A stretch of 64,000 nt of DNA, from assembly GCA_030681645.1 (NCBI GenBank), contig JAUXRX010000009.1, forward strand, positions 62,001-126,000. The letters run 5' to 3'. Made by a program: the position numbers and the translations under genes. Below the pieces are notes generated by a model. The model made no database searches. It saw nothing but the letters and a program-made list of their open reading frames with translations, and was not told the origin of the DNA. This DNA is from Archangium sp. (GTDB lineage Bacteria; Myxococcota; Myxococcia; Myxococcales; Myxococcaceae). Shown piece after piece: positions 1 to 64,000 of the stretch (position 1 is the stretch's first letter; the number at the start of each line of letters is the position of its first letter).

Positions 1-496
1 GGGGGAGCAGCGTCTCCTTCGCCACCTGGTGGAAGAAGTCAGGCGCGTGCGTCACCGGCCCGCCGGCCCAGTACACCCCCACCGCGCTCGCCGCCTTCGA
101 CACCGCGGCCACCACCCGGGTGAAGGTGGTGAGCCGCTCCAGCTGCGAGGCCTCGCGCCTGTCACCGGCGAGGCGCGAGAGCAGGCCCGTGGGCCGCGCC
201 TGCATCGGGCCCTCGAGCGTGAGCGCCAGGTGCGCCGCGTGCCTGGCCAGCCGCCAGCGGCCATTCACCGCGGACAGGCTCAGGAAGGCCGAGGTGTCGG
301 CCTCGGCGTTCGGCACGGGCCCGGGGATCGCGGTGAGCTTCACCGTGGCGCCGCTCACGAGCAGCGAGAGCCCCGCCGCCGTCTCCTTCCACTCGAGCTC
401 GGCGCCCGGCAGCAGCTCGCGCGTGGTGGCCTCGAGGGCGCTGCGCGGGGGAAGGGTGGGCGTGCCGGTGAGGATCGAGGCGCCTGGCCTGATCAT
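1..496 (-). CDS. DUF4261-like protein, 3' end beyond the window
   Basis: Reading leftwards from an ATG at 496, an open frame runs off the window edge (165 residues visible). It begins MIRPGASILTGTPTLP and has a region near residues 95-160 containing AVGVYWAGGPVTHAPDFF, which resembles the DUF4261 signature (a GVYW core followed by His/Ala and paired aromatics). That family has no known enzymatic role. The start codon overlaps the stop of the upstream kinase gene (ATGA), so the two are probably translationally coupled. The product looks cytoplasmic: I see no signal peptide or membrane segment. The DUF4261 assignment is from memory of the motif. The reading frame itself is well supported by the coupling and the codon pattern. 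Confidence 0.72.
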   Translation of the reverse strand, partial: MIRPGASILTGTPTLPPRSALEATTRELLPGAELEWKETAAGLSLLVSGATVKLTAIPGPVPNAEADTSAFLSLSAVNGRWRLARHAAHLALTLEGPMQARPTGLLSRLAGDRREASQLERLTTFTRVVAAVSKAASAVGVYWAGGPVTHAPDFFHQVAKETLLP

Positions 497-1965
497 CGCT
501 TCGTCCGCCGCTGCAGGGCCTGCAGCAGCAGGTCAGGCGTCACCGGCTTGAGCAGCACCTCGTCGGCGAGCGCCAGGTGCTCCTGCGGCACCTCGTGGCC
601 GGTGTGAAAGAGAATCGACACCTCGGGCCGCACCGCGCGCAGCTTCGGAGCGACCGTCGCGCCGGGCCCGAAGGGCATCGCCTGGTCGAGCAGCACCGCC
701 TTGATGCGCGTGTCCTGGCGCAGCAGCTCGACCGCGCGCGCGCCGTCTTCGGCCTGCACCACCTCGTAGCCGTGCCGCTCGAGCAGCCGCGCCACCGCCC
801 TTCGCACCGGCGCCTCGTCATCGACGATCAACACCACCTCGCCGCTGCTGCGCCTGAACGTCGGCGCCGGCGTCTGGGCCGGCACGTTCGCCGCGACGGG
901 AAGGAAGAGCTCGAAAGTGGAGCCCACACCGAGCACGCTGTCGTAGCGAACCGAGCCGCCGTGACGCTGGGCAGTGGCCAGCACCGTCGACAAGCCCAGC
1001 CCGGTGCCGCTGCCCACCGGCTTGGTGGTGAAGAAGGGCTCGAAGAGGTGCGCCTGCACCTCGCGGGTCATGCCCGGGCCGTTGTCCACCACGCGGATCC
1101 GCACCGTCTCGGGCGAGGTGAGCTCGGCCGACACGTCGATGCGGGGCATGCGGCTGTTCGCGTCGCGCAGCGCGTCGCGCGCGTTGACCAGCAGGTTCAT
1201 CAGCGCCTGCTCGAGCTCGGCGAGGTGGCAGCGCACCCCCGCGCCATTCGCCTTCGTCGCGACCGTCAGCTCGAAGTGCGGCTCGAAGAAGCGGCGGCAC
1301 ATGCCCACCACGCGGTGCACGAGCTGGTCGACGTCGGCGACCGGCGAGTCCCTGACGCGGTCATCCTTCGACCAGGTCATCACCTGCCGCACCAGGTCGG
1401 CCGCCCGCCGTCCCGCGGTCTCGGCATCGCTCAGCGCCTTGTGAATGTCGCCCTCGGTGACGCGCAGCGCCAGCTCGATGGCCGGCAGCATGGTGGCCAG
1501 CAGGTTGTTGAAGTTGTGCGAGATGCCCGCCGCCAGCTGGCCGACCGTCTCGAGGCGGTGGGCTGCGCGGAAGCTCTCTGCGAGCTGGTGTTGTTCGGTC
1601 ACGTCCAGGTTGCCGCCGACGATGCGCGTGGGTTGGCCGTCGCCGTCGGTGAGCACCTTGCCGAAGGTCTGCATCCACCGCACCTGGCCGTCGGGCCGCA
1701 CGAAGCGATGCGGGGCGCTGGTGAAGGTGCGTTGCTCGAACGTCCTCCCCATCGCCTGGCTCATCATCGCCCGGTCTTCCGGGTGGACGTACGTCTGGTA
1801 GCGGTCTGGAGAGAGCGGCTCGGTGCAGCCGGTGAGCTCGTGCATGCGCCGGTTCCACTGAATGAGGCCGGCCTTCACGTCGAACACCCACAGGCCCACG
1901 CCGGTCGTCTCGAGGGCGAGGTGAACCAGCTCGGCGTCACTGTCGGGAAGAGAGCTCACGGACAC
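493..1965 (-). CDS. PAS-type sensor histidine kinase with C-terminal receiver
   Basis: A 490-residue soluble hybrid kinase. Residues about 15-130 form a PAS/PAC sensor (TTGVGLWVFDVKAGLIQWNR). The phosphoacceptor is His150 in GQLAAGISHNFNNLLA, the HNFNN variant of the H box. The ATPase domain spans about 240-365, with N box LMNLLVNARDAL, G1 VDNGPGM and G2 GTGLGLS. A receiver occupies about 372-488 with the DD pair in VVLIVDDEAP, the phosphorylatable Asp in AVLLDQAMP and the conserved Lys in LLKP. There are no membrane segments, so it should sense a cytoplasmic signal through PAS. The receiver fused to the kinase end suggests a phosphorelay. The only neighbour cue is the coupled DUF4261 gene downstream. 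Confidence 0.93.
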   Translation of the reverse strand: MSVSSLPDSDAELVHLALETTGVGLWVFDVKAGLIQWNRRMHELTGCTEPLSPDRYQTYVHPEDRAMMSQAMGRTFEQRTFTSAPHRFVRPDGQVRWMQTFGKVLTDGDGQPTRIVGGNLDVTEQHQLAESFRAAHRLETVGQLAAGISHNFNNLLATMLPAIELALRVTEGDIHKALSDAETAGRRAADLVRQVMTWSKDDRVRDSPVADVDQLVHRVVGMCRRFFEPHFELTVATKANGAGVRCHLAELEQALMNLLVNARDALRDANSRMPRIDVSAELTSPETVRIRVVDNGPGMTREVQAHLFEPFFTTKPVGSGTGLGLSTVLATAQRHGGSVRYDSVLGVGSTFELFLPVAANVPAQTPAPTFRRSSGEVVLIVDDEAPVRRAVARLLERHGYEVVQAEDGARAVELLRQDTRIKAVLLDQAMPFGPGATVAPKLRAVRPEVSILFHTGHEVPQEHLALADEVLLKPVTPDLLLQALQRRTKR

Positions 1966-2026
1966 CTGGAAAATAGCGGGCGGATCGTGCGCAGGCTCGC
2001 AGGATCGAGGGCCGGCGCGCCAGCGC

Positions 2027-2854
2027 TCACGAGGGCCACGCGAGGCGGAAGAGAGGGGCCCGCGCCGACGGATCGTCTGGGTCTGCCACGAGCCGCAGCT
2101 CGCCCTGCTCGAGCCAGCAGAGGCCCTCGAGCTTCACGCCCGGCGCCACCACGAGGCGGCCGTCGTCGACGCGACCCCGGCGATCGAGCACCCCGACGAC
2201 CGAGCCTGCCACCACGCCATCGTCGTACGGGTTGTCGGTGTTCTCCGCGGCGGCAGTGAAGAGCACGGTGCCGCCGGGCCCCAGGCAGAGGTCGGTGAGC
2301 GAGAGCGCCACCCCCTCGAGCGCGCCGAGGGCCACGGGCACGATCTCCCGCAGCGCGGCTTCCGTGAACACGCCGGTCTCGAGCTCCCGCTCGAAGGTGG
2401 CGCGGTCGAGGTGGATGAGCGCGTTTTCCCGCCGCGCGCCGTTGCCACGCTGGGCGAGCAGCACCTCGTCGCCGCTCACCACCGCGCCCTCGATGTTGAG
2501 CTCGTGGATGCGGCGATCGAGGGCTGCATAGAGCGGGCGCAGATCGACGTGTCGCCGCGACTCGTGTTCGGGGTTCACGCCGATCGCCAGGCGCCGCGCC
2601 GCGCTCGAGCCCGAGCCCAGGGCGAGCAGGGTGCCGCCGGTGACGAGGAGCGCCTCGAAGTCGGGCTTCCGGTCCTTGGGAATGGTGGCGACCCGGGGGC
2701 CCTCGCCCAGGGGCAGCCGGGAAGGGTTCGCGCCGGAGAGATCCGTGGCGAGCAGCTCCAGGCCGTCGTCGGCGACCGCGAAGAGGCGGCCGGCGTGGTG
2801 AACGAGGCCGCTGGCCGCGGAGAGATCGAGATGAGTGAGAAGCTCGAGCTTCAT
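2027..2854 (-). CDS. propeller-like hypothetical protein (possibly DUF6929)
   Basis: A 275-residue protein starting MKLELLTHLDLSAASGLVHH at the ATG at 2854. It has repeated strand-like blocks of the kind seen in propeller proteins (HAGRLFAVADDGLELLATD, GSGSSAARRLAIGV, LEGVALSLTDLCLGPGGTVLF) but no signal peptide. The LALGSGSSAARR region and the overall plan recall DUF6929, a family of unknown function; I cannot verify that. The open frame continues upstream of 2854, but that part is antisense to hisC. The gene is divergent from hisC with only 57 bp between the two start codons, so the promoters must lie back to back. Confidence 0.7.
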   Translation of the reverse strand: MKLELLTHLDLSAASGLVHHAGRLFAVADDGLELLATDLSGANPSRLPLGEGPRVATIPKDRKPDFEALLVTGGTLLALGSGSSAARRLAIGVNPEHESRRHVDLRPLYAALDRRIHELNIEGAVVSGDEVLLAQRGNGARRENALIHLDRATFERELETGVFTEAALREIVPVALGALEGVALSLTDLCLGPGGTVLFTAAAENTDNPYDDGVVAGSVVGVLDRRGRVDDGRLVVAPGVKLEGLCWLEQGELRLVADPDDPSARAPLFRLAWPS

Positions 2855-2911
2855 CAGGTGGACTGTACCGAGCGGGGAGACCGGCGGCTGCTTTCTGAGT
2901 ACGGAGAACCG

Positions 2912-3970
2912 ATGAGCCCCCAGCCGCGCCCCGGGATCCTGAAGATCGCCAACTACGTCGCCGGAGACCTCACGATACCGGGCGTCGCGCACCCCGCGCT
3001 GCTCTGCGCCAACGAGTCGCCGCTCGGCCCCAGCCCCGCGGCCGTGAGCGCCGCGCGCGAGGCGCTGGCCAACGTGCACCTCTACCCCGACGCCGACACC
3101 AGGCTGTTGTGCGAAGCGCTGGCGAAGCAGCACGGGCTCGACCCTTCGTGGATCATGTGCGGCACCGGCTCGGAGTCGCTCATCGAGGTCCTCTGCCGCG
3201 CGTACGCGGGGCCCGGTGACGAGGTGCTGATGCCGCAGTTCAGCTTCCCCATGTTCGCCATCTTCGCGAACGCCGTGGGGGCGACCGTGGTCAACGCACC
3301 GTCTGCGAACTTCACCGCCGACGTCGACGCGCTGCTCGCGGCGGTGACGCCGCAGACGAAGCTGGTCTTCATCGCCAACCCGAACAACCCCACCGGCACC
3401 TGGGTGGATCGCGCGGCCATCGCGCGGCTGGTGGCGGGGTTGCCCGAGCGGGTGATGCTGGTGCTCGACTCCGCGTACGCGGAGTACCTGGCGGACCCGG
3501 CGTACGATGCGGGCCTCCACTACGTCACCGAGCACCCCGGGCGGGTGGTGGTGCTGCGCACGTTCTCGAAGCTCTACGCGCTGGCGGGGCTGCGCATCGG
3601 TTGGATGCACGCCGATCCGAAGACCATCGATCTGCTGCGCCGCGCGCGGTTCATCTTCCCCGTGACCGCGCCGTCGCAGGCCGCCGCCATCGCCGCGCTG
3701 GGTGACGCTGCGCACGTGCAGCGCTCGGTCGCGCACAACACGCAGTGGTTGCCGTGGTTGGCGAAGGAGCTCTCGTCGCGCGGCATCGAGGTGTTGCCGT
3801 CGGGTGGGAACTTCGTGCTCGCGCGGTTCCCGGGGAAGTGGCGCGAGGCCGAGGCCGCGCTGCGTGCGAAGGGCGTCATCGTCAGGGCGATTCCCCCGCT
3901 CGAGGGGCTGCGGATCTCGGTGGGGCTCGAGGCCGACAATCGCGCGGTGGTCGCGGCGCTCAGCGCGTGA
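2912..3970 (+). CDS. hisC: histidinol-phosphate aminotransferase
   Basis: A 352-residue fold-type I PLP aminotransferase. In histidine biosynthesis HisC converts imidazole-acetol phosphate and glutamate to histidinol phosphate. Visible landmarks are the substrate-side ANESPLGPSP near residue 34, the GTGSESLIEVLCRAY phosphate-binding segment, IANPNNPTGTW, the LDSAYAEY Asp/Tyr pair that contacts PLP, and the Schiff-base Lys in RTFSKLYALAGLRIGW. The length is normal for the family. The ATG at 2912 is preceded by GGAG at 2903-2906. No other his gene is visible nearby, so it is a stand-alone copy. A related aromatic or broad-specificity aminotransferase role cannot be excluded. Confidence 0.9.
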   Translation: MSPQPRPGILKIANYVAGDLTIPGVAHPALLCANESPLGPSPAAVSAAREALANVHLYPDADTRLLCEALAKQHGLDPSWIMCGTGSESLIEVLCRAYAGPGDEVLMPQFSFPMFAIFANAVGATVVNAPSANFTADVDALLAAVTPQTKLVFIANPNNPTGTWVDRAAIARLVAGLPERVMLVLDSAYAEYLADPAYDAGLHYVTEHPGRVVVLRTFSKLYALAGLRIGWMHADPKTIDLLRRARFIFPVTAPSQAAAIAALGDAAHVQRSVAHNTQWLPWLAKELSSRGIEVLPSGGNFVLARFPGKWREAEAALRAKGVIVRAIPPLEGLRISVGLEADNRAVVAALSA

Positions 3971-4004
3971 GCTCTCCCCGAGGGAAGACCCCCTGTGAAG
4001 TGTG

Positions 4005-4045
4005 CCCCTCACCCCGCCCTCTCCCCGCTTCGCAGGGAGAGGGAG
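4005..4045. repeat. family A repeat (CCTCTCCCC hairpin), copy 1
   Basis: The sequence reads CCCCTCACCCCGCC, then CCTCTCCCC, a CGCTTCGCA loop and GGGAGAGGG. The arms pair, and the element sits between the convergent 3' ends of hisC and the acyl-CoA synthetase gene, where it could serve as a bidirectional transcription stop. The same element recurs at 8927, 27635, 38032, 38104, 48570, 57338, 60665 and 63602. Confidence 0.85.
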
Positions 4046-4052
4046 AGAGGTG

Positions 4053-6332
4053 TCAGAGCCACGCGCCGAGCGCGCGCACCGCTTCGTCGGCCGCGCGGAA
4101 GACCGGCAGGCCAGCCGCCTCGAGGGCGCGCACGAGCGGCTCGTAGAGCGGCCCGCCGTCGATGACGACCACCATCGGCTTCTTCGTCGCCGCGAAGAGT
4201 GGCGGCAACGTGCGCGCGAGGCTGGTCGCCGCAGAGATGCTCTCCGGGCCTTCTCCTCCTCCTCCGAGGGATGCCAGCGCGGGCGACATGGGCACCACGC
4301 CGAGGATCAACGCGTCGACGCCATCGTCGGCGAGCACGGCCCTGGCGATCTCCACGTGGGCTGAGTCGGGTGCGCCCGGCGTCACGTCGATCGGGTTCTT
4401 CACGTCGACCAGCCCGTCCACGTTGCAGCGCGCGAGCGCAGCGCGAACCGCCCCCCTGGTCTGCTCCGAGAGTCGCGCGAGCTCCATCGACCAGCGCTCA
4501 CCGCGCAGCTGGTCGGCCATCGCCACCACCTCGAAGCCGGCGTTGCTCATCAACATCACCCGCCGCCCCGAGCGCTGGCGATCGGCCAGCGCACACGACA
4601 CGCGCACCAGCCCCTCGAACTCGGCGAAGGACTCGGCGATCAACACGCCCGCGGCGGCCGCGAGGTGCCAGCACGCGCGGTAGTCCCCCGCGATGGCCGC
4701 GGTGTGACCCGCCGCGGTGCCCTGGCCTTCCGGCGAGCGCCCGCCCTTGTAGAGGATGACGCGCTTGCCCCCGGCGCGCGCCGCCTTCGCCGCCTCGAGG
4801 AAGCGCAGTCCATCGCCGGGCTTGAAGCCCTCCACGTAGGCCGCGATGACCTTCACCTCAGGGTCTGTGGCCACGTACGAGACGAAGTCGGCGATGCCGA
4901 GGTCCATCTGGTTGCCGGCGCTCACCAGGTAGCGGGGCACGATCTGCTCGAGGTGGCTGCCCCGGGTGATGGTGAAGGCGCCGCTCTGGCTCAAGAAGGC
5001 GAGGTTCCTCACGCTCCCCGTTCTCGGCGAGAGCCGGTGCGCGGGAATGAAGGTGGTGTCGTAGTGCCCGGGCGTCGAGGTCACGCCCATCGAGTTGGGC
5101 CCGCACACCACCGGGCCACCCCACGCCGTGGCGCGAGAGCGCGCGAGCACGGCTTCGACGAGCCGCTGCTTCTCCTGCCCGCCCTCCTTCTCGGCCATGC
5201 CGCCGGGGATGACGATCATCGACTCGGCCTTCTCACCTTCGACCAGGCTGGCCATGAGCTCGGGCACCGCCGCGGCGCTCACCGCCAGCACCGCGAGGTC
5301 GACGCGCTCGGAAAGCGCTGCCGGGCTCGCGACGCAGCGCACGCCGTCAATCTCGGTCTCACCGGGTTTGATCACCACCAGCCGGTCGGACGTGAAGCCG
5401 TCGCGCAACAGGTTGCGCAGGATGATGCGGCCCATGTTGACGCCCTTCGACGACACGCCCGCCACGCACACCGTCTTCGGCTCGAAGAACGCGCGCAGCT
5501 TGTGTGCCGGCGCACGCACTGGCGCGGGGCTCGCCCATTTCACGCGAGCCAGCGCGTCCACCGGCACGAGCTGGCCAGAGGCGTCGACCAGGAACGGATT
5601 GAACTCGAGCTCCTCCAGCGCCGGTGCATCCGGAGCACCCACGGGATTCATGGCCCCGGCCACCTCCGCGAGGAACGCGAAGAGCCGCAGCCAGGTCTCG
5701 TCCTTCACCAGCGGCGTGCTGCCGCGGAGCTGCCCCGCGAGGTCGCGGTACACCAGCGTCTCCTTCAGCTCCTTCAGGGCGGCCGCGGGATCCGTGGGCA
5801 GGAAGAGCGCCGCCGCTTCTCGCCGGGGGAGCCGCGAACCGAAGACCTCCGTCTTGAGGCCACCCAGGCCCACCATGCCCACCAGCCCGAAGTCGTCACT
5901 GGCGCGCAGCCCGGCGATCACCTCGGCGCCGAGCCGCGAACGATCGAAGTCGACGCGCTTCATCACCAGCGCACCCTCGATGCGCGGAGCGCGGCCGTGC
6001 ACTGCCTCCCAGCGGGCGGAGACGTCGGCGAGGAAGTTCGTCACCAGCTCCGGGGGGACGTGGCCGTCCTGGACGAAGCGCACGCCGCCGACGTCGCTCT
6101 TGTGGAGGATGTCGCGCGAGACGACCTTGAGCACCACCGGCCCGCTCGCGAGGTGCCCCGCGCCCACGGGGAGCACCACGTGCTCCGGTACGGTCAGCCC
6201 CGCCGCGTTCAACACCGAGTACAGCTCGGGCTCGGTCAGCACGGCGGACTCGCGCCTCGAGGGAAGAAGGGCGTGGCCCGCGTTCAGCGCGGTCTTCGAG
6301 AGCGACAACAACAGCTCGAGGGCCTTCGACAT
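4053..6332 (-). CDS. NDP-forming acyl-CoA synthetase (acetate-CoA ligase, ADP-forming type)
   Basis: A 759-residue fused enzyme. Residues about 20-225 form the ATP-grasp beta part (GPVVLKVVSRDILHKSDVGG). It is followed by a CoA-binding Rossmann domain (VCVAGVSSKGVNMG near 290) and succinyl-CoA-ligase-like domains. The catalytic phospho-His is seen in GTAAGHTAAIAGD. Such enzymes convert acyl-CoA, ADP and phosphate to acid, CoA and ATP. The gene lies 2 bp downstream of iorB. In archaea, Ior makes arylacetyl-CoA from aromatic 2-oxoacids and an ADP-forming synthetase then harvests ATP from it, so the same role is likely here. I place the start at the ATG at 6332 because it follows the iorB stop; a longer reading would overlap iorB. 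Confidence 0.9.
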   Translation of the reverse strand: MSKALELLLSLSKTALNAGHALLPSRRESAVLTEPELYSVLNAAGLTVPEHVVLPVGAGHLASGPVVLKVVSRDILHKSDVGGVRFVQDGHVPPELVTNFLADVSARWEAVHGRAPRIEGALVMKRVDFDRSRLGAEVIAGLRASDDFGLVGMVGLGGLKTEVFGSRLPRREAAALFLPTDPAAALKELKETLVYRDLAGQLRGSTPLVKDETWLRLFAFLAEVAGAMNPVGAPDAPALEELEFNPFLVDASGQLVPVDALARVKWASPAPVRAPAHKLRAFFEPKTVCVAGVSSKGVNMGRIILRNLLRDGFTSDRLVVIKPGETEIDGVRCVASPAALSERVDLAVLAVSAAAVPELMASLVEGEKAESMIVIPGGMAEKEGGQEKQRLVEAVLARSRATAWGGPVVCGPNSMGVTSTPGHYDTTFIPAHRLSPRTGSVRNLAFLSQSGAFTITRGSHLEQIVPRYLVSAGNQMDLGIADFVSYVATDPEVKVIAAYVEGFKPGDGLRFLEAAKAARAGGKRVILYKGGRSPEGQGTAAGHTAAIAGDYRACWHLAAAAGVLIAESFAEFEGLVRVSCALADRQRSGRRVMLMSNAGFEVVAMADQLRGERWSMELARLSEQTRGAVRAALARCNVDGLVDVKNPIDVTPGAPDSAHVEIARAVLADDGVDALILGVVPMSPALASLGGGGEGPESISAATSLARTLPPLFAATKKPMVVVIDGGPLYEPLVRALEAAGLPVFRAADEAVRALGAWL

Positions 6333-6334
6333 GA

Positions 6335-7120
6335 TCAGCTCAACGTCGACGGCAGCGCCGCGTCGAGCGGGAGGAGATCGCGCGAAGCGAATACCCTCGC
6401 TGCGAACGCCGCCCCATCCGGCCGGTTCAACCGTTCGGCCCACGCCTTCACCACGTCGTCAGCGGCAGGCGACGGCTCGAAGCTCAATCGCGCCACCACC
6501 CGCGCGACGAGCCCCGGAGCGACCGACGCCGCCCGCAGCGCCGCGCTGAACTTCTCTGCGGCCTGGCCCATGCGGAAGGCACGCCGGTTGGCCTCGGCGA
6601 TGCGCTCACCTTTTCCCCCGAAGAGCGCGCCCAGGTGCTTCTCGAGCAGCTCGACGGGCAGGGGCAGGTGCGCCGCGGCCGCGCCCAGCACCACCATGTT
6701 CTGCGCCTTCATCGCCCCGGCCTTGCTGGCGAGCCGCGTCGCGTCCACCGCGATCACGCGGGGCAGGGTGAAGAGGAGGTCGAAGAGCTGCGGCAGGTCG
6801 GGGTAGTCGGCGATGTTCTTGAGCGGCGTGACGTCGGTGATCACCCACGCATCGGGGCGCAGCAGCGTCATGTAGCGCAGGCTCTCGAGCGGCTCGACCG
6901 ACAGCACCGCGCTGGCGCCGCCCTCCGAGATGAGATCGCTCGAGACGGGGCGATCCGACAGCCGCACCTGGGCCGAGACCGCGCCGCCGCGCTGGGCCAT
7001 GCCGTGCACCTCGGGCTGCTTGAAGTGCAGGCCCGCATCGACCGCGGCGTGGTCGACGATGTACGCGGTGGAGAGCACGCCCTGGCCACCGACTCCGCAG
7101 AGCACGAGATCGAAGTTCAT
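6335..7120 (-). CDS. iorB: indolepyruvate oxidoreductase subunit beta
   Basis: A 261-residue gamma-type subunit of 2-oxoacid oxidoreductases. The N-terminal LCGVGGQGVLSTAYIV is the typical glycine-rich opening, and EVHGMAQRGGAVSAQVR is the family signature near residue 38. With IorA it oxidises indolepyruvate and related aryl pyruvates to aryl-acetyl-CoA. The start overlaps the iorA stop by one base (TGATG), and the next gene begins 2 bp after its stop. This makes a tight three-gene operon iorA-iorB-synthetase. The length is slightly above that of archaeal IorB (about 200), with a C-terminal helical extension after about residue 190. Confidence 0.93.
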   Translation of the reverse strand: MNFDLVLCGVGGQGVLSTAYIVDHAAVDAGLHFKQPEVHGMAQRGGAVSAQVRLSDRPVSSDLISEGGASAVLSVEPLESLRYMTLLRPDAWVITDVTPLKNIADYPDLPQLFDLLFTLPRVIAVDATRLASKAGAMKAQNMVVLGAAAAHLPLPVELLEKHLGALFGGKGERIAEANRRAFRMGQAAEKFSAALRAASVAPGLVARVVARLSFEPSPAADDVVKAWAERLNRPDGAAFAARVFASRDLLPLDAALPSTLS

Positions 7121-8814
7121 CAGCAGCTCCCCGTGCAGTTCGCGCAGTCGGGATCGTCGTGGTGCGCGGCGTCGCGCTCGCGCTTGTTCTCTTTGATCTC
7201 CTTCGCGTACCGGACGCAGGCGCGGCGGGCGATGATCACCGAGAGCCCCTGGTGGGCGAGCTCTTCCTTCACCACGGCCAGGTTCTCGGCCTTCTTCTGG
7301 GGCACCGGCGTGATCACGCGGATGTGTTTGCGGTGCACGCCCAGGCCCGCGACGAGATCCACCACCTGCTCATCGGTCGCGCTGGTGGGCTGACCGCCGG
7401 TCATGGCCACGATGCTGTTGTCGAGGATGATGACCTTGATGTTGGTGTCGTCGTTGGCCGCGTCGAGCAGCGCCGTCATGCCCGAGTGGGTGAAGGTGCC
7501 GTCGCCGATGACGCAGAGCGAGGGGTTGATGCCCGCGTGCGCGGCGCCGATGGCCATGCCGATCGACGAGCCCATGCACAGGCAGGAATGAATGGCCTGG
7601 TACGGTTTCAGGTAGCCCAGCGCGTAGCAGCCGATGTCGCCCATCACGCGGGTGTTCTCACCGACCTCGCGCATCACCTCGTTGATCACGTCGTACGAGT
7701 CTCCGTGGGGGCAGGCGTCGCAGAGCCGGGGCGGGCGCGACGAGAGCACCTCGGCGAGGCCCTTCAGCTCGAGTGACGGCTGCACCGCGACGCCGAATAC
7801 GCGGCGCAGGACGTCGGGTGACAGCTCCCCGCTGCGGGGGATGTCGCCGGTCATGCGGCCCTTGATGGGCTTCTCGCGGAACAGGCCGAGCGCGCTGACG
7901 AAGCGCTCGATGAAGGGGTAGCCCTCTTCGATGATCATCACCTCGGACGAGGCGTCGATCAGCGCGCGCATCTTCGCCACGGGGAGCGGATAGATGCCGA
8001 TGCGCAACACGTTGAAGTCGTCGAGCTTCGGCCCGAGCGCTTCGACGAGGTAGTTCCACGCGATACCCGAGACGAGGATGCCCTTCTTGCCTTCGCCGCG
8101 AAGGGTGAGCGCGTTGGCGGCGTGCTCGCTCGAGAACTTCTGCAGGCGCGGCTGCTTTTCCAGCAGCCCGGCGTAGGCGCGCCGCGCGTTGGTGGGGATG
8201 AGGGTGTAGAGGCCCGCGTCCTCGACGTAGCGGGTCTCGTTCTGGGCGCGGCGCGCGGCGAGCTCGACCAGCGCGCGGCTGTGGGCGAGGCGGGTGACCA
8301 GGCGCAGCAGCACGGGAATGCGCAGCTTCTCGGACAGCTCGAAGGCCTGGAGGGTGAAGTCGTAGGCCTGCTGCTGATCAGCCGGCTCGAAGCAGGGCAC
8401 CTGGGCGAAGTCGGCGAAGCAGCGCGAGTCCTGCTCGTTCTGTGAGCTGTGCATCGACGGGTCGTCGGCGACGGCGAGCACCAGCCCGCCCCACGCGCCC
8501 GAGACGGCGACGTTCATGAACGGGTCGGCGGCGACGTTGAGGCCGACGTGCTTCATCGATACCAGCGCGCGCTTGCCGCAGTACGAGACGCCGATGGCCT
8601 CCTCGAGCGCCACCTTCTCGTTGGTCGACCAGAGGCCGCGCACGGGAAGTTGGTGGTCCTTCACGTAGGTGGTGATGGTCTGAAAAATCTCAGTCGAGGG
8701 GGTGCCCGGGTAGGCGTAGGCGGCGCTGAGCCCAGCGTCGATCGCACCTCGGGCTACGGCTTCATCGCCCAGCAGAATCTCTTTCGTGGTCACGTTGCTG
8801 AATTTGCGTTGCAC
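7120..8814 (-). CDS. iorA: indolepyruvate oxidoreductase subunit alpha
   Basis: A 564-residue thiamine-diphosphate subunit. It opens with LLGDEAVARGAIDAGLSAAYAYPGTPSTEI. The TPP-binding half has LCDACPHGDSYDVI, MGDIGCYALGY and the GDG...N motif IGDGTFTHSGM...IILDNSIVAMTGGQ. The start is the GTG at 8814 with GGGGAG at about 8824-8829. Oddly, the protein is short. Classical IorA proteins end in a ferredoxin-like domain with two four-Cys clusters, whereas here the chain stops after DPDCANCTGSC, which holds only three Cys. Electron transfer may use another protein, or the tail may bind one cluster with help from elsewhere. Confidence 0.93.
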   Translation of the reverse strand: MQRKFSNVTTKEILLGDEAVARGAIDAGLSAAYAYPGTPSTEIFQTITTYVKDHQLPVRGLWSTNEKVALEEAIGVSYCGKRALVSMKHVGLNVAADPFMNVAVSGAWGGLVLAVADDPSMHSSQNEQDSRCFADFAQVPCFEPADQQQAYDFTLQAFELSEKLRIPVLLRLVTRLAHSRALVELAARRAQNETRYVEDAGLYTLIPTNARRAYAGLLEKQPRLQKFSSEHAANALTLRGEGKKGILVSGIAWNYLVEALGPKLDDFNVLRIGIYPLPVAKMRALIDASSEVMIIEEGYPFIERFVSALGLFREKPIKGRMTGDIPRSGELSPDVLRRVFGVAVQPSLELKGLAEVLSSRPPRLCDACPHGDSYDVINEVMREVGENTRVMGDIGCYALGYLKPYQAIHSCLCMGSSIGMAIGAAHAGINPSLCVIGDGTFTHSGMTALLDAANDDTNIKVIILDNSIVAMTGGQPTSATDEQVVDLVAGLGVHRKHIRVITPVPQKKAENLAVVKEELAHQGLSVIIARRACVRYAKEIKENKRERDAAHHDDPDCANCTGSC

Positions 8815-8926
8815 GGTTCGTGCTCCCCGGTTTCAGGGGGGTTCGGGTTTCGGGCGGCGCAATCGTTGCGGTCCTGGCCGTGGTCTCCGCATGAAGTGCG
8901 CGGGGCGGGGCGCTTCGGGCGATCGG

Positions 8927-8968
8927 CCCCTCACCCCAGCCCTCTCCCCGCTTCGCAGGGAGAGGGAG
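8927..8968. repeat. family A repeat, copy 2
   Basis: CCCCTCACCCCAGCCCTCTC continuing into CCCGCTTCGCAGGGAGAGGG. It lies in the 158-bp gap between the 5' end of iorA and the 3' end of a small membrane-protein gene. The two arms can form a 9-bp stem. Confidence 0.85.
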
Positions 8969-8972
8969 ACAT

Positions 8973-9593
8973 TTAGAGCAAGCTTGGCGCAGGCAGCCCT
9001 GACCTGCTGCGGATCGCGAGAAAGAGCGAGAGCATGATCAGCGTGCCGAACGGGAGGGCCGCGAGCACGCCGACGCCGCAGGCCAGCGCTCCGGCGAGGA
9101 CGATCACGCCGGCGAGCGCGGCGTAGCCGAGCACCCTGAGGTTCTTCCAGGGACGTCCCAGCGAGAACGCGCGGCGCATGGCCTCGACGGGGCCGCAGTC
9201 GCTGATCAACAACTCCGGGATGCTGAAGAGCCACCAGCTCACACCGAAGAGGAGGAAGGCCGGCACGAAGAGGCACGACCAGCCTGTACTCACCGCTGCG
9301 CCGGCCGCGGGCGACACGGTGCCGAGCGCGGTCGAGACCAGCGGGGGGATCGCCACCGCCAGCGCGAACGGCAACTGAATGGCGAGCGCACCAGGGAGCA
9401 ACCGCGTCTGGCTGAAGAAGCGGCCGGGCGTGGGACTGCGACCCATCACCACGTCGAGCATCGTCCGCATCAGCCCCAGTGAAGCGATGCACTGCAGGGG
9501 GACCAGCAGCAGCTGTCGCACCAACTCGGTTGCCTGGTACGCGAGGATCGGAAAGGACCCTCCGTCAGTTTTGAACTTCATGACGCCGATCAT
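8973..9593 (-). CDS. multi-pass membrane protein
   Basis: About 206 residues from the ATG at 9593; an upstream in-frame TTG at 9629 would give 218. There are four or five hydrophobic segments (for example LLLVPLQCIASLGLM, ALAIQLPFALAVAIPPLV, SCLFVPAFLLFGVSWWLFS, VLGYAALAGVIVLAGALACG). The motif EAMRRAFSLGRPWKNL near residue 150 resembles the loop of integral proteins of the YciC/DUF4013 kind. Its 5' end overlaps, in another frame, the 3' end of a short Cys-rich ORF. In related bacteria a B-box-like zinc ribbon often precedes such a membrane domain in one polypeptide, so the two reading frames may be one gene broken by a frameshift. I see no clear ribosome-binding site. Confidence 0.7.
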   Translation of the reverse strand: MIGVMKFKTDGGSFPILAYQATELVRQLLLVPLQCIASLGLMRTMLDVVMGRSPTPGRFFSQTRLLPGALAIQLPFALAVAIPPLVSTALGTVSPAAGAAVSTGWSCLFVPAFLLFGVSWWLFSIPELLISDCGPVEAMRRAFSLGRPWKNLRVLGYAALAGVIVLAGALACGVGVLAALPFGTLIMLSLFLAIRSRSGLPAPSLL

Positions 9594-9828
9594 CAGCAGG
9601 CGTGGCGTTCTCGTCGTACGGAAAGCCAATGGCGGGTCTCAGCGCGCGGCAGGCAGGGCACTCCGAGCCTCCCGCGGCGCAGGGCACGCACATGAAGTTC
9701 CCGCAGCGGCTGCAAACGAAGGAGGCTTCGACGAGCGGGTGAACGGGACACTGTGACTGCGGAGGGGCGCGCAAGACCGAAACTCTATCGTCGCGGCGGT
9801 CTGCCCACGCGCGGGATCCACGTCGCAC
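9565..9828 (-). CDS. small zinc-ribbon / B-box-like protein
   Basis: A short frame of up to 87 residues. The core is CPVHPLVEASFVCSRCGNFM followed by CVPCAAGGSECPACRA. Two Cys/His pairs (CPVH, CSRC) and two more (CVPC, CPAC) form a plausible two-zinc B-box or RING-like knuckle. The ATG at 9828 gives a basic N-terminus that may not be real; a TTG at 9774 would start eight residues before the first Cys. It ends inside the following membrane-protein gene. It may be a separate zinc protein translationally linked to that gene, or the N-terminal domain of the same protein separated by a frameshift. Confidence 0.55.
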   Translation of the reverse strand: MRRGSRAWADRRDDRVSVLRAPPQSQCPVHPLVEASFVCSRCGNFMCVPCAAGGSECPACRALRPAIGFPYDENATPADDRRHEVQN

Positions 9829-9851
9829 TCGGGGGGGAGGCCGCGCCTCAG

Positions 9852-10037
9852 GGGTCCTATGACGGGATGTCGGTCGTCGCCCTCTCGACCGACATCTCGA
9901 CAGGAAATCCTGCTGCTGCGGGGCGTTTGGGTGAGGAAAACCCTCCGGGACCGCGCCGTGACTGCACCAAACTGGAGCGATTTCTTGTCGGAATGCAGGT
10001 CAACGCGCGAGTGACCTGCATTCCGTCATAGTGACCC
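9852..10037. repeat. 186-bp nested inverted-repeat element
   Basis: The left end GGGTCCTATGACGGGATGTC pairs with the right end (reverse complement GGGTCACTATGACGGAATGC), with one indel and few mismatches. A second inner pair is CGACAGGAAAT (9898-9908) with ATTTCTTGTCG (9980-9990). Each half also folds on itself: GATGTCGGTC (9866-9875) with GACCGACATC (9887-9896), and GGAATGCAGGTCA (9990-10002) with TGACCTGCATTCC (10012-10024). The element fills most of the gap between the zinc-ribbon gene and tryptophanase. The rest of the gap (9829-9851 and 10038-10172) shows nothing I recognise. It could be a MITE-like or REP-like mobile repeat, or a structured RNA. Confidence 0.7.
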
Positions 10038-10172
10038 ACGGACCGGTCCCCCGCCGCACCTCGTCCGTCGTCGTGCAGTTCCTCATCGCTGGGCTCAATG
10101 AGTGACAGAGAGCCCGGGCTGAGAGGCCAGCCCGATTATCGATCAGGCCGGAGACCCGGTCTCACCGCCACC

Positions 10173-11585
10173 TCAGAGCAACGGAGCGAACTTCGCCGAG
10201 AAGTGCCGCAGCGCTGGCGGCTGCTCGATGATCTGGAACCCCTTGAGCGACTTCGCGCGCTTCATCACCCGCCCCATCACCTCGATCACGAAGTCCATGT
10301 GACTCTGCGTGTACGTGCGCCGCGGAATCGCCAGCCGCACCAGGTCCATCGCCGCGGGTGCCTCGGTGCCATCGGGCTTCAACCCGAACATCACCGTGCC
10401 GATCTCACACCCGCGCACGCCGCCCTCCTCGTAGAGCGCGGTCGCCAGCGCCTGCCCCGGGTACTGCAGCGGAGGAATGTGCGGCAGCAGCGCGCGCGCG
10501 TCGATGTACACGGCATGCCCGCCAGTCGGCTCGACGATGGGAACGCCGAGCTTGAGCAGGCCCTCGCCGACGTACTGCGTCGAGCGAATCCGATACATCA
10601 GGTAGTCGTGACGCACGACCTCCTGCAGGCCCTGCGCGATGGCGTCCAGGTCGCGGCCCGCCAGCCCGCCGTACGTGGGAAACCCCTCGGTGAGGATGAG
10701 CAGGTTGCGGCACTTGAGCGCCCACGCGTCGTCATCGAGCGCGAGCCAGCCGCCGATGTTGGCCAGGCCGTCCTTCTTCGCCGACATGGTCATGCCATCA
10801 GCGAGCGAGCCGATCTCCTTGACGATCTCGGTCACTGACCGCTCGCCCTGGCCCGGCTCGCGCTCGCGAATGAACCACGCGTTCTCGGCGAAGCGGCAGC
10901 CGTCGAGGAACAGCGGCAGCTCGTACTTGTCGCAGATGGCGCGCACCCCGCGCAGGTTCTCGAGGCTCACCGGCTGACCACCACCGGAGTTGTTGGTGAT
11001 GGTCACCATCACCATGGGGATCTTGTCCCGCCCGTGCTCGGTGATGCACCGCTCGAGGGCGGCGAGGTCCATGTTCCCCTTGAACGGGTGGTACACCGAC
11101 GGCTGCTTCCCCTCGGGAATGACGAGGTCCACCGCGGTCGCCTTCGTGAACTCGATGTTCGCGCGGGTGGTGTCGAAGTGGGTGTTGTTGGGCACCACCT
11201 TCCCCGGGCCGCCCACCACGGAGAACAGGATCTTCTCGGCCGCGCGCCCCTGGTGGGTGGGGATCACGTGCTTGAAGTCGAACAGCGCCTTCACCGCCGC
11301 CTCGAACCGGTAGAACGACGGGCTGCCGGCGTAGCTCTCGTCGCCGCGCTGAATGGCCGCCCACTGTTCCGACGACATCGCGCCGGTGCCGGAGTCGGTG
11401 AGCAGGTCGACCATCACGTCATCCGAGTGCAGCGCGAACAGGTTGTAGCCAGCCTGCTTCAGCTTCCCGAGTCGCTCCTCGGCCGAGGTGATGCGCAGCG
11501 GCTCGACGGACTTGATGCGAAACGGTTCGATGATCGTCTGGAAGCCGTGCATGAGCGTCTCGTACCCCAACGCCGACCTCGACAC
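10173..11585 (-). CDS. tnaA: tryptophanase
   Basis: A 470-residue beta-eliminating lyase of the tryptophanase/tyrosine phenol-lyase family, which cleaves its amino acid to pyruvate, ammonia and indole or phenol. The PLP Lys is in MTMSAKKDGLANIGG; THQGRAAEKILF and LPLFLDGCRFAENAWF are conserved. Two positions favour tryptophan. HFDTTR carries the Asp typical of TnaA, and CEIGTVMFG has Ile where phenol-lyase has the phenol-binding Arg. The frame opens at the GTG at 11585. The ATG at 11552 (MHGFQTIIEPFRIKSVEP) aligns better with known N-termini and leaves the FNR-type box upstream intact. It fits the aromatic theme of the nearby ior operon. Confidence 0.9.
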   Translation of the reverse strand: MSRSALGYETLMHGFQTIIEPFRIKSVEPLRITSAEERLGKLKQAGYNLFALHSDDVMVDLLTDSGTGAMSSEQWAAIQRGDESYAGSPSFYRFEAAVKALFDFKHVIPTHQGRAAEKILFSVVGGPGKVVPNNTHFDTTRANIEFTKATAVDLVIPEGKQPSVYHPFKGNMDLAALERCITEHGRDKIPMVMVTITNNSGGGQPVSLENLRGVRAICDKYELPLFLDGCRFAENAWFIREREPGQGERSVTEIVKEIGSLADGMTMSAKKDGLANIGGWLALDDDAWALKCRNLLILTEGFPTYGGLAGRDLDAIAQGLQEVVRHDYLMYRIRSTQYVGEGLLKLGVPIVEPTGGHAVYIDARALLPHIPPLQYPGQALATALYEEGGVRGCEIGTVMFGLKPDGTEAPAAMDLVRLAIPRRTYTQSHMDFVIEVMGRVMKRAKSLKGFQIIEQPPALRHFSAKFAPLL

Positions 11586-11599
11586 TTGATCCAGATCAA
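11586..11599. promoter_or_regulatory. FNR/CRP-type palindromic box
   Basis: TTGATCCAGATCAA is a perfect match to the FNR half-site pair TTGAT-N4-ATCAA. It lies in the 41-bp gap between tnaA (leftward) and the Gpi18-like gene (rightward). Counting leftwards, the centre is about 41 bp from 11551. That would be a class II activator position if tnaA transcription starts at or next to the ATG at 11552. The weak -10-like TACGAG sits at 11559-11564 on the minus strand. It could serve either gene. Confidence 0.5.
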
Positions 11600-11626
11600 C
11601 TCGATTTCAGAGGTATACGGACCGCC

Positions 11627-12733
11627 GTGAGTATCCGTCCCACGCAGGCGCTGTGGCGCTTTCTGGCCGTCGCCGTCGCGTGCGCGCTGGTGGGCAGCGT
11701 CGCGATGACCGTGCTGGGCGTGCCGGGCTCGGGGCGGCAGATCGAACACTTCCCCTGGCCCTTCCTCGACATGTGGGTCCGCTGGGACGCGGGCTGGTAC
11801 GAGCAGATTGCGCTGCGCGAGTACAACTACTCCGCCACCACCCAGAGCGCGGCGGCGTACTTCCCGCTGTACCCGCTGGCGATGCGCGCGGTGATGTTGA
11901 CGGGCATGAACGTGTTCCTCGCGGGCATTCTGCTCACCTTCGTCTTCGGCGCGGCAGCGGTGGTGATGTTCTCTCGCTGGGCTGCGCTGATGAAGCCCGA
12001 GGAGTCGAGCCTCGCCGTCTGGCTGCTCGTGCTCTGGCCCTTCTTTTTCTACCTCGTGGGCGCCGTCTATTCCGACGCGCTGTTCCTGCTCTGCGTCACC
12101 ACCGCGTTCTTCCAGTTGGAGAAGGGCAGGGTGGGTTGGGCGACCTTCTTCGGGGCGCTCGCGACCGCGACAAGGCCCATCGCGCCCGCCGTCGTGCTCG
12201 GGCTGCTGGTGCGCCACATCGAGCTGCGGCGCGCGGCGGGCCATCGCTTCGGCTGGAGAGATCTGATCCCGCTCGGGTCCGCGGCTGGCCTGCTCGCCTT
12301 CATGACCTTCCTCTGGTGGCGCTTCGGAGATCCGATCGGCTTCGTCACCACCCAGGCGGGCTGGCAACAGCTCTCCGGGCCCGCGGCGATCTTCAAGTAC
12401 GGCGCGCTCGAGAAGATGCGCCGCATCGACCTGCTCTTCCCCGCGTTCCACGCCCTGCTCGCCTTCGCCGCGCTCGCGTCGGCCTGGCCGATGCGCAAGA
12501 GCCTCGGCTGGGGCTACGCGGTGTACACGGCGGTCGCGGTGGGCCTGCCGCTGATCAGCAGCCGCGACTTCATCGGGCTGGGGCGGTACGTCATCGCGGT
12601 GTTCCCGTTCTTCCTGCAGGCCGCGCTGCTGCTCTCCACCCGCCCGCGCCGCGCCGTGGCCTGGCTGGTGGTGAGCGGGGTGATGCTGGCGTGGATGACC
12701 TCGCGCTTCGCGACGGGCTTCTACACCTCGTAG
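11627..12733 (+). CDS. PIG-V/Gpi18-like glycosyltransferase, integral membrane
   Basis: A 368-residue polytopic protein with about nine hydrophobic segments. After the first helix comes the luminal-type loop FLDMWVRWDAGWYEQIALRE, then AAYFPLYPLAMR. This WDxxWY plus FPLYP pattern is characteristic of the Gpi18/PIG-V mannosyltransferase family, which transfers sugar from a polyprenyl-phosphate donor on the outer face of the membrane. Bacterial members act in glycan or lipid glycosylation of unknown targets. The start is a GTG (11627). It is divergent from tnaA and may share the FNR-type box. No other glycan genes are nearby, so the acceptor cannot be inferred. Confidence 0.82.
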   Translation: MSIRPTQALWRFLAVAVACALVGSVAMTVLGVPGSGRQIEHFPWPFLDMWVRWDAGWYEQIALREYNYSATTQSAAAYFPLYPLAMRAVMLTGMNVFLAGILLTFVFGAAAVVMFSRWAALMKPEESSLAVWLLVLWPFFFYLVGAVYSDALFLLCVTTAFFQLEKGRVGWATFFGALATATRPIAPAVVLGLLVRHIELRRAAGHRFGWRDLIPLGSAAGLLAFMTFLWWRFGDPIGFVTTQAGWQQLSGPAAIFKYGALEKMRRIDLLFPAFHALLAFAALASAWPMRKSLGWGYAVYTAVAVGLPLISSRDFIGLGRYVIAVFPFFLQAALLLSTRPRRAVAWLVVSGVMLAWMTSRFATGFYTS

Positions 12734-12853
12734 CTGCATCGAACTGAAGGCCCGGCACGTCATCCTGACGGTGTGCGCCCGTCCAGGAGGCCGCCGTTGC
12801 TCGAATCGGTGCGCGGCCCGGTTGATGCTCAACCCCTCGCCAAGGAGCGACAC

Positions 12854-13093
12854 ATGGGCACGAAGGACAAGGTCGTGAAGCTGGAACGGCGGGCGGTCTC
12901 CGGGCTGAAGAGCGCGGCGAAGACCACCGGGAAGCTGGCGAAGGAGAACCCGGCCGCCGCCGCGGGGGTGCTGCTCGGCGCGGGCGTGGTGGTGGGGGCG
13001 ATCGCTCACGCCGTGCTCGGCCACAAGCCCACGGCGCGCGAGACCATGATGGATGCGCTGCGGGCGAGCGCGCGCCGGGTGTCGAAGCGCTGA
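12854..13093 (+). CDS. small single-span membrane protein
   Basis: A 79-residue protein starting MGTKDKVVKLERRAVSGLKS, with a good ribosome-binding site (AAGGAG at 12842-12847, 6 nt before the ATG). The layout is a basic amphipathic N-terminal helix of about 40 residues, then one Gly/Ala-rich transmembrane stretch (AAAAGVLLGAGVVVGAIAHAV) and a basic C-terminal tail. This matches small stress-associated membrane-anchored proteins of the ElaB/DUF883 type, though I cannot claim homology. It is followed after 4 bp by the convergent lipoprotein gene. Confidence 0.72.
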   Translation: MGTKDKVVKLERRAVSGLKSAAKTTGKLAKENPAAAAGVLLGAGVVVGAIAHAVLGHKPTARETMMDALRASARRVSKR

Positions 13094-13097
13094 CGCT

Positions 13098-14408
13098 TCA
13101 GCGCACCGCGCGCCGCTCGACGGCGGTCACCGTGAAGCTCTGCTCGACGTTCTGGTACTCGCCTTCGTAGCGCGGGTAGCGCCAGCCGTTGAACTGCGCG
13201 CGCAGGCACTTCGCGAGCTGCGTCTCGTCGAGCTCCTTGCGCAGGTGCACCTCGCCCACCCGGCCGTCGTTGAACACCACCCAGCGCACCTCGAAGCGCT
13301 GCGCGTCGGGCGGGGTCATGCGGCGCGCCTGCTCGGCCAGGCATTCCTGCAGCAGCGGCGCGAAGTGTTCGTTCACCATGCGCACCTGGTCTGCCGAGAG
13401 CCCCTCGCCCGCGCGGTCGCGGCTGTAGTCGTGGAACGTCCATCGCCCCAGCACCTTGCGCTCGAGCGCGCGGCAGCTGCCCGCGCCGTGGGCGGTGTCG
13501 TACGAGACGCAGGTCTGATCGAGCATGGCGGTGCGCGCCCAGGCCTTGCCGTCTTCAGGCAGCGCGGCGCCGACGATCGCCACCTCCCGCAGCGCCAGCT
13601 TCACCGCGCCATCGGTGTCGTTCTTCGCGCGGGCGTGGGCGATCAGCTTCGTCAGCGCCCTTCGTCGCAGCGCCGCGCACTGCGGCTTGTCGCAGTGGCT
13701 CTCTGCCCGCTCGAGCAGCGCCACCTGCCTCGGCTCGGCCTCTTCACGCAGCGCCTGGCCGAGGTGGAGCTTCTGCACCAGGTAGAGGTCCTTCTCCTGC
13801 TGCGCGAGGCGCATCGCGGTGGGCTCGCACGGCTGCGGCTTCGGCGCCTTCTCGGTCTTCGCCGCGCACACCTCGGCGTCCTGCAGGTCCTTCGCGCGCT
13901 TGAGCTGCTTCTTGTCTGCGCCCTTGAGCTTGCTCACCGTGACGAGGGCCGCGAGGGCGGCGTTGCGGCAGGACTCTGCTTTCTCGGGGCCGCAGGCGAC
14001 GCGCCACGCCGTCGCTGCGTCCTCGGCTGCCTGGGGATCCACCGCCGCCTGCTCCACGCGGAACGAGAGCTGGCCTGCCTGCAGGCGCGCTTCACCGTCG
14101 AGGGTCGACGCTTCCTTCACCGCGGTGCGTGCCGCCGAGCGCGCGGCGTCGAGCTGCTTGTTCTTCAGCGCCGACTGGCCTTCCGCGAGCGCGGCCTTGA
14201 AGCCGGCGGCGAGATCGACCTGGACGAGCTCCGGGGGCCTCACCAGCACCGGCTTCGGCTTCTCCGCTTCGGGCTCGAATGCCTTCGACAGGTCGTCTCC
14301 ACCCGTTGGAGAAGCGGGGTCGTCAGCGGAGACCGGGGTGTCCTTCGTGGTGGCGGGGCCAGCGCTGGCGCACGAGAGGAGCAACGACAGCATCAGGAGC
14401 CGCGACAT
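13098..14408 (-). CDS. AgmX/PglI-like lipoprotein
   Basis: A 436-residue predicted lipoprotein with signal MSRLLMLSLLLSC, where Cys13 would be lipidated. The middle, residues 60-330, is helical and Ala/Lys-rich with paired Cys residues (VACGPEKAESC, ESHCDKPQC). The last 100 residues contain RFEVRWVVFNDGRVGEVHL and LAKCLRAQFNGWRYPRYEGE. This is the TonB-C-like module seen at the end of myxobacterial gliding/AgmX-PglI proteins and many paralogues. I chose the second Met (14408) because it gives a proper lipobox spacing; five residues precede it in the longer reading. It likely sits in the envelope, but its role is unknown. Confidence 0.78.
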   Translation of the reverse strand: MSRLLMLSLLLSCASAGPATTKDTPVSADDPASPTGGDDLSKAFEPEAEKPKPVLVRPPELVQVDLAAGFKAALAEGQSALKNKQLDAARSAARTAVKEASTLDGEARLQAGQLSFRVEQAAVDPQAAEDAATAWRVACGPEKAESCRNAALAALVTVSKLKGADKKQLKRAKDLQDAEVCAAKTEKAPKPQPCEPTAMRLAQQEKDLYLVQKLHLGQALREEAEPRQVALLERAESHCDKPQCAALRRRALTKLIAHARAKNDTDGAVKLALREVAIVGAALPEDGKAWARTAMLDQTCVSYDTAHGAGSCRALERKVLGRWTFHDYSRDRAGEGLSADQVRMVNEHFAPLLQECLAEQARRMTPPDAQRFEVRWVVFNDGRVGEVHLRKELDETQLAKCLRAQFNGWRYPRYEGEYQNVEQSFTVTAVERRAVR

Positions 14409-14549
14409 GAGCCGCGGCAGCAAACACCAGAGCGCGCCCTCACGTCACGGTCATCCGCACCGGGCGCAGACTTTCAGCGGCGTCACAACGGCTCCTTCAC
14501 CAGCCCTCGGAGAGAGACAGAGGATGGGAGGTGCGGCACAGTCGGGCCC

Positions 14550-15404
14550 ATGCGACTCCTCTCTTCACTCCTCGTGGTGACCCTCCTGGCGTGCTCAAAG
14601 GGCGGCGGCGGTGGTTCGCGCGCGAGCGAGCAGCTCGCGGCCCTCAAGAAGAAGCAGGAAGCCGACGCGAAGGCGAAGAAGGACAAGGAGAACCAACCCG
14701 CGCCGCTCCCCGTCGAGGTGGTGAAGCTCGACCCGCCCTACGACGACACCCAGGCCATCGCCCTCCTCCCCGACGGGCCGTGCCCCGAGGGCTTCTGGGC
14801 CCTCTTCCCGGGCGACGCGCCGGGCGCAAACCCCGAGGAGAAGAAGGCCAACGCGGCGAAGCGCAAGGAGCTCGCCGAGGCCGCGCGCGCGAAGAAGTAC
14901 ATCGTCAAGCTGCGCGCCCCCGCCCAGGTGGTGCTCTCGCCCTACGACGCGCCGAACGGCAGGTTCACCATCGACGTCAACGGCACCATCGACTGCACCG
15001 ACGGCCTGGGCCGCATCGCGCTGGCGTGGACCGAGACCCGGGCCGGAGATCCCGGCAACTCCGCCGCGAAGGCCGACGCCGACTTCTCCCAGAACGCGTG
15101 GATCGCCGCGCCCGCGCACTTCGAGCTGCCCATCAAGTCGCTCACCGAGGCCAAGGAGTTCAACGACAAGAACCGCTTCGCCCTCTCGGCCCGCGTCGCC
15201 TTCGGCCTGGGCAAGGTCCAGGTCGACAAGAAGATCAAGAAGGTCGCCAAGGTGACCGAGAAGGTGGCGGCCGCGGGCGAGACCCTCTCGTTCGGGGGCG
15301 GCAACGAGGACTGGGGCGCGGGCCGCCTCATCCACGCCGACCTCCTCGGCATTCGCGTCGCCACCGATCGCGAAAAGAAGCAGCTCGTCGAGAAGGGGAA
15401 GTGA
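14550..15404 (+). CDS. lipoprotein of unknown function
   Basis: A 284-residue protein with a lipoprotein signal (MRLLSSLLVVTLLACSKGGG, Cys15). A short Gly linker and a charged helix (EQLAALKKKQEADAKAKKDK) follow, then a globular beta-rich part with no recognised motif. The last third has Lys-rich segments (VQVDKKIKKVAKVTEKVA) and NEDWGAGRLIHADLLGIRV. It probably faces the periplasm from the inner or outer membrane. It ends 36 bp before the ferritin-like gene and may be co-transcribed with it and with the MBL hydrolase. Confidence 0.75.
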   Translation: MRLLSSLLVVTLLACSKGGGGGSRASEQLAALKKKQEADAKAKKDKENQPAPLPVEVVKLDPPYDDTQAIALLPDGPCPEGFWALFPGDAPGANPEEKKANAAKRKELAEAARAKKYIVKLRAPAQVVLSPYDAPNGRFTIDVNGTIDCTDGLGRIALAWTETRAGDPGNSAAKADADFSQNAWIAAPAHFELPIKSLTEAKEFNDKNRFALSARVAFGLGKVQVDKKIKKVAKVTEKVAAAGETLSFGGGNEDWGAGRLIHADLLGIRVATDREKKQLVEKGK

Positions 15405-15440
15405 GTGACCTCTGACGGGCTCGCCGCTACAAGGCGCCGC

Positions 15441-15995
15441 ATGAAAGAGCTCGACACCGAGGCCACCCAGGGGCTGCTCAACCGCATCATGGAGTTCGAG
15501 CTGGCGGGGGTGGTCCGCTACACCCACTACTCGCTCATGGTGGCGGGCCCGAACCGCATCCCCATCGTGCAGTTCATGAAGGCGCAGGCCACCGAGTCGC
15601 TGCTCCACGCCTCGACCGCGGGTGAGATCCTCGTCGGCCTCGGCGGCCACCCCACGCTGCAGATCGCCGACATCCCCGAGAGCTACAAGCACTCGGTGAA
15701 GGACATTCTCGAAGAGAGCCTCGCCCACGAGAAGGTCGCGCTCGACATCTACAAGCAGCTGCTCGACGAGGTGGAAGACCGCAGCGTCTACCTCGAGGAA
15801 TACGCGCGCACCCAGATCGCCCAGGAAGAGATGCACGGCATGGAAGTGCGCAAGATGCTCCGCGACGTCGGCGTGGTGCACGCGCACAACGAGTTCCCCG
15901 AGCTGCACGACCACGCGAGCGACCAGAAGAAGGACAAGAAGAAGAAGAAGAAGGACAAGAAGGACAAGAAGGACAAGAAGCACGCCGAGGACTGA
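15441..15995 (+). CDS. bacterioferritin-like protein with Lys-rich tail
   Basis: A 184-residue four-helix ferritin-superfamily protein. Candidate di-iron ligands are Glu in IMEFELAGVVRY, Glu/His in ATESLLHAS, Glu in ILEESLAHEKV and Glu/His in AQEEMHGMEV. The bacterioferritin haem-ligand Met does not appear at its expected place (TESLLHASTAGEIL), so haem is unlikely. The C-terminus carries a DKK/KKK repeat tail of about 20 residues (from residue 164) that is absent from ordinary ferritins and could bind DNA or polyphosphate as Dps tails do. The ATG at 15441 sits just inside the family's usual N-terminus. The MBL gene starts 4 nt downstream. Confidence 0.85.
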   Translation: MKELDTEATQGLLNRIMEFELAGVVRYTHYSLMVAGPNRIPIVQFMKAQATESLLHASTAGEILVGLGGHPTLQIADIPESYKHSVKDILEESLAHEKVALDIYKQLLDEVEDRSVYLEEYARTQIAQEEMHGMEVRKMLRDVGVVHAHNEFPELHDHASDQKKDKKKKKKDKKDKKDKKHAED

Positions 15996-15998
15996 GCC

Positions 15999-16928
15999 GT
16001 GGGGGCCCTGGTCACCATCGACTGCGAGTACGTGATGCCGCAGTTGGCGGCCTCGTACCTGCGGGAAGAGGGCGGCGAGGTCGCCTTCATCGAAGCCAAC
16101 ACCACGCACGCGCTGCCGCGCCTCCTCGCCGCGCTGGAGCGGCAGGGGCTCGCGGCCGAGGCGGTGAAGTACGTCATCGTCACGCACGTGCACCTCGATC
16201 ACGCGGGCGGCGCCTCGGCGCTCATGCGCGCCTGCCCCAACGCCACGCTGCTCGCCCACCCCCGCGCCGCGCGGCACCTGATCGATCCCACCCGGCTGGT
16301 GGCCAGCGCGCGCCACGTCTACGGCGAAGAGGCGTTCGAGCGGCTCTACGGAACGATCGAGGCCATCGACGCGGCGCGGGTGCGCGCGCTGGAAGACGGC
16401 GAGCGGGTCACGCTGGGCGGGGCCCCTCTTCACTTCCTCCACACGCGTGGGCATGCCAATCACCACTTCGTGGTGCACGACGAGGCGAAGCAGGTCGTCT
16501 ACACCGGCGACGCCTTCGGCCTGGTCTACCCGGCCCTGCAGCGGGGGCAGCGCTTCGCCTACCCGAGCACTTCGCCCACCGACTTCGACGGCGCGGCGGC
16601 CATCGCCAGCGTGAAGAGGGTGGTGGAGCTCAAGCCTCGCGCGGTGGCCCTCACGCACTTCGGAATGTTCGAAGACGTGCAGCCGATCGCTGATCAGCTG
16701 ATCCGCTGGCTCGAGCTGTCGACCCGCATGGCCGAGCAGGGCGCGAAGAGCGGTGACGACGTGGGCACGCTCGAGCAGCGCTTCAAGTGGCAGCTCGACC
16801 AGGAATTCGAGCTCGCTGCCTCCCGCTCGGGGCTGAAGCTGAACGAAGCGGATCGTCAGCTGATCCGCTTCGACTCAGAGCTCAACGGCCAGGGGTTGGC
16901 CGCCGCCGCGGTGAAGCAGCGCGGTTGA
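15999..16928 (+). CDS. MBL-fold metallohydrolase
   Basis: A 309-residue metallo-beta-lactamase-fold hydrolase with an intact dinuclear metal site: THVHLDHAGG (HxHxDH, near residue 62), HTRGHANHH, VYTGDAFG (bridging Asp) and a final His in ALTHFGMF. It has no signal peptide and a GTG start. The C-terminal 60 residues are helical. The substrate cannot be told; glyoxalase-II-like and lactonase-like roles are possible. It is the last gene of a rightward run with the ferritin-like gene and abuts a convergent gene without a spacer. Confidence 0.9.
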   Translation: MGALVTIDCEYVMPQLAASYLREEGGEVAFIEANTTHALPRLLAALERQGLAAEAVKYVIVTHVHLDHAGGASALMRACPNATLLAHPRAARHLIDPTRLVASARHVYGEEAFERLYGTIEAIDAARVRALEDGERVTLGGAPLHFLHTRGHANHHFVVHDEAKQVVYTGDAFGLVYPALQRGQRFAYPSTSPTDFDGAAAIASVKRVVELKPRAVALTHFGMFEDVQPIADQLIRWLELSTRMAEQGAKSGDDVGTLEQRFKWQLDQEFELAASRSGLKLNEADRQLIRFDSELNGQGLAAAAVKQRG

Positions 16929-17387
16929 TCAGGTGAAGCTCGACTTCACCTCGGGCTTCATCAGCACCACCAGCGCGAAGATCCCCGCCGGCATCGAGAG
17001 GACGCAGCAGCAGCCGTTGAAGCAGCACGGAATGGTGGCGAGGATCGCCGCCGCCATCGACATGGAATAGCTCTGGGCGTTCTTCATCTTCGTCGCCGCG
17101 AAGATGATGAAGCCGTTGGCCGCGATGATCACCACCGGCCACACCGCGTTGGCGACGCTGCCACCGGCCTTCCCCTGGGCCATCGCTTCGCGCATCTTCT
17201 GCTTCGTCGCTTCGTCGGGGAGGAGGTTGATGATCCAGCTCCCGTCGCTGCCGAGGCTCAGCAGTGACATCAGGCCGTAGAGGATCGCGAACGCCGCCGT
17301 GACGATCAGGAGGATCGCGGCGAGGTTGAGTTGGTCGTTGCGCGGCTGAGCAGGGGGCGCCCCGAAGGGCTGGCCAGTGGGGTTCAT
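16929..17387 (-). CDS. small membrane protein, four predicted spans
   Basis: A 152-residue protein with a Pro-rich cytosolic N-terminus (MNPTGQPFGAPPAQPRND) and hydrophobic spans at about residues 22-45, 82-98, 110-124 and 130-146. The third and fourth enclose an unusual Cys cluster, IPCCFNGCCCVLS. Such Cys patches may be palmitoylation-like, metal-binding or simply compact helices; I do not recognise the family. Its stop abuts the stop of the convergent MBL gene. Confidence 0.75.
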   Translation of the reverse strand: MNPTGQPFGAPPAQPRNDQLNLAAILLIVTAAFAILYGLMSLLSLGSDGSWIINLLPDEATKQKMREAMAQGKAGGSVANAVWPVVIIAANGFIIFAATKMKNAQSYSMSMAAAILATIPCCFNGCCCVLSMPAGIFALVVLMKPEVKSSFT

Positions 17388-17482
17388 GGACGCGCACCAC
17401 AGCGCGAGCGAGCGGCCGGTTCAAGAAAGTAACTGAGGAGTTCTCCCGGTCCCGCACTGGACGTGGGCTCGAACCCCCGACC

Positions 17483-19420
17483 ATGCTGATCCCCATGATC
17501 CGCACCTCTTCGGGCGCCCGGGGCCTCACGCTCCTCTCCGTGGCCTGCCTCGCGTTCGCTGCCTGCTTCTCACCCGTCGACGAGGTCGATGACGCCGGCT
17601 CCGGTGGTGGCAGCGGCGGAGGCGGCGGGACCAACATCGGTGGTGGCTCAGGCGGCGGTGGCGGTGCCTCGGGCGGTGGTTCAGGCGGCGGCTCCGGTGG
17701 TACGGGCGGCGGCACGGGCGGCGGCTTCGGTGGCGGTACGGGCGGCGGCTTCGGTGGCGGTACGGGCGGCGGCTTCGGCGGCGGTACGGGCGGAGGCTTC
17801 GGCGGCGGTACGGGCGGCGGCTTCGGCGGCGGCACCGGCGGCGGCTTCGGCGGCGGCACCGGCGGCGGCTTCGGCGGTGGTGCAGGTGGCGGCGCGGGCG
17901 GTGGTGGCGCGTTCTGCGACGGCTGCCGCCTGCCCTCGGGAACCTGCGTGCCGCTGAGCTCGACCAGCGTGGTCAACTGCGGAAGCTTCGGCTCGCAGTG
18001 TGTCGCGTGCGCGGTCGGGCAGGTTTGCAGCGGCGGCCTCTGCATGTCGCCCACCACCAAGCGCGTCGGCGATTCCTGCTTCAACGACTTCGAGTGCCAG
18101 CAGACCCTGGGCCGCGCGGCCATCTGCAAGCAGACCACGACCAGCGGCAACGCGAGCTACCTGGGGGGCTACTGCACGCTGCGTTGCACCAGCACCGCCG
18201 CGCAGTGCCCGACCGGCTCCACCTGCATCAGCGTGGTCGCGCAGTACGGCGAGTCAGACAGCCTGTGCTGGGACAACTGCAGCGCGGGTGATCAGTGCCG
18301 CAACCCCGGCTACGCCTGCTACGGCATCGGTAGCCTCAACGCGTGTTGGATCAGCCCGCTCCCGCCCATCGGTGGCGGCGCGGGTGGTGGCGGCGGCGGC
18401 CCCATCGGCGGAGGCACCGGCGGCGGCTTCGGCGGCGGCACCGGTGGCGGCTTCGGTGGCGGCACCGGCGGCGGCTTCGGCGGCGGCGCCGGCGGTGGTC
18501 CGGTCGGCGGCGGCTTTGGGGGCGGCGTGGGCGGCGGCGGTGGCTTCTGCGACGGGTGCTTCTTCGGCGGCTTCTGCATCCCCCGCGCGAACTCGAACAA
18601 CAACACCTTCTGCGGCCAGGGCGGGGTCACCTGCGCTTCCTGCGGGACTGGCCAGACGTGCTGGAACTACACCTGCATCAACGCGTTCGATGGTGGCTTC
18701 GGCGGCGGCACGGGTGGTGGCTTCGGTGGTGGCTTCGGTGGTGGCACCGGTGGTGGCTTCCCGATCGGTGGTGGCGGTGGGTTCTTCGACGGCGGCTTCG
18801 GCGGCGGCTTCGGCGGCGGCACCGGCGGCGGCTTCGGCGGTGGCTTCGGCGGCGGCGGTGGGAGCATCGGGTGCTCTTCCGCCACCTGCGCGGGCTGCTG
18901 CACCGGAGGCATCTGCGTGCCCCCTCAATCGCAGAGCAATCTCGCCTGTGGCCTCGGCGGCGGACAGTGCGCGACCTGCATCAGCGGGCTGGCGTGCTCG
19001 TTCGGCCAGTGCGTGCGGCCCGACGCCGGCGTCTCGCAGGTCGGCAACGCCTGCACCGCCGACTTCCAGTGCCACCCGCCCACCAACGGTTTCTGCATCG
19101 CCGAGACGGTGTTCGGTCAGCCCACCGGCTGGCCCGGCGGCGCGTGTTCTGCCAGCTGCAACGGCATCGCCTGCCCGGCCGGCTCGTCGTGTCTCGACGT
19201 CGGAGGCGGGAGCACCGGCAGCAACCCCATCTGCTTCAAGAGCTGTCCCGCCCCGCGCCTCGGCCAGTCGAACTGCCGCACCGGCTACGTGTGCGAGGTG
19301 AACGTGCAGACCACGGGCGCGGGCATCTGCATTCCGCGCTGCAACACCGTCGGCTTCAGCTGCTGGCAGGGCACCGCGTGCGACGTGGCCAGCGGGTACT
19401 GCGTCGGCGGAGGCCCGTGA
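17483..19420 (+). CDS. Gly-rich, Cys-rich surface lipoprotein
   Basis: A 645-residue predicted lipoprotein. The signal ends LTLLSVACLAFAAC, with Met1 (17483) or Met5 (17495) as start. Three similar Cys-rich modules of about 45 residues follow, each opening like CDGCRLPSGTCVP or CAGCCTGGICVPP and containing a CxxC-rich core. Long Gly tracts with period-8 GGGTGGGF units separate them. Two other Cys-rich blocks (DSCFNDFECQQTLG; NACTADFQCHPP) resemble the Dickkopf/EB-like domains common on myxobacterial surface proteins. It is probably displayed outside the cell and may act in adhesion or prey contact, but that role is inferred. Confidence 0.85.
   Translation: MLIPMIRTSSGARGLTLLSVACLAFAACFSPVDEVDDAGSGGGSGGGGGTNIGGGSGGGGGASGGGSGGGSGGTGGGTGGGFGGGTGGGFGGGTGGGFGGGTGGGFGGGTGGGFGGGTGGGFGGGTGGGFGGGAGGGAGGGGAFCDGCRLPSGTCVPLSSTSVVNCGSFGSQCVACAVGQVCSGGLCMSPTTKRVGDSCFNDFECQQTLGRAAICKQTTTSGNASYLGGYCTLRCTSTAAQCPTGSTCISVVAQYGESDSLCWDNCSAGDQCRNPGYACYGIGSLNACWISPLPPIGGGAGGGGGGPIGGGTGGGFGGGTGGGFGGGTGGGFGGGAGGGPVGGGFGGGVGGGGGFCDGCFFGGFCIPRANSNNNTFCGQGGVTCASCGTGQTCWNYTCINAFDGGFGGGTGGGFGGGFGGGTGGGFPIGGGGGFFDGGFGGGFGGGTGGGFGGGFGGGGGSIGCSSATCAGCCTGGICVPPQSQSNLACGLGGGQCATCISGLACSFGQCVRPDAGVSQVGNACTADFQCHPPTNGFCIAETVFGQPTGWPGGACSASCNGIACPAGSSCLDVGGGSTGSNPICFKSCPAPRLGQSNCRTGYVCEVNVQTTGAGICIPRCNTVGFSCWQGTACDVASGYCVGGGP
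17714..17881 (+). repeat. 24-bp in-frame minisatellite, seven units
   Basis: Seven consecutive 24-nt units encode TGGGFGGG. The third position of the Gly codons varies between units. A second block of three units lies near 18416-18490 in the same gene. The unit number is likely to vary between strains by slippage. Confidence 0.85.
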
Positions 19421-19582
19421 GCTGACGCGGCGCTTGCAACCTGGCGCCCGCCGGAAAGCGTCTCGCCCCCAGGTGTTGAGTGAGGAGGACTCGGCGTTGC
19501 TGCGCGGCAAGGGAATCGGAACGTCGGGAAGGCCCGTGCTCGCCCTCGTGAACGAAGCCACCCGGCAGCTCCCAGGGGGCTC

Positions 19583-20758
19583 ATGAGCGAGCGGCGCGCC
19601 CGGCTCCCTGCGACGGTCATCGCGCTGGGCGTCACCAGCTTCTTCACCGACGTCGCCAGCGAGGCGGTGTTCCCGCTGCTGCCCGGCTTCCTCGCCCTCC
19701 TCGGGGCGGGGCCCACCTTCCTCGGCCTGCTCGAGGGCGTGGCCGACGCGGTCTCGGCCGGGCTCAAGTACCAGTCGGGGCGCTGGGCCGATCGCGGGGC
19801 GAAGAAGGGCTTCGTGCTCGCGGGCTACGGCATCGCCACCCTGGTGCGGCCCCTGCTCGCGCTCGCGACCTTGCCGTGGCACGTGTTCGCCATTCGCGTC
19901 ACCGATCGCGTGGGCAAGGGCATCCGCTCGGCGCCACGCGACGCCCTCATCGCAGGCGCGGTGCCGTCGGCCGAGAGCGGCCGCGCCTTCGGGTTTCACC
20001 AGGCGATGGATCACGCCGGCGCGGTGGTGGGCCCGCTGCTCGCCACCGGGCTGCTGCTGCTGGGGGTCGAGGTGCGCACGGTGTTCGCGCTCACGCTCAT
20101 TCCCGGGTTGCTCGCGGTCGCCTCGGTCTTCGTGGTGAAGGAACCGGAGACGGTGGTCCCCTCGGCCGAGGAGCGCGCGCGCAACGACGCCACGCCGCTA
20201 CCGCCGAAGCTGCGCTCGCTCTTCGTGATCATCGGCTTCTTCGCGCTGGGGAACTCGTCCGACGCGTTCCTGCTGCTGCGCGCGGCCGAGCTGGGCGTGT
20301 CCACGCCGCTGCTGCCGATGGCGTGGCTCCTGCTCAACCTCTCGAAGATGTTCTGGGCCTCGCGCGGAGGTGACTGGAGCGACCGGCAAACTCGCGGAGC
20401 GGGCACGGCGCGCCATCGCCTCATCCTCGCGGGGTGGGCGGTGTACGCGGTGAGCTACGGGCTCTTCGCGGTGGCGACGCAGGCGTGGCAGGCGTGGGCG
20501 CTGCTCGGGTTCTACGGCGCGTTCGCCGGGCTGACCGAGCCGGTGGAGAAGGCGCTGGTGAAGGACCTCACCCCGAAGGAACAGCACGGCCGCGCGTTCG
20601 GCGTGTACCACGGGGTGCTGGGGGCGACGGCGATCCCCTCGGGGTTGCTCACCGGGTTCCTCTGGCAGCAGTTCGGGCCGGCCACCGCGCTGGGCGTGGG
20701 GGCCGCCGTCGCGGCGATCTCCGCGGTGTGGCTGGTGCGCTGGTCAGGGCGCGGGTGA
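19583..20758 (+). CDS. MFS transporter
   Basis: A 391-residue major facilitator superfamily permease with about 12 hydrophobic spans. The signature between TM2 and TM3 is seen as KYQSGRWADRGAKKGFVLAGY, and RVTDRVGKGIRSAPRDALIA matches the MFS group whose members carry a GKGIRxxPRDALIA loop. The second half repeats the pattern, with LTPKEQHGRAFGVYHGVLG. The ATG is preceded by AGGGGG at 19574-19579. The substrate is unknown. The 162 bp upstream hold no gene I can see. Confidence 0.88.
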   Translation: MSERRARLPATVIALGVTSFFTDVASEAVFPLLPGFLALLGAGPTFLGLLEGVADAVSAGLKYQSGRWADRGAKKGFVLAGYGIATLVRPLLALATLPWHVFAIRVTDRVGKGIRSAPRDALIAGAVPSAESGRAFGFHQAMDHAGAVVGPLLATGLLLLGVEVRTVFALTLIPGLLAVASVFVVKEPETVVPSAEERARNDATPLPPKLRSLFVIIGFFALGNSSDAFLLLRAAELGVSTPLLPMAWLLLNLSKMFWASRGGDWSDRQTRGAGTARHRLILAGWAVYAVSYGLFAVATQAWQAWALLGFYGAFAGLTEPVEKALVKDLTPKEQHGRAFGVYHGVLGATAIPSGLLTGFLWQQFGPATALGVGAAVAAISAVWLVRWSGRG

Positions 20759-20760
20759 GG

Positions 20761-21384
20761 CTACTCGTCGCAGGTGCCCGCGTCCGACGGGTTCGGGGAC
20801 GCGTCACAGGTCACGAAGCCCTCGCCGCCGTCGGGACGGACGCACGGGCCCATGTCGCGCAGAGACGTCGGCGCGCCACCTGAGACCACGACGCAGCTGT
20901 GGCGGACCGGTGACTTGTTGTGCACCAGCACCCCGCCCGCGACGAAGTCGTGGAGTTCGTGTTCCACGGTGAGGTCGGTCACCTCCGCGAGGCCCGCAGA
21001 CACCTCGCGCGTGTGCACCGTCACCACGCGCGGAGGCGCGCCGTCATCGGTCACCAGCAGCAGGTCGGAGCGCGTGCCCAGCACCCAGTCGCCCGCAGGT
21101 GACCAGCTCTTCGCCGTCGGATCGTAGAGGGGGTGATCGGTGGTGCAGGTGAGCGAGAAGCCCTCACCCGTCAGGCGCATCACCTCCCGCGTGGCGCGCG
21201 CGATGGCGACGACGTGCGAGGCGAACCGCTCTCCCGTCGCGGGGTCGACGCTCCACACCGTGTCCTGCTCGATCAGGTCTTCGACGGGGCGCCTGCCCCG
21301 GGGCGTCGAGACGAGCGTGCCGCGCGCGATGCAGCAGGCGGCGAGGGACAGCGAACCGAGCAGCGCGACGAGTGGCGTCTTCAT
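20761..21384 (-). CDS. lipoprotein with a Hint (hedgehog/intein) domain
   Basis: A 207-residue protein. The lipoprotein signal MKTPLVALLGSLSLAAC puts the lipidated Cys at residue 17. The next residue, Cys18, is the first residue of a Hint domain (CIARGTLVSTPRGRRPVEDL). The block-B Thr-x-x-His is TTDHPLYDP, and the domain ends near residue 165 in GVLVHNKSP (the terminal His-Asn). A 40-residue Cys-containing tail follows. Hint domains perform N-S acyl shifts and autocleavage. Here the lipid anchor and the shift nucleophile are adjacent residues, so autoprocessing would in principle release the anchor. The start at 21384 is chosen for the signal peptide. Confidence 0.85.
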   Translation of the reverse strand: MKTPLVALLGSLSLAACCIARGTLVSTPRGRRPVEDLIEQDTVWSVDPATGERFASHVVAIARATREVMRLTGEGFSLTCTTDHPLYDPTAKSWSPAGDWVLGTRSDLLLVTDDGAPPRVVTVHTREVSAGLAEVTDLTVEHELHDFVAGGVLVHNKSPVRHSCVVVSGGAPTSLRDMGPCVRPDGGEGFVTCDASPNPSDAGTCDE

Positions 21385-21400
21385 GGTGCGTACTGTGACG

Positions 21401-22297
21401 TCAGCGCTGGCTCCACAGCAACGGCAGATCGACCCGCAGCCCCAGGACCGCGAACCCGAAGTTGCCCCAGTTGTAGATGTCGCGGGAGGGCACGTTTGCG
21501 CCGCCACCGACCAGCCTGACCCGAAGCAGAAAGTCGAGACCGGGGACGATCGGAATGCCCAGCGTGAGCGCGACGTCGTGAATGCCCGCGGCCAGGCCGA
21601 GCCCGAAGGTGTTGAAGAAGTCGACGTCGGCCTGCGCGTAGAGGATTCCGGCGTCGAACCGCGCGCGCAGCTTGATCGCGCCGACGAGCCCGATGTCCCG
21701 CTCCACGGCGAAGACGGCGGGCGAGGCGTCGACGGTGCGGAACTCGACCGAGGCGTTCCGCACCTGCAGTGACGCACCCACGCCCAGGGTGAAGCGCGAC
21801 ACCTGCACGAGGCTGAAGAGGTAGCTGAGCCGGTAGCCGTCGAAGAGGTAGCGGTGATCGACCACGGTTCGATCGGCGAAGGTCGTGGTCTGGAACGTCA
21901 GGTCGCGCGTCAGTGTGGCGCGCGTGGTGAGGTCGAGCGGCGCCCAGGTCGCGATGAGGGTGTGGCGCCCGATGCGCGCTTCGATCGCCAGGCGGAGCGC
22001 GACAGCGAGGTTGCGCTGCTGGCCGATCTCTGCCGCGGTGTAGGCCGAGCCGTTCGCCCCGTAGCGGCCGTCGTTCTGGAACAGGTACGCAGCACCCACC
22101 TCGAAGTCGACGAGGAAGGAGTCGAACAGGGGCGACGGCGCGAGCGGGGCCGTCACCGGGGCCGCGGCTACCGGCGTGGTGGGTGGTGCGGTGCCCGCCG
22201 CGGGAGCCTGGGGCTCAGGCGCGGGCGCGGGCGTGGTCTGGGGCGCCACTTCCGCCTGCCCGAGAGCCACGAGCGCGATGACGAGCAGTGAGTTCAT
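21401..22297 (-). CDS. outer-membrane beta-barrel-like protein
   Basis: A 298-residue protein. A signal peptide (MNSLLVIALVALGQA) and a Pro/Ala-rich linker to residue 55 precede a chain of alternating amphipathic strands (FLVDFEVGAAYLFQ, LAVALRLAIEARIGRHTLIATW, FTLGVGASLQVRN). It ends in an aromatic/hydrophobic strand (FGFAVLGLRVDLPLLWSQR), typical of outer-membrane barrels. No family name is evident. The Hint lipoprotein gene starts 16 bp beyond its stop on the same strand, so they may be co-expressed. Confidence 0.78.
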   Translation of the reverse strand: MNSLLVIALVALGQAEVAPQTTPAPAPEPQAPAAGTAPPTTPVAAAPVTAPLAPSPLFDSFLVDFEVGAAYLFQNDGRYGANGSAYTAAEIGQQRNLAVALRLAIEARIGRHTLIATWAPLDLTTRATLTRDLTFQTTTFADRTVVDHRYLFDGYRLSYLFSLVQVSRFTLGVGASLQVRNASVEFRTVDASPAVFAVERDIGLVGAIKLRARFDAGILYAQADVDFFNTFGLGLAAGIHDVALTLGIPIVPGLDFLLRVRLVGGGANVPSRDIYNWGNFGFAVLGLRVDLPLLWSQR

Positions 22298-22348
22298 GCA
22301 CTGCTGGTAGCGCCATCCCCAGCCCCGCGCTATCGCAAGTGGCTGCCT

Positions 22349-23416
22349 CTAGCCGTCGAGGTTGCCTGAACCCGCGGCGTCGTAGAGCTGCTTCACCGGG
22401 CCGAACAACACACCGAGCATGCCCGAGACGATCTTCACCAGCAGCACGCCCGCCACCAACGCGGTCACGAGGAGAATCAGCAGGCGGGTGGCGCGCAGCG
22501 AGGACTCCTGCAGCTCGCGGCTCATTCGCTCGAGCGTCTCGTCGAGTGTGCCCGTGGTCTCGGCCACCGCGAGGGTCCCCAGCGACGAACGATCGAGCAG
22601 GTCGAGCGCGCCCACCGCCTCGGTCAAGGTGGAGCCACCCCGCAGCTTCGCCTCGACGCGCGGCAGCTCGCCCTGCAGCGACGGGCTCGAGGTCGCCTTC
22701 ACTGCCAGCCGCAGCGAACGCACCGCCTCCATGCCCGAGGCCGTGGCGAGGCCCAGGCCCAGGACAAAGCGCGAGGCCGCGAGCTGGCGCATCGGCGCGC
22801 TCACCAGCGGGAGCCTCCACTTGAGCCGGTCCCACGCCACTTCCTTGCCGATGGCCGCGATGAAGAACGGCGCGACCAGCACCACCGTGAGCAGCAGCGC
22901 CGCGGTGCCCAGCGAGCTGAACAGGCCGCTGAGGTAGAGCGCGCCCACCGACGACGCCGTCTTCACCTGCTGCGCCACGCCCAGCAGCGGGCCCACGAAG
23001 ACGAAGCCCGCGCCCAGGTACATCGGCCAGAGCGCGCCGAGCACCGCCTGCCAGCGCTGCGCCTGCACCTTCTCGAGGTGCGAGACCACCGAGGCGCAGA
23101 TGGGCTCGAGCCGGCCGGCTTCTTCGGCGAAGGCGATCAGCTCGACGTTGGCGTCGTCGAAGAGCGAGCCGTGCTTGCGCATCGCGTCGCCCAGGGTGTC
23201 GCCGCCCCGCACGTCACGGGCCACCGCGGCGAGCCCCTTCGCCATCGTAGCGTCGGGCGCGTACTGCGTGAGCTGGGTGAAGGCGGTGGGCAACGCGATG
23301 CCCGCGCGGATCAACGCATGGAGCTGGGCGTAGAAGGTGATCAACCTCCGGTGCCGGAAGAAGGCCACCACCGGGTGCCTGAGCCACGCCCGCCCCAGCC
23401 GCTCCTCGAGGCTCAA
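22349..23416 (-). CDS. type II secretion GspF/PilC-like inner-membrane protein
   Basis: A 355-residue protein with two tandem T2SSF units. The first has FYAQLHALIRAGIALPTAF and GDTLGDAMRKHGSLFDDANVELIAFAEEAGRLE; the second has FVLGLGLATASGMEAVRSL and GSTLTEAVGALDLLDRSSLGTLAVAETTGTLDE. Three transmembrane spans follow the usual GspF plan (near 145, 175 and 320). GspF/PilC forms the platform for the assembly ATPase. No secretion ATPase or pseudopilin gene lies nearby, so it is an orphan copy. The start is a TTG at 23416. Confidence 0.87.
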   Translation of the reverse strand: MSLEERLGRAWLRHPVVAFFRHRRLITFYAQLHALIRAGIALPTAFTQLTQYAPDATMAKGLAAVARDVRGGDTLGDAMRKHGSLFDDANVELIAFAEEAGRLEPICASVVSHLEKVQAQRWQAVLGALWPMYLGAGFVFVGPLLGVAQQVKTASSVGALYLSGLFSSLGTAALLLTVVLVAPFFIAAIGKEVAWDRLKWRLPLVSAPMRQLAASRFVLGLGLATASGMEAVRSLRLAVKATSSPSLQGELPRVEAKLRGGSTLTEAVGALDLLDRSSLGTLAVAETTGTLDETLERMSRELQESSLRATRLLILLVTALVAGVLLVKIVSGMLGVLFGPVKQLYDAAGSGNLDG

Positions 23417-23493
23417 CGGGTGGCCCCGGGCGGCATCAGCAGGAAGGCGACCAGTCGCTCGTTCACGCCCCGATTGCCTCAGGTCTGCGCCAC

Positions 23494-23694
23494 GCGCGCA
23501 ATGGGAAGTTGGTAGAGCGCGACGGCGCGAAGGGGTCGTGGACGGCGGACCACAAGGTCTTCGGTCGCCCGCTGCACCACGAGGCGGTGAGCGACCTCCA
23601 GGTGAAGGACGGGCAGATCGTCCAGCAGCGCGACAGCTGGTCGTGGTCGAAGTGGGCCCGGCAGGCGCTGCGGTTCTTCATGCAGCGGGCTTGA
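23494..23694 (+). pseudogene. C-terminal remnant of a SnoaL/NTF2-like protein
   Basis: A frame of about 65 codons ending at 23694 reads ...KGSWTADHKVFGRPLHHEAV then SDLQVKDGQIVQQRDSWSWSKWARQALR. The order W.AD...FGRP.H, then a strand with DG.IV..RDS, then WARQALR matches the C-terminal half of SnoaL-like NTF2-fold proteins. The N-terminal half is missing: upstream sequence keeps the frame open but shows no start or similarity and runs into the 5' end of the opposite-strand GspF gene. I read it as a decayed fragment. Confidence 0.5.
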
Positions 23695-23716
23695 AGGCAG
23701 GGAGTATCGTTGGGGC

Positions 23717-24772
23717 ATGAGCATCAGGAAGCTGCCCCCCGCGCCACCGTCCGTCGAAGATGCCGGTGGCGCACCCCGCTTCGGAACGTTCCAGGGCGCA
23801 CTCGACGTCGTCGATCTCTCGCGGCTGCGCGGCAGCTACCAGCCCAACCGCCTCGACCGGCTGCGCATGCACAAGAAGTGGCTCTACGGCTTCATCGCCA
23901 CCCGCGAGGTGGCGGCGCTCTTCGCGGTGGTCGACCTCGGCTACACCAGCAACGCCTTCGCGCTCGCCCTCGACTACTCGTCGGGGCGGGTGCTGGCCGA
24001 CGTGGGGGTGCTCGGCCTGCCGCCTCCGATGGTGAAGGTGAACGACCACCCGGGCGCGGGGCTCGACGTCTCGTTCCGCCGGCCCGACGCGCGGCTCAAG
24101 GCGTGGCGCACCTTCGGCGACGAGCGCTTCCACGGCCACGTGCGGCTGGGGCTGGCGGCGCCGTTCATGAAGCCGAAGCTCGAGCTCTCGTGGGACCTGC
24201 TCGCCGCCGGCGCGGCGCCCCCGCTCACGGTGATCGCCCCGGTCGACAAGGCGGTGGTGAACGTGACGCAGAAGTGGGCGGGGCTGCTCTCGTTCGGCTC
24301 GCTCGAGGCCGAGGGGCGGCGCTACTCGCTCGACGGCGGCGTGGGCGGGCTCGACTACACGCACGGCTACCTCGCGCGCGAGACGGCGTGGCGCTGGGCG
24401 TTCGTGTGCGGGCGGCTCGACGACGGCACCCCCATCGGCATCAACCTGGTCGAGGGCTTCAACGAGTCGCGCGACGACGTGAACGAGAACGCGCTCTGGC
24501 TGGGCTCCGAGCTCATTCCGCTGGGCCGCGCGCGCTTCTCGTGGAACCCGAGCGCCATCCTCGATCCGTGGCACGTGCGCACGGAGGACGGGGCCATCGA
24601 CCTGCACTTCAAGCCGTGGGCCGCGCACCAGGACATCCGCGATCTGAAGCTGGTGAAGAGCAGCTTCAAGCAGCCGGTGGGGTTGTGGTCCGGCGAGGTG
24701 AAGGTGGGCGATCACGTGTACGTGCTGAAGGACGCGCCGGGCGTGGCGGAGGACCAGTCAGTTCTCTGGTGA
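23717..24772 (+). CDS. DUF2804 family protein
   Basis: A 351-residue soluble protein. It fits the DUF2804 plan: an N-terminal NRLDRLRMHKKWLYGFIAT block, a central VDLGY strand, LDYTHGYLARETAWRWAFVCGR near residue 215, then GTPIGINLVEGFNES and TENAL-like VNENALWLG. DUF2804 proteins resemble lipocalin/tocopherol-cyclase-like barrels and have no established function. No signal peptide is seen. It begins 22 bp after the NTF2 remnant. The ATG is the only sensible start. Confidence 0.82.
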   Translation: MSIRKLPPAPPSVEDAGGAPRFGTFQGALDVVDLSRLRGSYQPNRLDRLRMHKKWLYGFIATREVAALFAVVDLGYTSNAFALALDYSSGRVLADVGVLGLPPPMVKVNDHPGAGLDVSFRRPDARLKAWRTFGDERFHGHVRLGLAAPFMKPKLELSWDLLAAGAAPPLTVIAPVDKAVVNVTQKWAGLLSFGSLEAEGRRYSLDGGVGGLDYTHGYLARETAWRWAFVCGRLDDGTPIGINLVEGFNESRDDVNENALWLGSELIPLGRARFSWNPSAILDPWHVRTEDGAIDLHFKPWAAHQDIRDLKLVKSSFKQPVGLWSGEVKVGDHVYVLKDAPGVAEDQSVLW

Positions 24773-24812
24773 GTGTTCGCGAGTCTTCGGTGAACGAGCC
24801 GTTCGTCAGTCC

Positions 24813-25031
24813 TCAATCGCGGTGACCGGCGTCGCCGCCTGAGGCAGGAAAGCCGGCCACCCACGCGTCCTTGCCGTCGGTGAAGGTGGCGCGGGGGCGC
24901 ACCTGCTCCTGCGCGATGAAGGTCACTTCGCCGTCGGTGGACTTGTCGGTCTTGCCGGGGTTGCGACGCATGTATTCGGTGAAGCCGATGCCGAGGGCGA
25001 GGCACACCAGGCCCGCGATGACGATGCGCAT
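24813..25031 (-). CDS. small membrane-anchored protein
   Basis: A 72-residue protein: MRIVIAGLVCLALGIGFTEY is an uncleaved or weak signal segment, followed by a polar tail (RRNPGKTDKSTDGEVTFIAQ) with aromatic residues (DAWVAGFPASGG). No family is recognised. The ATG at 25031 opens directly on the hydrophobic stretch. Convergent with the DUF2804 gene. Confidence 0.6.
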   Translation of the reverse strand: MRIVIAGLVCLALGIGFTEYMRRNPGKTDKSTDGEVTFIAQEQVRPRATFTDGKDAWVAGFPASGGDAGHRD

Positions 25032-25234
25032 GCGCGAGGGGCTACCACAGGTCTCAGAGGCCACCCGGTTCTGAGCACCTGGATGGCCACGCGCGCGCGC
25101 GTCATGGGTCCGCACTCCGGGTGCTCTCCGGCAGACGGTCTTCTGGCTGGGCACCGAGCCGACATCTGGGGTTGCCTACAGGGTCGCCGATCACCCGGGC
25201 GCGGCCGGCCGCGGCGCCGTTACGTGTTTCTGCG

Positions 25235-26956
25235 ATGCGGGCACTGCTGTTCGCCAGGGACTCCTTCGTGCGCTTGCTGAGCGGGTCTGAAGAGCTGCTC
25301 GAAGACCATCGGCCCCGCTTCGTTCGCGAAGCCCACAGCATCGGGGTGGTGGTGGCCTGCCTGATGGTCGCCGCGTACGTCGCGCTGCACGAGCCCATCT
25401 CCGCCCTGCTGACCACCGCCATCACCTTCAGCGTGATCTCCAATCGCGCGCTGCTCTGGTTGGGGGCTTCGGCCGCCAGCGTGGCGCGCGGGACGCTCGC
25501 CGTCATTCTGCTGGCGTTCGCCGGCTTCTCGGTGGCGGAGAGCCCCTTCGATTCGAGCATGTACCTGTGGTTCGCGCTCGTGCCGTTCGTCGCGACCAGC
25601 ATGCTGGGCAGCAGCGCGGGGTGGCGATGGGGCGTGCTGACGATGTTCGTGATGGTCGCGGCGCGGCTGACTTCAGCCCAGGGCTGGATCGCCCCGACGG
25701 TGCACCACACCACCTCGGTCGTCAGCGAGCTCCGGGCCCTCGCGGTGGGGGTCACCCTGGTGCTGTTCGTCATCCGGTTCGACGCGGATCGCCGCGCCTC
25801 CCTGATCGCCGCGCAGAGCGCCGATCGCCTCAAGAGCCACTTCCTGGCGAACATGTCCCACGAGATCCGCACGCCGATGAACGGCATCCTCGGCATGGCC
25901 CAGGCGCTCCTCCGCGGGCCGATGGAGGCCAGTCAGCGCGAGGCGCTCGAGGTGATCGAGCGGTCCGGCCAAACCCTGGTGTCGCTGCTCAACGACCTCC
26001 TCGACATCTCCAAGATCGAGGCCGGCAAGTTCGCCAGCGAGCTGCGCGACTTCGACCCGGCGCGCGCCGTGCGCGACGTGGGCGTGCTCTTCGAGGCGCT
26101 CGCCAGGGAGCGCGGCGTCGCCTTCGAGGTCCGTCTCCCCGAGGGCCTCCCCGCGCTGGTGCGCGGCGACGAGCATCGCCTGCAGCAGGTGCTGCGCAAC
26201 CTCGTCAGCAACGCGGTGAAGTTCACGGAGCAGGGCTCGGTGTGGCTGGAGGTCGCGCAGCGGCCGGGCCTGCTCCGCTTCGACGTGGTCGACACCGGGA
26301 AGGGAATGGCACCCGACGTCACGGGCCGCCTGTTCCACAGCTTCGAGCAGGGCGACCCCAGCATCTCGCGCCGCTTCGGCGGCACGGGACTCGGGCTGGC
26401 GCTGAGCCAGCGGCTGGTGGGGTTCATGGGGGGCACGCTCGCGGTTCAGAGCGTCGAAGGGCAAGGCTCCCGGTTCTCGTTCGAGGTGCCCCTCCCCAGC
26501 GTAGAGGCCAGGGTCCCGCCCAGCCAGGTCGGGAGCGGGCCCCCGGTGGCGCAGGCGGCTGTCGACGGCGCGCGGGTGTTGGTGGTGGACGACAACGACA
26601 TCAACCGCATGGTCGCCGCGGCGCTCGTGCGCAAGGCGGGGTTCCCGGTGGAGTGCGTGGGGGGTGGGCAGGAGGCCATCGCGGCGGTGTCGCGCGAGCG
26701 CTTCGTGCTCGTCCTGATGGACTTCCACATGCCCGACGTCGACGGGCTGGCCGCGACCCGCGCCATCCGCGCCATGGAGGGCCCCGCCGGCCGCACCCGC
26801 ATCGTCGCGCTGACGGCCTCCGCGATGCCAGAGGAGCTGATCGCCTGCCGCGAGGCGGGCATGGACGACACGCTGGTCAAGCCGCTCCTGTTCGAGCAAC
26901 TCGTCGAGGTGCTCGAGTCCGCGCGCCGCGCCGCGCGCCAGCCGCCTGCAGCCTGA
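25235..26956 (+). CDS. membrane hybrid sensor histidine kinase/response regulator
   Basis: A 573-residue kinase. The N-terminal 160 residues hold five or so membrane spans (VVVACLMVAAYVAL, ALLTTAITFSVISNRALLWL, VILLAFAGFSVA and others) without a large periplasmic domain. The H box is HFLANMSHEIRTPMNGILGM (His near residue 210). The ATPase domain has LRNLVSNAVKFTEQG, VDTGKGMAPDV and GTGLGLAL. A C-terminal receiver spans about 445-560 (VLVVDDNDINRM, LMDFHMPDVDG, TASAMPEE, LVKPL). It probably senses a membrane-related cue. The 203 bp upstream hold no visible gene. Confidence 0.93.
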   Translation: MRALLFARDSFVRLLSGSEELLEDHRPRFVREAHSIGVVVACLMVAAYVALHEPISALLTTAITFSVISNRALLWLGASAASVARGTLAVILLAFAGFSVAESPFDSSMYLWFALVPFVATSMLGSSAGWRWGVLTMFVMVAARLTSAQGWIAPTVHHTTSVVSELRALAVGVTLVLFVIRFDADRRASLIAAQSADRLKSHFLANMSHEIRTPMNGILGMAQALLRGPMEASQREALEVIERSGQTLVSLLNDLLDISKIEAGKFASELRDFDPARAVRDVGVLFEALARERGVAFEVRLPEGLPALVRGDEHRLQQVLRNLVSNAVKFTEQGSVWLEVAQRPGLLRFDVVDTGKGMAPDVTGRLFHSFEQGDPSISRRFGGTGLGLALSQRLVGFMGGTLAVQSVEGQGSRFSFEVPLPSVEARVPPSQVGSGPPVAQAAVDGARVLVVDDNDINRMVAAALVRKAGFPVECVGGGQEAIAAVSRERFVLVLMDFHMPDVDGLAATRAIRAMEGPAGRTRIVALTASAMPEELIACREAGMDDTLVKPLLFEQLVEVLESARRAARQPPAA

Positions 26957-27047
26957 GTTCAGCTCGCACCGGCAGCCACCCACGGCGCCCTCGCCCGGGA
27001 TGTTCGGCGCCCGGGTGCCGCCGGCTCAGACCCGCTACGGTTCGTTC

Positions 27048-27614
27048 ATGACGTTCGGAGCCATCCTCATGCTCGCGGTCGGCCTCTCGATGGACGCAGC
27101 CGCGGTGTCCGCAGCGCGCGGGCTGGCCACGCCGAAGCTCCTCCCGAAACACGTGTTCATCGTCGCCGGCTTCTTCGGTGGCTTCCAGGCGCTGATGCCG
27201 TTGATCGGCTGGGCGGTGGGCAGCCAGGTCGGCCCGCTGGTGCAGGCGTGGGACCACTGGATCGCCTTCGTCCTGCTCTCGGCGATCGGCGGCAAGATGC
27301 TCTGGGAAGCGCGCGGCGAGGCTGAAGCCGAGGCGCCGAAGGCCAACCTCTACGGCTTCAAGGTGATGCTCGTGCTCGCCATCGCCACCAGCATCGACGC
27401 GCTGGCGGTGGGCGTGACGCTGCCGATGCTGAACGCGCCGCTGCTGCTCTCGCTCGTCACCATCGGGGTGACTACTGCGGTGCTCAGTGCGCTCGGGTTG
27501 TTCGCCGGGCGAAAGTTCGGCGCGGTGCTGGGCAAGCGGCTCGACGTGGCCGGAGGCCTGGTCCTCATCGGCCTGGGGATCAAGATCCTCGCGGAGCACC
27601 TTCTCGCGGGCTGA
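27048..27614 (+). CDS. mntP: MntP-type manganese efflux pump
   Basis: A 188-residue, six-span protein made of two homologous halves. The conserved acidic membrane motifs are VGLSMDAAAVSAARG in the first half and IATSIDALAVGVTLP in the second. The second Asp motif and the GxxMLW loop (IGGKMLWEARGE) match MntP. The family exports Mn2+ to prevent Mn toxicity. The ATG at 27048 opens straight onto TM1. I looked for a Mn riboswitch in the 91-bp leader and did not find its core. Confidence 0.92.
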   Translation: MTFGAILMLAVGLSMDAAAVSAARGLATPKLLPKHVFIVAGFFGGFQALMPLIGWAVGSQVGPLVQAWDHWIAFVLLSAIGGKMLWEARGEAEAEAPKANLYGFKVMLVLAIATSIDALAVGVTLPMLNAPLLLSLVTIGVTTAVLSALGLFAGRKFGAVLGKRLDVAGGLVLIGLGIKILAEHLLAG

Positions 27615-27634
27615 CGGGCTGCTTCGGCGATTGG

Positions 27635-27689
27635 CCCCTCACCCCAACCCCCCCAACCCTCTCCCCGCTGCTGCGCAGGGAGAGGGAGG
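27635..27689. repeat. family A repeat, copy 3 (expanded)
   Basis: CCCCTCACCCCAACCCCCCC followed by CCTCTCCCCGCTGCTGCGCAG and GGAGAGGGAGG. Extra C residues lengthen the left arm. It lies exactly between the convergent mntP and Met-rich lipoprotein genes, ending 1 nt before the latter's stop. Confidence 0.85.
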
Positions 27690-28094
27690 CTAGGGCTCGC
27701 AGCGGCCGCCCATGCCCATCATCGACCTGGTGCAGGTCTGCTGCCGGCCCAGCCAGTCCTTCATGAGCTGGCAGTGATGCACCGCCTCGGCGCGGTTCGC
27801 GGCGGCGTCTCCGGCGCAGGCGGCGCCGGCGTGACGGTCGAGCTCGCTCTGCATCGAGCCACACATCGAGCGCATCCCCATCGGTCCGCTCATGCCCGTC
27901 ATCTGGCCGAGCCGGGGCCGCGCCAGCTCGTCGTAGCGCCGGTGCTCGTCGACGCAGTCTGCCGTCGTCTGCGATTCGTCCTGGTGCTGCGTCACGGCCA
28001 CCTCCAGCGCGGAGACCTGCTGTTGGTAGGCGGCGGCGTCCGGGCCGCAGGCGGTGAGGACGAAGGGAATGACCGCGATCAGGAGTCTGCTCAT
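27690..28094 (-). CDS. Met/His/Cys-rich lipoprotein, last gene of the copper operon
   Basis: A 134-residue lipoprotein with signal MSRLLIAVIPFVLTAC (Cys16). The mature part has TGMSGPMGMRSMCGSMQSEL, VHHCQLMKDWLGRQQTC and MMGMGGRCEP: Met, His and Cys clusters suited to Cu(I) or Ag(I). It overlaps the cusA stop by ATGA. By position it could be a periplasmic metallochaperone comparable in role to CusF, though the sequence is not CusF-like. The function is inferred from residue content and operon. Confidence 0.75.
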   Translation of the reverse strand: MSRLLIAVIPFVLTACGPDAAAYQQQVSALEVAVTQHQDESQTTADCVDEHRRYDELARPRLGQMTGMSGPMGMRSMCGSMQSELDRHAGAACAGDAAANRAEAVHHCQLMKDWLGRQQTCTRSMMGMGGRCEP

Positions 28095-31000
28095 GGGGTG
28101 GCCTCGGCCGGGTTCGAGCCCGGCTCGCTGGGAAGGATTTCTTCGGCGCCCGCCACCGACGGCGTTTTCCACAACAGGTAGACCGCTGGGTACACCAACA
28201 GCTCCAGCAGGAAGCTGGTGGCGAGCCCGCCCACCATCGGCGCGGCGATGCGCTTCATCAGATCCGCTCCCGTCCCGGTCGACCACATGATGGGCAACAG
28301 CCCCAGCATCGCCGCCAGCACCGTCATCGCCTTGGGGCGCACGCGCTTCACCGCGCCGTGAACGATCGCCTCGACCAGCTCCGCCCGGTTCCTGAGCGCG
28401 CCGCGCTTCTTCGCGTCTTCCAGCGAGAGATCGAGGAAGAGCAGCATGAACACGCCGGTCTCCGCGTCGAGGCCCATCAGCGCGATCAGCCCCACCCACA
28501 CCGCGATCGACATGTTGTACCCGAGCACCGTCAGCAGCAGCAGCGCGCCCACCGCCGAGAACGGCACCGCCAGCATCACCAGCCCCGCTTTGAAGGCCGA
28601 CTTCGTATTCAGGTAGAGCAACCCGAAGATGAGCACCAGCGTGAGCGGGAGGATCAGCTCGAGCCGCTCGCGCACCCGCAGCATGTTCTCGAACTGGCCG
28701 CTCCAGCCCAGCGAATAGCCCTGCGGCACCGTCACCCCGCTCGCCACCGCGGCCTTCGCCGCCGCCACGTAGCTGCCGATGTCGATCTTCGAGGTGTCGA
28801 AGTCGACGTACACGTAGCCAGCCAGCAGCCCGTTCTCGTCGCGGATCATCGATGGCCCGGTGGTCAGCTTGATGTCGGCGATCGCCTCGAACGGAATCTG
28901 CCCCTTGCCGTCCGGCAGCGGCACCAGCACCCGCTTGAGCGCGGGCAGATCGTCGCGGAAGTCGCGCGCGTAGCGAACGCTGATGCCGTAGCGCGCCCGC
29001 CCCTCCACCGAGACGCTCTGCACGTCGCCGCCGACCGCGGTCATCACCATCATGTTCGCGTCGTCCACCGAGAGGCCGTAGCGCGCCAGCTGATCGCGCT
29101 TGAGCTCGAAGTCGAGGAAGTAGCCGCCGGCCACGCGCTCGGCGAACGCGCTGCGGGTGCCGGGCACCTTCGCCACCGCCGCCTCGGTCTGCAGCGCGAT
29201 CGCCTCGATCGTCTCCAGGTTCTCCCCGAGGATCTTGATCCCCACCGGCGTGCGGATGCCCGTCGACAACATGTCGAGCCGCCCCTTGATGGGCATGGTC
29301 CACGCGTTCGACATGCCGGGGATCTGCAGCGCGTGGTTCATCTCCTCCTCGAGCTCGGCCTCGGTGATGCGATCTCTCCAGAAGGGCCGCAGCGGGCGCT
29401 TGAGCCACTCCGGCGCCCAGCCCGAGTACCAGCGGGGCTTCTCGCGCCACTGCGCCTCGGGCTTGAGGATGACCGTCGTCTCCATCATCGTGAACGGCGC
29501 GGGGTCGGTCGAGGTGTTGGCCCGGCCCGCCTTGCCGAACACGCGCGCGACCTCGGGGAAGCCCCGGAGGATCTTGTCCTGCGTCTGCAGCACCTGCTGC
29601 GCCTCGGCCACCGACATGCCCGGTGCGACCGAGGACGGCATGAAGAGCAGGGTGCCCTCGCGCAGCGGCGGCATGAACTCCGAGCCCAGGCCCAGGTAGA
29701 GCGGCACGCTGGTGGCCACCAGCAGCACCGCCGCCGCGATCACCGCGCGGGGGTGACGGAGCACGAAGCGGCACGGGCCTTCGTAGAGCCGGTGCAGGAC
29801 GCGGCTGATCGGGTGCTTCTCCTCGGCGCGGTACTGGCCCACCACCAGCATCGAGGCGAGCTTCGCCAGCCACCTCGGCTTGAACGTGTACGGGTCGACC
29901 CGCGCGAACAGCATGCGAATGGCGGGGTCGAGCGTGATGGCGAGGAACGCGGCGATGCCCATCGCCAGCGTCTTCGAGATGGCCAGCGGCCTGAAGAGCC
30001 GGCCTTCCTGGTCGACCAGGGTGAACACCGGCAGGAACGCCACGGCGATGACCAGCAGCGAGAAGAAGACGCCCGGCCCCACCTCCATCAGCGCCTCGAG
30101 CCGCACCTGGTGGAAGTCGCCCTTCCGCCCGTCCGCCATCCAGTGATGGATGCGGTTGTACGCGTTCTCCACCTCGATGATGGCGCCGTCGACCAGCACG
30201 CCGACCGAGATGGCGATGCCCGCCAGCGACATCACGTTCGCGTTGAGGCCCATCAGCTTCATCGGAATGAACGCCAGCGCCACCGACACGGGGATGGTGA
30301 TGATGGGCACGATCGACGAGGGGAAGTGCCAGAGGAAGACCAGGATGATCAACGAGACGATCAGGATCTCCTCGATCAACTTGTCGGTGACGGTGTCGAT
30401 CGCCGCGAGGATGAGCTCGCTGCGGTCGTACGTGGTGATCACCTCCACGCCCTCGGGCAGCGCGACCTCGCCCAGCTTCTGCTTCACCCGGTTGATCACG
30501 TTGAGCGCGTTCTCGCCCTCGCGCATCACCACGATGCCGCCCACCACGTCGCCTTCGCCGTCGAGATCCGCGATGCCGCGGCGCAGCTCGGGGCCCAGCG
30601 CCACGGTGGCCACGTCCTTCACCATCACCGGGGTGCCGCCCTCGGACTTGAGCACCAGCTGCTCGAGGTCTTCGATGCGCTTCACGTAGCCGCGGCCGCG
30701 CACCATGTACTCGCGCCCGGAGAACTCCACGAGCCGCCCGCCCACGTCGTTGTTCCCGGCGCGCACCGCGTCGATCACCTTCTGCAGGGGCAGCTCGAAG
30801 CCCGCCAGCTTCGTGGGGTCGACGTTCACCTGGTACTGGCGCACCTGGCCGCCCACCGTCGCCACCTCGGCCACGCCGGGCACGCTCTGCAGCGAGTAGC
30901 GCAGGAACCAGTCCTGGTAGCTGCGCAGCTCGTCAGACGAGTGTTTGCCGGTGCGGTCGACCAGCGCGTACTGGAACACCCAGCCCACGCTGCTCGCGTC

Positions 31001-31390
31001 GGGCCCCAGCTCGGTGCGCACCCCGGCGGGCAGCTGCGAGGTGATCTTCGAGAGGTACTCCAGCACCCGAGAGCGCGCCCAGTAGGGGTCGGTGCCGTCT
31101 TCGAAGATGACGTAGACGAACGAGTAGCCGAAGTCGGAGAAGCCCCGAATCGCCTTCACCCGCGGCGCGCCGAGCAGCGAGGTGATGATGGGGTAGGTGA
31201 CCTGGTCTTCCAGGAGATCGGGGCTGCGGTCCCACCGCGAGTAGACGATCACCTGCGTGTCCGAGAGCTCGGGCAGCGCGTCGAGCGGAATGGTCCGCAT
31301 CGAGTACACGCTGTACGCCAGCGCCACGATGGCCGCGGCGATCACGAGGTACCGGTTCTCGGCGGAGAACCGGATGATCGCCTTGATCAT
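28091..31390 (-). CDS. cusA: CusA-type heavy-metal RND efflux pump
   Basis: A 1099-residue inner-membrane RND transporter with 12 spans and two large periplasmic loops. The HME-RND proton-relay Asp lies in VGVLVDGAIIEVENAYNRIH. The three Met positions that bind Cu/Ag in CusA appear conserved: LLFMPSSVAPGMS, FTMMETTVILKP and RLDMLSTGIRTPVGIK. This points to monovalent copper/silver rather than Zn/Co. It is slightly longer than E. coli CusA (1047), with an extra WYSGWAPEWLKRPLRPFWRD loop. Overlaps cusB (ATGA) upstream and the Met-rich lipoprotein downstream. Confidence 0.95.
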   Translation of the reverse strand: MIKAIIRFSAENRYLVIAAAIVALAYSVYSMRTIPLDALPELSDTQVIVYSRWDRSPDLLEDQVTYPIITSLLGAPRVKAIRGFSDFGYSFVYVIFEDGTDPYWARSRVLEYLSKITSQLPAGVRTELGPDASSVGWVFQYALVDRTGKHSSDELRSYQDWFLRYSLQSVPGVAEVATVGGQVRQYQVNVDPTKLAGFELPLQKVIDAVRAGNNDVGGRLVEFSGREYMVRGRGYVKRIEDLEQLVLKSEGGTPVMVKDVATVALGPELRRGIADLDGEGDVVGGIVVMREGENALNVINRVKQKLGEVALPEGVEVITTYDRSELILAAIDTVTDKLIEEILIVSLIILVFLWHFPSSIVPIITIPVSVALAFIPMKLMGLNANVMSLAGIAISVGVLVDGAIIEVENAYNRIHHWMADGRKGDFHQVRLEALMEVGPGVFFSLLVIAVAFLPVFTLVDQEGRLFRPLAISKTLAMGIAAFLAITLDPAIRMLFARVDPYTFKPRWLAKLASMLVVGQYRAEEKHPISRVLHRLYEGPCRFVLRHPRAVIAAAVLLVATSVPLYLGLGSEFMPPLREGTLLFMPSSVAPGMSVAEAQQVLQTQDKILRGFPEVARVFGKAGRANTSTDPAPFTMMETTVILKPEAQWREKPRWYSGWAPEWLKRPLRPFWRDRITEAELEEEMNHALQIPGMSNAWTMPIKGRLDMLSTGIRTPVGIKILGENLETIEAIALQTEAAVAKVPGTRSAFAERVAGGYFLDFELKRDQLARYGLSVDDANMMVMTAVGGDVQSVSVEGRARYGISVRYARDFRDDLPALKRVLVPLPDGKGQIPFEAIADIKLTTGPSMIRDENGLLAGYVYVDFDTSKIDIGSYVAAAKAAVASGVTVPQGYSLGWSGQFENMLRVRERLELILPLTLVLIFGLLYLNTKSAFKAGLVMLAVPFSAVGALLLLTVLGYNMSIAVWVGLIALMGLDAETGVFMLLFLDLSLEDAKKRGALRNRAELVEAIVHGAVKRVRPKAMTVLAAMLGLLPIMWSTGTGADLMKRIAAPMVGGLATSFLLELLVYPAVYLLWKTPSVAGAEEILPSEPGSNPAEATP

Positions 31391-32694
31391 CGGTGCGCCT
31401 CATGAGCGCCGGGAGCCGACGCGTCCTTCCCTCCGATGCGCGCGAGCGAGGCGCGCAGCCGCGACTCGGAGTCGACGAGGAAGTTCGCGCGGGTGATCAC
31501 CGCTTCACCTTCGGTGAGGCCTGAGATGACCTCGGTGAAGTCGCGCCCGGTCTCCCCCGTCTCGATGCGTCGCGGCTCGAAGCGGCCTTCACCGCGCGCC
31601 ACGAAGACCACCTGCTGCGTGCCGCTCTGCACCACCGCGTCGCTGGGCAGCCGCAGCGTCTCCCGGCCCGCGCGCGCGAGCGTCACGTCGCCGTACATCT
31701 CGGGGCGCAGCTCGCCCTGGGGGTTGGTGAAGGCGAGCCGCACCTTCGCGGTGCGCGACTTCGGGTCGAGCACCGGGTCGATGAAGAGCACCTTGCCCTG
31801 CCAGGTGCGCCCCGGCCACGCGTCGAGGTGCAGCGCGGCGGTCATGCCCGGCGCCACGAAGCGCAGCTCGGTCTCGTAGATGTCGGCCAGCACCCAGACC
31901 GTGGACAGGTCGACCACCTCGAAGGGCATCGCGCCCATCTCGACGCGCGAGCCTTCGACGATCTCCTTCTTCGTCACCACCCCCGCGACGCTGGAGAAGA
32001 AGGTGACCACGCTCGAGGCCGTCTTCTCGCGGTCGAGGCGCTCGAGCTCGCCGTGCGGCACGCCCCAGAGCTCGAGCTTCTTCCGGGCCGAGGCGAGCAT
32101 GCGGCCGCCGTCGCCTTCGACCTTCGCCGCCAGCAGGTACTCGTGCTCGGCGTTGAGCAGCTCGGGGCTGTAGAGCGAATACAGCGGCTGGCCCTTGCGC
32201 ACTTCCTTGCCCACGTAGTCGACGAAGAGCTTCTCCACGAAGCCGGCCACCTTCACGTTCACGCGCCGCACGCGGGTCTCGTCGAACGAGACGCGCGCCA
32301 CCGTGCGCAGGCTGCCGCCCACCACGCCGCGATCGACGTTGGCGGTGCGCAGGCCGATGAGCTGCTGCCGGGTGGGGTCGATGTCCACCAGGCCCAGGCC
32401 GTCGACCTCCGAGGTGGCCGCCGCAGGGTCGGGCGCCTTCGTTTCCTCGGCCCCTCGACTCCGCTCGGGGGGAACGGCTGCCTTCACCAGCTTCATGCCG
32501 CAGATGGGGCAGGTGCCGGGCCCGTCCTTCACCACGGCGGGGTGCATCGGGCACACGTACGTCTCCACCGGCGCCTGCGCGTGCGCGTGCGGGTCAGCCC
32601 CGCCGTTGGCGACGAGCAGGCCCGCGGTGGTTCCGCCGGCCAGCAGCGCGACGGCGAGGAAGGTGAGGCGGGTGCGGCTGAGCGTGACGGCCAT
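31387..32694 (-). CDS. cusB: CusB-type periplasmic adaptor with heavy-metal-binding domain
   Basis: A 435-residue membrane-fusion protein. An N-terminal anchor (FLAVALLAGGTTAGLLVA) precedes an HMBD metal ribbon, YVCPMHPAVVKDGPGTCPICGMKL (key CPMHP and CPICGM). Barrel-sandwich and beta-barrel domains follow (GFVEKLFVDYVGKEVRKGQ; VVDLSTVWVLADIYE). The start is at 32694, 2 bp after the cusC stop. Between the HMBD and the barrel, residues VPPERSRGAEE are encoded by a family B repeat (32451-32476) inserted in frame in a flexible linker. The HMBD and operon identify a Cu/Ag system. Confidence 0.93.
   Translation of the reverse strand: MAVTLSRTRLTFLAVALLAGGTTAGLLVANGGADPHAHAQAPVETYVCPMHPAVVKDGPGTCPICGMKLVKAAVPPERSRGAEETKAPDPAAATSEVDGLGLVDIDPTRQQLIGLRTANVDRGVVGGSLRTVARVSFDETRVRRVNVKVAGFVEKLFVDYVGKEVRKGQPLYSLYSPELLNAEHEYLLAAKVEGDGGRMLASARKKLELWGVPHGELERLDREKTASSVVTFFSSVAGVVTKKEIVEGSRVEMGAMPFEVVDLSTVWVLADIYETELRFVAPGMTAALHLDAWPGRTWQGKVLFIDPVLDPKSRTAKVRLAFTNPQGELRPEMYGDVTLARAGRETLRLPSDAVVQSGTQQVVFVARGEGRFEPRRIETGETGRDFTEVISGLTEGEAVITRANFLVDSESRLRASLARIGGKDASAPGAHEAHR
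32451..32476. repeat. family B repeat inside cusB
   Basis: CCCCTCGACTCCGCTCGGGG followed by GGAACG. The same unit occurs outside genes at 60037-60062, inverted at 50272-50297 and as a divergent pair at 41440-41503. Here it lies within the cusB linker and keeps the frame. Confidence 0.8.
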
Positions 32695-32696
32695 GG

Positions 32697-33977
32697 CTAC
32701 ATCCCCGTCGGGGCAGAGGAGGTGGAAGGAGAGGAGAGGGCGGCGCGCGCGGTGGCGACCTCCTCGGGCGAGAGCTCGTCTTGCGCGATGGCGAGGCGCC
32801 ACGCGTCGCCGAGCACCTGCAGCGACGCTTCCACCTCGGCGATGGAGACGCTGGTCGCGCCGAGCACGTCGGCGAAGGTGGCGCGGCCGATGGCGTACTG
32901 CGCGACCGTGCTCTCCGCCGCGGTCTCGGCCTGGGTGAGCAGCCCGCCCGCGTAGCTCTGCCACACCGCGCTCAAGGCCTTGAGCGACTCGGCGCGTTGG
33001 TGGGCGCGCAGCGTGAGCAGCTGTTCCACCGCCTCCACGCCCTGCGTCGCCGCGTCACGCTGCGCGTCGGCTTCCGCGAGCGCCCTCGACTGCCGCGCGC
33101 CCGCGAAGACGGGGAGCGGCACGCCGAGGGTGAGGGTCCACATCGGGTCGAGCCGGCCGCGCACCATCACGCCGGCCGACACGGAGAGATCCGGAAAGTA
33201 CGAGCGGCGCGCGAGCGCGGCCGAGGCCTGGGCGCGGGAGATGCCGGCGCGCGCGGCGAGCAGCTCGGGGCTGTGCTCGCGGGCGAGGGTGAGCGCCTGC
33301 TCGAAGCTCAGCAGCGCGGGCAGGGTGCTCGGGGACGCCGAAGTCTGAATGGCCGTGTCCAGCGGGCGGTGACGGAGGCGGTTGAGCGCCTGCACCTGCA
33401 GCTGCTCCTCGGCCTGGAGCTGGAAGCGGCGCTGCGAGACGCGGCCCAGCTCGACCTGCGCCCGCAGCACCTCGGCCTGCGAGCCCGCGCCCGACTCGGA
33501 GCGCACGCGCGCGACCTCGACCAGGCGGGTGTTGAGGGTGATGAGCTTCTCCAGCAGCGCGCGCCGGTCCCGGACCAGCTGCAGCGCGAGGTAGCCGCGG
33601 CGGACCTCGGCGATGGTCGAGAGGCGCACCCGCTCGGCGACCAGCTCGCTGAGCTTCACCTCGCTCTGCGCCACCTCGGCGCGAAGCCCGGTCTTCCCGG
33701 GGAAGGGGAAGGTCTGCGAGGCCATGAACGAGACCCAGCTCATCTCCATCACGCCCACGTTCCACTTGTTGAAGCTGTCGTTCTGGACCCCCACCTCGAG
33801 CATCGGCTCGGCCCAGGCCTCGGCTTGCGGCACCCGCTCCTTCGCGGCGCGGAGCTCTGCGGCGGCCCGGGCCAGCTCGGGCCTCGCCTCCAGCGCCTGC
33901 TGCACCAGCTCTGGCAGCTCTTCCGCAGCTGCCCAGGTCGCCGTGCAAACCAGCGCTATTGCTGCACTTCGCCACAT
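32697..33977 (-). CDS. cusC: CusC-like TolC-family outer-membrane channel
   Basis: A 426-residue TolC-family protein with signal peptide MWRSAAIALVCTATWAAA. Long amphipathic helices carry two OEP repeats: LVQQALEARPELARAAAELRAAKE and FEQALTLAREHSPELLAARAG. The aromatic/Met-rich strand KWNVGVMEMSWVSFMASQTFPFPGK lies in the first half. It lacks an obvious lipobox, unlike E. coli CusC. First of the cusC-cusB-cusA genes; the YHS-HMBD gene ends 38 bp upstream. Confidence 0.9.
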   Translation of the reverse strand: MWRSAAIALVCTATWAAAEELPELVQQALEARPELARAAAELRAAKERVPQAEAWAEPMLEVGVQNDSFNKWNVGVMEMSWVSFMASQTFPFPGKTGLRAEVAQSEVKLSELVAERVRLSTIAEVRRGYLALQLVRDRRALLEKLITLNTRLVEVARVRSESGAGSQAEVLRAQVELGRVSQRRFQLQAEEQLQVQALNRLRHRPLDTAIQTSASPSTLPALLSFEQALTLAREHSPELLAARAGISRAQASAALARRSYFPDLSVSAGVMVRGRLDPMWTLTLGVPLPVFAGARQSRALAEADAQRDAATQGVEAVEQLLTLRAHQRAESLKALSAVWQSYAGGLLTQAETAAESTVAQYAIGRATFADVLGATSVSIAEVEASLQVLGDAWRLAIAQDELSPEEVATARAALSSPSTSSAPTGM

Positions 33978-34015
33978 GCTCCTGTAGGCGCGCCGAAGGC
34001 CTGGCGTGACACCGG

Positions 34016-34306
34016 TCAGGTCGGCAGGGAAGGGAGGGCTTGCCGCGGCTCCAGGGCGAGGCTGCAGATGGGGCAGCTCGGCGCGGAGCGCACGATGCCG
34101 GGGTGCATCAGGCAGGTGTACGTCTGCCGGCCTTCGGGCGGCGTGGGCGGTGGCGCCCAGGCGAGGACGCGCGCGGGGTCATTCAGGAAGAGGTCGCGGC
34201 ACCGGGAACTGCAGAAGCTGTAGACGATTCCGGCGTGCTCCGCCTGCACGCGCCGGGTCGAGGCAGGGTCGATGTTCATTCCGCACACCGGGTCTGTTGC
34301 ATCCAT
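34016..34306 (-). CDS. YHS plus heavy-metal-binding-domain protein
   Basis: A 96-residue cytoplasmic protein with two metal modules. The N-terminal YHS domain is DPVCGMNID...YSFCSSRCRDLFLNDP, and the C-terminal HMBD-like ribbon is YTCLMHPGIVRSAPSCPICSLAL. In the ribbon the usual CPMHP/CPICGM are altered to CLMHP and CPICSL, losing a Pro and a Met. The ATG at 34306 is selected because the YHS motif starts six residues later. As leader gene of the copper operon it may act as a chaperone or sensor. The 183 bp upstream show no promoter I can name. Confidence 0.82.
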   Translation of the reverse strand: MDATDPVCGMNIDPASTRRVQAEHAGIVYSFCSSRCRDLFLNDPARVLAWAPPPTPPEGRQTYTCLMHPGIVRSAPSCPICSLALEPRQALPSLPT

Positions 34307-34489
34307 GAGCGCCTCCGCTGCTGGGTAGGACCCCCTCAGTCGCAAGCGACATGCCGCACTGCGAGTCTCGCTGGTTGCCTCCGGAGCCGCGGGCGATCCG
34401 TTCGAATTGATGGAATCACAGCCGGGAACTCCCCAATCCGGCGAGTCGCCTCGGCGTCAGGCCGGAGTCGAGCAATTCCGCAGGCACAG

Positions 34490-35815
34490 TCACCCCTGCT
34501 GAAGCGAGGCGTCGGCCACGCGGAGCGCATTGGCGGCCAGGGTGAGGCTGGGGTGGCGATCGGTCGCGGCGGGGACTCCCGAGCCGTCTGCGAGGAACAC
34601 GCGGGGGAAGTCGCGCAGCGAGCCGTTGGCTCGGACGTCCCCGGTGCAGGTGCCGGTCTCGTGCCCGCCCGAGCCGTAATCGAGCGCGTCGTAGATCTGG
34701 TACCACTTGCCCTGCTTGCCCACGAGCGACTCGCCGATGCGCTTGCAGTGGGCGTTCATCTCTTTGGCCAGGCCCAGCTCCCACGCGGTGTGCTTACGCT
34801 TCACGAAGCGCGGCTGGGGGCGGCCCAGGCTGTCCTTCGAGGCCGGGTCGAGCACGCACTGCCGCGGGAGATGCGGGTCGGTCTCGCCCATGGCGAACAC
34901 CACGTAGAACGAGTGCTGCTTCGCCGTCTCAGGGGTGAAGCCGAGCGCCTTCACGTCATCGGGGTCGAGGTGCTCGAGCGGCGTGGGCCCCCGCACCTCG
35001 GTGGTGAAGCGGTACTTCGCGCCGGGTGAGGGCGCCACCACCGCCGAGGGATCCGCCCCGTCGCGCGGATGACCGGCGTCGGGCCGGCGCTCGGTGATGC
35101 CGATGACGCCGGAGATGAGGTGATCGGCGTAGGCGATGCGGGTGCGCTGACCGGTGCCGCGGCTGGCCGCGACGATGCGCGCGGTCTCGATGGGCGAGGC
35201 CGCGAGGATCAGCTGATGGGTCTCGAGCGTCTGGCCGCCCTCGAGGTGCACGCGCACGCCTTCGGCGTGCTCTTCGAACGACAGCACCGTCGCTTCGCGC
35301 ACGTGGCGCGGGCGCAGGTCGAGCGCGGTCATCATTCTGCGGGTGCCGGGCTTCACCGCTTCGTGCTTCACCAGCGTGTCGAGGCCGAGCTTCGCGAGGT
35401 GGCGATGGAGCACGCCGCGCTTGCCCTTCTTCACCGCGAGCCGGCGCTCGGCCAGCTCGAGCCACGGGCGCAGGTGCTCCATTTCCGTGGGCCACCCGGC
35501 GTCTTGCGCGCGGCGGGCGAGGAAGTAGTCGTCGGTGGGGCGCATCATCCACCCGCCCCACAGCAGCGTGCGGCCACCCAGCGCGCGGACGCGGTGCCAG
35601 TCGTAGCCGCGCGGCCCGAGGAAGGACCACCTCTGCGGGTCGACCTTCGTGAGCGTGCGGGTGCTGCGCTGAAAGCCCGCCACGTCGGTGGGCAGCGGGC
35701 GCTTCTTCGTGGGACCCGCCTCGAGCAGCAGCACCGAGCGGCCGGCTTTGGCCAGATGTTGTGCTGCCAGGGTTCCGCACAGACCGCCGCCGACGACGAT
35801 GGACTCGAAGCGCAT
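34490..35815 (-). CDS. GMC-family FAD oxidoreductase (short form)
   Basis: A 441-residue flavoprotein. The dinucleotide motif is SIVVGGGLCGTLAAQHLAKA with LLLEAG after it. An FAD-contacting segment is VRALGGRTLLWGGWMMRP, and the C-terminal GGHETGTCTGD and HPSLTLAANALRVA are GMC/gluconate-dehydrogenase-like landmarks. It is shorter than most GMC enzymes (500-600). The substrate is unknown: an alcohol, sugar or, given the upstream mini-gene, a modified peptide are options. It is preceded on the same strand by a 12-bp-stem hairpin and a candidate 12-14-residue peptide gene, all within 120 bp. Confidence 0.88.
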   Translation of the reverse strand: MRFESIVVGGGLCGTLAAQHLAKAGRSVLLLEAGPTKKRPLPTDVAGFQRSTRTLTKVDPQRWSFLGPRGYDWHRVRALGGRTLLWGGWMMRPTDDYFLARRAQDAGWPTEMEHLRPWLELAERRLAVKKGKRGVLHRHLAKLGLDTLVKHEAVKPGTRRMMTALDLRPRHVREATVLSFEEHAEGVRVHLEGGQTLETHQLILAASPIETARIVAASRGTGQRTRIAYADHLISGVIGITERRPDAGHPRDGADPSAVVAPSPGAKYRFTTEVRGPTPLEHLDPDDVKALGFTPETAKQHSFYVVFAMGETDPHLPRQCVLDPASKDSLGRPQPRFVKRKHTAWELGLAKEMNAHCKRIGESLVGKQGKWYQIYDALDYGSGGHETGTCTGDVRANGSLRDFPRVFLADGSGVPAATDRHPSLTLAANALRVADASLQQG

Positions 35816-35849
35816 GGTGATTCCTGAAAGAGGTGTCGCGGGGAAGAGA

Positions 35850-35876
35850 CGGCGGCTGGGTGCAACCCAGCCGCCG
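35850..35876 (-). terminator. 12-bp-stem hairpin between mini-peptide and GMC gene
   Basis: CGGCGGCTGGGT (35850-35861), loop GCA, then ACCCAGCCGCCG (35865-35876): a perfect GC-rich stem. In the leftward transcript it lies 14 nt after the peptide stop and about 35 nt before the GMC start. The following U-run is weak (TCTCTTCC), so it may be a partial terminator or processing/stabilising hairpin that gives the peptide more mRNA than the enzyme. Confidence 0.7.
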
Positions 35877-35890
35877 AGAACGTCGGAACG

Positions 35891-35935
35891 TCAGATGCCG
35901 CAGTGGCGAATCTTGAGCTTCTTCTTCATGTGCAC
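35891..35935 (-). CDS. candidate 12-14-residue peptide gene
   Basis: A strong ribosome-binding site (GGGGAGGTGA on the minus strand, about 35938-35947) precedes GTGCACATG and the short frame MHMKKKLKIRHCGI, then TGA at 35891-35893. Starting at the GTG (35935) gives 14 residues; at the ATG (35929), 12. The peptide has a Lys/Arg-rich head and a C-terminal His-Cys-Gly-Ile. Its spacing to the GMC gene, with a hairpin between, mimics precursor-peptide operons. It could equally be a leader peptide controlling the GMC gene. Translation is unproven; the evidence is the ribosome-binding site and position only. Confidence 0.42.
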   Translation of the reverse strand: MHMKKKLKIRHCGI

Positions 35936-36004
35936 GGTCACCTCCCCTGCCCGGAAGCGCCGCTGGGCAAGTGGGTAGGCCCGTGTGGTGGAGGGCGTGA
36001 CAAG

Positions 36005-36080
36005 AAAAGGGGACAGGCTACTTATTGCGCCGTCTCGCGGAGCTCCGCGAGACGGCGCAATAAGTAGCCTGTCCCCTTTT
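36005..36080. mobile_element. perfect 76-bp palindrome, family C copy 1
   Basis: Two 38-nt arms, exact reverse complements with no loop. Outer ends are AAAAGGGGACAGGCTACTTA and its complement; the inner part is TTGCGCCGTCTCGCGGAG. The outer 19 nt GGGGACAGGCTACTTATTG recur at 62222-62240. No transposase is present, so it looks like a non-autonomous MITE/REP-type element. It stops 2 nt before the stop codon of the membrane-protein gene. Confidence 0.8.
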
Positions 36081-36082
36081 TC

Positions 36083-36631
36083 TCAGCGCGCGATGAGGCG
36101 GCGCACGGCCCACGGCAGCGCGCCCGCGGCGTAACCGGCACCGAGGCCGATGACGCCGGAGTACCCGATGCACGCGCAGCCCATCGCACCCGTCAGCAAC
36201 GAGACCGCAGACGCGCCCGCCCAGAAGCGCCAGTCGAGCCCGCGCTTCGTGGCGAACCACGAGACCGCGAGCCCGGCCACCACGCCGCCGGTGATGCAGG
36301 CTGGCAGGCACCACGTCGAGCAATGCCCGCCCGCGCACGCGTGCCCCTGGTTGGCCACCAGCGCGAAGGTGAGCGGAATGATGCCCGCGAGCAGCCCGGG
36401 CAATACCGCCCGGTGCATCGTCTGGCCGCGCCAGAGCAGGAACGCGCCGCTCAAGAAGAGCAGCGAGCCGAAGATGAACGCCGAGCTCGGGCGGCGACCG
36501 AGCGCTGCCGCGGCCACCATCAGCAGCAGCGCAGGCGCGAACCCCAGCAGGCTGCGACCGGCGCGCACCAGCTCGTAGCGGACGCGGGCGCGGCGCTCGA
36601 GCAGGTCGAGGTCGATGTCAGTCGAGTCCAT
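36083..36631 (-). CDS. Cys-rich membrane protein, candidate anti-sigma factor
   Basis: A 182-residue protein. A charged N-terminal segment (DIDLDLLERRARVRYELVRAGR) precedes six hydrophobic spans. The loops and spans hold paired Cys residues (HACAGGHCSTWCLPAC; MGCACIGYSG). Its start overlaps the end of the ECF sigma gene by 14 nt, with an AGGAGG site inside that gene. This arrangement and topology recall NrsF/DUF1109 anti-sigma factors, whose Cys residues sense metals or oxidants. The homology is not certain; the role is inferred from coupling. Confidence 0.72.
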   Translation of the reverse strand: MDSTDIDLDLLERRARVRYELVRAGRSLLGFAPALLLMVAAAALGRRPSSAFIFGSLLFLSGAFLLWRGQTMHRAVLPGLLAGIIPLTFALVANQGHACAGGHCSTWCLPACITGGVVAGLAVSWFATKRGLDWRFWAGASAVSLLTGAMGCACIGYSGVIGLGAGYAAGALPWAVRRLIAR

Positions 36632-37142
36632 AGAGCCTCCTGAAGGTATCGCGCAGCCGGGTCAGGGCGCGCTCCCGGCGTTTGCGCAGCGTCGCGCCCC
36701 CGGCCGAAGCGGCGGTGTCCCAATAGGTGGCGGTGAGGGTCTCCTGGTCGGCGCTCGAGAGCTCGCCCATGGCGTGCATCGCCGCGCTCACCAGCAGCTT
36801 CTGCTCGAGCTCGTCGGCCGTGGCGCCGCCGTCGCTGAGCTGCGGCTCTTCGGCGCTCTCCTTGAGGCGCTGCTGGCGCTTCATCATCGTGCGGCATTCC
36901 CACGCGGCGATGCCCAGCGCCCAGGGCAGGGCGGGCCGCTTCTTGTCGTACTCACCTGCCCGTTCGAGGATCTTCATCATCGCCGCCTGGGCCGCGTCTG
37001 CGGCGTCGGCCTCCGCGTGCACCATGCGTTGACACACCCTCAGTGCGGGCGTCCAAAGCGCCCGGAACAACGGGGAGAACGCGGCTCGATCGCCGTCGGC
37101 CAGCTTTCCCATCAGCACGTCGACCTCCGATGGTTCCGCCAT
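36618..37142 (-). CDS. ECF RNA polymerase sigma factor
   Basis: A 174-residue sigma-70 family protein with region 2 (FSPLFRALWTPALRVCQRMV...DAADAAQAAMMKILERAGEYD) and region 4 (AMGELSSADQETLTATYWDT...LRKRRERALTRLRDTFRRL). The lengths fit ECF factors. It starts 1 nt after the methyltransferase stop and overlaps the downstream membrane gene. It probably responds to an envelope or metal signal released by that partner. Confidence 0.87.
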   Translation of the reverse strand: MAEPSEVDVLMGKLADGDRAAFSPLFRALWTPALRVCQRMVHAEADAADAAQAAMMKILERAGEYDKKRPALPWALGIAAWECRTMMKRQQRLKESAEEPQLSDGGATADELEQKLLVSAAMHAMGELSSADQETLTATYWDTAASAGGATLRKRRERALTRLRDTFRRLYGLD

Positions 37143-37143
37143 T

Positions 37144-38028
37144 TCACTGACCCTGTAGGCGCGGGGAGGGCAAGGCGTGACTCCCGAGCAGCGGGGGACC
37201 CTTTCTGACGATCAACTGCAGCTCCCGCCGCAGGTGAGTCGCTTTCGCCAGGCCCGTCCACACCTTGAGGGCGCCGAAGCGCAGCCATTCGTACGGGGCC
37301 GCGGCCCCCTTCGCCAGGCGGCGGCGCAGCATCGCCTTGTCCACCGAGACCACCTCGAGCCCGGCGTCGCGCGCCCCCCGGCTGAGGGTGGGCACGTCGT
37401 AGTAGACGTGGTGTTGCCAGCCGAGCCGCTCGGGGTGGAAGTAGTTGCCGCGGCGCCGGTAGCCCACGTCGGGCACGACGATGAGCGCGACGCCGCCGGG
37501 CCGGAGCACGCGGGCGATCTCTGCCAGCCCCTGCTTCGGGGTGCGCACGTGCTCGAGCGTGTGCTTGGCGGTGACGAGGTCGAAGCTCGCGTCGCGGAAG
37601 GGGAGCTCGGTGAGCGAGGCCGCGGCGGTGGAGAAGCCGCGCTGCCTGCCCAGCCCCGCGGCGTACGCGGCGTAGTCGATGCCGGTGGGCGACAGGCCCA
37701 GCGAGGCGGCGGCGGCGAGCACGTAGCCGGCGCTGCAGCCGACATCGAGCGAGGTCTTCGCGTGCGGCGCGAACTCGAGGCACATCAGGAGTTGGCGGCG
37801 GCACTTGGCCACCCGGTGATCCCAGCGCTTCAGGTACTGCGCCTGGCCATTGAGGAAGTAGCCGGCGTCGTAGCGCTTCGCGAGGCGGGTGGAGAGGGAC
37901 GGATCTTCTTCGGACTTGTAGACGAGGCCGCATGCGGCGCACTTCGAGAAGCGCAGCTCGGGGAACTCGATGAGCGTGGTCCGCTCGGTCGACGCGCAGA
38001 TGGGACAGGCGGAGAAGAACGGGCTCAT
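37144..38028 (-). CDS. class I SAM-dependent methyltransferase with N-terminal zinc ribbon
   Basis: A 294-residue protein. The N-terminal CPICAST...CAACGLVYKS ribbon is followed by a Rossmann methyltransferase: motif I SLDVGCSAGYVLAAAASLG, then FDLVTAKHTLEHVRTPKQGL and VLRPGGVALIVVPD. The His-rich HHVYYD segment and the zinc ribbon resemble C-methyltransferases of deoxysugar or surface-glycan pathways. The ATG at 38028 is preceded by family A repeat sequence. It is tightly followed by the ECF sigma gene (1 nt). Confidence 0.87.
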   Translation of the reverse strand: MSPFFSACPICASTERTTLIEFPELRFSKCAACGLVYKSEEDPSLSTRLAKRYDAGYFLNGQAQYLKRWDHRVAKCRRQLLMCLEFAPHAKTSLDVGCSAGYVLAAAASLGLSPTGIDYAAYAAGLGRQRGFSTAAASLTELPFRDASFDLVTAKHTLEHVRTPKQGLAEIARVLRPGGVALIVVPDVGYRRRGNYFHPERLGWQHHVYYDVPTLSRGARDAGLEVVSVDKAMLRRRLAKGAAAPYEWLRFGALKVWTGLAKATHLRRELQLIVRKGPPLLGSHALPSPRLQGQ

Positions 38029-38031
38029 GTT

Positions 38032-38152
38032 CTCCCTCTCCCTGCGAAGCGGGGAACGGCGAACTCGCGCCTCGAGGGAAAGGAGGGCGGGATGAACAGT
38101 GCGCCCCTCACCCGGCCTGCGGCCGACCTCTCCCCGCTGCGCAGGGAGAGGA
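38032..38152. repeat. family A repeats, copies 4 and 5
   Basis: A partial inverted copy (CTCCCTCTCCCTGCGAAGCG, 38032-38051) is followed 52 nt later by a fuller copy (38104-38152) interrupted by CGGCCTGCGGCCG, itself a small palindrome. Together they fill the 133-bp gap between the aminotransferase and methyltransferase genes. Confidence 0.75.
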
Positions 38153-38161
38153 GATACGGGC

Positions 38162-39370
38162 TCACGGCGCGGCGAGCGCGTCGACGAGCCGCGGCACATC
38201 GGCCTCGGCCGCGCTGCACAGCGCCACCCGAAGCGCGCCCTTCTGCGGCACGACGTACACGCCCTTCTCCTGCATCTTCTTCGCCTGGGCCTCGGCCTCG
38301 GGATGAAACACCGTCACGAAGAAGCCTCCCTCGTAGCGCGGGTACTTGAGGCCCTTCGGCAGCGCGGCGGCGTTGAACGCCTTCACCCGGTTCTGCAGCA
38401 GGCGCTTGAACACCTCGCGCTCGGCGTCACACGCGGCCTTGAGCGTGGGATCCGTCAGCAGCCTGGTCACCCCGACCATGCCGCCGCGCACGCAGTTGCT
38501 CCACGTGCCCCGGCACGCGTAGGCGAGCGCCGCCTGGGTGGCGTTGCGGTCCTTCTCCTCGGGCTCGCAGGCGATGAGCGCGCCCACGCGCAGGCCGTAG
38601 TGGGTGAAGGTCTTGCTGCCACTCCACGCGAAGAGCAGGCCCGTCTTTCCCAGCAGCGGGGCGAGCTCGGCGAGGAAGGCGCGGTGATCACCTTCACCGG
38701 CATAGAGCCAGTACGCCATGTCGACGAGCAGGGTCACCGGCCGAGCAGCGTGCTTGAGCAGCACCTCGACCACCGAGCGCCACTCGGCGCGCGTCATCGA
38801 ATAGCCCGTGGGGTTGTTGCAGGGGTCGTTCAAGAAGAGCAGCGCGCGGCCCTGGCTCTCGAGGTGCTCGCCCAGCTTCGCGTCGAGCGCGGCCACGTCG
38901 AGCGCGCCGCTCTCGGTGAACATGCGGAAGGTGTCGACCTTGCGCTCGTGCTCCTCGGCGAGCGTCTGGTACGGGCCCCAGTAGAAGTTGGGGGTGAGCA
39001 GCGCCTGGCCCGACTGCAGGTAGTTCATCAGCGCGTGGCGCAGCGCGCCCGTACCTCCGGGCGTGGCCACGGCGGTCGCCGCGCTCTTCAACGCCGGCTG
39101 GCTCGAGAGCGTGTCGTCGATCACCGCCTGCACGAAGCCGGGCGTTCCGGGAATCGGCGCGTACGCCGCCCACTCGGTCGCGGGCACCTCGCGCAGCACC
39201 TTCGTCACGGTGCTCAACACCGAGAGCGTTCCGTCGTCGTTCATCAACGAGCCGATGGTCGCGTTGACGATGGACTCGCCGGCCTGCTTGCGGCGGGTCG
39301 CCTCGGCGTTGAGGCTGAAGATGACGTCTTTGTCGGGGCGCTGCTGCCGGGCGGGGATGAGGTGAAGCAT
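38162..39370 (-). CDS. class I/II PLP aminotransferase (aspartate/aromatic type)
   Basis: A 402-residue fold-type I aminotransferase. Landmarks: ATPGGTGALRHALMNYL (cofactor phosphate contact), FLNDPCNNPTGYSM (Asn), LLVDMAYWLYAGEG (Asp/Tyr) and FAWSGSKTFTHYGLRVGALI (Schiff-base Lys). It transfers amino groups between an amino acid and 2-oxoglutarate. The WSGSK-type site and size fit aspartate/aromatic transaminases. It could supply aromatic 2-oxoacids to IorAB, but that is speculation. I chose ATG 39370 over an upstream in-frame codon at 39391. Confidence 0.85.
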   Translation of the reverse strand: MLHLIPARQQRPDKDVIFSLNAEATRRKQAGESIVNATIGSLMNDDGTLSVLSTVTKVLREVPATEWAAYAPIPGTPGFVQAVIDDTLSSQPALKSAATAVATPGGTGALRHALMNYLQSGQALLTPNFYWGPYQTLAEEHERKVDTFRMFTESGALDVAALDAKLGEHLESQGRALLFLNDPCNNPTGYSMTRAEWRSVVEVLLKHAARPVTLLVDMAYWLYAGEGDHRAFLAELAPLLGKTGLLFAWSGSKTFTHYGLRVGALIACEPEEKDRNATQAALAYACRGTWSNCVRGGMVGVTRLLTDPTLKAACDAEREVFKRLLQNRVKAFNAAALPKGLKYPRYEGGFFVTVFHPEAEAQAKKMQEKGVYVVPQKGALRVALCSAAEADVPRLVDALAAP

Positions 39371-39380
39371 TGCCTGCGGC

Positions 39381-39460
39381 TTGTGCCCCAAGTCCTGAGG
39401 GCTTGCCAGCGGCGGATGAGCGCTCTCTCAGGCCCTGAGAATTTCAGGGGCGGGGCACAA
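39381..39460. promoter_or_regulatory. nested inverted repeats between divergent genes
   Basis: Outer pair TTGTGCCCC (39381-39389) and GGGGCACAA (39452-39460). Inner pair CTGAGGGC (39395-39402) and GCCCTGAG (39432-39439). It lies in the 182-bp gap between the leftward aminotransferase and rightward protease genes. It may be an operator or fold in the 5' leader; there is no further evidence. Confidence 0.45.
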
Positions 39461-39552
39461 CGCCCTCTGACTTTTCTTTGAATGGCCCAGCGACTACGGA
39501 GCACTCCGGCCGGTCGGGGATGAGTAGCGCCCCTTCTCGAATGGAGTCGTCA

Positions 39553-41424
39553 ATGACGTGGGCTCGTGTGGCTGCAGTGGCGCTGGTGGTGTTCTCGGCC
39601 TGTCAGGAGGACCGCGGCAACACCGAGGTCCGCGCGGGCGGTTCGCTCGCCCAGGAGATCCAGGGCGGCACCTTCGACGGCACCTCGAGCAACGTGGTGG
39701 CGATTCTCGCGATGAGCGGACAGGGCGTGGGCATCTGCTCGGGCTCGCTGATCGCCCCCAACCTGGTGCTCACCGCGCACCACTGCGTGGCGCCCACCAA
39801 CACCACCATGTGCGGCGGCAACGGCTTCGGCACCACCTTCGCGGCCGCGAACTTCCGCATCACCACCAGCGGCACGGCGGCCGAGACCACGCTCAACGCG
39901 GGGCAGTGGCCCAACGTGAACAACAGCACCTGGTTCGGCGCGTCGGTGATCTCCCTGCCCACCACGCCGCTCAACGACATCTGCGGCGGTGACATGGCGC
40001 TGATCCGCCTGTCGGCGAACATCCCCAACATCTGCCCGCTGATCCCCCGGGTCGACTCGGCCGTCACCTTCAACGAGGCGTACACGGCGGTGGGCTTCGG
40101 CATCACCTCGCCCAATGGCCAGACGAGCGGCACGCGCTACACGGTGAGCGGGCTCAACGTGCTGTGCGAGAGCAACTGCGGCCCGGGCACCAACGGCACC
40201 ATGGAGTGGGTCGGCGGGAGCACCGCGCCGCGCGGCGTGTGTGAAGGCGACTCGGGCGGACCCGCGCTCGACTCGCAGCGGCGGGTGCTCGGCACGGTGT
40301 CGCGCGGTGACGCGAGCTCGTGCAACCAGGCGCTCTACGAATCGGTGTTCGCCCAGGCCGCCTGGATCAAGAGCGTGGCCGCACAGGCGGCGAGTGCGGG
40401 TGGTTACGCAGCGGCGCCCTGGGTGACGGGCGGCAGCACCTCGGTCAACACCTGCACGGGCGTGGACGGCGGCACTGGCGGTGGCGCTGGCGGCGGGGCG
40501 GGCGGTGGCGCAGGTGGCGGTGCCGGCGGCGGCGCAGGTGGAGGCGGCGGCACGGGCACCTGCAGCGCGGGCACGGTGTGCGTCGACGCCACGGGCGTGG
40601 GCAACTTCGCGTGTCTCTCGAGCACGGGCGGCATTCCCGCGGGTGCACCGGCGTGCAGCCAGACGGTCGGCTGCGCCCTGGGCTTCAGCTGCTACGGCAC
40701 GAGCGCCACCACGGGCGTGTGCCTGCAGGACTGCGCGGGCACTCCCACGGGCGGTGGCGGCGGGACGACGGGCGGAGGTGGCGGCACCACGGGCGGCGGC
40801 GCGGGTGGTGGCGGCGGCAGCAGCGGCGGCGCGTGCACCAACGCGGCGACCACCTGCGTGGACGCGTCGGGCCAGGGCAACTACGCGTGCGTCGACGTCA
40901 ACTCGAGCACCGGCATTCCGCCGGGGGCGCCGACCTGCAGCCAGACCGTGGCGTGTCCGGCGAACTACGGCTGCTGGGGAACGACGAACGGCAACTTCTG
41001 TCTGCAGAACTGCACGCCGGGCCCGACGGGTGGTGGCGCGGGCGGCGGCGGTGGACCTGCCGGCGGTGGCGCGGGCGGTGGCGTGCCCGCAGGCGGTGGC
41101 GCAGGCGGCGGCGTCCCCGCCGGTGGGGGCGCGGGCGGTGGGGTCCCCGTGGGTGGTGGGGCAGGTGGCGGAGTGCCCGTGGGTGGTGGCGCAGGTGGCG
41201 GCTCGCCGGTCGGTGGCGGAGCGGGCGGTGGAAGCGCGGATGGTGGAACAGGAGGCGCCGGCGGCAGCGGAGGTAGCGGAGGGAGCGGTGGAGCGGGAGG
41301 CTTCAACTTCCCCGGCTTGCCTGAGCAGCCCAAGCCCACGGGCTGCGGCTGCGCGGCGTTCGACGGCGCCTCACTGTGGCTGGTGCTCTCGGGGCTCACG
41401 CTCCTGCGCCGCCGTCGCAGCTGA
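39553..41424 (+). CDS. trypsin-like serine protease with Gly-rich repeats and MYXO-CTERM anchor
   Basis: A 623-residue secreted protease. Signal MTWARVAAVALVVFSAC is followed by an S1 domain at about 45-280: CSGSLIAPNLVLTAHHC (His), GGDMALIRLS (Asp) and VCEGDSGGPALDS (Ser). Two Cys modules (SAGTVCVDATGVGNFAC; ATTCVDASGQGNYAC) alternate with Gly-rich GGGAGGG tracts. The end, PTGCGCAAFDGASLWLVLSG followed by LTLLRRRRS, is a MYXO-CTERM-like sorting signal, implying surface anchoring. ATG 39553 has GGAG 6 nt upstream. A role in predation or matrix turnover is plausible but unproven. Confidence 0.9.
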   Translation: MTWARVAAVALVVFSACQEDRGNTEVRAGGSLAQEIQGGTFDGTSSNVVAILAMSGQGVGICSGSLIAPNLVLTAHHCVAPTNTTMCGGNGFGTTFAAANFRITTSGTAAETTLNAGQWPNVNNSTWFGASVISLPTTPLNDICGGDMALIRLSANIPNICPLIPRVDSAVTFNEAYTAVGFGITSPNGQTSGTRYTVSGLNVLCESNCGPGTNGTMEWVGGSTAPRGVCEGDSGGPALDSQRRVLGTVSRGDASSCNQALYESVFAQAAWIKSVAAQAASAGGYAAAPWVTGGSTSVNTCTGVDGGTGGGAGGGAGGGAGGGAGGGAGGGGGTGTCSAGTVCVDATGVGNFACLSSTGGIPAGAPACSQTVGCALGFSCYGTSATTGVCLQDCAGTPTGGGGGTTGGGGGTTGGGAGGGGGSSGGACTNAATTCVDASGQGNYACVDVNSSTGIPPGAPTCSQTVACPANYGCWGTTNGNFCLQNCTPGPTGGGAGGGGGPAGGGAGGGVPAGGGAGGGVPAGGGAGGGVPVGGGAGGGVPVGGGAGGGSPVGGGAGGGSADGGTGGAGGSGGSGGSGGAGGFNFPGLPEQPKPTGCGCAAFDGASLWLVLSGLTLLRRRRS

Positions 41425-41439
41425 TCCGTTGAAGCAGGC

Positions 41440-41503
41440 GCCTCGACTCCGCTCGGCGTGAACGGAGCTGGTCCCATCCGTTCAGCCCGAGCGAAGTCGA
41501 GGG
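41440..41503. repeat. family B repeat, divergent pair
   Basis: GCCTCGACTCCGCTCGGCGT (41440-41459, continuing GAACGGA) and its imperfect inverse TCCGTTCAGCCCGAGCGAAG (41477-41496, continuing TCGAGGG). They lie between the convergent protease and HDOD genes and can form a long hairpin. The HDOD gene's last codons (encoding APRLRSA) overlap a further degenerate copy. Confidence 0.75.
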
Positions 41504-41508
41504 ACCCC

Positions 41509-42699
41509 TCACGCCGATCGAAGTCGGGGCGCGCGCTCCCCCATCAACCGCGTCCACTCGACCTGCGCCGCCTTCCCCATCGCGAACGGCTGCACCTCGA
41601 TCACACACCCCGCATCGGACACGAGGCACAGCTTCACGGTCGCGCACACCTTCGAGCCCGAGCCGAGGTCCAGGTTGATCAGCTGCCGCTCGGGCTGCGG
41701 CAAGTCCCCCTTCAGGCGCATCGCTGAAGGCGACATCTCGGTCGCCTGATACGGCGTGCGGCCGTTGCGGGTGACGACCGCCACCGGAAAGTCCACCGAC
41801 TGCGCGCGCGCACCGAGGGTCGACGGCGCCTGCGCCACCAGCGACGGCGCTGGCTTCGGCGTCTTCCCGTCGTCGAACGACTCGAGGAACGCAGGCACCG
41901 TCAGCATCACCGCACGCAAGGGCGCCACGTCAGCCTTTCCGAGGCCGGGCACGCCATCGAGCGCCACGTCATCCACCGAGGCGGCCTCCGAGAGCCGGGT
42001 GCTCACGACGTCACACATCGCCACCAGGCCCACCAGCGCGGGAAAGTCGGCGCCCGGCAATTCCGCGTCATGGTGACGCATCACGGTGGCGAGCACGAAG
42101 TCGGGCAGCTTCCATTCGGCCGCGAGCGCCATGCCCAGTTCGACGTGGTAGCGCTGCGCTTCCCAGAGCCAGCTCGCGGCGTTCTGGGGGCGTGATTCCG
42201 GGTGCGACTCGAGCAGCGCTTCGAAGCACGCGTAGGCGATGGTCTCCCCGAAGTCGTGGAGCAGGCCCGCCAGAAAGGCCTCACCTGCATCGATCCCCCG
42301 GCGCGGCGCGAGCTGCTCGCAGAGCAGGGCGCTGATCAGGCTGCGCCGCCAGCTGTCCTTGCGCATGGCCAGCAGCGGCCCTTCCATCGACCCCTGCACG
42401 CCCAGCGTTCCGGCGATGGCGATGTTGTTGAGCGAGTTCGCGCCCACGCGGGCGATGGCGGGAGCCAGCGTGGTGATCGGCGCGGCGCCCCCGTAGAACG
42501 CCGAGTTCGCCGTGCGCAGCAGGGCCGTGGCGAGGGCCTGATCCGACTCGACCAGCTTCGCCAGCTCGCCCAGCCCGTAGTTGCCCGAGCGGGTCAACGC
42601 CTGCAGCCTGAGCGCGACGCCCGGGTAGGTGGGCAGCTCAATGCTCCTGGTCTTGATCAGCCGAACCACCTCGGTGTCGAGCTCGAAGGGAAGGTCCAT
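41509..42699 (-). CDS. HDOD domain protein with C-terminal PilZ-like domain
   Basis: A 396-residue signalling protein. Residues about 20-220 form an HDOD domain (YPGVALRLQALTRSGNYGLGELAKLVESD; GLLHDFGETIAYACFEALLE; VMRHHDAELPGADFPALVGLV). The C-terminal 90 residues (RNGRTPYQATEMSPSAMRLKGDLPQPERQ...) look like a PilZ fold, although the RxxxR...DxSxxG c-di-GMP signature is weak. HDOD proteins act as scaffolds in motility and stress regulation. The C-terminal APRLRSA derives from family B repeat sequence. Confidence 0.83.
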   Translation of the reverse strand: MDLPFELDTEVVRLIKTRSIELPTYPGVALRLQALTRSGNYGLGELAKLVESDQALATALLRTANSAFYGGAAPITTLAPAIARVGANSLNNIAIAGTLGVQGSMEGPLLAMRKDSWRRSLISALLCEQLAPRRGIDAGEAFLAGLLHDFGETIAYACFEALLESHPESRPQNAASWLWEAQRYHVELGMALAAEWKLPDFVLATVMRHHDAELPGADFPALVGLVAMCDVVSTRLSEAASVDDVALDGVPGLGKADVAPLRAVMLTVPAFLESFDDGKTPKPAPSLVAQAPSTLGARAQSVDFPVAVVTRNGRTPYQATEMSPSAMRLKGDLPQPERQLINLDLGSGSKVCATVKLCLVSDAGCVIEVQPFAMGKAAQVEWTRLMGERAPRLRSA

Positions 42700-42821
42700 G
42701 CAGAAGCCTAACGACCCCCGGCGGCGGTCTGCTTCGACCCTCCCGGGACGGATCGACCCGATCCAGAGGGCTTCCTTCCGAGCGGGCGACCGGGGCCGGG
42801 TTCCTGCAGTCCCTCAGGGGC

Positions 42822-45230
42822 ATGGCGGGGAGTGACGAGTCAGTGCTGCGCTTCGTGCGTCTGGCGACGCCGGCGATGGCCCTGGTCGACCTCGAGGGGC
42901 AGATCGTCGAGGTCAGCGGCGCCTTCTCGCGGGCACTTGGCAGCACCGCGCTGGTCGGCTCTTCGCTCGCGGCGTGTGGGCCTGCCGCGTGGGTCGACGC
43001 CTGTGCCCGTGCCTCGCACGGTGAGCTGGTTGAGGGCGAGAGCCTCGCTGGCGGCGCGCGCTACCTGCGCTGGACCATGCAGGCGTGGAGTCCCCGGGAC
43101 CTGGTGCTGGTGATCGAAGACGTGACCCCGGCGCGCCAGGCGCTGCTCGACGGCGAGCGGCGTGAGAACCGGCTCTACGCGCAAATACGGGGGCTGAGCG
43201 CGCTGTCGCGCTGCAGCGCAGCGATCGACGCAGACCTGAGCGCGCTCTCGGCCGAGGCCTGCGAGATCATCGCGGCCACGCTCGATGTCGCCCGCGTCGA
43301 CGTGTGGACGCTCGACGAACCCGGCCTGCTGAGGTGCGTCGACCGCTACGATCACGGTAGGCAGAGCCACACCATTCGCGCGCCGATTCGTCGCGACGAC
43401 GTGCCGGTGCTGATCATGATCGAGCAGCAGGGTCACCTCGCCCGTACCGGGGTTGCCGCCGACCCCATTCTCCAGACCAGCCCCGCACTCTTCGACGAAG
43501 GCGCGTTCGCCGCGCTGCTGGTTGGCGTGTCGCCGGGCTCGAAGCTGGAGGGGTTGATCGTCTGCCAGTCGAACACCGAAGGCCGTGACTGGTCACTCGA
43601 AGACCGCGCGTTCGTCACCTCGGCGGCCTCGACGCTCGCGCTCGCGGTAGAGACCACGCGCCGCCGCGCGGCCGAGGGCGCCGCGCTCGAGCGCATGCGC
43701 GAGGTCGACGAAGCGCGGGCGCGGGCCGAGGCAGCCGACCGTGCGAAGAGCGACTTCCTCGCCACGATGTCCCACGAGATCCGCACGCCGATGAACGGCG
43801 TGATCGGCTTCACAGAGTTGCTGCTCGACTCCAGGCTCGACGACGAGCAGCGGTCCTTCACCCACACCATCAAGGCATCGGCCGGTTCGCTCCTCACGGT
43901 GATCAACGACATCCTCGACTTCTCGAAGATCGAGGCGGGCAAATTCAACCTCGAGTCCACGCCGTTCGATCTCGAGGGGGTGCTGGGCGACGCCCTCGAG
44001 CTCTGCTCCGCGCGGGCAGAGGAGAAGGGCGTGTCGCTGGCGCTGGAGTACCCGCGCGGGTTGCCCCGCTTCTTTCAGGGGGATGGCGGGCGGGTGCGGC
44101 AGGTGGTGCTCAACCTGGTGGGCAACGCGCTCAAGTTCACCACCGACGGCGTGGTCTTCGTGCGGGTGAGCGAGCAGGGCCCGGGCGTGAAGGTCGAGGT
44201 GGTGGACACGGGCATCGGCATCAGCCCCGACGTGCTCCCGCGGCTGTTCGCGCGGTTCGCGCAGGCCGACCTGGCCACCACGCGGAAGTACGGCGGCACG
44301 GGCCTGGGGCTCGCCATCTCGCGCAAGCTGGTGGAGTTGATGGGCGGCGCCATCGGCGTCGAGTCGGTGCTCGGCACCGGCAGCACCTTCTGGTTCACGC
44401 TGGGTCATCGGCTCGAGGTGAACGTCGAGGTGCCGGTGGAGCCATCGGCGCCGGTGCGCGTATTGCTCGTCGAGCGGCACGAGGCGGTCCGCCGCATGTG
44501 GACGGCGGCGCTCGCCCCGCTCAACGCGCAGGTGAGCTGCGTGGCGACGCTGGCCGAGGCGACCGCCCTGGCGACGTTCGCGCTGGTGGTCACGTCCGAC
44601 GCGAAGGTGGTGTCGATGGTGGAAGGGCCTTCGCCGCGGGTGCTGCTGCGCGTGTCGTCTCAGCGAGCGCGTCAGCCCGAGGGGGGGGCGGCACTGATCG
44701 CGCGTTCGACGGTGCGGCCCGAGGCGCTGGCCAGGGCCGCGCGGCAGGCGCTGCAGGTGGAGCGGGTGGTGGAGCCGCGCCCGGTCGCAGTGCTTCCGCT
44801 GCGCGTCATGTTCGACGGGCTCTCGGTGTTGTTGGTGGAAGACAACCGCGTCAACCAGCGGCTCGCCGAGCGGTTGCTGAGCCGGAGGGGCTGCCTGGTG
44901 ACGCTGGCCGAGGACGGGCTCCAGGGGGTGAAGTGCTGGACGAAGGGTCGCTTCGACGTGGTGCTGATGGACTGCAACATGCCCGAGCTCGACGGCTTCG
45001 AAGCGACGGCGCGCATTCGTGAACTGGAGAAGGAGCTCGGGCTGTCGAGGACGCCGATCGTCGCGCTGACGGCCGACGCGATGGAAGGCGATCGCCAGCG
45101 TTGCCTGGCAGCGGGCATGGACGACTACCTGAGCAAGCCGCTGCTGGACGAGAAGCTGGTAGCAGTCCTGGTCTCGCTCTCCCCCCGGGGGCAGAGGGTG
45201 ACAGAGAGGGCGAATCAGGCCGTTGGGTAG
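42822..45230 (+). CDS. large hybrid sensor kinase (PAS, GAF, kinase, two receivers)
   Basis: An 802-residue soluble kinase. A degenerate PAS lies at about 8-105 and a GAF-like domain at 130-285. The H box is FLATMSHEIRTPMNGVIGF, near 315. The ATPase domain has VLNLVGNALKFTTDG, VDTGIGISPDVLP and GTGLGLAISR. A pseudo-receiver at about 545-655 (VRVLLVERHEAVRRM) has lost the acidic pair and the acceptor Asp. The true receiver at about 665-790 has VLLVEDNRVNQRLA, LMDCNMPELDG and LSKPL. No membrane segment. ATG 42822 is the natural start. Confidence 0.93.
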   Translation: MAGSDESVLRFVRLATPAMALVDLEGQIVEVSGAFSRALGSTALVGSSLAACGPAAWVDACARASHGELVEGESLAGGARYLRWTMQAWSPRDLVLVIEDVTPARQALLDGERRENRLYAQIRGLSALSRCSAAIDADLSALSAEACEIIAATLDVARVDVWTLDEPGLLRCVDRYDHGRQSHTIRAPIRRDDVPVLIMIEQQGHLARTGVAADPILQTSPALFDEGAFAALLVGVSPGSKLEGLIVCQSNTEGRDWSLEDRAFVTSAASTLALAVETTRRRAAEGAALERMREVDEARARAEAADRAKSDFLATMSHEIRTPMNGVIGFTELLLDSRLDDEQRSFTHTIKASAGSLLTVINDILDFSKIEAGKFNLESTPFDLEGVLGDALELCSARAEEKGVSLALEYPRGLPRFFQGDGGRVRQVVLNLVGNALKFTTDGVVFVRVSEQGPGVKVEVVDTGIGISPDVLPRLFARFAQADLATTRKYGGTGLGLAISRKLVELMGGAIGVESVLGTGSTFWFTLGHRLEVNVEVPVEPSAPVRVLLVERHEAVRRMWTAALAPLNAQVSCVATLAEATALATFALVVTSDAKVVSMVEGPSPRVLLRVSSQRARQPEGGAALIARSTVRPEALARAARQALQVERVVEPRPVAVLPLRVMFDGLSVLLVEDNRVNQRLAERLLSRRGCLVTLAEDGLQGVKCWTKGRFDVVLMDCNMPELDGFEATARIRELEKELGLSRTPIVALTADAMEGDRQRCLAAGMDDYLSKPLLDEKLVAVLVSLSPRGQRVTERANQAVG

Positions 45231-45242
45231 TACACCGCTGCC

Positions 45243-46010
45243 GTGCACGTCGCCCTCACCATCGCCGGCAGCGATCCCTCTGGAGGCGCCGGCCTGCAAG
45301 CCGACCTCAAGACCTTCCACCAGCACGGCGTCTACGGCATGGCGGCGGTGACGCTGCTCACCGTGCAGAACACGCAATCGGTCAGCAGGGTCGAAGTGCT
45401 CGCGCCCGACCTGGTGCGCCAGCAGATCGAAGCGGTCCTCGCCGACATACCCCCCGGAGCGGTGAAGACGGGCGCGCTGGGCACCGCGGCGATCATCGAG
45501 GTCATCGCCAGCCTGCGCTTCAACGCGCCGCTGGTGGTGGACCCGGTGATGGTGAGCAAGCACGGCCACGCGCTGCTCGCGGAAGCCGCGCAGGTGGCGT
45601 TGCGCACGAAGCTGCTGCCGGTGACGACGCTGCTCACGCCGAACACGCTCGAAGCGACCGCGCTGCTGGGAACGCCGGTGACCACGCTCGCCGAGGCAGA
45701 GGCCGCGGCCGCAGCCCTGGCGAAGCTGGGACCGAAGGCGGTGCTGGTGAAGGGCGGGCACCTCACGGGACCCGAAGCGATCGACGTGCTCTTCATCGAC
45801 GGGCGAATCGTGCACCTCCGCTCGCCGCGCATCGACACGAAGCACACGCACGGCACGGGCTGCACCTACTCGGCGGCGATCACCGCGGGGCTGGCGAAGG
45901 GACAGACGCTGGAAGACTCAGCGCGAGCGGCGAAGGCCTGGCTCACGCGCGCGCTCGCTACTGCGCCGGGGCTGGGTCACGGCATCGGCCCGGTCAATCA
46001 CTTCGCCTGA
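45243..46010 (+). CDS. thiD: hydroxymethylpyrimidine/phosphomethylpyrimidine kinase
   Basis: A 255-residue ribokinase-fold enzyme that phosphorylates HMP and HMP-P in thiamine synthesis. Visible motifs: ALTIAGSDPSGGAGLQADLKTF (substrate loop), VVDPVMVSKHGHALL, LLTPNTLEATALLG and the catalytic anion hole THGTGCTYSAAITAGLAKG. It starts with GTG at 45243. No other thiamine gene is in the window. The length is typical of ThiD without a ThiE fusion. Confidence 0.94.
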   Translation: MHVALTIAGSDPSGGAGLQADLKTFHQHGVYGMAAVTLLTVQNTQSVSRVEVLAPDLVRQQIEAVLADIPPGAVKTGALGTAAIIEVIASLRFNAPLVVDPVMVSKHGHALLAEAAQVALRTKLLPVTTLLTPNTLEATALLGTPVTTLAEAEAAAAALAKLGPKAVLVKGGHLTGPEAIDVLFIDGRIVHLRSPRIDTKHTHGTGCTYSAAITAGLAKGQTLEDSARAAKAWLTRALATAPGLGHGIGPVNHFA

Positions 46011-46016
46011 AACGGC

Positions 46017-46316
46017 TCACCAGTCGGAGTAGCCGCCCTCGAGTTGGTGGCGCAGCTTGTGAATCAGGATCTCTGAGCGCGCTGGGAGGAACTCGTAGAG
46101 AGCAAGGTAGCCAGTCCGGCCGCGCGAGATGATCAGCTCCCTGAACCCGCCCTCGATCTTTCGTCCGATGTACGGGTGACGGCGAAGGATCTCGACCCCG
46201 TTGAAGATGATCTCCTGGGTCGCTGCTGCGCCCTTCGGGTCGTCGCGCTCCAGCAGGAAGTCCACGAAGCGCTCGATGTCGGCGAAGGCCCCGGCTGAGA
46301 AGGACAGCGTGATCAT
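46017..46316 (-). CDS. ParE/RelE-superfamily toxin
   Basis: A 99-residue small basic protein with the ParE/RelE fold pattern: FSAGAFADIERFVDFLLERD, GVEILRRHPYIGRKIEGGFREL, then SRGRTGYLALYEFLPARSEILIHKLRHQLEGGY. The last strand with YEFLPARSEILIHKLRHQ is typical of ParE gyrase inhibitors. Its ATG overlaps the stop of the antitoxin gene by 4 nt, so the two are co-translated. Confidence 0.88.
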   Translation of the reverse strand: MITLSFSAGAFADIERFVDFLLERDDPKGAAATQEIIFNGVEILRRHPYIGRKIEGGFRELIISRGRTGYLALYEFLPARSEILIHKLRHQLEGGYSDW

Positions 46317-46594
46317 CGCTTGCGGGGCGCCGGTCGCCTGGGCTTCTTCCCGGCGATCTTCGCGCTGAGGTACGCGAACACGTCCTCGGCAGCGTACACA
46401 GGTCCGCCCGCCGCGACGGCTTCCCGCGACTCGACCGCTTCCGCGACGAAGGATCGATGAAGCTCTTCCCGCTCGACCTCAGAAGCGAGGGCGTCGACCA
46501 TCCAGGCGTGAGGGCTCTTGCCCGCGGCCTTTGCGAGCGGCGCGATGCGTTTCTTGAGCCTCGGTGGGAGCTTGACGGTCGTTGCGACACTCAT
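46313..46594 (-). CDS. ribbon-helix-helix antitoxin
   Basis: A 93-residue protein. The N-terminal TTVKLPPRLKKRIAPLAKAA and KSPHAWMVDALASEVER form a ribbon-helix-helix DNA-binding domain. The acidic then basic C-terminal segment (VYAAEDVFAYLSAKIAGKKP) would wrap the toxin. As in other ParDE modules, it precedes the toxin gene and should autorepress the operon. Confidence 0.86.
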   Translation of the reverse strand: MSVATTVKLPPRLKKRIAPLAKAAGKSPHAWMVDALASEVEREELHRSFVAEAVESREAVAAGGPVYAAEDVFAYLSAKIAGKKPRRPAPRKR

Positions 46595-46603
46595 GGTGTG
46601 ACG

Positions 46604-46632
46604 ATAGTAATACCGGGGGGAGGCATTGCGAA
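46604..46632 (-). promoter_or_regulatory. possible promoter of the toxin-antitoxin pair
   Basis: On the minus strand TTCGCA (46627-46632), a 17-nt spacer and TACTAT (46604-46609), only 10 nt before the antitoxin ATG at 46594. The boxes fit sigma-70 but the resulting leader would be nearly absent. Weak support. Confidence 0.3.
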
Positions 46633-46653
46633 GCCCCGCTATCCACAGGGCCG

Positions 46654-47472
46654 TCAGTACAACTTCCTGAGCTCCTCGCCCTCCCGCAGCGCGGCGGCGT
46701 CTGCGTAGCGCCCCGCGAGCTCGACCTGCACGAACACCTTGTCTTCATCGAGCAACCCGAAGCTGGTCGACACGCACACCTGCTGCGCGCCATCGCGAAC
46801 AAACCCCTCGCGCACGACGTCGTGACCGAACACGGCCACCGTCCCCCCGAGCACCCGCAGGAACGAAGCGACCACCTCGTCCTTCGCGCTGCGAGCCCAG
46901 AGCAGGGGCCCGAGAATCGGCCGCCTGATGAATACCTCGATGGAGTCACCGCGGTACGCGTCCCACGGCACACCTTCCAGTTGCTCCGGGGTGTCCAGCT
47001 CGAGGCCGGGCGCGGCGTGCGACATCACCACGCCACACGGCGCGATGGCCACGAGGGGAAACCCCGCCGCGAGCGCCCGCCAGCGCGCCGTGCCTTCTTC
47101 GCCGAGCGCGGCCTCGAGGGTGGCGGGCTCATCGTCGTGGAACTTCTGGGTGACGGGCCCGCCGAGGTGCGAGTGATCATGGTTGCCCATGAGGCAGTGC
47201 ACGCGCCCCGGCGCGGCGCGCTGGGCCTCGACGAGGGCGTCGATGAGGGCAGGTGACTCGTCGCGATACGGCGTGCCCAGGAAGTCCGGCCACTGCTTCA
47301 CGGTCTCCTCATCGGGCCCGTGCACGAGGTCGCCGGTGAGCACGAGGTGAGCGTCGCTTCCCAGCGCAGTGAAGCGCCGGTGGAGCTGCTCGAAGTCGCG
47401 CAGGTTGCCCTGCAGGTCGGTGCCGATGACGAGCGTCCCCTTCGCGGGGAGCCGCAGCACCGACGACCTCAT
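46654..47472 (-). CDS. calcineurin-like metallophosphoesterase
   Basis: A 272-residue phosphoesterase with the metal motifs VIGTDLQGNLRDFEQL (the usual GDxHG is GTDLQGN), VLTGDLVHGPDEE (GDxxxxG), CLMGNHDHSHLG (GNHD), SHAAPG and FGHDVVRE. The first motif departs from the family consensus, as in some protein-phosphatase-like members. Its start overlaps the HlyD-like gene stop by ATGA. Confidence 0.85.
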   Translation of the reverse strand: MRSSVLRLPAKGTLVIGTDLQGNLRDFEQLHRRFTALGSDAHLVLTGDLVHGPDEETVKQWPDFLGTPYRDESPALIDALVEAQRAAPGRVHCLMGNHDHSHLGGPVTQKFHDDEPATLEAALGEEGTARWRALAAGFPLVAIAPCGVVMSHAAPGLELDTPEQLEGVPWDAYRGDSIEVFIRRPILGPLLWARSAKDEVVASFLRVLGGTVAVFGHDVVREGFVRDGAQQVCVSTSFGLLDEDKVFVQVELAGRYADAAALREGEELRKLY

Positions 47473-48350
47473 CGGCTCACGATCGAGCGTTGGGTGCCTT
47501 CGATGTTCGCCTCGCCGCGGAGGCCGACGGTGAGCTCGCCCTTGGCGTTGTCGAACTCGGCCTCGGCGACGTCGCCCTTTGCGTCGGCGTCGAAGAGCAC
47601 GCGCTTCTTCGCGGCGGGGAGCACGAGCTCGACGCCCTGGCCCTTGACCACCTTCTCGCCGGCGGGGACCTTGACCATCGCCTTGAGCTTGGAGGTGTCT
47701 TCGACGACGGCGATCTTCGCGTCCTTCACCACGGCGCGGCCCTTCTCGAGTTCGATGAGGGTGAGCACGCCGGACGCGGGCGCGAAGATGTTGGCCGACG
47801 CGACCTGCGCCTTCGCGGCGGTGAGGGCCTGCTGAGCGGCGGTGAGCTGTTGCTCGAGCTCTTCCTTCGACATGCCCACCGCGGCCTTCGCCTTCTCGAG
47901 CGCCGCGGCGGCGGCGCGCCGCTTCTTCTCGGCGGCGGCGACCTTCTTTCCTTTCGCCTTCTTCACGGCGGCCTCGGCCGCGGCGAGCGCACCTTCGGCC
48001 CTGGTGACCGCGGCCTTTGCTTTGGGGTTGGGCTTGATGGCTGGCTGCTTCTCGAGCGAGGCGACCTGCTTCTCGAGGTCGGGGAGCTTCTTCTCGGCCT
48101 CCGCCACGTCGTACCTGGCGATGATCGAGCCCTTGGCGACGATGGCGCCGGTGGAGGAGCTGATCTCGGCGATGGTGCCGTCGCGGGGTGCAGCGAGCTC
48201 GACGGTGCTGATGGGGGCGAGCACGAAGGTGCTGGGCACGGTGTGCGGCATGGGGACGATGAGCACGAGCCCGGCCACCAGCACCACGGTGACGATGCCG
48301 ATGACGAGGGGCCGCTTCGAACGGGAGCGCTGGATCTCACCAGTGAACAT
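47469..48350 (-). CDS. HlyD/biotin-lipoyl-type periplasmic adaptor-like protein
   Basis: A 293-residue protein: one N-terminal span (LVIGIVTVVLVAGLVLIV), a split lipoyl-like module (STVELAAPRDGTIAEISSST; FAPASGVLTLIELEKGRAVV) and between them a Lys/Ala-rich helical hairpin (residues 80-170). This is membrane-fusion-protein architecture but without a partner transporter in the window. The helical part is highly charged and could be coiled coil. It is coupled to the downstream phosphoesterase gene. Confidence 0.8.
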   Translation of the reverse strand: MFTGEIQRSRSKRPLVIGIVTVVLVAGLVLIVPMPHTVPSTFVLAPISTVELAAPRDGTIAEISSSTGAIVAKGSIIARYDVAEAEKKLPDLEKQVASLEKQPAIKPNPKAKAAVTRAEGALAAAEAAVKKAKGKKVAAAEKKRRAAAAALEKAKAAVGMSKEELEQQLTAAQQALTAAKAQVASANIFAPASGVLTLIELEKGRAVVKDAKIAVVEDTSKLKAMVKVPAGEKVVKGQGVELVLPAAKKRVLFDADAKGDVAEAEFDNAKGELTVGLRGEANIEGTQRSIVSR

Positions 48351-48389
48351 AGGTGACTACATATCCTGTCTCTTCAGCCCCCGTTCGGG

Positions 48390-48950
48390 TCAGGGAGAGG
48401 GCTCACCGAGCGGCGCCCGATGGAGCACCCGGTACACCTCGGACGAGCTCTCGTAGAGGGACACGTGAGCGACGCCGAAGTCGGGAGAGACGAAGTCCTT
48501 GAGCTGGGCGCTGAGCAAGTCGAAGAAGCCGTGGCCCTGGGCCCGGGCGAGGGTGACATGAGGCAAGTACTCCCTCTCCCTGCGGAGCGGGGAGAGGGTC
48601 GGGGTGAGGGGCGCAGTGAGAGCGAGCTGAAGTGAAAGAAGCCGCTCCAGTTCTCCCTCCACCCCAAGCCACAACACGCTCGGAGCCCGAGCCGTAGAGA
48701 AGCACCCAGCTCCCCGCAACCTCAGCGAGAACGGCGAAAGCCGCCGAGCCACCTCATCGACCACGGGAACCCACGCCGCCACCTGATCAGCTGACGGATT
48801 CCCGAGGAAAACGAGGGTGCAGTGCAGCTTGTCTGGCCGCAGCCACTTCACCTTCTGGGCCGACGCCGCCATACCGCGGTGCGTCTCGATGAGACCGGTG
48901 GCCAGCGCCCGGGTGGGATCATCGAGATCGACAGCGAGGAAGACGCTCAT
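48390..48950 (-). CDS. thpR: RNA 2',3'-cyclic phosphodiesterase
   Basis: A 186-residue 2H phosphoesterase (LigT/ThpR). The two catalytic HxTx motifs are LHCTLVFLG (near residue 43) and LPHVTLARA (near 130), and MSVFLAVDLDDPTRAL is the usual start. Between residues 112 and 129 there is an insert PLTPTLSPLRRERE encoded exactly by a 42-bp family A repeat, just before the second motif. The enzyme hydrolyses 2',3'-cyclic phosphate ends. The insert lies in a loop position, so activity may be kept. Confidence 0.9.
   Translation of the reverse strand: MSVFLAVDLDDPTRALATGLIETHRGMAASAQKVKWLRPDKLHCTLVFLGNPSADQVAAWVPVVDEVARRLSPFSLRLRGAGCFSTARAPSVLWLGVEGELERLLSLQLALTAPLTPTLSPLRREREYLPHVTLARAQGHGFFDLLSAQLKDFVSPDFGVAHVSLYESSSEVYRVLHRAPLGEPSP
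48570..48611. repeat. family A repeat inside thpR, 42 bp in frame
   Basis: CTCCCTCTCCCTGCGGAGCG followed by GGGAGAGGGTCGGGGTGAGGGG: inverted relative to the hisC copy. Length 42 = 14 codons, so the thpR frame is preserved. Confidence 0.88.
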
Positions 48951-48970
48951 ATCGGTATACGCTCGACTCC

Positions 48971-49345
48971 ATGGCCCGGGAGACGGTGGAGTTCGAGGAC
49001 TTCCATACGCAGGTCGCAGTGCGCGTCAAAGGCTTCCGCCCGGTGGTCCAGCGTCCGCACCTGCTGGAAGGGAAAGCCGGCCCGGCGATCGGGCAGAAGT
49101 TCGTGCTCGACGCGAACGAGCTGATCCTGGGTCGTGGCGACAAGGCGACGCTGCCGCTGGACAGTGAAGAAGTGAGCCGGCAGCACGCGAAGCTGACGCG
49201 CAACGAGGGTGAGTACACCATCGAAGATCTCGGCAGCCGCAACGGCATCGTGTTGAACGGTCTCAAGGTGCACTCGGCGATTCTCCGAGATGGGGATCAG
49301 GTGCAGCTGGGCGACGTGGTGCTCGCGTACCGCGAGGGGACCTGA
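48971..49345 (+). CDS. FHA-domain protein
   Basis: A 124-residue protein. Residues 45-115 form a forkhead-associated domain: ELILGRGDKATLPLDSEEVS, RQHAKLTRNEGEYTIEDLGS and RNGIVLNGLKVHSAIL. The GR, SRQH and NG residues that contact phospho-Thr are present. It probably docks to Ser/Thr-kinase targets. The next gene starts with GTG immediately after its stop, so the FHA and MBL proteins are likely made together. Confidence 0.9.
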   Translation: MARETVEFEDFHTQVAVRVKGFRPVVQRPHLLEGKAGPAIGQKFVLDANELILGRGDKATLPLDSEEVSRQHAKLTRNEGEYTIEDLGSRNGIVLNGLKVHSAILRDGDQVQLGDVVLAYREGT

Positions 49346-50227
49346 GTGAGCGACATCTTCGTGCGGTTCTGGGGCGTGCGCGGCTCCATTCCCACGCCTG
49401 GCCCGCGAACGCGGCGGTACGGCGGCAACACCTCGTGCGTCGAGGTGCGGGTGGGGGACACGCTGATGGTGTTCGACGCCGGCACGGGCATGCGGGAGCT
49501 GGGCGTGCACCTGCTCAAGGCGCGCGCGAAAGAGCTGACGGTGCACCTGTTCCTCTCGCACCCGCACTGGGACCACATCCAGGGGTTCCCGTTCTTCGGG
49601 CCGGCGTACGTGAGCTCGACGACGATGTACGTGTACGGGCCGAAGGGCGACGACAAGAACTACCAGCTGCTCTCGGGGCAGATGGCGAACGCGTACTTCC
49701 CGGTGCGGTTCGCCGATCTGGGGGCGAACATCGTGGCGCGGTCCTTCACGGGCAACCTGGTGAAGGCGGGCGACGTGAAGGTGAAGTGCTTCGGGCAGAA
49801 GCACCCGGGCGGCAGCATGGGCTTCCGCGTGGATCACGGGGACAAGAGCGTGGTCTTCGCGACGGACAGTGAGCTCGATCAGCTGTTGCTGGACCCGGAC
49901 ATCGTGAAGCGCGAGCCGGAGTCGTTGCGCGAGCTGCCCGATGATCTCGTCGCCGCGGTGAAGGGGGCCGACCTGCTCATCGCCGACGCGCAGTACACCG
50001 ACGAGGAGTACGTGCAGAAGGTCGGCTGGGGTCACCCGCGCGCGACGACGGTGGTCGACCTGGCGGTGCAGTCAGGGGTGCGGCAGTTGGCGCTGTCACA
50101 CCACGACCCGATGCACTCGGACCGCGATGTCGACCTGATGGTGCTCGAGTGCCAGGAGCGGGCCGAGTCCCACGGCGTGGAGCTGGAAGTCTTCGGCGCG
50201 AGAGAGGGCATCACCCTCAAGGTGTGA
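49346..50227 (+). CDS. MBL-fold hydrolase (PhnP/RNase-Z-like group)
   Basis: A 293-residue enzyme. It opens with FVRFWGVRGSIPTPGPRTRRYGGNTSCVEV, a sequence typical of the PhnP-like MBL group, and has the metal motif FLSHPHWDHIQGFPFF plus later metal ligands (FGQKHPGGS, VFATDSE, LSHHDPMHSD). GTG start directly after the FHA gene stop. Likely a phosphodiesterase-type hydrolase whose activity may be steered by the FHA partner. Confidence 0.9.
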   Translation: MSDIFVRFWGVRGSIPTPGPRTRRYGGNTSCVEVRVGDTLMVFDAGTGMRELGVHLLKARAKELTVHLFLSHPHWDHIQGFPFFGPAYVSSTTMYVYGPKGDDKNYQLLSGQMANAYFPVRFADLGANIVARSFTGNLVKAGDVKVKCFGQKHPGGSMGFRVDHGDKSVVFATDSELDQLLLDPDIVKREPESLRELPDDLVAAVKGADLLIADAQYTDEEYVQKVGWGHPRATTVVDLAVQSGVRQLALSHHDPMHSDRDVDLMVLECQERAESHGVELEVFGAREGITLKV

Positions 50228-50271
50228 CGGTGAAGGCGGAGCCGCCGGTTGACCCGAGCGGAAGTCTGCAC

Positions 50272-50297
50272 CGTTCACCCCGAGCGGAGTCGAGGGG
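50272..50297. repeat. family B repeat, inverted copy at a gene end
   Basis: CGTTCACCCCGAGCGGAGTC followed by GAGGGG. It supplies the last codons and the stop of the leftward hypothetical gene (which ends APRLRSG). Confidence 0.8.
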
Positions 50298-50730
50298 CGA
50301 CCTTCTGGAGTGCTCGCCTCACTCCTTCCGCAGCGCGATCCCCAGCAAGTTCCCTCACGCTGTCGACGAACACCTCCACACGCCTGAGGTACTCGCGCGC
50401 CAAACGCGGGGGCAATTCGATCACGGGTTGCTCTCTCGAACACAGTGATGGAGGAACAAGCGTGAGCTGTTCCTCGACCTGTGCCGTTGCTGGTTGCTCA
50501 TCGACAGTCGAGATCCGCGCGTCGCCGAAATACTGGCCGTCGTAGAAGAGCAGGTCATCGACGCCGCCGAGCGAGACCAGCTCATCGAACGGGCCGACGA
50601 GCCGCACCTTTCCATAGGTGAGCTGAACGCCATCAAGCGGACCGAGACAGGGGCCATCAAAGCCCCAGTCCTCGAGTTGCTCATCGGGATCGCTGCGGCC
50701 ATGGAACAACTGAATGCTCAGTTGGGACAT
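50275..50730 (-). CDS. hypothetical protein downstream of the PLD-helicase
   Basis: A 151-residue protein beginning MSQLSIQLFHGRSDPDEQLE. The middle (GVQLTYGKVRLVGPFDELVSLGGVDDLLFY) looks like a small beta-rich domain; the end is helical (LPPRLAREYLRRVEVFVDSVRELAGD). I do not recognise it. It starts 40 bp after the helicase gene stop on the same strand and could be its accessory. Its C-terminus APRLRSG comes from repeat sequence, implying the original 3' end was replaced. Confidence 0.65.
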   Translation of the reverse strand: MSQLSIQLFHGRSDPDEQLEDWGFDGPCLGPLDGVQLTYGKVRLVGPFDELVSLGGVDDLLFYDGQYFGDARISTVDEQPATAQVEEQLTLVPPSLCSREQPVIELPPRLAREYLRRVEVFVDSVRELAGDRAAEGVRRALQKVAPRLRSG

Positions 50731-50770
50731 CGATCGAACCTGGCCTGGTGGCGCAGATCCGGCAAGCGGG

Positions 50771-53700
50771 TCAGCCCGCCGCGCGCTTGGTCTCCTGGTA
50801 CAGCCACATCGGCATCGGGTGGATGAGGTCCCACTCGATCTGCATGGGCCGGTTCCCCCGATGAACGGAATAGGTCCCTGGGCCGAGGTGAACGTACGGC
50901 ATCGTCTCACCGCGGTCGGTGCTGGGGCGCTGTCTCACGAACAGCAGCACGCGGTGCTTCGCTTCGGGGGTGGCGGCGAGGTAGCGGCGGCCGGTGGGCG
51001 TGTCCTCATGACAGGTGCTCTGCGACTCCCAGTGAAACCGCGTCGGGCTCATCGGGTAGTCGTCGTAGAGCGTGGTCGGCGTGTAGTGCTGTTCGGACTT
51101 CTCGAGCGTGATGAACAGCAGGTCGAGGCCGCGCCGTTGCACGTGGTGCACGCCAGTCTGGATTCGGAGAACGCCGCCGTTCTTGTTGCGCTCATCCACA
51201 CCAGCGAGCACCTCGTCGAGGCCGTAGGTCGCATGCAGTTGAAGGGGCAGATCAGCGAGCGAGCCTCCCATCGGTCGCCACAGCCAACGTGAGCGGTCCG
51301 CGAGCACACCAAGCAGCTGTCGCAACTCGTTGAGGATCGCCGTTCGGGACCAGAGGTACTTCCACGCTGCCGCCATGCCGGCATACGGCTCGCGCGAATA
51401 GCCCAGCAGGACGTAGAGCCAACGTTGGATCACGTCGTCAGCGTTCGCCCTGGGCGGCGTGGGTCCAGCGAGAAGCCCACGGAGGCCGTCCAGCCGCTTC
51501 GAGTCGTCGATGTGCAGCATCCGTGAGAACGCGCGCTCGAGCTGCAGGTCGTCGTCCGCCCTGTCGCTTCTTTCGAACCCAGCCTCCCGGCGGACGCGGC
51601 TGTAGGTCCAGGGCTCTGCACCGGAGGCGTAGACTTCCTCAGGCTCACTGCCTGTCTCGGACAGGAAGGTCGCGAGGTCGACGTCGCGCCCAAGGTGCCT
51701 CAGGTCCTCGACGAGCGCTCTCTTCCCAAGACGCAGGGCCTGCTGAATGTTCTCGAGCACGGCCTCTTGCGACTGCCTGTCCAACTCGATGACGCAGCCG
51801 CTCGGGAGTGACGGAAAGCCTGCCTCGACCTCGCGTTGAACGCCACGTCGCGTACCGCCAACGATCGCGCGATAGCGGAGGTCGAACCGGAACCTCCGAT
51901 GCGCGTTCCCGATGAAGTCGAGGACGGTGAGGCAGTCCTTGTTCTGACTCTTGCGAAGGCCACGCCCGAGCTGCTGGAGAAAGACGGTCGCGCTCTCCGT
52001 CGGACGGAGGAACAGCACCGTATCGACGTCGGGAAGGTCGACGCCTTCGTTGAAGAGGTCGACGCTGAAGATCACGCGCACCTCGCCACGACGCATTGCC
52101 GCCAGCGCTTCCTCTCGCACTGCCCTGGACGTGTCAGCCGACACAGCAATCGACGGGAGACCCGCTTCGCTGAACTTCCGCGCCATGAACTCCGCATGCG
52201 CAACGTCGACGCAGAAGCCGAGCGCCCGCATCGTCTGGATGTCGCGAACGCGCCTCTGGACCTCCTGCAAGACGCGAAGCGTGAAGACGTCGTTCGCCGT
52301 GTAGACGTTGGAGAGCTGAGCGGGCGCGTAGCGACCAGCGGCCCAGGTCAAGTTGCGGAGGTCTGGCGCTCCACCGACACCGAAGTAGTGAAATGGAGAG
52401 AGCAGGTCCTGGTCGAGCGCCTTCCAGAGCCGCAGCTCCGAGGCAATGCGGCCATCGAAGTGATGCAACACGCTCCTTCCGTCGGTCCGCTCCGGAGTCG
52501 CGGTCAACCCCAGCAGCACTCGTGGCTTGAGCCTCGCCAGAAGACGTTCGTAGCTGTCGGCCGCGGCGTGGTGAAACTCGTCGACGATGACGATGTCATA
52601 GGCGTCGGGTGCGAGCGCTTCGATGCGGTCTTCCGAGAGCGACTGAATGCTCGCGAAGACGTGCTCGCCACGAGACGGGCGGTACTCTCCCACGAGCAAC
52701 TCACCGAACGCAGCGTCCTTGAGGACCACCTGAAACGCGGTCAGGGACTGCTCGAGGATCTCCCTGCGGTGCGCGACGAAGAGAAGGCGATCGCGAGGGA
52801 GCGATTCTCGCAGTCGCTTGTAGTCGAGGGCCGCGACGATGGTCTTGCCGGTACCTGTCGCAGCAACGACGAGGTTGCGGAAGTGCCCGTGAGTGCGTTC
52901 CGCGGCGAGTTCGTCGAGGATCTCCTGCTGGTGAGGACGCGGGAAGACGTCGAAGACGAAGAGGTGGCGCGCCTGGTGATTGGCCTGGGCGGCGATCGCG
53001 TCGTCGAACTCCTTCGCCACGTACGGGCGGAATTCCTGATCGGCCCAGTACTGCTCGAAGGTGCTGCGGAACTTCTCGAGGATGGGGCGATTGTCTTGTT
53101 GTGAGAGACGAACGTTCCACTCGAGCCCGTCGAGCATCGCGGCAGCGGACAGATTGGAGCTGCCGATGCATCCGGTCGAGAAGCCCGAGTCGCGGTGAAA
53201 GAGCCAGGCCTTCGCGTGGAGCCGAGTTCGGGTCGTGTCGTAGGAGACCCGGACGTCCGCACCGAGTTCCTTGAGCGCGTCGAGGGCCCGACGGTCCGTC
53301 GCGCTCATGTACGCAGTGGTGAGGACCCGCAGCGAACCCGGCCGACGCTCAACGAGTCGCGCCAGCTGGTCCTGCATGAGGCGGAAGCCGCTCCACTTCA
53401 GGAACGAGCACAGGAGGTCGACGCGATCTGCAGAGGCCAGCTCCCGCTTCACCTCGGGCCCGAGCGCGACGTCGTGGTGTCCGTTGACGATCAAGTCGCT
53501 CGTGGCGAGCGGAATGTTCGGGCGAATGGGAGAGACGGGTGCGCCGAGGCCAGCCGCGGGCTTGAGGATCGCAAGCAGGCGTTGGCCCGGGTTGACGACC
53601 CGCTCGTCTGCCCCGCTCGAGGGCGCGTGGGTCGCCAGCAGGGTGAGGACCTGGTTTGCGAGTCCGACCTGCTTCTCGAGCGAGTCCTCCTTCGAGGCTG

Positions 53701-53884
53701 AGAAGGAGCCGAACGCGTGGATCAGCCTGTTGTGTAGCAATTGAGCGAGCACCCTCGGTGCTTCGGTCGGATCGAGGCCTTCGAGTTCCTTGAGCTGCGA
53801 TTCAACGGCCGAGAGTGCTTTCGCGAGATCGGTGGTGACGGGGCTGTCGTAAACGCCAGGAACCGGACGACGGGGAGTTGTCAC
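50771..53884 (-). CDS. PLD-nuclease / SF2 helicase / DUF3427 protein
   Basis: A 1037-residue fusion. A PLD-like domain at about 140-290 has RLHAKAWLF and CIGSSNLSAAAM. An SF2 helicase at about 315-680 has Walker A VVAATGTGKTIVAAL, the DEAH-like box VIVDEFHHAAADS, motif III GLTATPERTDG and motif VI QQLGRGLRKSQNK. A DUF3427-like C-terminus lies at about 880-1035 (THY-type strand HYTPTTLYDDYPMSPTRFHW). Such fusions are common in defence islands. Known members cleave or remodel foreign DNA, but the target here is unknown. GTG start. Divergent from the AbiE locus. Confidence 0.88.
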   Translation of the reverse strand: MTTPRRPVPGVYDSPVTTDLAKALSAVESQLKELEGLDPTEAPRVLAQLLHNRLIHAFGSFSASKEDSLEKQVGLANQVLTLLATHAPSSGADERVVNPGQRLLAILKPAAGLGAPVSPIRPNIPLATSDLIVNGHHDVALGPEVKRELASADRVDLLCSFLKWSGFRLMQDQLARLVERRPGSLRVLTTAYMSATDRRALDALKELGADVRVSYDTTRTRLHAKAWLFHRDSGFSTGCIGSSNLSAAAMLDGLEWNVRLSQQDNRPILEKFRSTFEQYWADQEFRPYVAKEFDDAIAAQANHQARHLFVFDVFPRPHQQEILDELAAERTHGHFRNLVVAATGTGKTIVAALDYKRLRESLPRDRLLFVAHRREILEQSLTAFQVVLKDAAFGELLVGEYRPSRGEHVFASIQSLSEDRIEALAPDAYDIVIVDEFHHAAADSYERLLARLKPRVLLGLTATPERTDGRSVLHHFDGRIASELRLWKALDQDLLSPFHYFGVGGAPDLRNLTWAAGRYAPAQLSNVYTANDVFTLRVLQEVQRRVRDIQTMRALGFCVDVAHAEFMARKFSEAGLPSIAVSADTSRAVREEALAAMRRGEVRVIFSVDLFNEGVDLPDVDTVLFLRPTESATVFLQQLGRGLRKSQNKDCLTVLDFIGNAHRRFRFDLRYRAIVGGTRRGVQREVEAGFPSLPSGCVIELDRQSQEAVLENIQQALRLGKRALVEDLRHLGRDVDLATFLSETGSEPEEVYASGAEPWTYSRVRREAGFERSDRADDDLQLERAFSRMLHIDDSKRLDGLRGLLAGPTPPRANADDVIQRWLYVLLGYSREPYAGMAAAWKYLWSRTAILNELRQLLGVLADRSRWLWRPMGGSLADLPLQLHATYGLDEVLAGVDERNKNGGVLRIQTGVHHVQRRGLDLLFITLEKSEQHYTPTTLYDDYPMSPTRFHWESQSTCHEDTPTGRRYLAATPEAKHRVLLFVRQRPSTDRGETMPYVHLGPGTYSVHRGNRPMQIEWDLIHPMPMWLYQETKRAAG

Positions 53885-53975
53885 CGCACCAGGCTACTTG
53901 CCTCGCAACACTGGTGGGGTCTTGTTCGCGGCGGTGCAGATTGAGTGTCGGTGGCGTCTGGTACTCCCCCTTCTC

Positions 53976-54342
53976 ATGAGCGAGACGAACACGACGACGC
54001 GTCCCGAGGTCATCCGCAACCGGAGCGATGCCGTGCAGCTCTGGAAGCACCTGCTCACGCGGGGCATCGCCTTCCACTGGGAGGACGATCCCTCGGACTG
54101 GCTCGGCGACGAGGGTGTGCCGGCGCTCGCGGCCCCCGAGGTGGCGAGTGTGCGAAGGCTGCTCGCCCAGGTCGAGACGCTCGACGAGCCCGCCTGCTAC
54201 GACGACGCCCTCTCGCTCCTGAAGCTCGCGATGCTCGCTGGCACCGAGAGCGTGAGCCGCGTTTCCCCCTCACCACGCCGCCAGGTTCGAGAAGTGCGGC
54301 ACACCCGTCGAGGCCGTGTGGATTCTCGAGCACTTGAACTGA
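53976..54342 (+). pseudogene. small hypothetical gene, probably frameshifted
   Basis: From the ATG at 53976 the frame reads MSETNTTTRPEVIRNRSDAV then QLWKHLLTRGIAFHWEDDPS and on to LSLLKLAMLAGTESVSR, a coherent Trp/Leu-rich small protein. After about 54260 it becomes noise, while the next frame gives AFPPHHAARFEKCGTPVEAV then WILEHLN and a stop at 54340-54342. A single-base indel near 54256-54285 would explain this. Repaired, it would be about 120 residues. No family is recognised. It could also be two unrelated fragments. Confidence 0.5.
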
Positions 54343-54369
54343 CTGAGGCTGCAGCGTCTCGCGGCTCTC

Positions 54370-54436
54370 TTGCACCGGAGAGGATCGCTTGGTACAAAAC
54401 GTCTGTCTGCAACTGGACAGACCGACGTTTAGTATC
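54370..54436 (+). promoter_or_regulatory. promoter and candidate AbiEi operator
   Basis: TTGCAC (54370-54375), a 17-nt spacer and TACAAA (54393-54398) form a sigma-70-like promoter. Overlapping it is an imperfect inverted repeat, GGTACAAAACGTC (54391-54403) and GACGTTTAGTATC (54424-54436), 11 of 13 matching, with an inner CTGTC/GACAG pair. It ends at the AbiEi start codon. AbiEi antitoxins repress their own operons by binding inverted repeats, so this is a good operator candidate. Confidence 0.6.
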
Positions 54437-55069
54437 ATGCCGAAGCTCATCAAGAAGAGTGAGGTGCTCCTCCGCCTGGCCCGGAATGGCCCCCTGCGTT
54501 CGAGAGAGCTCGCTGCCCAGGGCATTCCCCGCTCCTACCTGGGTCGACTGGTCGAACGAGGGCTGCTCGAACGTGTCGGCCGAGGCATGTACCGGGCCCC
54601 AAACGCCCGCGTCACCGAGCTCCACACGATCGCTGAGACGATGAAGCGGGTCCCTCACGGCGTCATCTGTCTCCTCAGTGCACTCCAGATGCACGAACTG
54701 ACGACTGAAGTGCCACATGCGGTGTGGGTGCTGATCGACACTCACGCACGCGCCCCCCGCTCCACCCCGACGAAGGTCGAGATCGTACGCGCGAGCGGGC
54801 CCGCGCTGGCGCATGGGGTCGAGGAGCGGAGCATTGAAGGCGTTCCGGTCCGCCTGACCTCGCCAGCGAAGACCGTCACTGATTGCTTCCGCTACCGTCG
54901 TCACGTCGGCCTCGACGTGGCGATCAGCGCACTCCGCGAATACCTCGCCCGTGCACGGTCTCCGCAGAGAAAGAGAGGAGAGGTCTTCAGCATCGAGGCG
55001 CTGGTTGCCGCCGGCACGGCCGATCGGATCTCCAGCGTGATGAGGCCCTACCTGGAGGCCCTCGCTTGA
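54437..55069 (+). CDS. abiEi: AbiEi type IV antitoxin
   Basis: A 210-residue protein. An N-terminal winged-helix domain (SEVLLRLARNGPLRSRELAA; IPRSYLGRLVERGLLERVGRGMY) binds the operator. The rest follows AbiEi: VPHGVICLLSALQMHELTTE, VWVLIDTHARAPRSTP, GVPVRLTSPAKTVTDCFRYR and VGLDVAISALREYLARAR. ATG 54437 directly follows the inverted repeat. It overlaps the toxin gene by 4 nt (TTGA). Confidence 0.9.
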   Translation: MPKLIKKSEVLLRLARNGPLRSRELAAQGIPRSYLGRLVERGLLERVGRGMYRAPNARVTELHTIAETMKRVPHGVICLLSALQMHELTTEVPHAVWVLIDTHARAPRSTPTKVEIVRASGPALAHGVEERSIEGVPVRLTSPAKTVTDCFRYRRHVGLDVAISALREYLARARSPQRKRGEVFSIEALVAAGTADRISSVMRPYLEALA

Positions 55070-55980
55070 CGAAGAAGCTCAAGGACGTCGGCGCTTCGGT
55101 GCGCTCGCGCCTGCTGGAACTGTCGAAGACGCGAGGCGACGACTTTCAGCTCGTACTCGTTCGGTATGTGAACGAGCGCCTGCTCTTCAGGATCGCCTCT
55201 TCTCCGCACGCGAAGACCTTCATCTTGAAGGGCGCAGCCCTCTTCACCGTCTGGACAGGCAAGCCGCATCGGGCAACCAGAGACCTCGACCTCCTGGGCT
55301 CAGGTGACGCGAGTGAGGATCACGTCATCGAGGTCTTCCTCGAGATCCTCGACCGGCCGGTCGAGGACGACGGGGTGAGCTTCGACCGTGCGTCCCTCGT
55401 CGCGAGCCCCATTCGGGAAGATCAGGAGTACGGCGGGGTTCGCCTGACACTGGCCGCACACGTCGCCGCCGCGAAGGTGCGTGTCCAGGTGGATATCGGC
55501 TTCGGTGACGCGGTCACCCCGGCAGCGCGGGCAATCGACTTTCCATCGCTGCTCGAGTTCCCCGCGCCGAGGCTCCGCGCGTATCCCCGAGAGACAGTCG
55601 TCGCTGAGAAGGTCGAAGCCATGGTGAAGCTCGGCCTCGCCAACACGCGAATGAAGGACTTCTACGATCTGCGCGTCATGTCCCACCTCTTTGCGTTCGA
55701 AGGGGCGCTCCTGGTGAAGGCACTGCGGGCGACCTTCACGCGACGCGGCACCCCGTTCCCGAATGGAGCGCCTCCAGCGCTGACCCCGGCATTCTTCGAC
55801 GACAAGTCGAGAAGGGAGCAGTGGGCGGCGTTCGCGAAGAAGACCGGCGCGCGCGACGCTGGCGAACTCGAAGACGCCATCGATCGCGTAGCTGGATTCT
55901 GCTCGCAACCGCTCCTGGTTGCGGCAGAGGAATCAGACTGGGCAGGAACGTGGAAGCCCGGCGGGCCCTGGCGTCGCTGA
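55066..55980 (+). CDS. abiEii: AbiEii nucleotidyltransferase toxin
   Basis: A 304-residue member of the DNA polymerase beta-like nucleotidyltransferase family that modifies tRNA and arrests growth during phage attack. The motif FILKGAALFTVWTGKPHRAT then RDLDLLG gives the Gly-Ala substrate loop and the metal-binding DLD pair. RVQVDIGFGDAV supplies the third Asp. VVAEKVEAMVKLGLANTRMKDFYDL is the family's late signature. It starts at TTG 55066 within the antitoxin stop. With the PLD-helicase it makes a small defence island. Confidence 0.9.
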   Translation: MTKKLKDVGASVRSRLLELSKTRGDDFQLVLVRYVNERLLFRIASSPHAKTFILKGAALFTVWTGKPHRATRDLDLLGSGDASEDHVIEVFLEILDRPVEDDGVSFDRASLVASPIREDQEYGGVRLTLAAHVAAAKVRVQVDIGFGDAVTPAARAIDFPSLLEFPAPRLRAYPRETVVAEKVEAMVKLGLANTRMKDFYDLRVMSHLFAFEGALLVKALRATFTRRGTPFPNGAPPALTPAFFDDKSRREQWAAFAKKTGARDAGELEDAIDRVAGFCSQPLLVAAEESDWAGTWKPGGPWRR

Positions 55981-56056
55981 GACGTGCCTGCGACCAGTCT
56001 CCGGTGCAATCGGCCGGCGCTCCGCTGATCACGGTTTCCGGGCAGATCGCGCGGGT

Positions 56057-57307
56057 TCAGTGACTGAACTGCTTCGCCTCCTGGGCCGTTGAGCACCGTC
56101 GGCTTCGGCGGCGAGCAGTGACCGCGAACACGAGCAGCCACCACGCTCCGTTCACCGGCGCCGAGCTGCAGGCACACCCCACGGCCAGGTGCAGCGAACC
56201 CGGCGTGGGCCCTGCGTCGGTCTCCGCCCCGGCGTCGTTCACGTCGACGCCCGCATCCGCGACGCCTGCATCCGCGAGCCCCGCGTCGGCCTCGAGAACG
56301 TCGAAGCGGAGCAGGGCGCCCCCCAACAGCCCCGGGCTCTCCACGCTCACCTCGAAGCTTCCGGCGCGCACCAGCTTCACCCCGTAGTCCGTGCGCGCGG
56401 AGAGGGGGAACGAGAGGTCGGCCACTCCGCCGTCCCACTCCGTGCAGCCCACATTGCTCAAGGCCACCAGCCCTCCGTCGCCGCCCGGGCTCTGCAGCCA
56501 GTTCACCAGGATGGTCCGGTCGAGCACTCCCGCGTCGTCGATGCCGCCGGTGTCGACGGTGAGCGCGAGGCAGTCTCCCTCCGTCCCCGTCAGCACCCCG
56601 GCAGTGACCTCGAGCCGATCGACCGGAACTCCGGCCGCCACCCGGAACTCGTCGACCACCAGCGCGCCCACCCAGCCCTGGTCGTACGCGCCCGTGCCGG
56701 TGAAGGCCTGGAACGCGGGGTAGCCGGTCCAGTCGTTGGTCGAAGAACAGAACTCCTCGCCGTCGATGAAGCCGCGCGCTGTCCCCTGGAGCGTCCCGTT
56801 GCCCGTGGTGAGCAGCTCGAACAGGTGCCAGCCCGCATCGGGCAACCCGCGCGTCGGTGTGCATGGGCGGAACCCTGAACGGCCGCCGGTCTGCACGCGC
56901 AGCTGAGCGCCCGCTCCCTGGATGACGATCTCCGCGTTCGTGCCCGACGGGTTGCCCTGGCAATGCAGCTGCATCGGTCACACTCCGTAGACGCCCGTCG
57001 TCGAATCCACTCGCAGCCAGGCCTGCGCGGTCACCGTGCCGGCGAGCGCCGCGAAGTCGGCCTGCAGATGGTCTGAGTTCGCCACGCCGGTGCCCGTGCT
57101 CATCGTGCGCCGCACCACCAACGACTGCGCTCCGACCACGGCCCCCGCGTCAGGCGTCCAGCTGAAGACGGAGACCGGATCGACGTCGCGGAAGTAGGTG
57201 AAGCCGCCGTCGAACGTGACGTAGCCCGGCGTCTCGAAGCTCTCGTAGATGAGGGTCTGCGACCAGCCCGGGCTCGCTGCCACCATGATCAGGAGCAGCG
57301 CGCGCAT
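56057..57307 (-). pseudogene. LamG-like surface protein with MYXO-CTERM, interrupted by in-frame TGA
   Basis: One frame of 417 codons. Signal MRALLLIMVAASPGWSQ leads into LIYESFETPGYVTFDGGFTY and a LamG-like strand series. At 56978-56980 an in-frame TGA follows VDSTTGVYGV, and the frame continues at once as PMQLHCQGNPSGTNAEIVIQ with matching style. The end carries ADAG repeats and a MYXO-CTERM-like tail (VGCACSSAPVNGAWWLLVFA then VTARRRSRR). A single C-to-T change (CGA to TGA) would account for it. The second part could start at ATG 56974, but without a signal peptide it would be useless. Confidence 0.8.
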
Positions 57308-57337
57308 CGGGACTCAGGAGCATAGGCTCAAGAGTGG

Positions 57338-57380
57338 CCCCTCACCCCGACCCTCTCCCCGCTTGCGCAGGGAGAGGGAG
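57338..57380. repeat. family A repeat, copy 7
   Basis: CCCCTCACCCCGACCCTCTC continuing CCCGCTTGCGCAGGGAGAGGGAG. Lies 30 bp upstream of the interrupted surface-protein gene's start, between divergent genes. Confidence 0.85.
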
Positions 57381-57387
57381 GCCATCG

Positions 57388-57419
57388 GCTGACGGCTGTC
57401 ACAATTGATCGCCGTCAGC
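57388..57419. promoter_or_regulatory. inverted repeat upstream of the DAHP synthase gene
   Basis: GCTGACGGC (57388-57396) and GCCGTCAGC (57411-57419), a 9-bp perfect stem with a 14-nt AT-containing loop (TGTCACAATTGATC). It sits 35 nt before the TTG start of the DAHP synthase/chorismate mutase gene and may be an operator or a leader hairpin. Confidence 0.45.
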
Positions 57420-57453
57420 GCCTTGCGCTTCGCGTCCCCCGACGCTGCGCCGC

Positions 57454-58536
57454 TTGGAAAACACCGACCTCGCCCCGCTCCGCGCGCAGATCGACGTGCT
57501 CAACCTCGAGCTGCTCGCCCTCCTCAACCAACGCATCGAGGTCGCCCGGAAGATCCGCGATCAGAAGCGCCTCCTCGGCCAACCTCTCTACGATCCCGAG
57601 CGGGAGCTGAAGATGATCGCCGCCCTCGTGCAGGCCAACCCCGGCCCCTTCCCGCACGCCGCCGTCGCGCACCTCTTCTCCGAGATCGCCCGCGCCACCG
57701 TCGAGCACCTCGAGGGCACCGAGCGCCGCTCGCTCCTCGTCAGCCGGAAGGCCGGTGAGGCCGATCGCTCCTTCGCCGTCGGCCCGCACCGCCTCGGAGA
57801 CGCCCCGGTGCTCATCGCCGGCCCCTGCTCCGTCGAGAGCGAAGAGCAGATCTTCTCCACCGCCCGCTTCCTCGCCTCGCGTGGCGTGCGCTTCCTCCGC
57901 GGCGGCGCGTGGAAGCCCCGCACCTCGCCCTACGAGTTCCAGGGCCTGGGCAAGGACGGCCTCGAGCTCCTCGTCGCCGCCGCCCGCGAATCGGGCATGG
58001 CCTGCGTCACCGAGGTCGTCGACCCCCGCCACCTCGAGCTCGCCTGCAACGCCGACCTGCTCCAGGTCGGCACCCGCAACATGCAGAACTTCGAGCTGCT
58101 CAAGGAGCTGGGCCGCTGCGGCCGCCCCGTGCTCCTCAAGCGCGGCATGGCCTCGACCCTCGACGAGCTGCTCAACGCCGCCGAGTACATCGTCAGTCAC
58201 GGCAACCCCCACGTCGCGCTGTGCGAGCGCGGCGTGCGCACCTTCGAGAAGCAGACGCGCAACACCTTCGACACCTCGGCCATCGCGCTGCTCCGTCAGC
58301 TCACCCCGCTGCCCGTGCTCGCCGACGTGAGCCACGCCGCCGGACGCCGCGACATCCTCGCGCCGCTGGGCCGCGCTGCCCTCGCCGCAGGTGCCCAGGG
58401 CGTGATGCTCGAGGTGCATCCTCACCCGGCCATCGCCCGCTCCGACGCCCAGCAGCAGCTCGACTTCCCCGCCTTCGACGCCTTCCTCACCGCGCTCGAA
58501 CGCCCCCTCACCACCCTCGACGCCCGCGCCCCATGA
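57454..58536 (+). CDS. chorismate mutase / DAHP synthase fusion
   Basis: A 360-residue bifunctional enzyme. Residues 1-90 are an AroQ-type chorismate mutase (LAPLRAQIDVLNLELLALLN QRIEV split as helix 1; RKIRDQKRLLGQPLYDPERE). Residues 110-355 are a KDSA-like DAHP synthase (VLIAGPCSVESEEQI; FLRGGAWKPRTSPYEFQGLG; LLQVGTRNMQNFELLKELG; VLADVSHAAGRRD; GVMLEVHPHP). The mutase part may act as the feedback sensor for chorismate and prephenate, as in Bacillus. TTG start. The last codons overlap the U32 gene (ATGA), so this prephenate-making enzyme and the U32 protein are coupled. Confidence 0.92.
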   Translation: MENTDLAPLRAQIDVLNLELLALLNQRIEVARKIRDQKRLLGQPLYDPERELKMIAALVQANPGPFPHAAVAHLFSEIARATVEHLEGTERRSLLVSRKAGEADRSFAVGPHRLGDAPVLIAGPCSVESEEQIFSTARFLASRGVRFLRGGAWKPRTSPYEFQGLGKDGLELLVAAARESGMACVTEVVDPRHLELACNADLLQVGTRNMQNFELLKELGRCGRPVLLKRGMASTLDELLNAAEYIVSHGNPHVALCERGVRTFEKQTRNTFDTSAIALLRQLTPLPVLADVSHAAGRRDILAPLGRAALAAGAQGVMLEVHPHPAIARSDAQQQLDFPAFDAFLTALERPLTTLDARAP

Positions 58537-60032
58537 TCCCCTCCCACGCCATCAACGACGTCCCCGTGCACGAGCGCCCGGTGCGCTTCTCCGTCGCCTG
58601 CAACTTCGACGAGGCGCTGCTCCCCGCGCTCGAAGGCCAGCCCGTGTACGAGCTGTTCGGCAAGCTCACCTCCGATTACTTCGGAGGCGGCCGGCCCTCG
58701 TTCTACCTCCCGTCCGTGGGCAAGCCCGAGCTCGAGCGGATGGTGCGCACCACGCACGCGCGGGGCGTCGAGTTCAACTACCTCCTCAACTCCTCGAGCA
58801 TGAACAACGTCGAGTTCACCACCCAGGGGCAGCGGGAGCTGCGCAAGCTCCTCGACTGGCTCAGCGAGGCGAAGGTCGACACCATCACCGTCGGCAACCT
58901 GTTCTTCCTGCGGCTGATCAAGCAGCGCTACCCGCACTTCGGCGTGCGCGTGTCGTCGCACCGGGAAACGGACAACCCGCGCAAGGCCCGCTTCTGGGAA
59001 GACAACGGCGCCGACTGCATCGTCGTCAGCGAGACCACCGTGCACCGCGAGTTCGAGGTGCTGCAGGCCATGCGCGAGTCGGTGAAGGTCGACCTCTCCC
59101 TCATCGTGAACAACTGGTGCCGGCAGGACTGCGCCATCGCCAGCAACCACGCCGTGCTGCTCTCGAACGCCTCTCGCAAGGGCGCGCAGAGCTTCCCGCT
59201 CGATTACTGCTCTGTGTATTGCAACGCGTACCGGCTCGAGGAGCCGGTGAACTACCTGCGCGCGAACTGGATCCGCCCGGAGGATCTGCCGCGCTACCGC
59301 AAGCTCGGCTACACCAACTTCAAGATCGTTGAGCGCAACACGCCCACTGAGTTGCTCGCCCTGCGCGTGCGCGCGTATGCGAACGAGCGGTACGACGGGA
59401 ACCTGCTCGACCTGGTGCAGAACTATGCGTACCCGCAGTCGGTGATGAAGAAGCGCGATCGCGAGGCGTTCTCCGTCAGGCGCATGGCGAAGTACTTCTT
59501 CAAGCCCACCGAGGTGAACCTGCTGCGCTTCTCCCAGGTGGTGGAGTTCGGGAAGACGCTGTCGATGCTCTATCCCCGCGAGGGCGACAACCCCGTGTAC
59601 GTCGACAATCGCGCGCTCGATGGGTTCCTGGACCGGTTCGAGAAGCAGGGGTGCGAGTCGGTCGACTGCGAGAAGTGCAGGTACTGCCATGCGTGGGCTG
59701 AGAAGAGCGTGTACTTCGATCCTGCGTGGCGGCAGCGCATGACCGCGGTGTTCGATTCGCTGCTGCATGATCTCCACGAGGGCTCGGTGTGGGAGCCGTA
59801 CCTCACCACCGCGTGGCGGTTGTTGCGGGGGCTCGGGCTGAGTGGTCGCGGCCGGGAGAGTGATCGCGCCATCGCCACCGGCGGCGAGGCCGTGCCGTTG
59901 CTGAAGGACCGGATGGTCGGGGGCGTGCCGTGCGCGAGGCCGAAGCCGGCTCACTACGTCAGCGTCGGGAACCAGGGGCCGTGCCCGAAGGACGCGTGCG
60001 GTGGTTGCGCCGGGAGTGTCAGTACCGGGTGA
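58533..60032 (+). CDS. U32-family (TrhP/UbiU-like) protein
   Basis: A 499-residue member of the peptidase U32 superfamily. Landmarks: RVSSHRETDNPRKARFWEDN, LSLIVNNWCRQDCAIASNHAV and FPLDYCSVYCNAYRLEEPVN. NFKIVERNTPTELLALRVRA and YDGNLLDLVQNYAYPQ follow. Cys residues in RQDC, YCSVYC and a late ESVDCEKCRYCHAWAEK could bind an Fe-S cluster. U32 proteins such as TrhP hydroxylate tRNA uridine using prephenate, and UbiU/V hydroxylate ubiquinone. Coupling to chorismate mutase suggests a prephenate-linked hydroxylation. The exact substrate is unknown. Confidence 0.82.
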   Translation: MIPSHAINDVPVHERPVRFSVACNFDEALLPALEGQPVYELFGKLTSDYFGGGRPSFYLPSVGKPELERMVRTTHARGVEFNYLLNSSSMNNVEFTTQGQRELRKLLDWLSEAKVDTITVGNLFFLRLIKQRYPHFGVRVSSHRETDNPRKARFWEDNGADCIVVSETTVHREFEVLQAMRESVKVDLSLIVNNWCRQDCAIASNHAVLLSNASRKGAQSFPLDYCSVYCNAYRLEEPVNYLRANWIRPEDLPRYRKLGYTNFKIVERNTPTELLALRVRAYANERYDGNLLDLVQNYAYPQSVMKKRDREAFSVRRMAKYFFKPTEVNLLRFSQVVEFGKTLSMLYPREGDNPVYVDNRALDGFLDRFEKQGCESVDCEKCRYCHAWAEKSVYFDPAWRQRMTAVFDSLLHDLHEGSVWEPYLTTAWRLLRGLGLSGRGRESDRAIATGGEAVPLLKDRMVGGVPCARPKPAHYVSVGNQGPCPKDACGGCAGSVSTG

Positions 60033-60036
60033 TGCG

Positions 60037-60062
60037 CCCCTCGACTCCGCTCGGGGTGAACG
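60037..60062. repeat. family B repeat, intergenic copy
   Basis: CCCCTCGACTCCGCTCGGGG followed by TGAACG, 4 nt after the U32 stop and 23 nt before the Uma2 start. Confidence 0.82.
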
Positions 60063-60085
60063 TTGCGGTGGTATCGTCGGCGCGT

Positions 60086-60664
60086 ATGACCGAGCGCGGG
60101 AAACACCACACCATCGAAGAGTGGCTCGCGCAGCCGCCTGAGCGGAGGCTCGAACTCATCGATGGCGAGTTCATCGAGAAGGCGCTGCCGGACTTTCCGC
60201 ATGGGATGTCTCAGGCCAGCGTGCTCTCGGCGCTCCACCCGCTGTTCAATCGGAAGCCGGGTGGAGCTGGGCCGGGCGGGGGCGGCTGGTGGATCGTCTC
60301 TGAGGTCGACATTCAGCTCGGTGCCAATGGGTACCGGCCTGACGTCGCTGGCTGGCGGCGGGAACGCCTTGCAGAGCCGCCTCAGACGCGGCCTGTCATC
60401 ATTCGGCCCGATTGGATCTGCGAGGTGCTCTCGGCCTCGAATCGACACAACGACACCATTCGCAAGCTGCGCCGGTACCACGAGGCCGGTGTGCCTCATT
60501 ACTGGCTGCTCGATCCTGAGACCGGGACGCTCAACGTGTTTCGTCATGAGCCGCTCGGGTACTTGAGTGTGCTGGTTGCTGATCGGCATCAGCTCGTTCG
60601 GGCTGAGCCGTTTGATGCGGTTGAGGTGCGGGTCGGGGTGTTGCTGGGTGAGGATCCTGAGTAG
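60086..60664 (+). CDS. Uma2-family (DUF820) restriction-endonuclease-like protein
   Basis: A 192-residue protein with PD-(D/E)xK-like layout: RLELIDGEFIEKALPDFPHG near the start, GGGWWIVSEVDIQLGANGYRPDVAGWRRER (Glu and Asp) and WICEVLSASNRHNDTIRKLRRYHEAGVPHYWLLDPE. The Uma2 group is widespread, often in many copies, and of unclear role. The ATG at 60086 is preceded by a weak site. The codon pattern has more T than its neighbours, which may mean recent acquisition. Confidence 0.87.
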   Translation: MTERGKHHTIEEWLAQPPERRLELIDGEFIEKALPDFPHGMSQASVLSALHPLFNRKPGGAGPGGGGWWIVSEVDIQLGANGYRPDVAGWRRERLAEPPQTRPVIIRPDWICEVLSASNRHNDTIRKLRRYHEAGVPHYWLLDPETGTLNVFRHEPLGYLSVLVADRHQLVRAEPFDAVEVRVGVLLGEDPE

Positions 60665-60713
60665 CCCCCTCACCCCGACCCTCTCCCCAGTTGGCCCGAG
60701 CAGGGAGAGGGAG
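60665..60713. repeat. family A repeat, copy 8
   Basis: CCCCCTCACCCCGACCCTCT continuing CCCCAGTTGGCCCGAGCAGGGAGAGGGAG; the loop is longer than in other copies. It separates the convergent Uma2 and lipoprotein genes. Confidence 0.83.
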
Positions 60714-60715
60714 AC

Positions 60716-62128
60716 TCAGTGCGGCGCTGAGGAGAACGACACGCTCTCGAGCCCGTCCCGGAAGTCGGACCAGACCAGCTGCCGCGCCGTGCTCGACCTG
60801 GTCATCGACACCGTCGTGCGCAGCGTCTTCGTGATGCCGTCCTCCGTGAAGCCCATCGGCGAGACCTTCCTGGGCGCCGTCCAGGTGCCGTCGGCCTTCA
60901 GCGTCGCCTCGTAGAGCTCCCAGGCGCCCGAGCGGTTGTCGAGCCACGCCAGCTCGCAGTCACCCGCCGGCGACGCCACGATCGCCGGTGACGTCTGCAC
61001 CGACCCCGGCCCTCCCGGCAGCAACACCGGCCGCTGCGTGCCGTCGAGCGCCCCCTCGCTGCGCACCACGAACACGCTGAAGTCCCGCGACGGCGCATCG
61101 ACGTACGCCATGCAGCGCACGCCCGCCTCGGACACGTCGAGCACCGGCACCGGATCGAGCGGGAAGTCGCGCGACGAGTACACCCGCTTCACCTTCGCCG
61201 TCTGCGCGTCCATCGTCGGGCCCGGCTTCAGCGTCAGCACCTCGACCGTCGAGAGCTGCCCGCCGTTCACCAGGTCGTACCCGCTGCGCGCCACCGGCAC
61301 CTCGAGCGCGTCGCCCACCCGCTTGCCCGCGCCTCCGAACGACAACGAGTCGTACGCGGATCCCGAGGGCAGGATCACCGGCGCGCTCCAGGTGAGCCCG
61401 TCGTCGTCGGAGTGGAGGTACGTGTTGTCCGCCGTCGTGCGCCCGTCGGTGTCCGTGTAGAGCAGGTCGAGGCCCGCGGCGGAGACGGTGATGCGCGGCG
61501 AGTAGAGCAGCGTCGTCGCCGGCATCGGGTTGATGCGCGTCGGCGCGGTCCAGGTGATGCCGAAGTCCGCCGAGGTGGAGAGCATCAGGTCGCCCGGGCC
61601 GTATTCCTGCCCGCCCGACGGCTCGTAGTCCGTGTACGCGAGGTACATCGTCGACCCGCGCAGCGCGAGCGTCGGCGTCATCGCGACCGCCGAGTTTCCC
61701 TCGAAGCGCCGCGCCAGCACGAAGCCCGCGCTCGTCTCGCGATACGCCGCCACGGACATCGACGAGTCGCCCGACTCCGACACCACCACCACCGCGCCCA
61801 CCGGCGTCTGCACCAGCAGCGGCGAGTCGCACGCGACGCCCGCGGTGCACACGGGAATCGGCGCGCTCCACGGCGTGAGGGAGTCGACCGCTCCGTCGAT
61901 GACGCAGGCCGTGCCGTCGAGGTGTGTACCTGCGCCGCAGTTGATCAACGTGACCGGGTCCGCCACGCACTCGCCGCTCTCGTCGTGCGTTCCCGCGGCG
62001 CAGCGGAGGGCCGTGACACACGTTCCTCCTTCCCTCCGCGTGCCGTCTCCGCACGTGAGCAGGTCTGGCGGGCGACAGCCGACCGCGGTGAGCACCACGA
62101 CGAGGAGTCCCAGGATTCGCTTGGTCAT
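60716..62128 (-). CDS. sialidase-like (Asp-box) lipoprotein
   Basis: A 470-residue lipoprotein with signal MTKRILGLLVVVLTAVGC (Cys18). A Cys-rich linker (LTCGDGTRREGGTCVTALRC; AAGTHDESGECV) leads to a beta-propeller with Asp-box-like repeats (LMLSTSADFGITWTAP; YLHSDDDGLTWSAPVIL). The propeller has no visible sialidase arginine triad, so binding rather than hydrolysis is likely. ATG 62128 gives the lipobox; a longer start at 62146 adds six residues. Confidence 0.8.
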   Translation of the reverse strand: MTKRILGLLVVVLTAVGCRPPDLLTCGDGTRREGGTCVTALRCAAGTHDESGECVADPVTLINCGAGTHLDGTACVIDGAVDSLTPWSAPIPVCTAGVACDSPLLVQTPVGAVVVVSESGDSSMSVAAYRETSAGFVLARRFEGNSAVAMTPTLALRGSTMYLAYTDYEPSGGQEYGPGDLMLSTSADFGITWTAPTRINPMPATTLLYSPRITVSAAGLDLLYTDTDGRTTADNTYLHSDDDGLTWSAPVILPSGSAYDSLSFGGAGKRVGDALEVPVARSGYDLVNGGQLSTVEVLTLKPGPTMDAQTAKVKRVYSSRDFPLDPVPVLDVSEAGVRCMAYVDAPSRDFSVFVVRSEGALDGTQRPVLLPGGPGSVQTSPAIVASPAGDCELAWLDNRSGAWELYEATLKADGTWTAPRKVSPMGFTEDGITKTLRTTVSMTRSSTARQLVWSDFRDGLESVSFSSAPH

Positions 62129-62217
62129 GCCGCGGCCCTTCAGCAAGTGCTGTGCCCGTTTGAATAAGGTTGAATTTCGAGCAGTTGCCGCCGGGCGTGA
62201 GAAAGCTGTCAGGCGAG

Positions 62218-62307
62218 AAATGGGGACAGGCTACTTATTGCTAGCCGTTGGCGCCGCTGGACGAGAGGCTCGAGAGACGGCGAGCAATAAGTAGCCTGTC
62301 CCCATTT
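62218..62307. mobile_element. family C palindromic element, copy 2
   Basis: AAATGGGGACAGGCTACTTA followed by TTGCT (62218-62242) is an exact reverse complement of 62283-62307. The 40-bp interior keeps AGACGGCG, shared with the 36005 copy. It ends directly at the ATG of the next gene. Confidence 0.8.
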
Positions 62308-62790
62308 ATGCTCCGTGCCTTCCTCCCCGTCCTCTTCTTCCTCGCGACGGCGTGTGGTCGCGGACCCGGCACGTTGCACGGCACCGAGGAGAGTCCCTTC
62401 GACCTGCGCCAGACGAGGCTGTGGCGCGAGCAGCGCAGGCTCGTCATCGACGCACAGGACAAGGAGACCACCTGCGGCCAGAAGCTCAAGACCGGCACCA
62501 CCATCCAGTTGGTCTTCTCCCTTCCCGATGGCGGGCTCCCGCACCCGGGAAGGTATGCGATCTCCGACGTGAGGCCCGTGCGCCTCGTCACCGACACCAG
62601 CTGCGCTGTCAGCCAATCCGTCGCCGCCGAGGCGGGCGAGGTCGAGGTGGTCGAGGTGCGCGAAGCGGTTCGCTCCATGGGCCCGGAGGTGGACCTGCGG
62701 GTCAACCTCACGTTCGCCGGCGCCGTGGTCCAGGGCTCGCTCCACGCCACGACCTGCGCCTTCTCCGCCGCGTACTGCGACGCGAACTGA
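62308..62790 (+). CDS. lipoprotein of unknown function
   Basis: A 160-residue lipoprotein, signal MLRAFLPVLFFLATAC (Cys16). The mature part has two Cys pairs (TTCGQKL, DTSCAVSQ; TTCAFSAAYC) in a beta-rich domain. The start codon abuts the palindromic element, which leaves no recognisable ribosome-binding site. The original 5' region may have been replaced by the insertion, or translation may depend on the hairpin. Confidence 0.7.
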   Translation: MLRAFLPVLFFLATACGRGPGTLHGTEESPFDLRQTRLWREQRRLVIDAQDKETTCGQKLKTGTTIQLVFSLPDGGLPHPGRYAISDVRPVRLVTDTSCAVSQSVAAEAGEVEVVEVREAVRSMGPEVDLRVNLTFAGAVVQGSLHATTCAFSAAYCDAN

Positions 62791-62809
62791 GTGCTAAACA
62801 GCGCGTTCC

Positions 62810-63577
62810 ATGAACCGACTCATCCTCTTCGCGCTGCTCTCGTTCCCCGCCATGGCCGCCCTCAAGACGACGAAGGTGCCGTACGAGCTCGACAAGACGA
62901 AGTTCGAAGGCGTGCTCGTGTTCGACGACGCCGCCACGCCGCGCCCGGGCCTCGTGCTCGTGCCCAACTGGCTCGGCATCAACGACGCCAACCTGAAGCA
63001 GGCTGAGCTCGTCGCCGCCCGCGGCTACGTCGTCTTCGTCGCCGACATGTACGGCATCGCCGCGCGCCCGAAGAACCAGGAGGAGGCGGGCAAGGCCGCC
63101 GGCGCGGTGAAGGGCAACCGCGCCCTCATGCGTCAGCGCGTGAACAAGGCGCTGCAGCTGCTGCTCGGCGCGAAGGGCGTGCCGCTCGACGTCAAGCGCG
63201 TGGGGGCGATTGGCTTCTGCTTCGGTGGCACCGCCGCGCTCGAGCTCGCTCGCAGCGGCGCGAAGGTGGGCGGCGTGGTGTCGTTTCATGGCGGCCTCGC
63301 TTCGCCCACTCCCGAAGACGCGAAGAACATCGGCGCGAAGGTGCTCGCGCTGCACGGGGCGGATGATCCAAACGTGCCTCCCGATGAGGTGGCCGGGTTT
63401 CAGGCCGAGATGCGCGCCGCGAAGGTGGATTGGCAGCTGGTCTCGTTCGGGAACGCCGTGCACAGCTTCACGGATGTCGACGCGAATACGCCCGGTCGCG
63501 CGCAGTACAACGCCGTCGTCGCAGGGCGCGCGTACGGCATGATGGATGACTTCTTTGCCGAGGCGTTCAAGCCCTGA
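62810..63577 (+). CDS. secreted dienelactone-hydrolase-family protein
   Basis: A 255-residue alpha/beta hydrolase. Signal MNRLILFALLSFPAMA precedes the DLH domain. The Cys nucleophile is in AIGFCFGGTAALELA, the Asp in LHGADDPNVPP and the His in NAVHSFTDVDA. The cap region contains RPKNQEEAGKAAGAVKGN. The Cys-His-Asp triad is typical of dienelactone hydrolases. The export signal suggests periplasmic or secreted action on esters or lactones. It ends 2 nt before the next start codon. Confidence 0.88.
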   Translation: MNRLILFALLSFPAMAALKTTKVPYELDKTKFEGVLVFDDAATPRPGLVLVPNWLGINDANLKQAELVAARGYVVFVADMYGIAARPKNQEEAGKAAGAVKGNRALMRQRVNKALQLLLGAKGVPLDVKRVGAIGFCFGGTAALELARSGAKVGGVVSFHGGLASPTPEDAKNIGAKVLALHGADDPNVPPDEVAGFQAEMRAAKVDWQLVSFGNAVHSFTDVDANTPGRAQYNAVVAGRAYGMMDDFFAEAFKP

Positions 63578-63579
63578 AG

Positions 63580-64000
63580 ATGATCGAGCTGGATCGGTTT
63601 GCCCTCTTCCCGACCCTCTCCCGCTCGGGGAGAGGGAGATGTGTCCTCCTCCTGCTGGGGATGCTGTCCTCGTGTGCTCACGTCGCTCCGGAGTGCGCCA
63701 CGCACGGCGGCACGCCCTGGCTCGAGCTCAGCTCGGAGCACTTCGTGGTGCGCACCAACCTGGCTCCCGAAGAGGCGCGTGGTGCCACCGTGCAGCTCGA
63801 GCGCGCCCGCGCGTCGGTGCTCGCCGCGCTCCCCTCCGCGCTGACCGCGCCCCCGCTCGAGGTCGTCGTCTTCACCAGCCCCGCCCAGCTGCATGACCTG
63901 TCCGGTGACCCGCTCCTCGACGGCGCCCTCACGCACGACTGGAAGGGCCCGCTGCTGCTCACCGCCCACGCCGCCTCGTTCCTCGACGTGACGCAGCTGC
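63580..64000 (+). CDS. lipoprotein, 3' end beyond the window (peptidase-MA-like)
   Basis: The frame opens at ATG 63580 and runs off the window. The first 20 residues (MIELDRFALFPTLSRSGRGR) are mostly encoded by a family A repeat (63602-63638). Then come a hydrophobic stretch and lipobox CVLLLLGMLSSC, and a mature part LELSSEHFVVRTNLAPEEAR then GATVQLERARASVLAALP and EVVVFTSPAQLHDLSG. The SEHFVVRTN and EVVVFTS strands resemble DUF1570/peptidase-MA-like proteins. The catalytic HExxH, if present, would lie outside the window. Confidence 0.72.
   Translation, partial: MIELDRFALFPTLSRSGRGRCVLLLLGMLSSCAHVAPECATHGGTPWLELSSEHFVVRTNLAPEEARGATVQLERARASVLAALPSALTAPPLEVVVFTSPAQLHDLSGDPLLDGALTHDWKGPLLLTAHAASFLDVTQL
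63602..63638. repeat. family A repeat, copy 9, in a coding 5' end
   Basis: GCCCTCTTCCCGACCCTCTC region followed by CCGCTCGGGGAGAGGGAG; forms a CCCTCTCCC/GGGAGAGGG-type stem and encodes the n-region of the last gene's signal peptide. Confidence 0.75.

Follow-up and report, generated by a model that had tools for sequence, protein, structure and literature searches.

Methanobactins, which are made by an MNIO enzyme together with a partner and also lack a Sec signal peptide, are short leader-core peptides with cysteines that occur, like the peptides described below, in a copper context. Polycysteine leader ORFs, short Cys ORFs lying upstream of an operon, act as attenuators, and CruR, similarly placed, senses copper and is a DUF2946 protein with a CXXC motif that acts through Rho (PMC9426467). 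The bufferins, copper RiPPs of the MNIO (DUF692) type, are Cys-motif precursors that handle excess copper, and the genes tallied for bufferin clusters in parts of PMC12452194 include those of sigma factors and NrsF. In the myxobacterium Myxococcus xanthus, copper genes are under the ECF control of CorE, which has a Cys-rich domain and for which the relevant sections of PMC3107203 give no adjacent anti-sigma factor as found. Mycofactocin loci have a GMC enzyme, MftG, beside a peptide gene, and a further branch of GMC enzymes comprises fructose dehydrogenase, FAD-glucose dehydrogenase and pyranose oxidase.

The locus considered here lies in a 64,000-nucleotide stretch of the genome of Archangium sp., the whole of which is called the window, and comprises the following features.

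37155-37181, minus strand: promoter-like motif GTCACGC-N14-GCCTAY before the sigma gene, suggesting autoregulation
36618-37142, minus strand: ECF sigma factor, 174 aa (Sigma70_r2, 34.2 bits against a cut-off of 24)
36083-36631, minus strand: putative anti-sigma factor, a 182-aa Cys-containing membrane protein with several hydrophobic segments, its gene overlapping the end of the sigma gene
35975-36001, minus strand: GTCACGC-N14-GCCTAC, the promoter-like motif (ECF type) belonging to the peptide unit; its GTCACGC and GCCTA blocks are unchanged at 6/6 peptide loci
35938-35947, minus strand: ribosome-binding site GGGGAGGTGA, with the 7-base stretch GGAGGTG identical in 6/6 relatives
35891-35929, minus strand: peptide ORF MKKKLKIRHCGI, 39 nt, 12 aa, a putative RiPP-like precursor, the same ORF being present at six loci
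35850-35876, minus strand: terminator-like hairpin CGGCGGCTGGGT-TGC-ACCCAGCCGCCG, with a perfect 12-bp stem and a 3-nt loop
34490-35815, minus strand: GMC-superfamily flavoenzyme, 441 aa, with an N-terminal FAD motif, proposed as the peptide-modifying enzyme
34016-34345, minus strand: YHS-domain protein, 109 aa, with a heavy-metal-binding stretch slightly below cut-off
33984-34010, minus strand: promoter-like motif GTCACGC-N14-GCCTAY before the efflux operon, the start codon lying 6 nt beyond
32697-33977, minus strand: outer-membrane efflux protein, CusC-like (PF02321, E 4e-40)
31387-32964, minus strand: periplasmic adaptor, CusB-like, with a heavy-metal-binding domain (PF16576, PF19335)
28091-31390, minus strand: CusA-type RND pump (TIGR00914 above cut-off, 1012.8 against 701.45 bits)

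The succession given in the preliminary description, namely a ribosome-binding site and short ORF, a 12-bp hairpin 14 nt further on and then a 441-residue GMC enzyme on the minus strand, agreed with the sequence and coordinates when these were checked. The window system resembles the logic of the bufferins in its sigma factor, its Cys-motif peptides and its copper context, without those of their defining parts that were tested. In place of the MNIO enzyme it has a GMC flavoprotein, and no MNIO (DUF692) match was obtained among ten window genes and ten neighbours in relatives; its precursors, spanning 12-43 aa, have no apparent Sec signal by eye; and its putative anti-sigma protein gave no significant Pfam match, NrsF included. 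The mycofactocin systems differ in their core and in their radical SAM maturase, none being present among the genes searched, in line with the preliminary description; MftA, MftB and MftC were likewise absent among the ten window genes searched. No methanobactin-homologous parts were found at the window locus. In contrast to CruR, the window-type peptide also stands alone. The window sigma factor differs from CorE in having only two Cys residues, none in its C-terminal third and hence no C-terminal Cys-rich domain, and in the overlapping gene for a membrane protein.

The 12-codon ORF recurs in relatives with its reading frame preserved. The peptide pattern matched once in the window and in none of 100 shuffles. 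ATG was taken as its start because an upstream GTG is in frame at only three of six loci (G000, G003 and G004, as against G005, G009 and G030, where it is out of frame). Judged by eye, with no predictor run, the 12-aa peptide is basic, without a hydrophobic stretch and without a Sec signal; it contains a single Cys codon, and the core of the window clade has no Ser, Thr or Tyr. Used as query against 60 close genomes (own included), the GMC protein gave seven strong matches (E <= 1e-47, own among them), the best match below these being 1.6e-8. Six of the seven loci have MKKKLKIRHCGI or MKKKIKVRHCG[I/L] upstream of or near the GMC gene, and at the seventh, G002, the contig ends inside the GMC gene and the region beyond is not readable. 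A degenerate peptide pattern was found in 6/144 genomes (own included), once each and always beside a GMC gene of the window subfamily, its control giving 0 matches in the 144 genomes. A looser pattern, run on one genome per species over 84,980 species, a scan from which the own genome was possibly excluded by design, matched at five places, all in the same five relatives, which are MAGs; phyla other than Myxococcota were covered by this looser pattern alone, the GMC profile having covered phylum genomes.

Across the six peptide ORFs, five of the 12 sense codons vary, all changes being synonymous or I/L/V swaps: two codons vary synonymously only, two show an L/I or I/V exchange, and the last combines an I/L exchange with a synonymous change. 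The flanks are far more variable, with the exception of GTCACGC, GCCTA and GGAGGTG (6/6 identical). The short ORF is taken to be a conserved coding unit tied to the window-type GMC enzyme, and its existence, conservation and pairing with the GMC subfamily are, in our view, beyond reasonable doubt. The alternative that the ORF is a chance frame or an annotation artefact draws on its having a mere 12 codons in G+C-rich DNA, but is barely credible given its recurrence, in frame, and the 0 matches in the pattern controls. A K/R-rich short ORF ending in HCG-x, which had been predicted upstream of Myxococcota GMC homologues, is thus conserved in the close relatives, while the distant ones have related cores.

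The flavoenzyme shows the N-terminal FAD motif, the C-terminal catalytic His region and the fold of the GMC superfamily. His385 is present in 12/12 subfamily members and His421 in 9/12, with proline instead in G152:C163, G192 and G167; these two residues are presumed to be the GMC catalytic His pair. The Pfam gathering score was reached by NAD_binding_8 alone. Profile searches and Foldseek placed the enzyme nearest to the fructose dehydrogenase large subunit, FAD-glucose dehydrogenase and pyranose oxidase, the nearest solved relatives by both profile and fold, from which it differs in its identity of about 16%, its shorter length (441 aa) and the lack of an apparent signal peptide. The AlphaFold model, built from six sequences, is moderate (pLDDT 69.3, pTM 0.75), residues 35-88, which take in part of the FAD region, being below 50. 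Since the protein begins at its Rossmann strand, it is taken as cytoplasmic. Its best NCBIfam models were three MftG families, at 35.6 (TIGR04542), 24.9 and 23.9 bits against cut-offs of 400, 387.45 and 300, respectively, and scores so far below cut-off rule out mycofactocin membership; the kinship with mycofactocin loci suggested in the preliminary description thus gives way to a closer one with the fructose and FAD-glucose dehydrogenases and pyranose oxidases. Plasmid relatives of the enzyme were also considered (44 records, all below 60% identity, and about 25-28% among the 20 listed) and were set aside as ordinary GMC enzymes.

A GMC match at 1e-12 was obtained in 132/195 phylum genomes, and generic GMC enzymes are therefore common. 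The window subfamily is far narrower: a GMC profile retrieved 12 of the 195 genomes at E <= 1e-30, and a 12-row profile gave 13 loci in 12 genomes at E <= 1e-142, separated by a clean gap from the next match at 1.6e-43. The distant Myxococcota homologues in this set are accompanied by longer Cys peptides, of the forms ...SLKVRHCQIRCCK, ...RCCGVIRCCGVIRCCGVIRQ (three repeats) and ...CCKISCCK, as found at the following loci.

G194: MKLLQKVRLKNIKVMTALNKSLKVRHCQIRCCK
G138: MKLLQTKKLKNVKVEKKSRKGEVRCCGVIRCCGVIRCCGVIRQ, preceded by an MFS transporter gene
G192: MKKLFPKPVTTPVEAPRPVPESTCCKISCCK
G152:C163: MNSVLNHKPKNVQVQQPTPAPQGTGCCKISCCK, with an EamA transporter gene next and the GMC gene beyond it

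The SLKVRHC of the G194 peptide mirrors the KLKIRHC of the window peptide, and one distant precursor holds three tandem RCCGVI cores. The distant precursors have a common core and a partly common leader (N-[IV]-x-V); this leader motif is present in 4/8 aligned peptides, and the 12-mers contain a minimal leader at most. The pattern CCx[IV]xCCK-stop occurred four times, in 2/195 genomes (control 0), and two of the four peptides (MKILKRPLSNVTVEPAQPTPAGGKTGCCKISCCK and MKKLFSKPVATPVEKPVNVPDTTCCKITCCK) come from orphan genes that are not near a GMC locus; the orphan copy at G152:C146 is closed by a terminator that points towards a convergent gene. The pattern (H/C)C-x-(I/V)-x-CC, searched in 14 genomes, matched at six places, five of them known peptides and the sixth, in G030, a chance hit, and is weak on its own because its control also matched twice, both times in G194. 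Family models added little for the six longer peptides, NCBIfam returning only tryglysin for one of the six (E 0.32) and Pfam only weak chance hits (best E 0.14).

The 13 subfamily loci include 12 that are readable, and at ten of these a precursor with a conserved or repeated Cys core stands near the candidate modifying enzyme, the arrangement expected of a RiPP system: directly upstream on the same strand at eight, with an intervening gene at one (G152:C163) and convergent at one (G003). No peptide was found near the GMC gene at G167 or G152:C43, and the genome of the latter has two peptides elsewhere. At G167 a methyltransferase gene (L071 8701-9378) overlaps the start of the listed GMC ORF. 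Under the same loose criterion, 18 control GMC loci from below the gap gave candidates upstream on the same strand at 2/18, and at 4/18 when either strand and any position in the locus were allowed; two of the control candidates are one and the same ORF in two related genomes. Compared with 10/12, Fisher p is 1.2e-4 for the former and 0.0022 for the latter, values to be read in the light of a peptide criterion framed after the positives had been seen; by the loosest count (anywhere, either strand) the positives become 11/12, the extra one being a spurious frame inside the G152:C43 GMC gene. With the patterns used, no such peptide turned up outside genomes that have the window GMC subfamily, and the pairing persists across three GMC clades.

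Between peptide and enzyme stands the terminator-like hairpin that the preliminary description had placed there. It begins 14 nt past the peptide stop and has a dG of -25.3 kcal/mol, a value reached by 0/60 shuffles, for which the scanning grid was coarser than for the real sequence, to the advantage of the latter; the whole 151-nt region folds only slightly better than shuffles (z -1.51, with 13/200 shuffles folding as well). On the same coarser shuffle grid, the best hairpin past the stop beat all 60 shuffles at 9/12 peptide loci, 59/60 at G009 and 55/60 at G192, and was unremarkable at G192:C50, where 29/60 shuffles were as good. The stem sequences differ from locus to locus. Rfam returned only weak microRNA-family matches below gathering scores, which were taken as chance hits on palindromes.

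Strict matches to GTCACGC-N13/14-GCCTAY number three in the 10.2-Mb own genome (control 0); all lie in the window and precede the ECF sigma gene, the peptide and the outer-membrane gene of the CusCBA-type pump. A looser form of the motif gave one further window match, at 6832, inside coding sequence. Over seven genomes there were 23 matches (control 0), 18 of which were assigned by position or by eye, three to sigma, six to peptide, one to GMC, three to second membrane protein, three to outer-membrane efflux and two to secreted or lipoprotein-like ORFs; one efflux-gene and both secreted or lipoprotein-like assignments were made by eye only, and the remaining 5/23 may be chance matches. The motif copies of G009 and G030 stand before the sigma gene, before the peptide and before another copy of the membrane-protein gene. 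Among 60 genomes, the window membrane protein has close relatives (E <= 1e-88) in the six peptide-bearing ones alone, with weaker relatives in 18/60. Because the motif precedes the sigma gene itself, and in view of this co-distribution, we infer that it is read by the window ECF sigma factor. In G005, where the sigma, membrane-protein and Cus genes are on another contig than the peptide and GMC genes, no strict match was found at the former.

Genome G003, the most instructive case, has a different arrangement, in which the peptide ORF is the window's base for base but the GMC enzyme is of a different clade, with 34% identity to that of the window and 52-55% to those of G194, G152:C43 and G138. 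The two genes are convergent and form separate units, each with its own motif copy, and for this reason the peptide would not act in cis on the GMC gene there; the pair is nevertheless kept together and under one motif. The earlier proposal of a single transcript for peptide, hairpin and enzyme accordingly stands in part: at the window the genes do follow one another on one strand, but the peptide has its own promoter-like motif (35975-36001) and the terminator-like hairpin precedes the enzyme.

Further observations concern the surroundings of the motif. Several genes past GTCACGC-N14-GCCTAY start 6-7 nt beyond it (window 33977-34010; L112, L117 and L121), which suggests leaderless transcripts; the peptide, unlike these, is preceded by a leader that contains a strong ribosome-binding site. 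Directly behind the GMC gene of G009, G030 and G002 there is another, diverged copy of the gene for the Cys membrane protein, with its own motif (L043 10166-10690, L044 5968-6510 and L045 1195-1656). Modules of sigma factor, membrane protein and CusCBA without an adjoining peptide or GMC gene were observed at L152 (G009:C129) and L153 (G005:C183); G009 contains two such modules. A near-perfect long palindrome with arms GGGGACAGGCTACTTATTGCGCC (window 36006-36079) separates the peptide promoter from the membrane-protein gene. When up to 2 mismatches are allowed, the genome has eight copies of the arm, which form facing pairs in three cases; window 62222-62303 contains a similar pair. It looks like a small mobile palindromic element.

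The metal-efflux operon noted downstream in the preliminary description is real, and its pump, of the Cu/Ag type, is linked to the peptide. Against solved structures the pump matched CusA best (983.7 bits, with the CzcA-like ZneA at 423.9), and its methionines align with the three metal-site methionines of CusA, whose numbering we took as given; family score (CusA/CzcA) and conserved Met triad together mark a CusA-type Cu/Ag RND pump. The best NCBIfam model of the adaptor is CusB, below cut-off (176.5 of 390 bits); the true start of the adaptor probably lies some way inside the ORF as listed. CusCBA-type genes adjoin the peptide-GMC unit in G000, G004, G009 and G030 and the GMC gene in G002; the order is CusC-CusB-CusA-GMC at G152:C43, and CusB and CusA come after the GMC gene in G167. 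A cupredoxin-like 93-aa protein (L066 6077-6358) is encoded near the CusCBA-GMC genes of G152.

It is proposed that the locus encodes a RiPP-like system of metal stress, probably of Cu(I)/Ag(I), in which the GMC enzyme oxidises the Cys core of the peptide, a reading to which about even chances are given. The ECF sigma factor would be held by the Cys-containing membrane protein and released by metal, whereupon it would turn on three units with one promoter type, namely sigma itself, the peptide and the CusCBA pump. The GMC enzyme would be expressed from the peptide promoter through a leaky terminator, the peptide being produced in excess, and would oxidise in the cytoplasm the Cys-containing core (H/C)C-x-(I/V), its Cys thiol perhaps becoming a thiocarbonyl or a product thereof; the resulting small metal-binding or redox-active molecule would buffer or export metal. 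HMF oxidase is active on primary thiols, as stated in parts of PMC7414962, so GMC oxidases can oxidise thiols, and thiocarbonyl formation by such oxidation is the subject of a paper named in the references of that article. Together with the lack of Ser, Thr and Tyr in the window-clade core, this activity makes Cys oxidation the most economical proposal. Several observations count against the RiPP-like reading: the peptide of the A clade has a single Cys and hardly any leader, a GMC gene occurs without a peptide found in G167 and none lies near that of G152:C43, the bearers found are few (GMC in 12/195 phylum genomes), and the sigma-Cus unit of G005 is on another contig with no strict motif match. 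GMC enzymes classically use alcohols as substrates, and a core without Ser, Thr or Tyr is a further point on that side.

Three other readings bear on the same evidence. The peptide might need no modification and serve under metal stress as a small redox or Cu(I)-binding peptide of the cytoplasm, with the GMC enzyme co-regulated and acting on another substrate; its Cys/His content, the shared promoter-like motif and pump linkage, the orphan peptide genes without an adjoining GMC gene and the peptide-less GMC gene of G167 would all fit, but the restriction of such peptides, with the patterns used, to genomes with the window subfamily and a pairing that persists across three clades, including the swapped clade of G003, speak against it, and a one-Cys 12-mer alone would be a poor chelator, so that this reading is considered doubtful. 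That the peptide is a leader, a sense also raised in the preliminary description, is unlikely. Its translation would set hairpin read-through into the GMC gene, by copper sensing as in CruR, a known copper-sensing uORF (PMC9426467), or by Cys supply as in the polycysteine attenuators, and a short ORF, a nearby hairpin and a downstream enzyme do occur in this order in 8/10 peptide-bearing loci. An attenuating ORF should, however, always lie upstream of the gene it controls, and the convergent, separately controlled genes of G003 argue strongly against this; the orphan of G152:C146 with its terminator facing a convergent gene, the single Cys codon of the window peptide, the tandem repeats of the whole core and the conservation of the peptide sequence itself, beyond its mere reading, weigh in the same direction. 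Maturation of the peptide into a redox cofactor used or regenerated by the GMC enzyme would parallel MftG, a mycofactocin dehydrogenase linked to respiration in passages of PMC11778925, whose three families are the best NCBIfam models here; with all three scores far below cut-off, neither a radical SAM nor a carrier protein found in the genes searched and no Val-Tyr core, it is judged quite improbable.

Generalised from the preferred RiPP-like reading, a new class of ribosomal peptides in Myxococcota is put forward tentatively, as a possibility somewhat short of even: a GMC flavoenzyme would oxidise Cys or His-Cys cores (e.g. thiol to thiocarbonyl) to give small metal-binding compounds under ECF control; the precursors would span forms with a single core (12 residues) up to three cores, and further copies would stand as orphans at other places in the genome. 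A literature search found no description of a GMC enzyme with such a peptide, most subscription journals being outside its scope, so that absence from print is not claimed; GMC oxidoreductases are mentioned in PMC7099791, on fungal RiPPs, and in PMC13083261, on coral microbiomes. With a peptide of a length suited to synthesis and a soluble-looking 441-aa enzyme, the proposal lends itself to direct testing. If it is true, a flavin-dependent enzyme of the alcohol-oxidase type would join the small set of RiPP maturases, the 12-residue precursor would be among the shortest known, peptide modification would be linked to metal efflux under a single sigma factor, and genome mining would gain a signature that was missed by the family models tried.
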